Source of the DNA: a virus
Virus record (IMG/VR): IMGVR_UViG_3300035670_000923
Coordinates: 1-30,900 of that record
DNA length: 30,900 bases
Direction: 5' to 3' (one strand)
The notes beneath the pieces were generated by a model. The model was given only the letters and a program-made list of their open reading frames with translations. It had not been told where the DNA came from and searched no databases. A program made the position numbers and the translations under genes. Shown here one piece after another: positions 1 through 30,900 of this stretch. Each line of letters opens with the position of its first letter. Position 1 is the stretch's first letter.

Positions 1-14
1 TGCATATCCCCTAG

Positions 15-52
15 ACTAACCGAACGAATTTTCGCTTTCGTATCGGTTTAGT
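15..52. repeat. Palindromic element A (hairpin)
   Basis: An imperfect hairpin lies just downstream of the leftmost tail gene. The left arm (15-28) and right arm (37-52) pair with two single-base bulges. The loop side holds CGCTTTCG (33-40), and the right arm runs into TAGTTAAGTGC (49-59). Both short strings recur in the same order in the palindrome at 18658-18718, so the two are probably related. No transposase is visible, and the element may extend past the window edge. It could be a terminator, a small palindromic mobile element or the end of a larger insertion. Confidence 0.5.
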
Positions 53-108
53 TAAGTGCGCTTAAATTTCATTAAGTATGGTGTATTTCTTTTCATTATT
101 CTCTTGAC

Positions 109-555
109 TTAATACCATAATGCTTTATTGTTTCTTACTTCCATCCTTGTTTCAGCAAGGTTAATCGTCCCCCTCTGTGCATCTGAACCTGAGTATGTCT
201 GCCCCCTATGGGCATATCCTATAATGTTTCCAGATACTCTCTCTGATGTAGCTGATTCTGGCTTTAATGAATCGGTAAGGTAAATGAAGTTAAAAAGATC
301 CCTCGTTTGATGATGATTGGTATCACCAATGCCCAGCACCTCACCACTAAAATACCTAAGATAGATATCTTTAAAGATACCATCAGGGATAACATTTTCA
401 GTGTAGGCCTCTTTGACCTTCTCACCAGTATAGTTATCAAAAAGTTCAATCGTCACCTTTCCTTTAATATAACCATCTTCTTTTTCCTTTTTCTCTTTAT
501 ACACTTTGCCTGTTCTGTAGTCTTTATCATAACTAATGACTTCTCTTATGCCCAA
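109..555 (-). CDS. Tail-tip or baseplate-associated protein, function unknown (148 aa)
   Basis: This is the last gene of the visible tail operon. I place the start at a TTG codon because AGGTG sits six bases upstream; a longer reading from 582 overlaps the preceding gene and has no ribosome-binding site. The N-terminus is charged and lysine-rich. The middle contains the phrase FSGEVLGIGDTNHH, and the C-terminus ends NNKALWY. I recognise no catalytic motif. Its place directly after the Tal-like and receptor-type genes suggests a baseplate, fibre or receptor-binding accessory protein. It may be shortened at its C-terminus, because the palindromic element at 15-52 follows closely. The product assignment is by context only. 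Confidence 0.5.
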   Translation of the reverse strand: MGIREVISYDKDYRTGKVYKEKKEKEDGYIKGKVTIELFDNYTGEKVKEAYTENVIPDGIFKDIYLRYFSGEVLGIGDTNHHQTRDLFNFIYLTDSLKPESATSERVSGNIIGYAHRGQTYSGSDAQRGTINLAETRMEVRNNKALWY

Positions 556-571
556 AGCAATCACCTCTTTT

Positions 572-1627
572 CTATAAATCAATCCCTACGGATGAAGCAT
601 AGTTAATTCGAATCCCTCTAAACTTGCAGCTGTCTGTTAATTGATGTTTAAAAAATCTAAAGGCTAAGTACAGATAATCATTTGGCTGAAACAGCTGCTC
701 ATAATGTTCTTCTGTAACTGCTAGAAAATCTGCCCTTCTCATACCATTTTCAGAAAATGCGGCATCGTTAAAAATATCTACCTGCACCCACCCCATACTT
801 ATATTGTCAAACACAAACCATGAGCTGCCATCATAGCTGAGTGCATACTGTAAATCACTTAATCCAGTGGTGCTATCATCTATGACAATAGAACTAATCT
901 TTTCTTGGAGTCTCCTACCTGTTTTCTCTACTGCAATTTTGGGTAAACTTTTTACCGCTTCAGTCAGTTTTAGTCTGAAGTTTTCCCGGTTACTTACTAC
1001 CTCTTCATCATCTGTGTAAAAAAGGATTCTAGTATTTGAACCTATAAGACCTTCTGTATGTTCAGGAAGTTCCTCCATCCCAAAGCTAAGAATAAGCTCC
1101 TCTGTTAATAAATCTGATGTTATTTCTATAAGTTCTCCTGTCATTTCATCTTCCACCTCTAGGGGAATATATCCGTTTTCTTCACCACTCCATATTTTTA
1201 TAGTGCCTCCGTCTTCTATTAAATACCGGCTCTCTGCTGTATGGATAATTAAGTTATCAATATATGCCCTATCATCGCCGTGGCTAACTGAGCCATCCTT
1301 AAAATACCTCCAGCGAAAAGTGTGCTCTCCCTTTTCTAGCTGTTTGGAAAACTTACTCCAACTATTGTTTGTTCCAGAAGCTCTTATTTCTCTATTCCCG
1401 TCAATATAAAATTCAAAAAAATCATATCCACTTTCAGAACTGACAAACCAATAAAACTCAATGTAATCAGTTACGATATTAAGATAGGCATTACTTTGCT
1501 GATTATGGGATATAACTCTGCTCCCATAAGAAAAACTCCCTTCATAGGCTCTTTGATTTGTCCTAATCCAGTCGCCTGTAAAGGGAAGTTTTAAAGTATC
1601 CACTTCAAATGTTTCTCTGTTTGCCAT
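572..1627 (-). CDS. Minor tail protein, probable receptor-binding / carbohydrate-binding subunit (351 aa)
   Basis: The start MANRETFEVD lies four bases after the stop of the Tal gene, with GGAG seven bases upstream; the GTG at 1648 is inside that gene and less likely. Roughly residues 1-140 are rich in aromatic residues and alternate beta-type segments (SGYDFFEFYIDG, GEHTFRWRYFKDG, DRAYIDNLIIH). This resembles the jelly-roll beta-sandwich domains of carbohydrate-binding and tail-spike proteins. The second half has a segment SYDGSSWFVFDN typical of structural proteins in clostridial phage tails. No enzyme motif is seen. Its position after Dit and Tal points to the distal tail tip. The family is not identified with certainty. 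Confidence 0.6.
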   Translation of the reverse strand: MANRETFEVDTLKLPFTGDWIRTNQRAYEGSFSYGSRVISHNQQSNAYLNIVTDYIEFYWFVSSESGYDFFEFYIDGNREIRASGTNNSWSKFSKQLEKGEHTFRWRYFKDGSVSHGDDRAYIDNLIIHTAESRYLIEDGGTIKIWSGEENGYIPLEVEDEMTGELIEITSDLLTEELILSFGMEELPEHTEGLIGSNTRILFYTDDEEVVSNRENFRLKLTEAVKSLPKIAVEKTGRRLQEKISSIVIDDSTTGLSDLQYALSYDGSSWFVFDNISMGWVQVDIFNDAAFSENGMRRADFLAVTEEHYEQLFQPNDYLYLAFRFFKHQLTDSCKFRGIRINYASSVGIDL

Positions 1628-1631
1628 TTCA

Positions 1632-3545
1632 TCACTCCATCTCTTCACTAATCATTTGAATGTCAAAGCTGACTAGTTCACGATATAGGTTTGAATCAGA
1701 AAAAGGTACAGTAAATAAAACTCCTCCACCTATTGCCTCCCCACTTTCTCCTATGGTTACAGGCTTTTTTTCCACCAACGTAATGAACCGATCTGTATAC
1801 CATGTGCCATCTATAGCCTGATACTCACTAAACTGCTTAATCCAATTATCACAAATGAGGCCTAAATAAAACGCTTCGTCTGCAATTTGGCTAATCCCAG
1901 TAATACGCATATGAATGCTTAAACTATTCTCAACTGGCATTTTGATATTTTGAAGAGCTTCTTCTAAGCTTATCTCTTGGTTTAAATCAGAAGAAATATA
2001 GGGGACTTCCCTTATCTCCACAGCTTCACTTTGGTTCTCTCTAAATTTCTTTATATGGTTTAAATAAGCGAAGTATAAAATAAACTGCATCACTTCTGCC
2101 CGTGGTAAACTTGGACTGAGGCCACCTTCAAGGTGCCTTCCTTCTATCATGACCTGAAGGTTATTTCTATCTATTGAGAGATGTCCATTTGAAGTCTTAA
2201 GCTCTACGACAAAGGCATGTTGTCCTGCTGTGACCTGTGGCATGGGAATGGTGAGACTAATTACATTTTCACCCTTGGCTAGGTGTTGATTAGGCTGAAA
2301 CTCATAATACCCTCCATCAAGTGAAAACCTCATATAAAGGGTTAAATCATCCGATGCACTAGCATGGATTAAAAGGTTACAAGTTAAGTTAGTATCAGCA
2401 AGAGCAGATATCCCTACAGCTATAGCTGCATAAAAAGATGTGGATGTAATCGTTAAAGCATCTGAATTTTTCTTTAGTATGACTGCATTTTGACTACCCT
2501 CAATTCGACTTTCTAGTCTTTGAACAAGATGGCTAAAATCCAACTGATTGACGATGGTATTAAGAGAGTTTCCCAGTTCTATTATTGTGTGAATAGGCTG
2601 AAGAAGATCCTTTACAATCTTTATAACCCTTAACTTTGCATGTATTCCTAACCTTTCATGCTCCACTTTTACGGTGTCGCCAAGCTCAAGTTTGATAAGC
2701 TTATGATAGGCTGAATATTCATCTGTTTTACTTAGTTCTAGAAAATCTACTTTCACATTGACAAAAGGATTGGAAATCTTCTTTATATATTCATTAGCTA
2801 GTTCCCTTAACTCATCTTGATCCTTTACACCAGAGAACTCCACTTTTCTAGTAACGGGATAGGGTAGTAAATTTATAACAGAGCTGTCGGCTTCAACATA
2901 TCTTTCTGGAAGAATTAAATCGTTTTCTCCCATGGGATAAATTCTAGTAGCAAACTCCGAAGTGTCGATAATTGCTTTAAGACCCTTCAAGTTCTTTCCA
3001 TACTTAACTGAAACTCCAGTTTCTCTTCCACGTTCTTCTACTACTTCTACAGAATAATTATCCCTTATCAGTTCTCCACCATAAATTTCAAGAAGTCTAA
3101 ATACACCTTCTAAGGCATTAAAGTTTCTAAAGCGAACAGGGTATATATTTTTCTCCGGTGCTTTGAAGGAAAATATAGCTTGTGCTTCAGGAGGAATCAT
3201 GCCTTCCAAGGCTTCTTTCATATTGGCATTGATAAGGTTTACGGCTTCTATAAAATAAAAAGCAAGGTCATAAGAAATATGCCTCGCCCAAACTTTGATT
3301 TTTCTAGTTGTTTCCTGTTCTCTCTCTACCTTATAAATTCTAAAAATCTGATTGTCTGCCTTTATAATATTAAATTCCATGAGGTATTTTGCTTTTTGCA
3401 GGTCTGCTGGATACTCTAAATAAAGGCTGTACTCCCCATTTAATTCTTCCGTAGTTTCCGCCTTTATACATTCGTTTAATATCCCTAGACCGTTATTTCC
3501 GAAGTTTTCCAATCCAACGTTACGCTTATCATAAACAATAATCAC
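1632..3545 (-). CDS. Tail-associated protein Tal, prophage endopeptidase tail / antireceptor family (637 aa)
   Basis: The N-terminal about 370 residues (IIVYDKRNVGLENFGNNG, then ELNGEYSLYLEYP, FRIYKVERE, YGGELIRDNYSVEV) match the layout of the phage minor structural / endopeptidase tail family that forms the gp27-like hub at the tail tip. The C-terminal part (about 370-637) is a beta-rich segment of unknown fold. I start it at the GTG overlapping the TAG stop of the Dit gene, with GGAGGTGG six to eight bases upstream; an earlier GTG at 3554 lies inside that Shine-Dalgarno sequence. Family knowledge: Tal caps the tail tube and contacts the cell surface during infection. A catalytic endopeptidase residue cannot be pointed out from the sequence alone. 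Confidence 0.85.
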   Translation of the reverse strand: MIIVYDKRNVGLENFGNNGLGILNECIKAETTEELNGEYSLYLEYPADLQKAKYLMEFNIIKADNQIFRIYKVEREQETTRKIKVWARHISYDLAFYFIEAVNLINANMKEALEGMIPPEAQAIFSFKAPEKNIYPVRFRNFNALEGVFRLLEIYGGELIRDNYSVEVVEERGRETGVSVKYGKNLKGLKAIIDTSEFATRIYPMGENDLILPERYVEADSSVINLLPYPVTRKVEFSGVKDQDELRELANEYIKKISNPFVNVKVDFLELSKTDEYSAYHKLIKLELGDTVKVEHERLGIHAKLRVIKIVKDLLQPIHTIIELGNSLNTIVNQLDFSHLVQRLESRIEGSQNAVILKKNSDALTITSTSFYAAIAVGISALADTNLTCNLLIHASASDDLTLYMRFSLDGGYYEFQPNQHLAKGENVISLTIPMPQVTAGQHAFVVELKTSNGHLSIDRNNLQVMIEGRHLEGGLSPSLPRAEVMQFILYFAYLNHIKKFRENQSEAVEIREVPYISSDLNQEISLEEALQNIKMPVENSLSIHMRITGISQIADEAFYLGLICDNWIKQFSEYQAIDGTWYTDRFITLVEKKPVTIGESGEAIGGGVLFTVPFSDSNLYRELVSFDIQMISEEME

Positions 3546-4252
3546 TACAACCACCTCCAGTTAGGCAAAATTTCAAGTTTATTAACATTGCCTGTGAACT
3601 GGATTTGATTCTGCCCTACCTTTAGTAATGGGAAAATACCTACCATTTTGTGATTTAAATTTTCAAATGCATCATTATAGCAGTCTTCTAGTGTTGAGTT
3701 TAAAATAATCTTTCCTCTTATATCTATTAACTTTATTTCATTGTCATTAATCTTGAGGGTTATATCCCCCTCCCCATAGACCTTTAGGATTGGTTCACTT
3801 TCAATACTGCCAGGGTTATTCATAAAAGTCGTAGGATTTGTTATTGTTACTTCTTGGTTATGGCTAGCATATTTAAAAGGTCTACAATTAAAAACTATTG
3901 GAAACCTTGAGGTATATTTAAAAGCTTGCGTAAAATCAATGGCATTTACCACTTGAGCAATGTATTTTTTATTCGGAGCAAAACTAAAAATTAAATCACT
4001 TTCTCCTGTATTAAAAAGCCAAGCTTTAATCTCATCCATCTGATTTATCAAATCACCTATTGATTTCAATCCACATTCTATTAAGAGAGTAATGTCCTCA
4101 TAAGTCTTTTCATCGTACTGAACCCTTCCATGCCTTCCTGGGATATCCATATAATGTACTCTTCTTTTAGGAGAGGGAAGGTTAGGCCTTTTGGCAATAA
4201 CTATCCCGTAATCTTCATAGCTGTTCTTTCCGCCAAATGTAAAACTAAGCAT
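3545..4252 (-). CDS. Distal tail protein Dit, siphovirus tail component (235 aa)
   Basis: The N-terminus (FTFGGKNSYEDYGIVIAKRP) followed by RRVHYMDIPGRHG and QYDEKTYEDITLLIE is characteristic of the siphovirus tail component family (Dit, SPP1 gp19.1 type). These hexameric rings join the tail tube to the Tal hub. The length is usual for a Dit without extra carbohydrate-binding insertions. Its ATG overlaps the stop of the tape measure gene (TAATG), so translation is probably coupled. The C-terminal domain ends at LEILPNWRWL. The order tape measure, Dit, Tal is the standard one in Gram-positive siphophages and supports the call. Confidence 0.88.
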   Translation of the reverse strand: MLSFTFGGKNSYEDYGIVIAKRPNLPSPKRRVHYMDIPGRHGRVQYDEKTYEDITLLIECGLKSIGDLINQMDEIKAWLFNTGESDLIFSFAPNKKYIAQVVNAIDFTQAFKYTSRFPIVFNCRPFKYASHNQEVTITNPTTFMNNPGSIESEPILKVYGEGDITLKINDNEIKLIDIRGKIILNSTLEDCYNDAFENLNHKMVGIFPLLKVGQNQIQFTGNVNKLEILPNWRWL

Positions 4253-6972
4253 TAGCCTCTCCCCCTTCCAAGTGATACTCTTTGACGATAGAACTCCAGC
4301 TCATAGGCCAGTTGTTCAATATCTTTTTCAGTGTTGTTTACAAATTTATCTATATTAAGGGTAAGTCCTCCACCACGACCAGTGCTATCTCCCATAATTT
4401 GATTGGTCTGATAATCGTTATAAATTTTACTTCCACGGGGTAGCTCTACAAGCTCTGGTCCAAGCTCTCCTACCATGGTTAGTCCCCCTTGGAAGAAGGA
4501 AGTTCCTGCAAAGTTCTTTCTAAAAGGAGCGGTTACGGTGTTAACCACATTCTCTGTAATGTTTCTAATTCTGTTGGTGAAGGTGGCTTCTTTGTTTTCC
4601 ACCCTTTGGTTATTCCATTCACGGATTCTACTTATACCACCTTGGATGGCATCTCTTACCCTTGAAAAGGCACCGGATACTTTACTGGCCATAGAGGAGA
4701 ATTTACCCCCGGTTACGCTATCCATGGTGTTTAGTGCGGCTCCCCAAACGGACTTATAACCTTCAGTGTAGGTGGTAATAACCCCTCTAATTCCTCCACC
4801 GTTTTCTTCGATTCTTCCTTTGATGTTGCTCCAAGCTGAAGCTGTATTACTCTTTAAAAACTCCCATGTTTCATTGGTTCTGCCCTTTACATTGTCCCAG
4901 CTAGAGCTTATATTTTCTCTAATGTTCCCTAGCGTCTGTGAAGTGCTGTCTTTGATATTTCCCCACTTCTCTGAAATGCCCCCTCTAATGGATTCCCATC
5001 TTTCAGCTGTAGCGGTTTTGACATTGTCCCAGCCATCTCGTATGGATTCCCCCATGGAAGATAAAGTTTCGCTGGTACTTTCTTTGATACTAGTCCATCT
5101 TTCACTAATCCCTGTTTTTACATTCTCCCAGGCTTCAGCTGTACTTTCTTTGATAGAGTTCCACCGTTCAGCGATGGCATCTTTCAGTTCTCCTGCCTTC
5201 TCCTTAATGGTATCCCAGTTTTTATATAGAGCTACACCTACTGCAGTAATTCCAACAATGGCTGCAACAGCGATCCCAATAGGTCCTGTTAAGGCTGTAA
5301 AGGCTGCGGCTAATACGCCTTTTATTGCAACAAGTCCACCTGCAGCTGCAGAGGCCCCTCCTACTGCTGCGGTTTTCCCTGCAATAGCTAATGAAATCTT
5401 AGAGAATGCACCAATAATGGCTCCTGCTCCTGCTACAATCTTTCCTCCAATAATTAAAAGAGGGCCTACTGCTGCAGCTAGGGCAGCTACTTTTACAATG
5501 GTTTCTTGGGTAGCTGGACTAAGATTTGAAAACCACTCTACTGCTCTTTGAAGATTTTCAACTAAAGTCTTCAGATGAGGAACGAGGATTTCAAAGATCT
5601 CAATGGCTACTCCTTCAAGCTGGGATTTTAAAATTGTAAGTTGGCCCTGAAGATTGTCCTGCATAATATCTGCCATTTCACCGGCAGCACCACTATATTC
5701 CCTTGTAGCATCTGTAAGCTTTTTATAATCCTCATCGGTGGCATTAATCACTGCCAGCATTCCACTCATGGCTTCTTTTCCAAAGAGAGTGGCGGCATAT
5801 TGGGCCTGTTGCTCTTGAGTAAGGTTTCCAAAGGAACCTCTAAGTTGGTCCATTACATCTTTAAAGGGAAGCATATTCCCTTGAGCGTCCGTAAGATTTA
5901 AACCTAATTCATCTATAATCTTAGCCGCTTCCGATGTAGGCTGAGTAAGCCTGGTAATTGCTCCCCTTAGTGTTGTACCGGCTTGAGATCCTTTGATTCC
6001 CGCATTGGCCATTAACCCCAGTGCAAGAGCAGCATCTTCAGCTGAATAACCTAAAGATCCAAAGAGTGGCGCTACATATTTAAAGGACTCCCCTAACATT
6101 CCTACATTGGTATTGGCATTACTGGATGCACTGGCAAGTAGGTCTGCAAAGTCCCCAGCATCTGAAGCCTGCATGCCAAAAGCTGTGAGGGCATCGGTGA
6201 CTATGTCAGAAACGGATGCCAAACTTTCTCCACTGGCAGCTGCAAGCATCATGACACCATCTAGACCTTCCATCATTTGAGCCGTATCCCAACCTGCCAT
6301 GGCCATATAGTTTAGAGCCTGAGCTGATTCACTGGCGCTGAACTTCGTGGAAGAACCCATTTCTTTTGCTTTATCACTAAGCTTCTCTAAATCCTCTCCT
6401 GTGGCGCCAGAGATGGCCTGAACTTTACTCATTTCAGCTTGAAAATCTGAACCGATCTTTACTGCTGCAGCTCCGATACCCACAATCGGTAGGGTGACTT
6501 TTTTGGTGAGGTCTTTTCCCACGCTCTCCATCTTTTTACCGATGTCCTGCATAGACTGGCCGATTGGCTCTAGACTTTTGCCAAGCTTATACCAACTAGA
6601 GGATTGGACTTCGATTTGTCGATTAACACTGGTTAGGTCCTGTTCCATCTGAACCAGTCTTGTTCTAGCTTGATTGAGCTTTATTTCTAAGTCCCCAGTA
6701 GCCTTAGCATCTTTCCCTTTAGTCTCTACTGACTTTTGATGGGCCTTTTCTAAAGCCTCTACCTTTTGTCTTTGGAGTTCTTTTTGTTTGGTTAAAGAGT
6801 CTGATTTAGTTCTTAATTTATCCAACTCACTACCGTGTTTCCCAAGTTCAGTACTTGCCAGTTTAAACTCCGACTGGACCTTTCTCATTTCTTGATTCAG
6901 TTTTCCAATGCCGTTTTGAAAGCCAGTAGAATCAAGACCTACCCTGACATTAAGTTGACCGATATCTGCCAT
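4252..6972 (-). CDS. Tail tape measure protein, TP901 family (906 aa)
   Basis: This protein sets tail length and passes through the tail tube. The N-terminal about 160 residues form a charged coiled coil (MRKVQSEFKLASTELGKHG, then KQKELQRQKVEALEK). The TP901-type core follows (FQAEMSKVQAISGATGEDL, KFSASESAQALNYMAMAGWD, GIKGSQAGTTLRGAI). Hydrophobic Ala/Gly-rich helices lie near residues 495-585. A run of 11-residue repeats with Trp or Leu at the first position spans about residues 605-730. The C-terminus has GPELVELPRGSKIYND, common to this family. The ATG is preferred over the GTG at 6981 because GGGGAGG is correctly spaced for it. A terminator-like hairpin separates it from the chaperone gene upstream. 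Confidence 0.92.
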   Translation of the reverse strand: MADIGQLNVRVGLDSTGFQNGIGKLNQEMRKVQSEFKLASTELGKHGSELDKLRTKSDSLTKQKELQRQKVEALEKAHQKSVETKGKDAKATGDLEIKLNQARTRLVQMEQDLTSVNRQIEVQSSSWYKLGKSLEPIGQSMQDIGKKMESVGKDLTKKVTLPIVGIGAAAVKIGSDFQAEMSKVQAISGATGEDLEKLSDKAKEMGSSTKFSASESAQALNYMAMAGWDTAQMMEGLDGVMMLAAASGESLASVSDIVTDALTAFGMQASDAGDFADLLASASSNANTNVGMLGESFKYVAPLFGSLGYSAEDAALALGLMANAGIKGSQAGTTLRGAITRLTQPTSEAAKIIDELGLNLTDAQGNMLPFKDVMDQLRGSFGNLTQEQQAQYAATLFGKEAMSGMLAVINATDEDYKKLTDATREYSGAAGEMADIMQDNLQGQLTILKSQLEGVAIEIFEILVPHLKTLVENLQRAVEWFSNLSPATQETIVKVAALAAAVGPLLIIGGKIVAGAGAIIGAFSKISLAIAGKTAAVGGASAAAGGLVAIKGVLAAAFTALTGPIGIAVAAIVGITAVGVALYKNWDTIKEKAGELKDAIAERWNSIKESTAEAWENVKTGISERWTSIKESTSETLSSMGESIRDGWDNVKTATAERWESIRGGISEKWGNIKDSTSQTLGNIRENISSSWDNVKGRTNETWEFLKSNTASAWSNIKGRIEENGGGIRGVITTYTEGYKSVWGAALNTMDSVTGGKFSSMASKVSGAFSRVRDAIQGGISRIREWNNQRVENKEATFTNRIRNITENVVNTVTAPFRKNFAGTSFFQGGLTMVGELGPELVELPRGSKIYNDYQTNQIMGDSTGRGGGLTLNIDKFVNNTEKDIEQLAYELEFYRQRVSLGRGRG

Positions 6973-7015
6973 ATCCCTCACCTCCCCTTGGCATACAATT
7001 CAGAATCATAAGCAA

Positions 7016-7040
7016 TAAAAAAACACCCATTTTAGGTGTT
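7016..7040 (-). terminator. Intrinsic terminator between tail chaperone and tape measure
   Basis: On the minus strand a six-base stem AACACC / GGTGTT (arms 7035-7040 and 7022-7027, seven-base loop) is followed directly by a run of T residues (7023-7017). It begins at the stop codon of the frameshifted chaperone. It may reduce read-through into the 2.7-kb tape measure gene, so that capsid, tube and chaperone proteins outnumber the tape measure. The stem is short, so termination is probably partial. Confidence 0.65.
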
Positions 7041-7212
7041 ATAGAATCTCATCGATATAGGTTTGCTCAGTTATCATTTTTCTTTTTAGAAGCTTTAAAT
7101 AATAGATCATATCCATCTCATCAATTTCATGAAGCTTCCAGCCTTTGTTTAAGAGAACCAGATAAAACTGATCAATAAACTCCTGGGGATCCATGCAGTT
7201 CCCCTCTATTCG
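7039..7212 (-). CDS. Tail assembly chaperone, -1 frameshift extension (gpGT-like C-terminal domain)
   Basis: This open frame lies one base behind the end of the upstream chaperone gene and continues it after slippage at 7212-7218. Reading from the re-read C gives RIEGNC, then MDPQEFIDQFYLVLLNKGW, and ends in ITEQTYIDEIL, 57 residues in all. A separate start is possible (ATG at 7192-7194, 51 residues), but GGGGAAC is a poor ribosome-binding site and the frames match exactly for a -1 fusion. The fused product would be 155 residues. In lambda and many other siphophages the fusion protein recruits the tape measure during tail-tube assembly. Gene order (major tail protein, this pair, tape measure) is as expected. 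Confidence 0.8.
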   Translation of the reverse strand, partial: RIEGNCMDPQEFIDQFYLVLLNKGWKLHEIDEMDMIYYLKLLKRKMITEQTYIDEIL

Positions 7213-7505
7213 TTTTTTTCATCACCTGCTGTAGCTTCTCCCATTTCCCCTACCACTTCATTAATACAATTCATCATGGTGGGTATCAGCTGTTTCGAAG
7301 GTAGCCCATCATAGACATCGTCAATGGTAAACTGATGAGAAAACAGCTCTACAATAAACCCTACCATTTGATCCAGTTCCTCCGGACTCATGTCGTTAAA
7401 GTTAATGCCCTTTGATACTTCAATGGTTCTTCTCACCATCCTTGCTGAAATAAAATCAGTGATAAAGGTTTTATCTTTCCCCTTTATCTTTAATGTGATC
7501 TGCAT
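7206..7505 (-). CDS. Tail assembly chaperone, zero-frame product (gpG-like, 99 aa)
   Basis: This small acidic protein sits between the major tail protein and the tape measure, the standard place for the gpG-type chaperone. The sequence begins QITLKIKGKDKTFITDFIS and includes RRTIEVSKGINFNDMSPEE, like tail assembly chaperones of Gram-positive siphophages. It ends GDEKNE, just after the heptamer A-AAA-AAC, where ribosomes can slip to make the longer form. In known systems most ribosomes stop here, giving an excess of the short form. It acts during assembly only and is normally absent from the virion. Confidence 0.85.
   Translation of the reverse strand: MQITLKIKGKDKTFITDFISARMVRRTIEVSKGINFNDMSPEELDQMVGFIVELFSHQFTIDDVYDGLPSKQLIPTMMNCINEVVGEMGEATAGDEKNE
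7212..7218 (-). promoter_or_regulatory. Programmed -1 frameshift slippery site A-AAA-AAC
   Basis: The heptamer A AAA AAC is in the correct phase for a -1 slip (X XXY YYZ), two codons before the TAG stop of the short chaperone. The -1 frame is open for a further 57 residues. This matches the conserved frameshift of siphovirus tail chaperone genes. Confidence 0.85.
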
Positions 7506-7520
7506 CTTTTAACCTCCCAT

Positions 7521-8105
7521 CTATTCTTCTATTCCTTCACCATTTTCCTCTTCCAGTGCATCACCTGGTACTTTTTCAAACCAGCTATCAGCTCCTATAA
7601 ACTCTGGTGTCCCTTCATCGGCAGTCCTCTTCCACTCTCCGTCATAGGCCCTTGGCATAAAAACAAATTTAAGCTGTGGTGTCTTATGCTCCACATTGTC
7701 TTTTTTGGTAGAGTAGTCTTCTGCCATGGGCTGGGCCACACCTTTTAATAGCCAAATGTATCTGTACTTCCCACTTGACTTTTGACTTCTAAAACCTAGG
7801 GCCACATGAGGTGGTTTGTCAGAGGCTTTTTCGATTAAAACCCCATCCTTCACTTCACTTCCTGTAAGCTCTGCCCTGGTCTTCAGCTGAAGGTCTGCAG
7901 TTTCGATTTCTACATCAATCTTTCCAAGAGCCGATACGGATTCCCATAGCTGATCATCTGCATAAAGTTCCTGAGTATTGACTGTTGGGTTAATGGTGGC
8001 GTTCATGGCACCTGCCAAAGGTTTAATCTCTCCATAAAGCACACCCTCATTTGTATCTTCTTCTAAAATAGCATAGTGTAAATCCTTAAGTCCTACTTGA
8101 GCCAT
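7521..8105 (-). CDS. Major tail protein, phi13 family (194 aa)
   Basis: This is the tail tube subunit. The start AQVGLKDLHYAILEEDTNEG, the phrases KPLAGAMNATINPTVNTQE and LYADDQLWESVSALGKIDVE, and the later PHVALGFRSQKSSGKYRYIW are typical of the phi13-type major tail proteins of Firmicute phages. The length is normal. It follows the tail terminator-like gene and precedes the chaperones, as expected. GGGAGG is found eight bases before the ATG. The acidic C-terminal tail (LEEENGEGIEE) has no Ig-like extension. Confidence 0.9.
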   Translation of the reverse strand: MAQVGLKDLHYAILEEDTNEGVLYGEIKPLAGAMNATINPTVNTQELYADDQLWESVSALGKIDVEIETADLQLKTRAELTGSEVKDGVLIEKASDKPPHVALGFRSQKSSGKYRYIWLLKGVAQPMAEDYSTKKDNVEHKTPQLKFVFMPRAYDGEWKRTADEGTPEFIGADSWFEKVPGDALEEENGEGIEE

Positions 8106-8432
8106 TTACTTTTCCTCCCTTCGATAGCGCATCACTTTGTGATACACCTTTGTATCCTTTTCATAAAGGTCATAAAAATTCAGTTTAATAAATCCTGCTT
8201 CTTTCATACGTTTGTGAATCTCTCCTATGAGTTCCGTGTAATCAGACTTTGACCATAAATCCAGTTGAATGTAGTTCCCTGAGGTTTCCTCTTCATCATC
8301 TGCATGAAGCTCCGCCTTTTCCAAATAACTAAAGAAGGTAATATAGGTGTCTGCTTTCCCACTGTAAGTTTGAAAAGCTACTGGAATATTTAAAGGACTA
8401 AGAGCCATAAGAATATCTTTATTTAAACTCAT
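8106..8432 (-). CDS. Tail completion / tail terminator-like protein (108 aa)
   Basis: This small protein lies between the HK97 gp10-like gene and the major tail protein, the slot held by the tail terminator (gpU-like) in comparable phages. It begins SLNKDILMALSPLNIPVAFQ and contains LDLWSKSDYTELIGEIHKRM, a pattern seen in minor capsid / DUF3168-like tail terminators that cap the tail. Its ATG overlaps the previous stop (ATGA), so translation is coupled. The call rests on context plus general resemblance, so the exact family is open. Confidence 0.65.
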   Translation of the reverse strand: MSLNKDILMALSPLNIPVAFQTYSGKADTYITFFSYLEKAELHADDEEETSGNYIQLDLWSKSDYTELIGEIHKRMKEAGFIKLNFYDLYEKDTKVYHKVMRYRREEK

Positions 8433-8800
8433 AGCCCCAGCCCCTTTCTAATCTCTTCGGATATCTTACTCATGGCTTCATTTTTAGATTTTTCATATCC
8501 CCTACCCATAAAGGGATTAGCTTTAATGTGGACCGTTCCAAATTCTATAAACTTGCCATAAAAACCATCATTCCCCGGGCCTACTTCCACATGTTTCATC
8601 CCATCTTTGGTTTTCACACCAGAGGTTTTAATGCTTTTCTTAAGGGTTCCTGAGCGGACAGGTGCTTCATTTTTAATGGCATCTTCCACCACACTGCCGG
8701 CTTCTCTTAAGGCTTTATTCTCCACCCTTTTACTCTGATCACCTAACTTTTGAAGTTCTGATAGAAGCTCTTCAACTCCTTCAAGTTCCATCTTAGCCAC
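8429..8800 (-). CDS. HK97 gp10-like head-tail joining / tail component (123 aa)
   Basis: The motif series ELLSELQKLGD, AGSVVEDAIKNEAPVRSGTL, KKSIKTSG, and YGKFIEFGTVHIKANPFM is diagnostic of the HK97 gp10-like family, which works at the head-tail interface. The start is a GTG with GGAGG nine bases upstream; the ATG three codons later is too far from it. It overlaps the end of the head closure gene by eight bases. Length and order are normal for the family. Confidence 0.9.
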   Translation of the reverse strand: MAKMELEGVEELLSELQKLGDQSKRVENKALREAGSVVEDAIKNEAPVRSGTLKKSIKTSGVKTKDGMKHVEVGPGNDGFYGKFIEFGTVHIKANPFMGRGYEKSKNEAMSKISEEIRKGLGL

Positions 8801-9119
8801 TAGGCATCACCTCCTGGCTCCTAATTTCAATCCACTTATTTTTATACTTAATATTATCGATTGCGATGATGTTATAGCGTTTCTCATTAAAGAGAATTAC
8901 CATAGAAGGCTCAATCCCTTTTACATAACGAACTGTAAACTTAACCGTATGCTCTGCCTGCACCTGAGCCGCTTCGTAAAACTCTCTACCATGAAGATGG
9001 CTTGCTGCGGCCCACACCGTCTTTACATCTTCCCATGTTTCTATTTCAAAACCATTTTCATTCAAGGTGACGTTTTTCTTTTGAAAGGTAATCCGATGTC
9101 TTAATTCTCCAATCTCCAT
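8793..9119 (-). CDS. Phage head closure protein (108 aa)
   Basis: The product begins MEIGELRHRITFQKKNVTLN and continues with FEIETWEDVKTVWAA and HGREFYEAAQVQAEHTVKF, the signature of the head-tail joining / head closure family (SPP1 gp16 and HK97-like stoppers). It closes the head after packaging and docks the tail. The ATG lies four bases after the stop of the connector gene. A longer reading from 9209 would overlap the connector gene almost completely and has no ribosome-binding site, so I reject it. Confidence 0.9.
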   Translation of the reverse strand: MEIGELRHRITFQKKNVTLNENGFEIETWEDVKTVWAAASHLHGREFYEAAQVQAEHTVKFTVRYVKGIEPSMVILFNEKRYNIIAIDNIKYKNKWIEIRSQEVMPSG

Positions 9120-9123
9120 AGCA

Positions 9124-9396
9124 TCACCAGCTTTCTTTTCTGTAAGGACTAAGAAGCCTTTTGATGACATCAAGGGTAGTTTTAAAGCCTTCTCCTTCCC
9201 TTTTTTCATACATTGAAGCTATGGAAAATAGGACCGCATTTTTCACAAGCTCTGGAACTTCGTCAAAATCTGTTAATGGGTATCTTAGGATCCCTTCACA
9301 AAGCTCTACCGATGCTTGGATAAGACCAAGAATTAAATCGTCTTCTTCATCGCCATCGATTCTTAAATATAATTTAACTTCATCAAGTTCTAGCAT
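9124..9396 (-). CDS. Head-tail connector protein, gp6-like (90 aa)
   Basis: The sequence LELDEVKLYLRIDGDEEDD, then LILGLIQASVELCEGIL and AVLFSIASMYEKREG, is typical of the short helical gp6-like connectors (possible DNA-packaging family) that extend the portal. Length is about 90 residues, as usual. AGGTGA is placed four bases before the ATG. It lies between the capsid and head closure genes, as in HK97-type modules. Confidence 0.9.
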   Translation of the reverse strand: MLELDEVKLYLRIDGDEEDDLILGLIQASVELCEGILRYPLTDFDEVPELVKNAVLFSIASMYEKREGEGFKTTLDVIKRLLSPYRKESW

Positions 9397-9404
9397 CTTT
9401 TCAC

Positions 9405-9587
9405 CTACCCATCGGTTTTAGATTTGGTAGTAGTGCTGGCTTTCTTTGGCGGTTCTTTTCCTTTTACTTCTGTAGCCACACCAGCTTCAATCCATTCTTT
9501 TGCCTTTTTATCTTCCAGCTCTACTTCATCACCTTTTTTATAGCTAAAGTCTAATCCTGAAAGGGATGTCTTTAATTTTACTTTCAC
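9405..9587 (-). CDS. Small phage head-module protein, function unknown (60 aa)
   Basis: The probable start is a GTG (MKVKLKTSLSGLDFSYKKGD) with AGGTGA well spaced upstream. The sequence suggests a small beta-barrel of SH3 type (SYKKGDEVELEDKKAKEWIE followed by GVATEV), then a Lys/Pro/Thr-rich tail that is probably disordered. Small proteins of this sort are common right after the capsid gene in Firmicute phages and are often called head fibre or hypothetical. I can give no firm role. Confidence 0.6.
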   Translation of the reverse strand: MKVKLKTSLSGLDFSYKKGDEVELEDKKAKEWIEAGVATEVKGKEPPKKASTTTKSKTDG

Positions 9588-9616
9588 CCATCTCACCTCT
9601 ACTTTCTTTAAAACCC

Positions 9617-9652
9617 TTAAAGAGAGGCATAAAAAAAAAGACCTCTCTTTAA
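9617..9652 (-). terminator. Hairpin after the major capsid gene, terminator or attenuator
   Basis: Two perfectly complementary 11-base arms (9617-9627 and 9642-9652) enclose a 14-base A/T loop. A competing shorter stem, AAGAC / GTCTT on the minus strand, would be followed by nine consecutive T residues (9631-9639). It lies between the capsid gene and the next small gene, where many phages reduce expression after the capsid. Confidence 0.55.
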
Positions 9653-9683
9653 AAGTCTTGGGGTATTCTAACTATTGCTTTTT

Positions 9684-10874
9684 CTAAGCAGACTTCATCG
9701 TTAGTACCTTCACTGCTTCAGGAAGGATTAACTTTCCATCTACCCTTTGGTAAGCCCTAAAACCTACTTGCCCACTTGCAGCATAAAGCTCACTCAGTCT
9801 TTGGAAGGATCTACCCTGTCTATCTGCAATCCAGTAGTAGGAGTAATCTCCAAAGGCTAGTGCCTTTTCTCCTGCAGCAATCTCTGGCATAAAGGTTGAA
9901 GTTTTCACCGGGTTATTTAAAATCTTATCCGGAACTCCCACCTGTACAGATGGCTGCCAGATATATTGCCCGTTGTCATCCTTAAGCTTTCTGATGGCCT
10001 TGGCAGTGCTGTCATTTAGTAACCATGTGGCATTTTTTCTATAAGGCTCTCTTAGTGAATGCCAAAGGTCAATCACCTCATCAAAGGTAATGGCATCTGC
10101 CACAACACTTGTCACCCCAACTTGTGCGGAGTTAAGAACTCCCGTTGGCTTATTGGTTCCATTCCCTTTAATAAAGGCCTCCTCTTCAGCTGCACCAATA
10201 CGTCTGGCAAACTCTGTGGCGATATAGTTTTCAAGATTAAAGACGCTGTCATTTAGAAGTTCCTCTGAAACCTTGATAATGGTTCCAAGCTTATGGGCAC
10301 CTAAAATCACTTGGCTAAAGGTATCGTCACTTTCAGTAAAGGCTCCACCCTCTTCAATCCATGAAGCCGTTCCCTTAGAAGATACCACCGGAATCTGTCT
10401 GTCTCCATAGGATGTAGTGATAACCTTAGCAAGGGTTCTCATAATATTGGCATCGTTTAGAGCCTGAATTAAGGTGGCTTCAAATTCATCGGGAACAAGG
10501 TAGCCCCCTTCAGAATCCTGACCAATACGAAGGGCATTTTCTGCCCCAAAGCTCCCTTTACTTCTCATGGCATTCCAGAAGGCATTTTTGTATTCCTTAG
10601 ATCCTTTACCCTTTCTTTCCGGCTCGTCTGGATTCATAGGGTTAGATGCGATAGGGTTACTTGTTGCCCTTGAAAGTTCTAAATCAAGTGCAGCTTGCCT
10701 TTCTAATCGCTCCACCTCTTTTCCAAGGGCCACGACCTCTGCTTCCATCTTTTCATAGACTGCTTCATCCTCTGGTGCAATCAGACCATCTTTTCCACGT
10801 TTTTCATCGAGAAATGCCTTCGCATCTTCCCATACCTTAGCTCTTTTTTCACGTAATTCTAAAATTCTATTCAT
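9684..10874 (-). CDS. Major capsid protein, HK97 family (396 aa)
   Basis: The N-terminal about 75 residues are a highly charged coiled coil (LELREKRAKVWEDAKAFLDE, VVALGKEVERLERQAALDL), the HK97 delta/scaffold domain removed by the head protease. The shell domain begins near EGGYLVPDEFEATLIQAL and continues with ITTSYGDRQIPVVSSKGTA, GAFTESDDTFSQVILGAHK, TIIKVSEELLNDS, and AEEEAFIKGNGTNKPTGVLN, all hallmarks of the HK97 fold. Length fits an uncleaved precursor of this family. The gene follows the protease, in the standard order. The cleavage site is not exactly assignable. Confidence 0.95.
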   Translation of the reverse strand: MNRILELREKRAKVWEDAKAFLDEKRGKDGLIAPEDEAVYEKMEAEVVALGKEVERLERQAALDLELSRATSNPIASNPMNPDEPERKGKGSKEYKNAFWNAMRSKGSFGAENALRIGQDSEGGYLVPDEFEATLIQALNDANIMRTLAKVITTSYGDRQIPVVSSKGTASWIEEGGAFTESDDTFSQVILGAHKLGTIIKVSEELLNDSVFNLENYIATEFARRIGAAEEEAFIKGNGTNKPTGVLNSAQVGVTSVVADAITFDEVIDLWHSLREPYRKNATWLLNDSTAKAIRKLKDDNGQYIWQPSVQVGVPDKILNNPVKTSTFMPEIAAGEKALAFGDYSYYWIADRQGRSFQRLSELYAASGQVGFRAYQRVDGKLILPEAVKVLTMKSA

Positions 10875-10886
10875 GATCCATTCCTC

Positions 10887-11615
10887 CTATTTTAAAAGTT
10901 CTAGCCTTTTGGCTAAATGTTTGTATTCAGTTCCCTTTTCTGTTGGCTCAGTTTCAGCTTCAATTACTTTTTCTTCTTTATTCTTTAGTGGCTTTACCCT
11001 TTGAAACTTTCCTAAGAAGTTATTGGTTACTGTCACCTTGTCAAAGATAAAGCTTGCAGTAACATTTTCAGAAGCTACTGACTCTTGATACAATACTTCA
11101 TCACAAAACTTAAGCTCTAAGGCTTTTCCAGCACTCATCCAGGTTTCCCTGTCCATCATTTGGGATATCTTGTTTCTAGGTAGCCCTGTTTTGGTTTCAT
11201 AGGCATTGATGATCCCTTCTTTCACTTCTGAAAGTATCTCGATACCACGCTTCATGTCCGTCGCTTCCCCCCACACAATTGTGGATGGATTGTGGATCAT
11301 TAGCATGGCCGTGGGAGACATGTACACCTTATCACCAGCCATGGCAATAACTGATGCGGCACTGGCTGCAATGCCATCGATTTTTACAGTGACCTTGCCT
11401 TTGTATTCCTTAAGCATGGTGTAAATCTGTGATGCCGCAAATACATCGCCACCTGGCGAGTTAATCCAAAGGGTGATATCATCATCTGCTTCTTCAAGCT
11501 CTGCTTTAAATTCCCTAGGAGACACTTCATCATCCCACCAGCTTTCTTGGGCGATATATCCATCGAGATAAAGTGTTCTCCCCTCTTCGTTTTTCACCCA
11601 GTTCCAAAATTTCAT
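10887..11615 (-). CDS. ClpP-like head maturation protease, S14 family (242 aa)
   Basis: This is the prohead protease that trims the capsid precursor. It has the ClpP fold: ITLWINSPGGDVFAASQIY, the nucleophile region DGIAASAASVIAMAG with the catalytic Ser, the His region MLMIHNPST, and DRETWMSAGKALELKFCDEV carrying the usual third-residue region. The C-terminal about 50 residues are charged and variable. GGAGGG precedes the ATG at a ten-base distance, and the gene begins right after the portal stop. Portal, protease, capsid is the classic HK97 order. Confidence 0.93.
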   Translation of the reverse strand: MKFWNWVKNEEGRTLYLDGYIAQESWWDDEVSPREFKAELEEADDDITLWINSPGGDVFAASQIYTMLKEYKGKVTVKIDGIAASAASVIAMAGDKVYMSPTAMLMIHNPSTIVWGEATDMKRGIEILSEVKEGIINAYETKTGLPRNKISQMMDRETWMSAGKALELKFCDEVLYQESVASENVTASFIFDKVTVTNNFLGKFQRVKPLKNKEEKVIEAETEPTEKGTEYKHLAKRLELLK

Positions 11616-12851
11616 CTAGGCTTTCCCTCCTTCCTCATCATTGTTTACATCCTTCTTCGCATAGGCCCCAATGTCTTCAAGCTTAAGCATATTACCATTC
11701 ACCGCATAGACATCACCGTGTTCAATGGTATTTAAGTCTTCTAGCTCCCTGACATCGTTAGGGCTTAAGAAGCCATTTTGAATACCAATGCTGTAGCCTT
11801 CCATTCTTGTCTTGTAGTCTCCACGAAGAAGTCCTTCTACATTGTGCTTTATAAAGTAATCCTTCTTTTCAGAAGGAGATAACAGGGATTTTTTCATGGC
11901 CATCTCCCAGCGAGAAAGCCATGGGGTTAGTGTGTATTTCACAAACTCTAAACTCTGCTGCTCTATATTAGAAAAACTGGATTTCTCAAGATCTCCAATC
12001 ATATGAGGTGGCACTCTAAAAATACGGGCGATTTCATTAAGCTGAAATTTTCTCGTCTGTAAAAACTGTGCCTGCTCCGGCGGTATTCCAATAGGCTTAA
12101 AGCTCATGCCTTCCTCTAAAACAGCTACCTTATGGGCATTACCACTACCGGCATAGACACTGTTCCAGCTTTTTCTCACCCTTTCAGGATCTTTTAGGAT
12201 TCCTGGATGCTCTAATACTCCACCGGGATTAGCTCCGTTATTGAAAAAGTTAGCACCATATTCTTCTGTGGCTATGGCCATACCGATAGCATTCTTTGCC
12301 ATGGCAATAGGAGAGTGACCTAAAAGTCCATCAAAACCTAGTCCTGGAATGTGTAGGACTTCCCAGTGTTTTAATACATGCTCCTTACCTTCTTTGGAGT
12401 AGCTATAATAAAGCTCTCCCCCTTCACTTCGGTGGACCGTCATTTTGTCAGGCATTAGAGGATAAAGAGCCATAACTTTTCCCCTACCATCACGAATCAC
12501 TTGAGCATAAGCATTTCCCCAAAGTAAAAGATGACCCATCAGTGTTTCTCTAAACACAAATGAAGTCATCTCCGGATTAGGCTCATCATGGAGTAAATGG
12601 TATAGCGGGTGGTCTACAGCTTTTTCCTTTCCCTTATCTGTCTTTTGATAGGTGTGCAGGGGAAGAGATGCAATGGTTTCTGATAAAATCCTTACACAGG
12701 CATAGACTGCTGTAGTTTGCATGGCACTTTTTTCATTGACTACTTTTCCACTTGATGTAGGGCCAAAGAAAAACTGGTAGGCACTTTGCCACATGCTGTT
12801 TTTAGGGTCTGCCCTAGACCTAAATAGTTTTGATAATACGGGTATTTTCAA
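11616..12851 (-). CDS. Portal protein, HK97 family (411 aa)
   Basis: The segments QTTAVYACVRILSETIASLP, HPLYHLLHDEPNPEM, LLLWGNAYAQVIRDG, IPPEQAQFLQTRKFQLNEIA, and FRVPPHMIGDLEKSSFSNIE are diagnostic of HK97-type portals, the dodecameric ring through which DNA enters. The length is usual. The start is uncertain: the ATG has its GGAG 16 bases away, while a TTG six bases upstream (12857) is better placed, and a 12-codon reading frame (ATG at 12865-12867) sits at the ideal distance. Unusually, the terminase is not directly upstream: a plus-strand toxin-antitoxin module lies between them. Confidence 0.93.
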   Translation of the reverse strand: MKIPVLSKLFRSRADPKNSMWQSAYQFFFGPTSSGKVVNEKSAMQTTAVYACVRILSETIASLPLHTYQKTDKGKEKAVDHPLYHLLHDEPNPEMTSFVFRETLMGHLLLWGNAYAQVIRDGRGKVMALYPLMPDKMTVHRSEGGELYYSYSKEGKEHVLKHWEVLHIPGLGFDGLLGHSPIAMAKNAIGMAIATEEYGANFFNNGANPGGVLEHPGILKDPERVRKSWNSVYAGSGNAHKVAVLEEGMSFKPIGIPPEQAQFLQTRKFQLNEIARIFRVPPHMIGDLEKSSFSNIEQQSLEFVKYTLTPWLSRWEMAMKKSLLSPSEKKDYFIKHNVEGLLRGDYKTRMEGYSIGIQNGFLSPNDVRELEDLNTIEHGDVYAVNGNMLKLEDIGAYAKKDVNNDEEGGKA

Positions 12852-13104
12852 ATGTCATTCACTCCTTTCGCCTCAATCAATTTTGTAAATTTATCTTTTA
12901 GATTTCCTAAAACCACTTTTTTCCTTTCATGCTGTTATTACTAATCAAAAGAGCTTTAAAGAGAATTTTGCTAAAACCCAGCATATTAAAGGAATCGAGA
13001 CACTTATTTTATAGACAAGTGTCAAAATATATTTGCATTTTCAACAAATTTTTGGGTATACTATTAATAAGAAATCCCCACACAAAAAAAACAACTTATT
13101 AAAT
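12852..13104. other. Non-coding stretch between portal gene and antitoxin promoter
   Basis: There is no credible gene here. The stretch is very AT-rich. It contains a seven-base inverted repeat GACACTT / AAGTGTC (12999-13005 and 13017-13023) and, on the plus strand, a second promoter-like pair TTGCAT (13033-13038) and TATACT (13057-13062) with an 18-base spacer, upstream of the strong antitoxin promoter. No clear minus-strand promoter for the portal gene could be picked out. Confidence 0.5.
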
Positions 13105-13133
13105 TTGACAAAAGCATTGCTCTTGCATATAAT
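13105..13133 (+). promoter_or_regulatory. Consensus sigma-A promoter of the toxI antitoxin RNA
   Basis: A perfect -35 box TTGACA (13105-13110) and a perfect -10 box TATAAT (13128-13133) are separated by exactly 17 bases. Transcription should begin near 13140, just before the first antitoxin repeat. A fully consensus promoter fits the need for constant excess antitoxin RNA in type III systems. Confidence 0.9.
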
Positions 13134-13142
13134 ATAAGTAAC

Positions 13143-13268
13143 TAATGCAGGATGATTCGCCATCCTTAATCGTGCGAAGTTTAATGCAGGGCGATTCGCC
13201 ACCCTTAATGAGCGAGGTTTAATGCAGGGTGATTCACTACCCTTATAATTAATGTGAGGTTTAATGCA
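13143..13268 (+). ncRNA. toxI: ToxI-like antitoxin RNA repeats of a type III toxin-antitoxin system
   Basis: Three tandem units, each starting TAATGCAGG, lie at 13143-13181 (39 nt), 13182-13219 (38 nt) and 13220-13261 (42 nt), followed by a partial TAATGCA. Each unit holds a short hairpin (GGATG/CATCC, GGG/CCC, GGGT/ACCC around a GATTC core), and the bases change while pairing is kept. In type III systems such as ToxIN, the toxin cuts this transcript into single-repeat pseudoknots that then inhibit it. The repeat count, length, promoter upstream, terminator downstream and adjoining toxin gene all fit. The core CAGGGTGATTCACTACCC closely resembles, from memory, the Pectobacterium ToxI unit. 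Confidence 0.88.
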
Positions 13269-13305
13269 TTAAGGTTAGAGTTTATCTCTAGCCTTAATTC
13301 TTTGT
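13269..13305 (+). terminator. Intrinsic terminator between toxI repeats and toxN
   Basis: A 12-base stem (13269-13280 with 13286-13297; one G-T wobble, loop TTTAT) is followed by TTCTTTGTT. In ToxIN-type loci a leaky terminator in this exact place keeps antitoxin RNA in excess over toxin mRNA. Confidence 0.85.
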
Positions 13306-13318
13306 TAGGGGGATTTTT

Positions 13319-13831
13319 ATGGGTAAATTAAAATTTTATGATATTCATAAAGAATACATAAGCTATCTTAAAAAGTTTGATCACCAGATTCCAGAAATTG
13401 AATACGATAATAATAGTAAATTTTTTTGTGGAATCGTTTTAGAAATCAATGGTTTCAATTATTACGCCCCCATAACTTCTTTTAATAAACAACAACGTAC
13501 AAATTTTGTTATTTTGGATAAGGGTAGGCCTATTAGTTCAATTCGTTTTAGTTTCATGGTACCTGCATCCGAACCTTTTATCACCCTAACAGACTTCTCT
13601 AGCAAGCCACAGAAATATAAAGACCTTGTAAATGCAGAAGTCAAATACTGTAATCAAAACATTACTGCAATATATAAAAAAGCCAAGGAAGTTTATAAAA
13701 TAGGGATTAATAAAAAGCACCCTCTAAATCACACATGTTGTGATTTCAAATTATTAGAAGAAAAAAGTTTAATATATAATAACACCATGAAAGAGATCGC
13801 TGTATCTAAAGAAGATGAGTCTATTGATTAA
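13319..13831 (+). CDS. toxN: Type III toxin, ToxN/AbiQ-family endoribonuclease (170 aa)
   Basis: The protein begins with FYDIHKEYISYLKKFDHQIP and continues with FFCGIVLEINGFNYYAPITS, RFSFMVPASEPFITL and FKLLEEKSLIYNN. These correspond in order to the conserved stretches of ToxN and AbiQ (Y..YLK.FD, GIVLEI.G..Y.APLTS, FM.P, F.LLEEK). The Thr-Ser after API matches the catalytic region of that family. Length (about 170) is normal. GGGGGA is six bases before the ATG. It is the only convincing plus-strand gene here and is controlled by the upstream repeat RNA and terminator. Such systems act as abortive-infection defences against other phages. It converges with the terminase gene, leaving only 58 bases between stops. 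Confidence 0.9.
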   Translation: MGKLKFYDIHKEYISYLKKFDHQIPEIEYDNNSKFFCGIVLEINGFNYYAPITSFNKQQRTNFVILDKGRPISSIRFSFMVPASEPFITLTDFSSKPQKYKDLVNAEVKYCNQNITAIYKKAKEVYKIGINKKHPLNHTCCDFKLLEEKSLIYNNTMKEIAVSKEDESID

Positions 13832-13889
13832 TAGGCTCTTTTATTATGTTCTAACAATCCAGCGTTGCTGTTAAGGTATATTAAGAAAT

Positions 13890-16487
13890 CTAACCAAATA
13901 TAATTAAATCTCTTTCATCATAAACCGAGTCATCTCCTGATGGATTAAACTGTGCTCTAGCCAGGGCCATAATCAGGGCCACTATACCGTCGATTTTTTC
14001 TGAGGATTTTTCCTTATCCACCTTGATGTTTCCAGCTGGGTCTGTCCTGACCACAATATTATCCGCCATCCATCTTAAAACTGGATGACCACCGTGGGCA
14101 ATTTGACCACTTAGGGTTAGTCTCATTAAGTCCTTTGTCGGTGGAGACATATCCTTAAATCCCTGACCAAAAGGCACTACTGTAAATCCCATACCTTCTA
14201 GGTTTTGACTCATCTGGGTTGCTCCCCATCTGTCATAGACGATTTCCCTGATATTATATTTTTCCCCTAGCCTTTCAATAAACTTTTCAATAAATCCATA
14301 ATGGACCACATTACCCTCTGTGAGATTGAGTAGTCCCTGCCTATGCCAAATATCATAAGGCACTGCATCCTTTTTCACCCTTTGATGTATGGTCTCTTCT
14401 GGTAGCCAAAAGAATGGAAGTATCTGATATTTATCCTCTTCGTCCTCTGGTGGAAACACTAAAACAAAGGCTGTAATATCTGTAGTAGAGGATAAATCCA
14501 GTCCTCCATAACAGACTCTCCCCTTTAGTTCTTCAGGATCTACTGGATAATTGCATAGGTCCCATTTATCCATTGGCATCCACTTGATTTCCTGTTTAAG
14601 CCACATATTTAAACGGAGCTGTTTAAATAGGGCTAAATCTGCCGGGTCATCTTTTACTTGGTTATAATGTTCTCTTACTCTTTCTATTTGAATGGTATGG
14701 CCAAGACTAGGATTGGCTTTATACCAGTTGTTTTCATCTGAAATATCTGCATCGTCTTCCAGTCCATAAATAATGGATAGGAAAGTAGGGTCCACCCTTT
14801 TACCATCTAGAATATCCTTTGCCTTTTGGTGCATCTCCCAGCCATAGCCTGAGAGTTTATTTCCAGCAGTTGTGAGATATAAAAAGAGAGGCTGAGTTCT
14901 AGCATCTCCTGAACCGGTAGTTAGCATCTTTGCAAGGTCCGGATTAGGATAGGTCCAAATCTCATCCAGAATAACACAAGAAGCATTGATTCCGGATTTT
15001 GATTTAACATCAGAGCTTAATACTTGATAAAAGCTACCCGTCTTTGGATAGGTGATTCTCTTAGTTGACCTTACAAGATTGGTCACCTTTGATAGGGTCC
15101 TATTCCCTTCCACAAAGTTCATACTGGTGTTAAATATAATACTTGCCTGTTGTCTATCACAGGCAGCTACATACACTTCAGCATTTGGCTCTCCGTCGGC
15201 ACATAACATATAAAGGGCAATGGCTGCGCCGAGTTCACTATTATGAGTTGGCACCATAGATTTTCCAGCTAAATATAATCGTGATTTACTGCTTACCTCA
15301 ATACATTTCACTGGAACAGACTGTACTTTTTCAATGCTTACTATTGTTCTAAAGGAGTTTTTAGTTGCCTTCTCAGGTGTTTCTTTAAGCCTTTGATTCT
15401 TTCTTTGCAAAGAAAAAACAGGATTGCTCCTGTATGCAAAAAAATGTATTCGATATTTTGGCCCGTAATCTTTCCCTTTTAACCTTGCCCTCCCTTCAGT
15501 TATTGAACACTTAAATCCTAGACTTCTAATAAGTTCTGCCACATCTTCAGCTAATCTTTTACTTACTGTTGTGTATTCACATTCTCCATATTTGGATATA
15601 CATCCATCGGAATCCATAAGACCTTTTAATAATTCTAGTCTTTGTTCATAAGAGGATCTTAAATATTCAGTGGGAATATGTTTATTGCATAATAAGTCCA
15701 TCTTTCTCATTTTAGCTTGCCAAGAAATATCCCTAGCTGCTTGGGTTCTATCGCCATTTCCAAATGCCAAATGAATGCTACCCGTATTATTTGATTTCCA
15801 CTCCCTAACTTCTACACCAGATGATACAACCTTGTCTGCTATTTCTAAATCATTGATATTACAGGTAAAGCTTGCATTATAAGCATTTCCATCGGCTAGC
15901 CAAACCCCTAATACATAAGGTGGAAATTCTAGTTCCCTTTCTTCTAGATCTAATGCCCCAATATTAGGAATTCGATAATTATAACAGCCATTTTTATTTT
16001 TAATCTTGCCTAACATGTCTTCTGTTTTTAGTATTTTTGTTTCATAATATGGCGCTTTATTAGGTTTATATTCATTTACCTGCCACAAATGCTCTCCATC
16101 GGCAATAATACTTTCCCCATCAGAGAATTTTACTTCATAACAAGGCCTGTCATACATAATCTCTGTACATCCCAAGACACTGCAGGTTTTTCCATTCTCA
16201 TCAAATACTTCATCCCCTACTTTTAAATTTTTCATTGTTGTCCATCCACTTGGAGTTGGTATAGGGGTATCAATAGATAATGCTTTTCCATTTTTCTTGC
16301 CTATCTCTACATAAGCGGTACGGTACTGCCTTGTTCCATCTTCTCTTAAAGTTCCAAATAATCTTCTTACCAGATCCTTCTCCCAAGGTAATAATTTAAA
16401 AGGCTGACCAGCCCATTTACCTTTGGTCAGCTTAAGTTGTTCTATAAAATTAATGGCATGATTCGCATGGGCTTCACTAAATGGCAT
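13890..16487 (-). CDS. Terminase large subunit with in-frame intein (865 aa precursor; 517 aa after splicing)
   Basis: The exteins form an HK97-type large terminase (Terminase_1 family). The N-extein carries FIEQLKLTKGKWAGQPFKLL and the P-loop start EIGKKNGK. The intein occupies residues 69-416, and the C-extein resumes SELGAAIALY, so splicing rebuilds the Walker A motif GKKNGKS. Walker B is CVILDEIW (about residue 500), with LYLTTAGN as the coupling motif. The RNase H-like nuclease shows GLDLSSTTDITAF (about 657), EIVYDRWGATQ and KIDGIVALIMALA (about 831), with conserved acidic residues. It translocates and cuts DNA at the portal. Without splicing the P-loop is split, so activity should depend on the intein. 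GGAGG precedes the ATG. Confidence 0.95.
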   Translation of the reverse strand: MPFSEAHANHAINFIEQLKLTKGKWAGQPFKLLPWEKDLVRRLFGTLREDGTRQYRTAYVEIGKKNGKALSIDTPIPTPSGWTTMKNLKVGDEVFDENGKTCSVLGCTEIMYDRPCYEVKFSDGESIIADGEHLWQVNEYKPNKAPYYETKILKTEDMLGKIKNKNGCYNYRIPNIGALDLEERELEFPPYVLGVWLADGNAYNASFTCNINDLEIADKVVSSGVEVREWKSNNTGSIHLAFGNGDRTQAARDISWQAKMRKMDLLCNKHIPTEYLRSSYEQRLELLKGLMDSDGCISKYGECEYTTVSKRLAEDVAELIRSLGFKCSITEGRARLKGKDYGPKYRIHFFAYRSNPVFSLQRKNQRLKETPEKATKNSFRTIVSIEKVQSVPVKCIEVSSKSRLYLAGKSMVPTHNSELGAAIALYMLCADGEPNAEVYVAACDRQQASIIFNTSMNFVEGNRTLSKVTNLVRSTKRITYPKTGSFYQVLSSDVKSKSGINASCVILDEIWTYPNPDLAKMLTTGSGDARTQPLFLYLTTAGNKLSGYGWEMHQKAKDILDGKRVDPTFLSIIYGLEDDADISDENNWYKANPSLGHTIQIERVREHYNQVKDDPADLALFKQLRLNMWLKQEIKWMPMDKWDLCNYPVDPEELKGRVCYGGLDLSSTTDITAFVLVFPPEDEEDKYQILPFFWLPEETIHQRVKKDAVPYDIWHRQGLLNLTEGNVVHYGFIEKFIERLGEKYNIREIVYDRWGATQMSQNLEGMGFTVVPFGQGFKDMSPPTKDLMRLTLSGQIAHGGHPVLRWMADNIVVRTDPAGNIKVDKEKSSEKIDGIVALIMALARAQFNPSGDDSVYDERDLIIFG
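15240..16283 (-). mobile_element. Class 3-type intein with LAGLIDADG homing endonuclease (348 aa)
   Basis: The intein begins ALSIDTPIPTPSGW and ends MVPTHN, and the next residue is Ser. Position 1 is Ala, so the usual Cys/Ser nucleophile is missing. The class 3 triad is present: Trp at intein position 67 in block B (ADGEHLW), Cys at 327 in block F (VPVKCIEV), and Thr at 346 in block G (PTHN), with His-Asn at the end. In class 3 inteins the block F Cys makes the first attack. Two LAGLIDADG motifs, VLGVWLADG (precursor residues 192-200) and LLKGLMDSDG (286-295), keep their acidic residues, so the endonuclease may be active and able to invade empty terminase genes. Confidence 0.92.
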
Positions 16488-16510
16488 CTGGCCTCCCTCC
16501 TTTTTTAACT

Positions 16511-17023
16511 TTAGTCATCGTCCTTCTTGTTTAAAAGATCCTCTGCCTTTGGTACATTGAAAAGCAGATCTTCCATGGCATCCCCTTCGATGACGTTTCC
16601 TGAATTATTAATATTGAGTCTGCTTCTTGCAGATGGACTTAGCCCAAGCTCTGAGCAGAAGTTTCGCATCTGTTTTAGATTTTGCTGGGCAATAGATACC
16701 TGGGGAATCTGCTGAATATATCCTGAAGCCGTCTTTAAAATGGATCCATGCTTTGATATAAATTCCTCTGCCTCTTTCCATCTGGCATAGGCCTGACAAT
16801 ACCCAGCAAAGGCTGCCATATCTACTTGAGTCAGTAGCCCCATGGCTTCCAGTTCCTTTGATAATCTTCTCCATTCCTTTTTAGCATCTGGCTCCAGCCA
16901 TGACGGGCATTTTGGCGCTCCTTGCTTAGGCTTTGGTTCGTTTTTATTCAGTGGTCTTTTTCCAGGATTACCTTCTAGCTCCTTAATAGCTGTAGGTTTT
17001 GGTGGCCTTCCTCTACCTGCCAT
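16511..17023 (-). CDS. Terminase small subunit, P27 family (170 aa)
   Basis: The product starts MAGRGRPPKPTAIKELEGN, followed by PGKRPLNKNEPKPKQG and CPSWLEPDAKKEWRRLSKEL, the classic opening of P27-type small terminases, which recognise phage DNA and deliver it to the large subunit. Helical segments and SELGLSPSARSRLNI near the end also fit. GGGGGTG lies seven bases before this ATG; an in-frame ATG at 17050 has no ribosome-binding site. The gene starts right after two terminators, so it probably heads the late operon or is reached by antitermination. Confidence 0.93.
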   Translation of the reverse strand: MAGRGRPPKPTAIKELEGNPGKRPLNKNEPKPKQGAPKCPSWLEPDAKKEWRRLSKELEAMGLLTQVDMAAFAGYCQAYARWKEAEEFISKHGSILKTASGYIQQIPQVSIAQQNLKQMRNFCSELGLSPSARSRLNINNSGNVIEGDAMEDLLFNVPKAEDLLNKKDDD

Positions 17024-17052
17024 AACTTTCACCCCCTTCATTTTCTGCAAAG

Positions 17053-17072
17053 AAAAAAGACCCGCAGGTCTT
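17053..17072 (-). terminator. Intrinsic terminator immediately upstream of terS
   Basis: On the minus strand AAGACC pairs with GGTCTT around the tetraloop TGCG, followed by six T residues. This is a compact, strong Rho-independent terminator that should stop transcripts from the accessory block before the terminase genes. Confidence 0.85.
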
Positions 17073-17092
17073 CATTCATCTATTATGAGAAA

Positions 17093-17112
17093 AGAGCCTT
17101 CTTTTAGGCTCT
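17093..17112 (-). terminator. Terminator overlapping the end of the last accessory gene
   Basis: A seven-base perfect stem AGAGCCT / AGGCTCT with a six-base A-rich loop is followed by TTTCTC. It overlaps the stop codon of the 73-residue gene. With the hairpin at 17053-17072 it makes a tandem pair. Confidence 0.7.
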
Positions 17113-17325
17113 AATCACTTTATCCATATCAACTTTCACTTCTTCCACCCGCCAATCGGTGAAGTTTTTAAACCATCCTTTTGAAAACTTCTCTGCCAAA
17201 TCTTCTGTGTCCCAGTAGCAGGCATCATTAAAATCAAATGTCCATTTTGGATTTCCATCCATCATGCTAAGGTATAACTTTTTTCCTTCTTTCGTTTTCA
17301 TGGTTACCGTGTAGAATATTTCCAT
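17104..17325 (-). CDS. Small accessory protein, function unknown (73 aa)
   Basis: I start it at MEIFYTVTMKTKEGKKLYLS because GGAGG is eight bases upstream; the longer frame to 17364 runs through a promoter-like element. The protein is rich in aromatic residues (PKWTFDFNDACYWDTEDLAE, WFKNFTDWRVEEVKV). No known catalytic motif is visible. It belongs to the set of small proteins that accompany amidoligase genes in Firmicute mobile elements. It has its own copy of the shared promoter-like element and is followed by two terminators. Confidence 0.65.
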   Translation of the reverse strand: MEIFYTVTMKTKEGKKLYLSMMDGNPKWTFDFNDACYWDTEDLAEKFSKGWFKNFTDWRVEEVKVDMDKVIRA

Positions 17326-17356
17326 TTCTTTCGCCTCCTTGTTTTTGGTATATACA

Positions 17357-17385
17357 TACATCACTCAGGTGGCGAAATTAGTCAA
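17357..17385 (-). promoter_or_regulatory. Promoter-like element, copy 1 (before the 73-aa gene)
   Basis: TTGACT (17380-17385), 17 bases, then GATGTA (17357-17362) on the minus strand. The -10 side, GAGTGATGTATGTATATACC, closely matches that of the amidoligase gene element (GAGTGATATATGTACATGACC-like). It begins 32 bases before the chosen start codon. Confidence 0.55.
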
Positions 17386-17388
17386 GGA

Positions 17389-17598
17389 TTACTTTCCTCT
17401 AATACCTTTATAATTAAAGTTCCCTTTTTTAATTTCTTCATGATCTGCTTCTACAGCCTTTTTATATTCAGGGTCCTTGGTTTCCTTATCCTTACAAGTC
17501 ATACAAAATACGTCTTCACTAAACATGGACATAATCCGTCCACCTTTTAGACTTCCCTTGCACCGGTCACAATGTTTCTGACTAAAAAATTTATCCAT
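17389..17598 (-). CDS. Small zinc-ribbon protein (69 aa)
   Basis: Two Cys pairs, HCDRCKGSL and VFCMTCKDKE, separated by about 19 residues, form a likely treble-clef or zinc-ribbon site. The C-terminal half is charged and ends NYKGIRGK. The ATG has GGAGG six bases upstream; the GTG two codons earlier is less well spaced. Small two-CxxC proteins of this type commonly travel with amidoligase clusters. A nucleic-acid or protein-binding adaptor role is an inference. Confidence 0.7.
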   Translation of the reverse strand: MDKFFSQKHCDRCKGSLKGGRIMSMFSEDVFCMTCKDKETKDPEYKKAVEADHEEIKKGNFNYKGIRGK

Positions 17599-17608
17599 TT
17601 TCACCCTC

Positions 17609-17797
17609 CTACTCTACATCCACATATTCCATCAGTATCTGCAGGGCTTCATCGTAGCTTTTGGCTTCAGTTGTAATCCGCCTAGTCATCTCTTTTGCCT
17701 TTTCAGCTTCCCCTGCTTTTCTAAGGGTTCTTGTAGCAATCCCCATGAGATTAAAAATGTTACCATCTTCCCCTATCAGTCTACATTTGGGTTTCAT
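17609..17797 (-). CDS. Conserved small accessory protein (62 aa)
   Basis: The sequence KPKCRLIGEDGNIFNLMGIA, then ATRTLRKAGEAEKAKEMTRR and SYDEALQILMEYVDVE, looks like a compact, mostly helical protein. I recognise this opening from small proteins in clostridial phages and conjugative elements, but know no function. Its start overlaps the end of the 267-residue gene by 17 bases in another frame, so translation is coupled. Confidence 0.7.
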   Translation of the reverse strand: MKPKCRLIGEDGNIFNLMGIATRTLRKAGEAEKAKEMTRRITTEAKSYDEALQILMEYVDVE

Positions 17798-18584
17798 CTA
17801 AAACACCTGCCTTTCTAAAAGCTCCACTCCCTTCTAAATGTTTTAGAAGAGTCTTTCTGGTTTCCTTATACTCTGGCCCGTTCATCCCAATTCGAATAAG
17901 CCAGGTTCTAAGGGCGTACTTTGGGTTGTCATCTTGGGCCTGCTTAAAGGATGCTCGGTTCAGGGTTTTAGCATACTGAGCTATCAGGGCCACTAAGTCT
18001 TTAAAGGCTGATATTCTCTCATCACTTAGCTCTGACCCGTAAAGATAAAAGCTCAAGGTTTTCTCTTCAAAGTCAACCTGAAACCCTGGGCATCTTTCAG
18101 CACCTAGCATTTGAGTGACCTTTTTAAGTCCCTCTAAACCTAAAGCTTCTTCTTTATTTAAATCCTCTGCAAAATCCTCATCCATAAAAGGTTCATCTGT
18201 CTCAAATGCCATCATGATTAATTGCTGCTTGCTGTAAAGCATGTTAATGATGTTCTTAAGGCTTGTAGCTGTATGGTCCCCTATAGGAAGCTTTACTTCT
18301 ACACCCTCTAGTTCCTGAAGATTTGGAGCTGTTGCTTCATTAACCCCTTCTTCTCCTGCATTAACTTCTTCTAGATTTTCAGTAGGTTCTTCCACTATAG
18401 GCCCGTTTAAAATTTCATCCATGGTAATGATCTCACCATCAGCTTTTGTAATGGTTCCGTGTCTATCGATTGTGTATACTTCAGTATTTGTCCTAATCTC
18501 GTAATTGAAAGTTGGAACACTCAAGTATTTAGGTTTTACACCAAAATGCTCACCTAGTCTTTTGATCATCTCTTTTCGATCCAT
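17781..18584 (-). CDS. Accessory protein with C-terminal module shared with the amidoligase (267 aa)
   Basis: The start MDRKEMIKRLGEHFGVKPKY has GGAGG seven bases upstream. The N-terminal about 60 residues (VPTFNYEIRTNTEVYTIDRH) look folded. An acidic, probably disordered linker follows (about residues 68-100), then a helical middle part. The last about 45 residues (NPKYALRTWLIRIGMNGPEY, KETRKTLLKHLEGSGAFR) match the end of the amidoligase encoded 1.4 kb upstream (NPKFSMRTWLNRIG, CREHLCKHLDGSAAWR). Similar proteins on Firmicute elements are sometimes called virulence-related. No enzymatic motif is visible. The shared tail suggests both proteins bind the same partner or substrate. Confidence 0.75.
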   Translation of the reverse strand: MDRKEMIKRLGEHFGVKPKYLSVPTFNYEIRTNTEVYTIDRHGTITKADGEIITMDEILNGPIVEEPTENLEEVNAGEEGVNEATAPNLQELEGVEVKLPIGDHTATSLKNIINMLYSKQQLIMMAFETDEPFMDEDFAEDLNKEEALGLEGLKKVTQMLGAERCPGFQVDFEEKTLSFYLYGSELSDERISAFKDLVALIAQYAKTLNRASFKQAQDDNPKYALRTWLIRIGMNGPEYKETRKTLLKHLEGSGAFRKAGVLDETQM

Positions 18585-18615
18585 GTTCATACCTCCCTTA
18601 ACATTTGGTACTTAC

Positions 18616-18644
18616 ATTAACGCTCTATACACAGGATATAGCAA
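18616..18644 (-). promoter_or_regulatory. Promoter-like element, copy 3 (before the 267-aa gene)
   Basis: TTGCTA (18639-18644) inside ACTTGCTAT, a 17-base spacer, then GTTAAT (18616-18621). Downstream, TTAATGTAAGTACC resembles TTAATGGTAGTACC of the element near 19280. Confidence 0.5.
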
Positions 18645-18657
18645 GTCATTTATGAAA

Positions 18658-18718
18658 AGATAATGCACCTAATTATCCGCTTTCGATGTTGCAGTGCGGG
18701 TAGTTAAGTGCATTATCT
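18658..18718. repeat. Palindromic element B (23-base arms)
   Basis: The arms at 18658-18680 and 18696-18718 match at 20 of 23 positions around a 15-base loop. As a plus-strand RNA two of the three differences are G-U pairs. On the minus strand the second arm is followed by TTTTC, so it might also end the upstream transcript. It shares CGCTTTCG (18678-18685) and TAGTTAAGTGC (18701-18711) with element A at the left edge. Confidence 0.7.
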
Positions 18719-18729
18719 ATATTCCTGCT

Positions 18730-19044
18730 TTAAGTGATCTCAAGACCGGTGTAGCGTGGCCAGGAATATCCTTCTGTATTTACCAGAACCTTCTCGCCGG
18801 TGTCGATGTTGACTACCCTAATGCATCTGACCTCTCCCTCATGATTGACACCGCCATCTTCTGCAGTAATCCAATCCTGGTCCTTAAAAAAATCTTCTGC
18901 AAAGTTCCTAAATTCTTCATCCTTTAAAATTACTTCTCTGGTAATGGTGTAGGGCTGCCCCTTTTGTCCATCTTTAATGGCTTGATGGGTAAGTTCCCTA
19001 AGTTCCTTTAAGTCACAAACCTTTCTTCCAAATAAAGCTCTCAT
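18730..19044 (-). CDS. Small accessory protein, DUF6329-like (104 aa)
   Basis: I start it at MRALFGRKVCDLKELRELTH, whose ATG overlaps the previous stop (TAATG) and has GGGAGG nine bases upstream; a longer frame to 19122 lies inside the neighbouring gene. The body includes ITREVILKDEEFRNFAEDFF, then RCIRVVNIDTGEKVLVNTEG and YSWPRYTGLEI. These fit small proteins of unknown function found with amidoligases in clostridial elements. No catalytic residues can be named. Confidence 0.65.
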   Translation of the reverse strand: MRALFGRKVCDLKELRELTHQAIKDGQKGQPYTITREVILKDEEFRNFAEDFFKDQDWITAEDGGVNHEGEVRCIRVVNIDTGEKVLVNTEGYSWPRYTGLEIT

Positions 19045-19235
19045 TATTTCTCGCCTCCCACTCTTTTGAAATGCCCTGTTTCTAAAAATCCCTCCATCTC
19101 TGAGGGTGTGTAAATCAGGCATTCATCATCCCTTTCTTTAATGGGTGATAAGATAAAATCTTTTCCCCATCTTCCTGCGATTTCGTATGCCTTTCCACTC
19201 CTCGATTCAAATCTGTCTTTTTTCTTAATCATCAT
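19044..19235 (-). CDS. Small accessory protein, function unknown (63 aa)
   Basis: This is a short, charged protein (MIKKKDRFESRSGKAYEIAG, then KDFILSPIKERDDECLIYT and ending HFKRVGGEK). The pattern of short beta segments suggests a small barrel, but I recognise no family. GGAGG is eight bases before the first ATG. It is preceded by its own promoter-like element and overlaps the next gene by one base, so the two are co-translated. Confidence 0.6.
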   Translation of the reverse strand: MMIKKKDRFESRSGKAYEIAGRWGKDFILSPIKERDDECLIYTPSEMEGFLETGHFKRVGGEK

Positions 19236-19277
19236 TTCTCTGGCCTCCTTAAGATTTCTTTGCTTTGGGTACTACCA

Positions 19278-19306
19278 TTAATGCCTCTGAATCTACATAA
19301 TAGCAA
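19278..19306 (-). promoter_or_regulatory. Promoter-like element, copy 4 (before the 63-aa gene)
   Basis: ACTTGCTATT carries a -35-like TTGCTA (19301-19306). An ATTAAT box is 18 bases downstream (19277-19282; CATTAA with a 17-base spacer). The following TTAATGGTAGTACC repeats that of copy 3. Confidence 0.5.
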
Positions 19307-19342
19307 GTACAATCTTGAGAAATGATGATTCTTTTTTTAGGG

Positions 19343-19831
19343 CTATAAATACTTTGGTGGGTGCTTCATAATGGCTTTTTCACTAATGGATAAAGCATCG
19401 TCAATAAACTTTAAATCAAACCCTGCAGCTTCATATCCTTCTTTTACCGTTTCAAGATAGCTCCTACTTGGAATGTTAAGATGGATCCTATCAATGATCT
19501 TGTCCGTCATAATGTACACCATGACCTGAGGGGTTGTTCCGTCTTCCAAGGTTATTTTCACATCTTCCTTTTCATAAAATCTTGGGTAGCCTTCATAATA
19601 ATCTAGAGCCTTTTCGTCTTCCGGCTGAAGCTCCCAAATGAGCACCGGCACCTTGCCACCACGTTTCTTTTCAATGGTGCAATAGGCACTGCCCTCTCTA
19701 CCTTTAAAGAGTAGCCTGTAGCCTTTTAAATAACCTTTTCCATAAACCTTAGCAGTAGGGCATCTCATGGCCATTTGCTCCAAGTTTAGATTTGACCCAT
19801 AGGCTGCATTTAATCTTTTTTCCACTTTCAT
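19343..19831 (-). CDS. Gamma-glutamylcyclotransferase-like protein (162 aa)
   Basis: The family signature AAYGSNLN is near residue 10. The acidic region ALDYYEGYPRFYEKEDV supplies the expected catalytic Glu, and GYRLLFKGREGSAYCTIEKK fits the barrel. Members of this fold cleave gamma-glutamyl amide bonds, releasing 5-oxoproline. The C-terminus (about 110-162) carries SRSYLETVKEGYEAAGFD. I start at the ATG at 19831 with GGAG upstream; a GTG two codons earlier is possible. Pairing with an amidoligase is known in phages and mobile elements, where one enzyme is thought to make, and the other to remove, a gamma-glutamyl-type peptide tag. The substrate here is unknown. Confidence 0.9.
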   Translation of the reverse strand: MKVEKRLNAAYGSNLNLEQMAMRCPTAKVYGKGYLKGYRLLFKGREGSAYCTIEKKRGGKVPVLIWELQPEDEKALDYYEGYPRFYEKEDVKITLEDGTTPQVMVYIMTDKIIDRIHLNIPSRSYLETVKEGYEAAGFDLKFIDDALSISEKAIMKHPPKYL

Positions 19832-19916
19832 ATACACTCCATCCTTTCTTAAAGGGCCTTTTCTTCCCCTTAGCTTCCCCTGTGTGGGCTTTTTACTTAA
19901 GTAGGAAACCCTTCTA

Positions 19917-19946
19917 CCACCTAAAGAGCGGTTTCCCGCTCGGTGG
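19917..19946 (-). other. Structured RNA hairpin between amidoligase and cyclotransferase genes
   Basis: On the minus strand CCACC-GAGCGG pairs with CCGCTC-GGTGG, closed by a GAAA tetraloop, with one four-base bulge (TTTA). Eleven base pairs with a GNRA loop give a stable structure. No long T-run follows, so it is not a simple terminator. It may protect mRNA, serve as a processing site or bind a protein. Confidence 0.6.
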
Positions 19947-19973
19947 CTTTAAGGACGCCGCCTTTTTGTTTAT

Positions 19974-20900
19974 CTATGCGGCTGTGCGAAATCTCCAGGC
20001 TGCACTTCCATCTAGGTGTTTACAAAGGTGCTCTCTGCAGTTTTTGAAGTCGTCTCCGATAAAGCCGATTCGGTTTAGCCAGGTTCTCATGGAAAACTTA
20101 GGGTTTTCAATCTGTGGCTTCTTGCTGCTGGCACTCTTTTGGGTAAGGGCCTGGTGGTTCATGGCTAGGGCAAGGACCACGTAGCTTCTTATCTTCCCTG
20201 CGTGAAGGTTTGGGTTGTTAAATCCCCTAAGTTCAACTGTTCCCACTCCGTTGAAAAGGCTATGGAGGTTTAGAAAATGGTATCTGCTTTGGTGGTAATG
20301 TTTTTCTCTTCTGTCGCTGTAGCCTTGGTACCAAATGTCCTCAATCTGCTTCATGGTGGTTGGCTTTTTCTTGTTCATCCTCTCCACTAGGCTTTGGTCC
20401 ATCTTTTTGCAATACTGCATTCTGCGGCGTTCTATCTGAAGGGCTTCGTATAAAAGGTCGTTTCTTGAGTAAATGATATTCATAAAGTTTCTGATGGATC
20501 TTGGGGTGTGGTCTCTGCCGTCAAGGTGGATGTGAATTCCAGTGCAGTTTTGCTGCCCTGAAAAGGCCCCTGCTTTTCTAAGCTTTCTTATCATCTCTTG
20601 AAGGCTTTCAATGTCGTCTTCGTAGGTTAAGATTGGGCTTACAAGCTCTACGCTGTATTCTTTTGAAGCGGAAACCTTATCGCCCCCTACTTTCTTTTGA
20701 GTGTTGATGCTTCCGTCATACATGATTTTCCATTTGCGTCCATCCGGTGCTGTTATTCTAAAAGTTTTGTAGTAGTCATTAAGTTCTTCAATGGTTCCCC
20801 CTAAATGCTCTGCTACAACTTTGGCTGCTTTTCTTCTAGTGATTCCTGTCATTTCAATTTCAATTCCTAGGTTGCTCTTTAAAAAATCCTTATTTTCCAT
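19974..20900 (-). CDS. Amidoligase family enzyme, COOH-NH2 ligase fold (308 aa)
   Basis: Core motifs of the phage-type amidoligase family (glutamine synthetase-like fold) are present: LGIEIEMTGITRRKAAKVV near the N-terminus, YSVELVSPILTYEDDIESL, and CTGIHIHLDGRDHTPRSIRN. The Glu and His residues in these strands normally bind metal and ATP. Such enzymes form amide bonds, probably ligating an amino acid or peptide to a carboxyl group. The last about 45 residues repeat the module of the 267-residue protein. The start MENKDFLKSN has GGAAGGGG upstream; an earlier ATG at 20948 lies in the promoter-like element. It heads the amidoligase transcript. Confidence 0.9.
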   Translation of the reverse strand: MENKDFLKSNLGIEIEMTGITRRKAAKVVAEHLGGTIEELNDYYKTFRITAPDGRKWKIMYDGSINTQKKVGGDKVSASKEYSVELVSPILTYEDDIESLQEMIRKLRKAGAFSGQQNCTGIHIHLDGRDHTPRSIRNFMNIIYSRNDLLYEALQIERRRMQYCKKMDQSLVERMNKKKPTTMKQIEDIWYQGYSDRREKHYHQSRYHFLNLHSLFNGVGTVELRGFNNPNLHAGKIRSYVVLALAMNHQALTQKSASSKKPQIENPKFSMRTWLNRIGFIGDDFKNCREHLCKHLDGSAAWRFRTAA

Positions 20901-20947
20901 GGTATTTTCCCCTTCCTTTTTTTGGTGTGTTTCTTTGGTCATGTACA

Positions 20948-20976
20948 TATATCACTCACACCAACTTAAATAGCAA
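20948..20976 (-). promoter_or_regulatory. Promoter-like element, copy 2 (before the amidoligase gene)
   Basis: TTGCTA (20971-20976) inside ACTTGCTATT, exactly 17 bases, then GATATA (20948-20953). The -10 side reads GAGTGATATATGTACATG, closely matching copy 1. Of the four it has the best promoter geometry. Confidence 0.6.
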
Positions 20977-21006
20977 GTTATATTTGAGGAAAATACTGTA
21001 TTTTAT

Positions 21007-22545
21007 TTATACATCTACTGAAATTGAATCCTCTAAGGAAAGGGCCACTGCATAGGCCACATTTACCGTTACTGCATTTCCAGCCTGTTTATAAAGTTGA
21101 GCATCTGAGTTTACTTCCCTTGCTTTTTCAAACATTTCATCGGGAAATCCCTGGAGTCTAAAGCATTCTTTAGGAGTAAGCCTTCTAATTCGATAGTTTT
21201 TATCTAGGGTAGCCATTTGACACCCAGTATCTATAGTGTTTGAGATACCCTTTCCAACTCTGCCTCGTCTTGTTTTTGAATTTGGAACTGAAATATTTAT
21301 ACTGTCACCAATTTCAGCTTCAGCGTAACCCTTTTTAGTCGCTTCTTTTATTGCAACTTTTGGAGATAAAAGCAAATTATCCTTTTGAACAGAGGTTAGT
21401 GTATTGGACACGCCATCTTCTCTAGGCTTTAGCTCTGTCATATTATGCCTACTTTCTTTTATTTCTCCTGACTCATATTTCTTTCGTATTTCTTTTCCAT
21501 ACTCATTTCTTGTTGCTTTTAAAATAGCTACTCCGTGCCTGTCTTGAGACGTCAAGGTGAACATAGGCTCTTCAGATTCTTTCATTCTTCTGCCATTTTG
21601 CCTTTTATCTTCCCGATCAGGTGTTATAACAGCCCTTGCTTCTAAAACCGCACTATTTGTAGCTGTTCTATTGACAATCCCTGCTGTGTATCTGGAAGTA
21701 ATACACCTTGAGTTTTCTGTTATCTTACTTTTGCTACTGGACTGATCTATAAAATAAAGACCTGTTTTTGCACCCGTTCCACCACCATTAGCCGTCAAAG
21801 TTGGAGAAATCCCATCGGTGTCATAAACATTGCCACTTGCACCTTTACCACTTGGATTAATATTTCCAACTTTATAAAGGCCAGTCTTTGCACCAACTCC
21901 TCCAGCGTTACCCACAAGAGTAGCTGAAATTCCATCTGTATCATAAACCCTATAGCCCTGCATTCCGCCTATAATTTGCTTAAGAGCTGCTGTGTTTTCT
22001 CCTCCGATAGGTAATATTTCTCGTCTACCTCTGCTTCTAAGATTTGCGATAATGAACACACGCTCTCTATTTTGGGGAACTCCGAAGTCTTTAGAGTTAA
22101 GCACTTGCCACATTGCATCATACCCTGCTTCATCCAGCTCAGAGAGAACTGTGGTAAAATCAAATCCACCATTAATTGATAGCAGGTTCTTAACGTTCTC
22201 AATGAGTAAGAATGTGGGTTTATCTTCTTCTTTTTTGCCTTTGACGAGGTCAATAATGCTGAAATAGATTCCACTTCTTTCTCCCCTAAGTCCCTTCTGT
22301 TTTCCAGCAACGGAGATATCCTGGCATGGGAATCCAAAACACCAGATGTCTGCATAGGGGATTTCTTCTGATTTAAGTTTTGTAACGTCACCTGCGAACC
22401 ACTCTCCTTTCGTATCAAACATCGCCCTGTAGCTTCTTACAGCGAATTTATCATTTTCACAAAAACCTATACACTGATATCCTGCAAGTTCAAGTCCCAG
22501 CCTAAACCCGCCTATCCCAGAACATAAATCAAGGAAGGTCATCAT
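21007..22545 (-). CDS. DNA cytosine-5 methyltransferase (512 aa)
   Basis: All main C5-methyltransferase motifs occur in order: I (FLDLCSGIGGFRLGLELAG), IV with catalytic Cys (GFPCQDISVAGKQ), VI (LLIENVKNLL), VIII (QNRERVFIIA) and X (YKQAGNAVTVNVAYAVAL). The region between VIII and IX, where the target recognition domain lies, is unusually built: a near-exact repeat VYDTDGIS(A/P)TL is followed by GAKTGLY twice (about residues 200-265), and degenerate S-x-T-L units continue to about residue 450. It probably protects phage DNA from host restriction. No partner endonuclease was found, so it is an orphan enzyme. It overlaps the upstream methyltransferase gene by 17 bases. Confidence 0.95.
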   Translation of the reverse strand: MMTFLDLCSGIGGFRLGLELAGYQCIGFCENDKFAVRSYRAMFDTKGEWFAGDVTKLKSEEIPYADIWCFGFPCQDISVAGKQKGLRGERSGIYFSIIDLVKGKKEEDKPTFLLIENVKNLLSINGGFDFTTVLSELDEAGYDAMWQVLNSKDFGVPQNRERVFIIANLRSRGRREILPIGGENTAALKQIIGGMQGYRVYDTDGISATLVGNAGGVGAKTGLYKVGNINPSGKGASGNVYDTDGISPTLTANGGGTGAKTGLYFIDQSSSKSKITENSRCITSRYTAGIVNRTATNSAVLEARAVITPDREDKRQNGRRMKESEEPMFTLTSQDRHGVAILKATRNEYGKEIRKKYESGEIKESRHNMTELKPREDGVSNTLTSVQKDNLLLSPKVAIKEATKKGYAEAEIGDSINISVPNSKTRRGRVGKGISNTIDTGCQMATLDKNYRIRRLTPKECFRLQGFPDEMFEKAREVNSDAQLYKQAGNAVTVNVAYAVALSLEDSISVDV

Positions 22546-23797
22546 AGCAGTTGCCTCCCTTTATAAAATCAGCATATGAAATTTTCTCACCATCACGAAG
22601 GACATATACATCCTTATCTGTCCCCACTTGCTCAATGAACCTTTTAACGATAACAGTGGCATATTTAGGATCAAGCTCTAGGGTGTTACAAATTCTATCC
22701 ACCTGCTCACAGGCAATTAAGGTTGAACCGCTGCCCCCAAAAGTATCAAGGACAATGCCATTAACCTGAGATGAATTCTTTATAGGGTAGCAAAGTAATG
22801 GAATCGGCTTCATGGTTGGATGTTCTCCGTTTTTCTTTGGCTTGTCATAGTTCCACACGGTTGTCTCCGATCTACCGGTAAACCATTTATGTTTGGCCCC
22901 TCTTAGCCAGCCAAAGAGAATCGGTTCATGAATCCAGTTATATGGGCTCCGGCCAAGAACCAGTGAGTTCTTCTTCCAAATGCATACACCACTAAGATGG
23001 AAGCCGGCTTCTATAAAAGCTTTTCTAAAGTTAAGCCCTTCTGTATCTGCATGAAATACATAGATAGAACCTCCGGGTGCTGTATGCTCTGCCATATTTT
23101 TAAATGCTGATAGTAAAAAGGCATAAAAAGTATCATTGTCCTGTTTATCGTTTTGAATCTTAAGACCGCTGGCACTTTCAAAGTCTACATTATATGGCGG
23201 ATCTGTTACCACAAGGTTTGCTTTTTTCCCATCCATTAATGTAGCAACATCTTCAGCCTTTGTAGCATCTCCACACATAAGGCGGTGTCTTCCAAGAAGC
23301 CAAATGTCTCCTGGCTTTACAAAGGCAGCTTCTTCTAAGGCCTTATTCACATCATAGTCATCATCTTTTGCGTCCTTATCATGAACCTGACTAAAGAGGT
23401 CTTCAATTTCTGCAGCATCGAATCCAGTTAAGGTAACATCAAAGTCCTGTGCTTCTAAATCTTTTATAAGGTCTGCTAAAGCCTCAAACTCCCAGTCGCC
23501 GGTTACTTTATTTAGTGCCACATTAAGAGCTTTTTCTCTTTCAGAGGATAGCTTGACCACTACACATTCCACTTCATCATGGCCTTCCTCTAAAAGAATC
23601 TTATAACGTTGGTGACCACCTACAATGTTTCCCGTTTCCTCATTCCAGATAATCGGCTCCACATAACCAAACTCCGTCATGGACCGCTTTAATTTTTCAT
23701 AGGCTGGGTCCCCTGGCTTTAAATCTTTTCTTGGATTGTATTTAGCCGGGTTAATTTTAGATACCGCCACTTTTCTTATATTCATGTCTTGATTCAC
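22529..23797 (-). CDS. ParB-like domain / DNA adenine (N6 or N4) methyltransferase fusion (422 aa)
   Basis: The N-terminal about 120 residues form a ParB/sulfiredoxin-like domain (SKINPAKYNPRKDLK, NIVGGHQRYKILLEEGHDEV). The methyltransferase part has the catalytic motif VVTDPPYNVDFES first and the AdoMet motif DTFGGSGSTLIACEQ later. This circular order marks a beta-class amino-methyltransferase. The region between them should recognise the target. I start it at a GTG (MNQDMNIRKVAV) with GGAGGG seven bases upstream. Fusions of this kind are common in Firmicute phages and are thought to modify phage DNA against restriction. An intrinsic terminator lies just upstream. Confidence 0.93.
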   Translation of the reverse strand: MNQDMNIRKVAVSKINPAKYNPRKDLKPGDPAYEKLKRSMTEFGYVEPIIWNEETGNIVGGHQRYKILLEEGHDEVECVVVKLSSEREKALNVALNKVTGDWEFEALADLIKDLEAQDFDVTLTGFDAAEIEDLFSQVHDKDAKDDDYDVNKALEEAAFVKPGDIWLLGRHRLMCGDATKAEDVATLMDGKKANLVVTDPPYNVDFESASGLKIQNDKQDNDTFYAFLLSAFKNMAEHTAPGGSIYVFHADTEGLNFRKAFIEAGFHLSGVCIWKKNSLVLGRSPYNWIHEPILFGWLRGAKHKWFTGRSETTVWNYDKPKKNGEHPTMKPIPLLCYPIKNSSQVNGIVLDTFGGSGSTLIACEQVDRICNTLELDPKYATVIVKRFIEQVGTDKDVYVLRDGEKISYADFIKGGNCYDDLP

Positions 23798-23822
23798 TTT
23801 TATCCCTCCGTTTCTTTGCATT

Positions 23823-23852
23823 AAAAAAGCCCGTGACCGCTGTCATCAGGCT
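23823..23852 (-). terminator. Intrinsic terminator before the methyltransferase block
   Basis: On the minus strand AGCC...TGAC pairs with GTCA...GGCT in two four-base helices around the loop AGCG, followed by TTTTTT. It separates the HNH transcript from the methyltransferase genes. Confidence 0.7.
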
Positions 23853-23989
23853 AAAAACTGCTGAAAACACTATCAATATAGTCATTTTTCAGTGTTATAT
23901 TTACTTAAATTTCTAATCTAGTTCATCTATTTCCTATTACTCTTAAAGCTTGTAACCATGCCTATTTCACGGGAAACGCGCCCAGCCAT
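23853..23989 (-). other. Non-coding stretch with possible terS start remnant
   Basis: This AT-rich stretch has a long inverted repeat CTGAAAA / TTTTCAG separated by 18 bases (about 23856-23892). It also holds a 20-codon frame (ATG at 23989, stop at 23927) reading MAGRVSREIGMVTSFKSNRK. Its first four residues resemble the MAGR opening of the true small terminase, and it lies where terS usually follows HNH/cos. No good ribosome-binding site precedes it. It may be chance or a stump left when the accessory block came in. Confidence 0.3.
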
Positions 23990-24095
23990 TACTCAGGCTG
24001 AAATCCCTGATATACCCCCCTTGTGATTTTTGCGATTTTTCACAGAAGACCCCCGCACGTTGTTGGAAACACAAGGCTGTAGAGATTCACTCCCC
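23990..24095 (-). other. Candidate cos / packaging region after HNH gene
   Basis: The stretch is unusually rich in G-runs on the minus strand: GGGGGTAGGGGGAG overlapping the HNH stop, GTGCGGGGG near 24055, and AAGGGGGGTATATC near 24010, with ATCGCAAAAATCACAAG between. Comparable G-rich, non-coding sequences lie between HNH and small terminase genes in many cos-type HK97-like phages of Firmicutes. I infer that the cohesive-end site is here, but no cleavage site can be pinned down. Confidence 0.35.
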
Positions 24096-24464
24096 CTACC
24101 CCCGTCTGTTTCCTGGACTGTTGCCAAAACCACCATCTTCTTTGGCAGTCTTCTTTGAATGACAACTCTTACAAAGAGGCTGCCAGTTTCTTTTGTCCCA
24201 GAAGAGTTTCTGATCTCCTCCATGAGGTTTGATGTGATCCACTTCTGTTGCAGGAGTAATTCTACCAGCTCTTTTGCAGTGGATACACAGGGGATGCCTT
24301 CTTAAGAAATCTTTACTGGCTTTTCTCCACTGATAGGTATAAAGCTTTGAGCTTCTCTCGTTTTGTTTTCTAACCATTTCTTTTTTATGTCCTTCACAAT
24401 ATCTATCATGGGTTAAGGTTTGACACCCAGGATAGTTACAGATGCTCTTTGGTTTCCAGGGCAT
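24096..24464 (-). CDS. HNH endonuclease, packaging-associated (122 aa)
   Basis: The start MPWKPKSICNYPGCQTLTHD has GGAGG nine bases upstream. The HNH core reads HPLCIHCKRAGRITPATEVD, HIKPHGGDQ, NWQPLCKSCHSKKTAKED, with the catalytic DH pair, the Asn and two CxxC zinc pairs. HNH proteins encoded close to the terminase genes of cos phages stimulate terminase cutting at cos and are needed for packaging. In this genome the small terminase is about 7 kb away rather than adjacent. The gene ends inside a G-rich stretch that may contain cos. It is preceded by four copies of an operator-like motif. Confidence 0.93.
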   Translation of the reverse strand: MPWKPKSICNYPGCQTLTHDRYCEGHKKEMVRKQNERSSKLYTYQWRKASKDFLRRHPLCIHCKRAGRITPATEVDHIKPHGGDQKLFWDKRNWQPLCKSCHSKKTAKEDGGFGNSPGNRRG

Positions 24465-24488
24465 CAAGTTCACCTCCATAAATTCGTT

Positions 24489-24574
24489 TGCAACGATAAA
24501 GCTCTCTTTGCATTTGTCGTTGCATTTTATAGCGATTTTTTATTTATCGTTGCACAGCGTTATGCAACGAGGAA
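24489..24574. promoter_or_regulatory. Four operator-like repeats TGCAACGA(T/C)AAA upstream of the HNH gene
   Basis: Copies at 24489-24500 (plus), 24513-24524 (minus), 24543-24554 (minus) and 24563-24574 (plus, TGCAACGAGGAA) share an eight-base core TGCAACGA. They occupy 86 bases just before the HNH start codon. A -10-like TATAAA on the minus strand (24526-24531) lies among them. The arrangement fits binding sites for a phage regulator. Confidence 0.65.
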
Positions 24575-24604
24575 AAACAAAGGTATAGAAAAAGCTCCAG
24601 TTCA

Positions 24605-24754
24605 TTAACCAGAGCCTTGATCCAAGAATGCTGCGTTTCCTAAGATTCGAATCGATATAACGTAGGCGTATGCTACAGCATATGGTGTTCTAGGATTTCC
24701 TATACCTTTACACCATATACTATAACACGTGTACCTACTGACATTCACTGACAT
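24605..24754 (-). CDS. Possible small protein coupled to the sigma-like gene (49 aa)
   Basis: An ATG begins immediately after the sigma-like gene's TAA and opens 49 codons: MSVNVSRYTCYSIWCKGIG, ...PRTPYAVAYAYVISIRILGN, ending LDQGSG. There is no separate strong ribosome-binding site, so it would depend on coupling. The same DNA is full of palindromes: GATTCGAATC (24644-24653), TATGCT/AGCATA (24669-24682), ATATGGTGT/ACACCATAT (24680-24688 and 24710-24718) and TAGGA/TCCTA (24691-24702). It could instead be a structured non-coding or regulatory region. Confidence 0.3.
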   Translation of the reverse strand: MSVNVSRYTCYSIWCKGIGNPRTPYAVAYAYVISIRILGNAAFLDQGSG

Positions 24755-24766
24755 TTACTGACACAA
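24737..24766 (-). repeat. Three 10-bp direct repeats over the stop of the sigma-like gene
   Basis: ACTGACATTC, ACTGACATTT and ACTGACACAA (plus-strand reading) follow one another with an exact 10-bp period, one helical turn. They cover the last codons and stop codon of the gene and the start of the following frame. They may be protein-binding sites or a simple tandem duplication. Confidence 0.7.
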
Positions 24767-25174
24767 TTTCATCCTTTCAAATTCTTTTAAGGCTTTTCCA
24801 TGAATCCTATAAACAGTTCTTGGATCATAACCCATGGTGGCCGCTATCTCATCCCACCCTTTTCCACTAAGATATCTAAGTTCTAATAGGAGCTGTTGGT
24901 TGATATCGTCCATCTTATTAATGGTATCTTGAATGTCCCTTTTTAGATCAATCAATCTGTCTATATCAGCATTGATTTCATTTTCTAGGTCAATGACTTT
25001 CACAATGGTGCTTTCCATCTTGCTCTTTTCAATATTTCCACCGCAGATTTTTTCCTTAGTAAAACTTGATGTTACCTTCATGGCTAGGCTCTTAAGCGTA
25101 GTCAATTGTTCTAGCTTACTATCAATCATCTGGTCTAACCAGGTGGCCTGTGATAAATATTCTTTTGCATTCAT
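24755..25174 (-). CDS. Sigma-70 region 4-like / RinA-type phage transcription regulator (139 aa)
   Basis: The N-terminal about 95 residues are a long helical coiled coil (LDQMIDSKLEQLTTLKSLAM, VIDLENEINADIDRLIDLKR). The C-terminus is a helix-turn-helix of sigma region 4 type (LLLELRYLSGKGWDEIAATM, GYDPRTVYRIHGKALKEFER). This matches the DUF1492/RinA/ArpU-like proteins at the end of early regions in Firmicute phages, which switch on late genes. GGAGGG is well placed before the ATG. Likely targets, by inference, are promoters of the HNH or terminase operons, such as the repeated motif just downstream. Confidence 0.85.
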   Translation of the reverse strand: MNAKEYLSQATWLDQMIDSKLEQLTTLKSLAMKVTSSFTKEKICGGNIEKSKMESTIVKVIDLENEINADIDRLIDLKRDIQDTINKMDDINQQLLLELRYLSGKGWDEIAATMGYDPRTVYRIHGKALKEFERMKLCQ

Positions 25175-25176
25175 CC

Positions 25177-25404
25177 TTATCCCTCCACTTCATCTAAAAG
25201 ACTCATCTTCCCTTTGTAATAAAGCTCCATAATATTTATTCTGCTAGGCGCATCTAAGGATTTAATTCTTCTAAAAACACCTTCTTGGTCTTCTAACATC
25301 TGTGCTTTTGTTTTAAAGAAGCCACAGCTTGTCCCTTCACACTTTTTAACTTTTAAAGCCTTACATCTACCGTTTTTATAAGCAAAGCATTCTTTTTCCA
25401 TCAT
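25177..25404 (-). CDS. Small Cys-rich, probably zinc-binding protein (75 aa)
   Basis: A Cys cluster, KECFAYKNGRCKALKVKKCE followed by GTSCGFF, covers residues 5-35 and probably binds a metal. The rest is helical (RIKSLDAPSRINIMELYYKG). The ATG overlaps the previous stop (ATGA) and has GGAG upstream, so it is translated with the DUF4406 gene. Small proteins of this type recur in clostridial phage early regions; the function is unknown. Confidence 0.7.
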   Translation of the reverse strand: MMEKECFAYKNGRCKALKVKKCEGTSCGFFKTKAQMLEDQEGVFRRIKSLDAPSRINIMELYYKGKMSLLDEVEG

Positions 25405-25832
25405 TTGTTTTCTCCCTCTCTTTCCACACATTCATTTGAAAAATATCTAATAGGAATGTTCCATCTTTTAGCTTTCTTTATCTCAACTGACATGCCGGAT
25501 GAAATTCTATCTCCAAAGACCCATATCTCATGGCACTTACCAAGTAACACCAGTCCCATATCAATGCCCAGCTGTCTTTCTTTTGGATCTTCTTCCTCTA
25601 GAAACTGCGGGTACATGAGATGTGGAATAATCGGTACTGTATTTTGAGTAGCTGCAAATCTCCCATACCTTCTTGCCTTTAGAACGTTCCCTTCCATATC
25701 CCCTGCAAAGGGACTGCAGATAAATACAATCTTTTTCTTTCTCTTAACCTTTTCTTCTTTTTCTATATTTGTAAGGGCTTCATAAACCGTTGGGTCATGA
25801 TAACCTTCTGAATTAAATTTATTAACGCTCAT
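25401..25832 (-). CDS. DUF4406 protein, nucleoside deoxyribosyltransferase-like fold (143 aa)
   Basis: KIVFICSPFAGDMEGNVLKA begins the fold, and VPIIPHLMYPQFLEEEDPKE and LLGKCHEIWVFGDRISSGMS with VEIKKAKRWNIPIRYF complete it. This pattern is found in DUF4406 / nucleoside 2-deoxyribosyltransferase-like proteins, which bind nucleotides and may modify nucleotide or NAD-derived substrates. The first 33 residues are a charged extension. GGAGG precedes the ATG. It sits in the early replication operon, which fits a nucleotide-metabolism role, but the substrate is unknown. Confidence 0.8.
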   Translation of the reverse strand: MSVNKFNSEGYHDPTVYEALTNIEKEEKVKRKKKIVFICSPFAGDMEGNVLKARRYGRFAATQNTVPIIPHLMYPQFLEEEDPKERQLGIDMGLVLLGKCHEIWVFGDRISSGMSVEIKKAKRWNIPIRYFSNECVEREGENK

Positions 25833-25837
25833 TTTCT

Positions 25838-27238
25838 CTAACCTCCATTTTTTAAATTAGTAATCCTAGCCTTAACTGCTTCAATTAGTGCCTTTTGCCC
25901 TGTGTCTTTATTATCAAGAGCCATCATCACTTTGTGATCAATGGTGTCCCTTGCTAGCAAGTGATTTATAACCACCGTCTGCTTTTGACCTTGCCGCCAT
26001 AGTCTGGCATTGGCCTGCTGGTAAAGTTCTAAGCTCCAGGTCACGCTGTACCAAATAATCGTGGATCCACCTTCTTGAAGATTGAGCCCATGGCCTGCTG
26101 ATGCAGGATGGCACAGGGCAATTTTCATCTCTCCCCTATTCCACCTTGCTATATCCTCCGAGGTGTTAATCTCTCCCGCATCAAATCTATTTTTTATTCT
26201 TTCTTTTTCATGTTTAAATCCGTAGTAGATTAAAACCGGTTTACCATTGGCAGCTTCGATTAAATCCTCCAAAGCATCCAGCTTCCTGTCATGGATCCTG
26301 TGTACATCTCCGTACTCGTCATAGACCGTTCCTCCTGACATTTGAAGAAGCTTGTTTGACAGCACCGCTGCATTGACTGCATCCACTTCACTATCCTCTA
26401 GGGGAAGAAGCAAGTCCCTCTCTAGCTTTTTATAAAGCTTCATTTCCTTTTCAGATAGCTCTACTTCCACTTTGTTAAAAATAATTTCCGGCATCTTCAA
26501 ATACTCTAAAGCCTTCATGCTAATGCAAATGTCTGATATTTTGTCATAGATTTTATCTTCTGCATCATCGTTTAGCACATAATCTGCTGGTATTCCACCG
26601 TTCACATATTTCTGTGGGTGGAAGTATCGGCTACGGTATCCACTAAAGGTTCTTCCCAGTCTCTCCCCTCCATCTAAGAGGTAGATTTGACTCCAAATAT
26701 CTAAAAGTCCATTGGGTGCAGGCGTTCCTGTAAGGCCTACAATCCTTTTAATTTTATGTCTTACTTTTTTTAGTGCTCTGAACCTTTTAGCCGATGGAGA
26801 TTTGAAACTTGAAAGTTCATCGATGATGACCATATCAAAGGGCCACTCATTTTTATAAAACTCCACCAGCCAAGGAACATTCTCTCTGTTGATGGTATAG
26901 ATATCAGCCTTTTTATATAGGGCCATGGTTCTTTCCTTTGCACTTCCAAGAACCCTTGAAACCCTAAGTTCCTTTGTATGCTTCCACTTTAAAACTTCAT
27001 CCAGCCATGTGGTGTTGGCTACTCTTAGTGGTGCAATCACCAGTACCTTTGATACTTCAAACCGGTCATGTAAAAGATCCACTAGAGCGGTTAGGGTTAT
27101 TACACTTTTGCCAAGCCCCATGTCTAGGAATAAACCTGCAGAGTTGTTCTCCAAAATAAACTCTGTGCAGTGGGTTTGATATTCATGAGGGCGGTACGGT
27201 AGTCTTGATTTAGGTAGTACTACTTCCGGCAATCCCAT
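25838..27238 (-). CDS. SNF2-family DEAD/DEAH-box helicase (466 aa)
   Basis: Helicase motifs appear in order: I (LFLDMGLGKSVITLTAL), Ia (VLVIAPLRVANTTW), II (MVIIDELSSFKSPSAKRF; DEL in place of DEAH), III (GLTGTPAPNGLLDIWSQ), V (LNLQEGGSTIIWYSVTWSLE) and VI (QQANARLWRQGQ). This is the short SNF2-type helicase common in Firmicute phages beside a VRR-NUC nuclease. ATP-driven DNA translocation in replication or recombination is likely. It overlaps the end of the nuclease gene by 29 bases, so the two are coupled and may act together. Confidence 0.93.
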   Translation of the reverse strand: MGLPEVVLPKSRLPYRPHEYQTHCTEFILENNSAGLFLDMGLGKSVITLTALVDLLHDRFEVSKVLVIAPLRVANTTWLDEVLKWKHTKELRVSRVLGSAKERTMALYKKADIYTINRENVPWLVEFYKNEWPFDMVIIDELSSFKSPSAKRFRALKKVRHKIKRIVGLTGTPAPNGLLDIWSQIYLLDGGERLGRTFSGYRSRYFHPQKYVNGGIPADYVLNDDAEDKIYDKISDICISMKALEYLKMPEIIFNKVEVELSEKEMKLYKKLERDLLLPLEDSEVDAVNAAVLSNKLLQMSGGTVYDEYGDVHRIHDRKLDALEDLIEAANGKPVLIYYGFKHEKERIKNRFDAGEINTSEDIARWNRGEMKIALCHPASAGHGLNLQEGGSTIIWYSVTWSLELYQQANARLWRQGQKQTVVINHLLARDTIDHKVMMALDNKDTGQKALIEAVKARITNLKNGG

Positions 27239-27500
27239 CTACCACACCTCCTATATCCGCTGGGTTATCTAGGCAATAAACTAAAAACCCTAGCCCTTCC
27301 AGCTCCCCTTTTCTCTTTATCTGATTAGGTCTCATTTTCTTTCCCAGTGCTTTCACCTCAACAAATCCCATCTTGCCACCAGGCATTAGCACCAGTCGGT
27401 CAGGCACCCCATTTAATCCTGGGGAGATAAACTTATAGGCTCTACCGCCTCTTCTTTTCACTTCTTTTACAAGCATTAGCTCTAGTTCTTTTTCTGTCAC
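27210..27500 (-). CDS. VRR-NUC domain nuclease (96 aa)
   Basis: The whole protein is a single VRR-NUC domain: TEKELELMLVKEVKRRGGRA, FISPGLNGVPDRLVLMPGGK, MGFVEVKALGKKMRPNQIKR. The catalytic PD-(D/E)xK-like residues D (PDRL), E and K (FVEVKA) are intact. Stand-alone VRR-NUC proteins next to SNF2 helicases are a regular pair in phages and probably cut branched DNA. I choose the GTG with GAGGTG six bases upstream; the GTG at 27509 falls within that ribosome-binding site. Confidence 0.92.
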   Translation of the reverse strand: MTEKELELMLVKEVKRRGGRAYKFISPGLNGVPDRLVLMPGGKMGFVEVKALGKKMRPNQIKRKGELEGLGFLVYCLDNPADIGGVVDGIAGSSTT

Positions 27501-27566
27501 CTCTATCACCTCAATTTCTGTCGTTTTTAACTTAGGTGCCTATTAAGCACTGAAGAAATATCTATT

Positions 27567-27632
27567 CAAAATAAGTTTTAGTTCCTCTCAAAATAAGTTT
27601 TAGTTCCTCTCAAAATAAGTTTTAGTTCCTCT
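27567..27632. repeat. Three perfect 22-bp tandem repeats
   Basis: Identical units at 27567-27588, 27589-27610 and 27611-27632 begin CAAAATAAGT and end GTTCCTCT. The third is followed by a run of T residues. Identity at every position suggests recent duplication or strong constraint, as for iterons bound by an initiator. Confidence 0.9.
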
Positions 27633-27656
27633 AACATTTTTTTTGCTTTTCATTCT

Positions 27657-27924
27657 TGTAGTCTATAGTTGTAGTCTGAAGGGTTTAAAACCTATACGCG
27701 CGTATGTAGGCTATATTACTATTATTACTAGTAAAATAATTAATCAATTAAGTTATCTCCTACATAGACTACTAACGTACTGAACCCCTTGTTTTAACTG
27801 GTTTTAGCTTTGTAGTCCAAGGTGTAGACTGAGAATTTTTAGACTACATCAGACTACACATTTTCACCTCTTACCAGTCTACATATCATAAGTTAGACTA
27901 CACATTTCTAGTCCTCAGACTACA
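27657..27924. repeat. Dispersed octamer repeat AGACTACA / TGTAGTCT (about ten copies)
   Basis: Exact copies lie at 27657-27664, 27670-27677, 27841-27848, 27851-27858, 27895-27902 and 27917-27924. Close variants are at 27766-27773, 27811-27818, 27823-27830 and 27876-27883. Both orientations occur: inward TGTAGTCT on the left, AGACTACA on the right, flanking an AT-rich core. Confidence 0.8.
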
Positions 27925-27959
27925 AATTCAAATTTATGGGTTCACTAACCCTTTTGGTT

Positions 27960-30494
27960 TTAATCGCTATCATCGTCAGTATCCTCATATCCCTCTCTAA
28001 CAAAGGCTCTTTGAGCGTTGTATATTGGGAATCTCATATTCCCTCTCTTATTGCCCTCATAGCGTTTCCAACCACCAAGTCGCATCAAGATCCCTTCAAT
28101 TTCATAGGAATCAGATCTTCGAATGGTGTTTCTCTCTTTTCCAAAGCACTCACACCAAATCTCAAGACAGCATACTCTATCTCTTCGATTGGCCCCTTCT
28201 GGGATCTCCTCACCAAACTCACTCTGCCCTGCAAGGTAGCTACGTCTTTCATAAATGTCCATCTTGGCCCAGTTATCAGGTAGTGGCTTTTCAAGATACT
28301 GCTCAACCAAACCTTCACGGTCATCTGCTTCCATAGCATCACGCTGTTCTTCATAGGCCATCTTTTCTTCTTCCCCTATTAAGATAAGAGGTTCTCCTGC
28401 CCTATACATTTCAAGGGCTTCTGCCCAAATCTGATCTATATCTGTCATCTCCCAGACCTTCTTTTTACTTTGCTTCACCCTTACTGGCCAGAACCTTCTA
28501 TTACCGGTGACATCTCTTAAGAAACCACTGGTGCTATTCGTGCTTCCCACGATAATACACTGCCTCGGATGGCTTTCCACATTGACACCATAGCTGTGCC
28601 TAAACTTGTCATCTGTTCTAGTAATAAAAGATTTCACCGTTTCTACATCTATCTTTCTAAGCCCTGCCAGCTCTCCCAGCTCTAGGATCCAGTAGCCTTG
28701 AAGCTTTTCTGCTCCTGACTTGTCCCGCATATCAGATACTGTTAAACTATCTGAAAACCACTTACCTCCAAGCTTTGCAAAGAAGGTGGATTTTCCAATT
28801 CCCTGTGGTCCATTTAGGACCAAAATATAATCAAACTTTGTCCCCGGCTCATAGATCCTAGCCACTGCTGCTACTAAGGTTTTTCTCATAATCGCTCTTG
28901 TATAGGGGTTATCTTCTGCACCGAGATAGTCGATAAGAAGCCTATCCACCCTCTCGGTTCCGTCCCAAACCGGCAGTGCATCGAGATAATCTCTAATAGG
29001 ATGAAACAGTCTCTCTGATGCTGCCGTGGTAAGAGCATCTTTTACCTTTACAGGTGACCAAATGCCATAATGCCTATCTAGATACATCTTGAGATTTGCA
29101 AAGTCTGCATCATTCCACCCATCCTTTACCTGTTCCCAAGGTAGCTCTCCATTAACATCTAGAAGATGGTTCATCTGGTTATAGGCGATGGCCTGAAGCC
29201 TTGAGTCGTGTCTCATGATAGTTAGAATATTGGTCGGTGTATCTTTTACCGTTCCGTTTTTATTAAGTTCAAGCTCCAGCTGCCAAGTTAGATCATCTTC
29301 TTCAGTGGAGTCTTCGCTTTGTGAGGTTTCTTCGTTACCTTTTTCTTTACTGCTTGGTGTAACTTTAGTGCTGGATTTATTCTTAGAAGCTGATTTATCT
29401 GCATCAAACTCATCCTCTTCTACCTTTTCAAACTCTCTATTTATTTCCTCTGCCCGTTCTTTGGCCAGTTGCCTTTTCACTTTTTCATCCTCTAGACAAA
29501 ACTCAAGCATGGCTTTGACAGATGGTAGTGTTGATTTAGATGATGGCAGCTGTTTCTTTTCATCGACCCCCTCATCCAAATCCCCATAAAGGTGGATCCT
29601 TACTAAATCAAAGGCATTACATAACTGGCCGCAAGCAGGATCTGTTGCGTGATGGGAGTAGGCATATTTCCCGTTATAGATGACAACTCCCGCTGTGGAA
29701 TCGGCTGGGGTATAGTCATAACGCTCAGGCATCACACTAGGTTCATAGATATCTGTGAGGAAGGTTTCAATGGCTTCTTCTATGGTGTAGCTCCTGCAAA
29801 AGGCTCCAATAAGACCTTCTTTTCTAATAGGATCTGCCTGCTTTTTCATCAGCTTCTTTAAAAGTGTGGTTTGTCTTGATGACACCGGCCATGATGATGA
29901 GTCCTGCCAGTTTTCATAAAACTTTAAGATACCATCAGGGTTTAAAAAGTCTCCTTTGATTTCCCTATAGAAATACTCCCCATCAGATGAAGTACTGGGC
30001 CAGTACATCAGTCTATTAGGCTCATAGGTGGTATCATCAAATAACTCAATGCCGATTTCTTTGGCAATCATTCTACTAACTGCTTGATATTCATCTGCTG
30101 TAACAACTCTAGACAGTGGAATGATCAGTCTTAGCCTTGGCTTTTCCGGTGTATGTTTATGGGTGGAGTAAATGATTGCTGCATACCCATAAAGCAGTTC
30201 CATATTTTCAGCTATAGATTCAGCATCATCTGCATAATCCATATCAAGGGTTAGCATAGAGCGGTTTATAACGCTGTGCTTTGTTCTTCTTCCATCTTTA
30301 AGCTGTCCGGCTACAAAACCACCCACATCTTTTACATTGTCTTGCTGGTACTTTTTCATCTTCAGGTACTCTTCCTGAGTTTCACTGGTGACGGTGGTTC
30401 GGGAGAGCCTCTCTGTAAACTCCTCCCAGGACACCGTCTGTTCTTTCCAAAATTTATCTTTACGGCTATTGCCTGTTGAGATTATAAATTTCAT
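27960..30494 (-). CDS. Phage replication protein: AEP-type primase fused to VapE-family (VirE) helicase (844 aa)
   Basis: The N-terminal about 220 residues resemble an archaeo-eukaryotic primase domain: MLTLDMDYADDAE holds the DxD metal site, then IIYSTHKHTPEKPRLRLIIP. A middle part with YSHHATDPACGQLCNAFDLV is typical of such primases. A Lys/Glu/Ser-rich linker (about 375-410) follows. The C-terminal part is a VapE-type P-loop ATPase: LNGPQGIGKSTFFAKLGG (Walker A), YWILELGELAG (Walker B) and IIVGSTNSTSGFLRDVTGNR (sensor). It should prime and unwind phage DNA at the origin. GGAGG precedes the ATG. The repeat-rich region just downstream supports this role. Confidence 0.92.
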   Translation of the reverse strand: MKFIISTGNSRKDKFWKEQTVSWEEFTERLSRTTVTSETQEEYLKMKKYQQDNVKDVGGFVAGQLKDGRRTKHSVINRSMLTLDMDYADDAESIAENMELLYGYAAIIYSTHKHTPEKPRLRLIIPLSRVVTADEYQAVSRMIAKEIGIELFDDTTYEPNRLMYWPSTSSDGEYFYREIKGDFLNPDGILKFYENWQDSSSWPVSSRQTTLLKKLMKKQADPIRKEGLIGAFCRSYTIEEAIETFLTDIYEPSVMPERYDYTPADSTAGVVIYNGKYAYSHHATDPACGQLCNAFDLVRIHLYGDLDEGVDEKKQLPSSKSTLPSVKAMLEFCLEDEKVKRQLAKERAEEINREFEKVEEDEFDADKSASKNKSSTKVTPSSKEKGNEETSQSEDSTEEDDLTWQLELELNKNGTVKDTPTNILTIMRHDSRLQAIAYNQMNHLLDVNGELPWEQVKDGWNDADFANLKMYLDRHYGIWSPVKVKDALTTAASERLFHPIRDYLDALPVWDGTERVDRLLIDYLGAEDNPYTRAIMRKTLVAAVARIYEPGTKFDYILVLNGPQGIGKSTFFAKLGGKWFSDSLTVSDMRDKSGAEKLQGYWILELGELAGLRKIDVETVKSFITRTDDKFRHSYGVNVESHPRQCIIVGSTNSTSGFLRDVTGNRRFWPVRVKQSKKKVWEMTDIDQIWAEALEMYRAGEPLILIGEEEKMAYEEQRDAMEADDREGLVEQYLEKPLPDNWAKMDIYERRSYLAGQSEFGEEIPEGANRRDRVCCLEIWCECFGKERNTIRRSDSYEIEGILMRLGGWKRYEGNKRGNMRFPIYNAQRAFVREGYEDTDDDSD

Positions 30495-30547
30495 GGCGTC
30501 CTCCTTCTATTCTTGATTGATGAACCGCAACTAAAAACTTAAATGTA

Positions 30548-30727
30548 TTAATCCTCTTCTATACAGTCAGGACAAACATCTGCCCATTCATCAATGATTT
30601 TCTTACTCTTCCACCCAATGTCTCCTCTAGCATCTACAGCATCTTGAAAGGTTTCAAATTCCTCATCTGTACCTGCTCCGCATATATCGCAAACTAATGT
30701 GTATTTTCCGTACTCCTTAGATATCAT
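30548..30727 (-). CDS. Small zinc-ribbon protein (59 aa)
   Basis: This short frame reads MISKEYGKYTLVCDICGAGT, continues with FETFQDAVDARGDIGWKSKK and ends DVCPDCIEED. Two CxxC pairs (CDIC and CPDC) suggest a zinc ribbon, with an acidic C-terminus. GGAG lies six to nine bases before the ATG. It precedes the primase-helicase gene by 53 bases, probably in the same operon. Proteins of this type occur widely in Firmicute phages; the function is unknown. Confidence 0.8.
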   Translation of the reverse strand: MISKEYGKYTLVCDICGAGTDEEFETFQDAVDARGDIGWKSKKIIDEWADVCPDCIEED

Positions 30728-30786
30728 CTATATCTCCTCCATTTCTTTATCTTTTGACCGGCTGTCTTTCTACTAATCCTTCTGGT

Positions 30787-30868
30787 ATTATCCTCAAGTT
30801 TTCATTATCCTCAACTTTTTCATAAATCTTTAATTTACACTTTTTCCTCCTAGAAAGTTGAGGATAAT
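30787..30868. repeat. Three copies of a 15-bp motif ATTATCCTCAA(C/G)TTT
   Basis: Direct copies at 30787-30801 and 30804-30818, and a perfect inverted copy at 30854-30868, surround an AT-rich stretch. Position upstream of the early operon suggests operator or promoter-control sites. The inverted pair could also form a 15-bp stem in RNA. Confidence 0.7.
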
Positions 30869-30900
30869 ATTATTGAGACGTGTTTCTCAAAAATATAAAA

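Follow-up and report, generated by a model that had tools for sequence, protein, structure and literature searches.

The octamers AGACTACA/TGTAGTCT that cluster at 27657–27924 of the window, the whole 30.9 kb virus record analysed here, are with a probability of about 0.86 the iterons of a phage replication origin, which would be bound by the C-terminal winged helix of the adjacent VapE protein, with this reading head and the array together making up an exchangeable cassette. This reading draws on the array itself and on its conserved layout, on the way in which the octamer word and the VapE C-terminus co-vary and are exchanged, and on the homology of VapE to the SaPI initiator. The original prediction was of an origin or a large regulatory assembly. 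An origin is favoured because the array adjoins, on the 3' side, a helicase homologous to PriRep1, as in the PICIs, because it flanks an AT-rich core, and because the word tracks the VapE C-terminus; recurrence of the arrangement in relatives adds to this comparative support.

Within these 268 nt there are 11 copies of the octamer at up to one mismatch, 6 of them exact and 5 with one mismatch; six exact copies had been predicted, and the four near copies predicted were one too few. Dinucleotide shuffling of this segment, repeated 500 times, gave at most 1 exact copy of AGACTACA and 5 at up to one mismatch. When any 8-mer was accepted, as a correction for the post hoc choice of the word, the maximum was 4 exact copies, and 9 when one mismatch was allowed, each reached in 1 of the 500 shuffles. 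A similar octamer density elsewhere, named beforehand as the observation that would speak against the prediction, was not found within the 30.9 kb record, where any other 268 nt stretch carries at most 3 copies at up to one mismatch. Of the 8 exact octamers in the record, only those at 516 and 11813 are outside the array.

Read along the plus strand, three minus-strand sites (27657–27664 and 27670–27677, both exact, and 27705–27712, with one mismatch, conserved in the relatives L005, L016 and L017) are followed by the AT core and then by eight sites. The first of the eight, on the plus strand (27766–27773, one mismatch), is conserved in the relatives that share the word; two minus-strand sites follow (27811–27818 and 27823–27830, one mismatch each), and then five on the plus strand, which are exact (27841–27848, 27851–27858, 27895–27902, 27917–27924) but for 27876–27883, with one mismatch. 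The opposed orientations that had been proposed are therefore real, but a simple left/right mirror is ruled out by the mixed orientations in the right arm. The AT-rich core that was predicted between the groups is at 27713–27765, a proposed melting site of 53 nt and 83% AT, and only 16 of the 30,848 53-mers in the record are equally or more AT-rich. On the other side of the core from vapE is a palindrome, ATACGCGCGTAT, at 27694–27705. The array occupies a 450 nt gap immediately 3' of vapE, which ends at 27960, with a VRR-NUC nuclease gene on the other side (27210–27509, minus strand; phrog_93, 3e-24; Pfam VRR_NUC, 8e-4, below its cut-off) and a SNF2-type helicase gene next.

Other repeats are present in the record. 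Three perfect 22 bp tandem repeats (27566–27632) lie just past the array, and the original prediction held these to be distinct from the octamers, which is borne out, as they are outside the conserved part and missing in L005, L016 and L017. Because they are missing from these relatives they would be a recent local expansion, found in the window only, and they are ruled out as part of the origin. Near the right end of the record is a near-perfect 17 bp tandem pair, ATTATCCTCAAGTTTTC (30787–30819). Nearly all of the genes are on the minus strand; on the plus strand a ToxN-like gene (13319–13831; Pfam ToxN, E 2e-36) follows about three 38 bp tandem repeats (13143–13268), and together these resemble a toxin-antitoxin pair of type III and its repeat RNA, inserted in the orientation opposite to that of the other genes.

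The 844 aa product of vapE (27960–30494, minus strand) is a primase-helicase and the proposed replication initiator. It has the Pfam VapE-like domain (PF05272, E 5.4e-81), a phrog_256 match that spans residues 2–834, and a phmmer match to the SaPI protein PriRep1 (PDB 7pds, E 3.6e-64). An AlphaFold model of residues 394–844 has a pLDDT of 86, and a separate model of the C-terminal 111 residues one of 89. In Foldseek the best match to this 451 aa C-terminal model is PriRep1 with dsDNA (E 3e-34, TM 0.70–0.74), which is also the best structure match for the C-terminal domain alone (E 1e-3). The predicted winged helix (approximately residues 776–834; domain and tail together are encoded at 27963–28169, minus strand) would consist of helices at 776–783 and 793–806 and strands at 809–811, 819–822 and 826–833, and is the proposed iteron-reading domain.

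All 16 of the VapE-relative loci compared have a similar layout in the gap, with three different words: type A, TGTAGTCT (the window, L005, L016, L017); type B, rGTGGTmkA, around GTGGT (L002, L003, L004, L006, L007, L012, L015); and type C, TGTAATTA (L008–L011, L013, L014). In a common register these are tGTAGTCT (A), rGTGGTmkA (B) and tGTAATTA (C). The positions of the A and B sites correspond, with an offset of approximately 33 nt, and are largely kept despite the different words. In the type B arrays of L002, L003, L006, L007 and L015 there is one GGTAGTCT site each, intermediate between the A and B words. The palindrome beyond the core is common to the three types as TACGCGCGTA, with a variant in one type C locus, L013; a search for the pattern around it matched 13 viral contigs, all of them already known vapE contigs.

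The word follows the last 50 or so residues of VapE, and not the remainder of the phage. In a set of 4 A, 5 B and 10 C loci, after removal of duplicates, A and B have no residue in common at positions 794, 813, 820, 821, 826, 827, 834–836, 838 and 841–844. These fixed differences all fall within 794–844, the winged helix and tail, differences at 369–386 having been set aside as a linker that is filled only in the window and L002. On the predicted structure they map to the start of the second helix, the wing and the tail. Co-variation, joint exchange and the winged-helix fold, from comparative and predicted-structure data, point to the C-terminus of the initiator as the putative iteron-binding domain.

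Joint exchange of reading head and array is apparent in L002, a type B locus and the nearest relative of the window, with 93–98% identity in the flanking replication genes (94–98% by BLAST). The two differ in one block of about 600 nt, made up of the last 50 or so codons of vapE and the array. Their alignment breaks across 27520–27993, and the differences become closely spaced some 155 nt ahead of the vapE stop; identity is 93.6% in the vapE body compared, 68% in the C-terminal 150 nt, 46% in the gap, and 95.6% downstream. Two more A/B pairs are alike in this: L017 and L003 are 82% identical in the body, 72% in the C-terminus, 52% in the gap and 84% downstream, and for L005 and L006 the values are 91, 75, 50 and 93%. 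The window and L017, both of type A, are 74% identical in the body, 93% in the C-terminus and 90% in the gap. When nine A/B loci are compared in 60 nt steps around the vapE stop, identities within and between types are about equal except from approximately −210 to +430, and only between −150 and +270 does each of the nine have a nearest neighbour of its own type. From the alignment break, the dense differences and this neighbour typing the exchanged cassette is placed at 27520–28115 on the minus strand.

In a tree of VapE residues 1–760 (17 rows, the partial L015 and L016 left out) the window pairs with L002 (100/100), L003 with L017 (100/97), and L005 with L006/L007, this third A/B sister pair having moderate support (80/80). 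The starred branches of this tree require three changes, for A as for B, and a single clade of A is rejected (p-AU 1.4e-4). In a tree of the C-terminal coding sequence (147 nt, 19 rows) there are 2 type changes, the minimum, with a weakly supported A/B split (B 63/100). The tree of the downstream gene, in which L015 is on a very long branch and is probably misaligned, has 9 type changes, no better than shuffled labels. L043 duplicates L017 and was left out of the trees. That L002 and L005 are isolates, judged from their identifiers, and that L012/L018 are from Youngiibacter fragilis, argues against assembly chimeras as the sole cause. The joint transfer could partly reflect linkage, reading head and array being encoded side by side.

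Of 47 gaps downstream of vapE, several of them near-duplicates, 34 contain a 6-mer that is enriched (p ≤ 0.05) in the two orientations, compared with 2 of 47 control stretches from upstream coding sequence and 1 of 47 from downstream. The enriched words vary (GGAACA, GGATAC, GTAAAC, GCAACA, AACAAG and others), and one, AAAAAG in L022, resembles simple sequence. The other 13 gaps are above p ≤ 0.05, partly because the 320 nt segment tested misses parts of some arrays and partly because in some the words are few or degenerate (L021, L073). Between the Staphylococcus phages S1 and 2638A/QT1 the flanks are mostly 65–85% identical or thereabouts and the gap 37–55%; 2638A and QT1 differ from S1 in both the VapE C-terminus and the word. 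Among the S. aureus S1-like phages in the matches listed (60 of 104 records) no exchange was seen, most matching S1 end to end at 96–100%, nor was there exchange in a second family, around phage L085, where 9 of the 10 records match over their whole length.

Gap DNA searched in phages gave no match to the gap itself, only 3 records with vapE coding sequence, and in plasmids no match. A scan of viral contigs for TGTAGTCT pairs yielded at least 119 loci that were scored (L090–L208). As candidates for the array in unrelated elements, the five densest among the matches listed were rejected, being one-strand tandem repeats, some of them in ORFs, and not opposed. Stand-alone reading domains that might act as decoys were found in none of 25 phrog_22020 matches (391 genomes), all of which are in frames of 783–877 aa. 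A natural exception is Staphylococcus phage fPfSau02 (L223, 2001–2584), where vapE has a large internal deletion and a 131 aa frame consists of the C-terminal reading domain, followed by the downstream gap. This frame is a putative natural stand-alone origin-binding domain.

In the origin reading, the octamers would be bound by the C-terminal winged helix of VapE, encoded immediately upstream. VapE subunits in opposed groups would melt the AT core between them and be loaded there as the helicase, and replication would then be started by the fused primase together with further enzymes. Binding, melting, loading and origin activity are all inferred steps. Reading head and array would be a single swappable cassette, like lock plus key, and related phages would carry different matched pairs of word and head because the two are exchanged as one. 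More tentatively, and with rather less than even odds, exchangeable origin types, with few wing residues setting the word, may be favoured in VapE phages where competition or attack directed against a given origin rewards phages whose own goes unrecognised. A resident prophage, a satellite, origin decoys or an origin-directed nuclease could be the selecting agent. That interference with origins selects in this way is hypothetical, though there is precedent in other systems.

The gap is upstream of the VRR-NUC gene, phages often autoregulate, and iterons may double as operators, so that the words might be operators at which VapE or another regulator controls transcription of the VRR-NUC and SNF2 helicase genes. 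This is unlikely, as 27400–28100 lacks promoter-like sites on the minus strand, which carries the genes, and the 2 promoter-like hits there equal the shuffle expectation of 2.0; the word also tracks the C-terminus of a helicase and not a regulator gene, and the AT core and opposed sites fit origins. A DNA-binding role in partition or packaging, or as a methyltransferase target, would have in its favour that the window encodes a DNA methyltransferase fused to a ParB-N domain (22529–23821) and a further methyltransferase. However, the array adjoins and co-varies with the end of vapE, and the methyltransferase genes, at 21007–23821, are well outside the block in which type and sequence agree, which makes such a role very improbable.

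Least probable of all is that the vapE transcript contains a structured RNA or an attenuator, its stems made from the inverted words. The array does fold somewhat better than expected (z −2.43, with 2 of 100 shuffles equally stable), which is accounted for by the stems that inverted words give in any case, but many of the words are direct repeats, there is no Rfam match in the window, and an RNA would leave unexplained why the word tracks the DNA-binding domain of VapE.

The window is not itself a PICI, as it has its own large terminase gene (13890–16487), and is therefore a phage. This terminase carries a LAGLIDADG/homing-endonuclease segment near residues 271–340, before the ATPase and nuclease matches, which suggests an intein. 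The O protein of phage lambda is not known to be a helicase. It too is the initiator of a phage and has an iteron origin of its own, which blocks infection when present in ectopic copies (PMC4488673), but the iterons are inside the O gene, unlike those of the window, and the same is so for Stx phages (PMC7466680). In SCCmec, Cch2 is a helicase of the self-loading type with a C-terminal domain that binds a repeat region directly downstream, as is proposed for VapE, but there are only three 5 nt AAGTG repeats, the protein is of the D5/Primase_Cterm family, and the element is not a phage (PMC7581432).

In the PLE satellites of Vibrio cholerae the DNA-binding domain of RepA and the origin co-vary; exchange has taken place at least twice, and the selection behind it has been attributed, as a proposal, to an origin-directed nuclease (PMC8263062). 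The PLE initiator is of the RepA_N type, with an N-terminal reading domain and three iterons of approximately 30 bp (PMC8263062), whereas that of the window is a helicase-primase.

The closest likeness is to the Rep-ori of SaPIs and other PICIs (SaPIbov1, EcCICFT073, EfCIV583), which have a VapE-homologous initiator (PriRep1, 7pds) and, in the place that the array takes in the window, an origin directly 3' of it (PMC6092414), read by the C-terminal domain of the initiator (PMC7581432), as is proposed for the window. PICI origins are described as directly 3' of rep; those shown for E. coli all have an AT-rich region with a set of iterons on either side, and pri-rep-ori works as a replicon (PMC6092414). 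The window differs from these in being a phage with terminase, VRR-NUC and SNF2 genes and not a satellite, in the conserved palindrome, and in the matched exchange of C-terminus and array between near-identical phages. A literature search, in which subscription papers were poorly covered and which is no proof of novelty, found no paper on VapE and iterons and none that, by title or abstract, describes such an arrangement in VapE phages. The layout of origins that has been called unique to PICIs would extend to full-size phages of many hosts, and the A/B pairs would be natural domain-swap experiments in which specificity is narrowed to a few winged-helix residues and a few bases of the word. 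This raises the testable question of how some ten sites in an array can change in step with the protein that reads them, and under what selection; matched heads and arrays could also serve as orthogonal origins. The best reading of the array is as an initiator-linked iteron origin of the PICI type in a full-size phage, with head and array repeatedly exchanged. Such an origin is of a known kind; what would be new is that full-size phages have it and have repeatedly exchanged matched cassettes.
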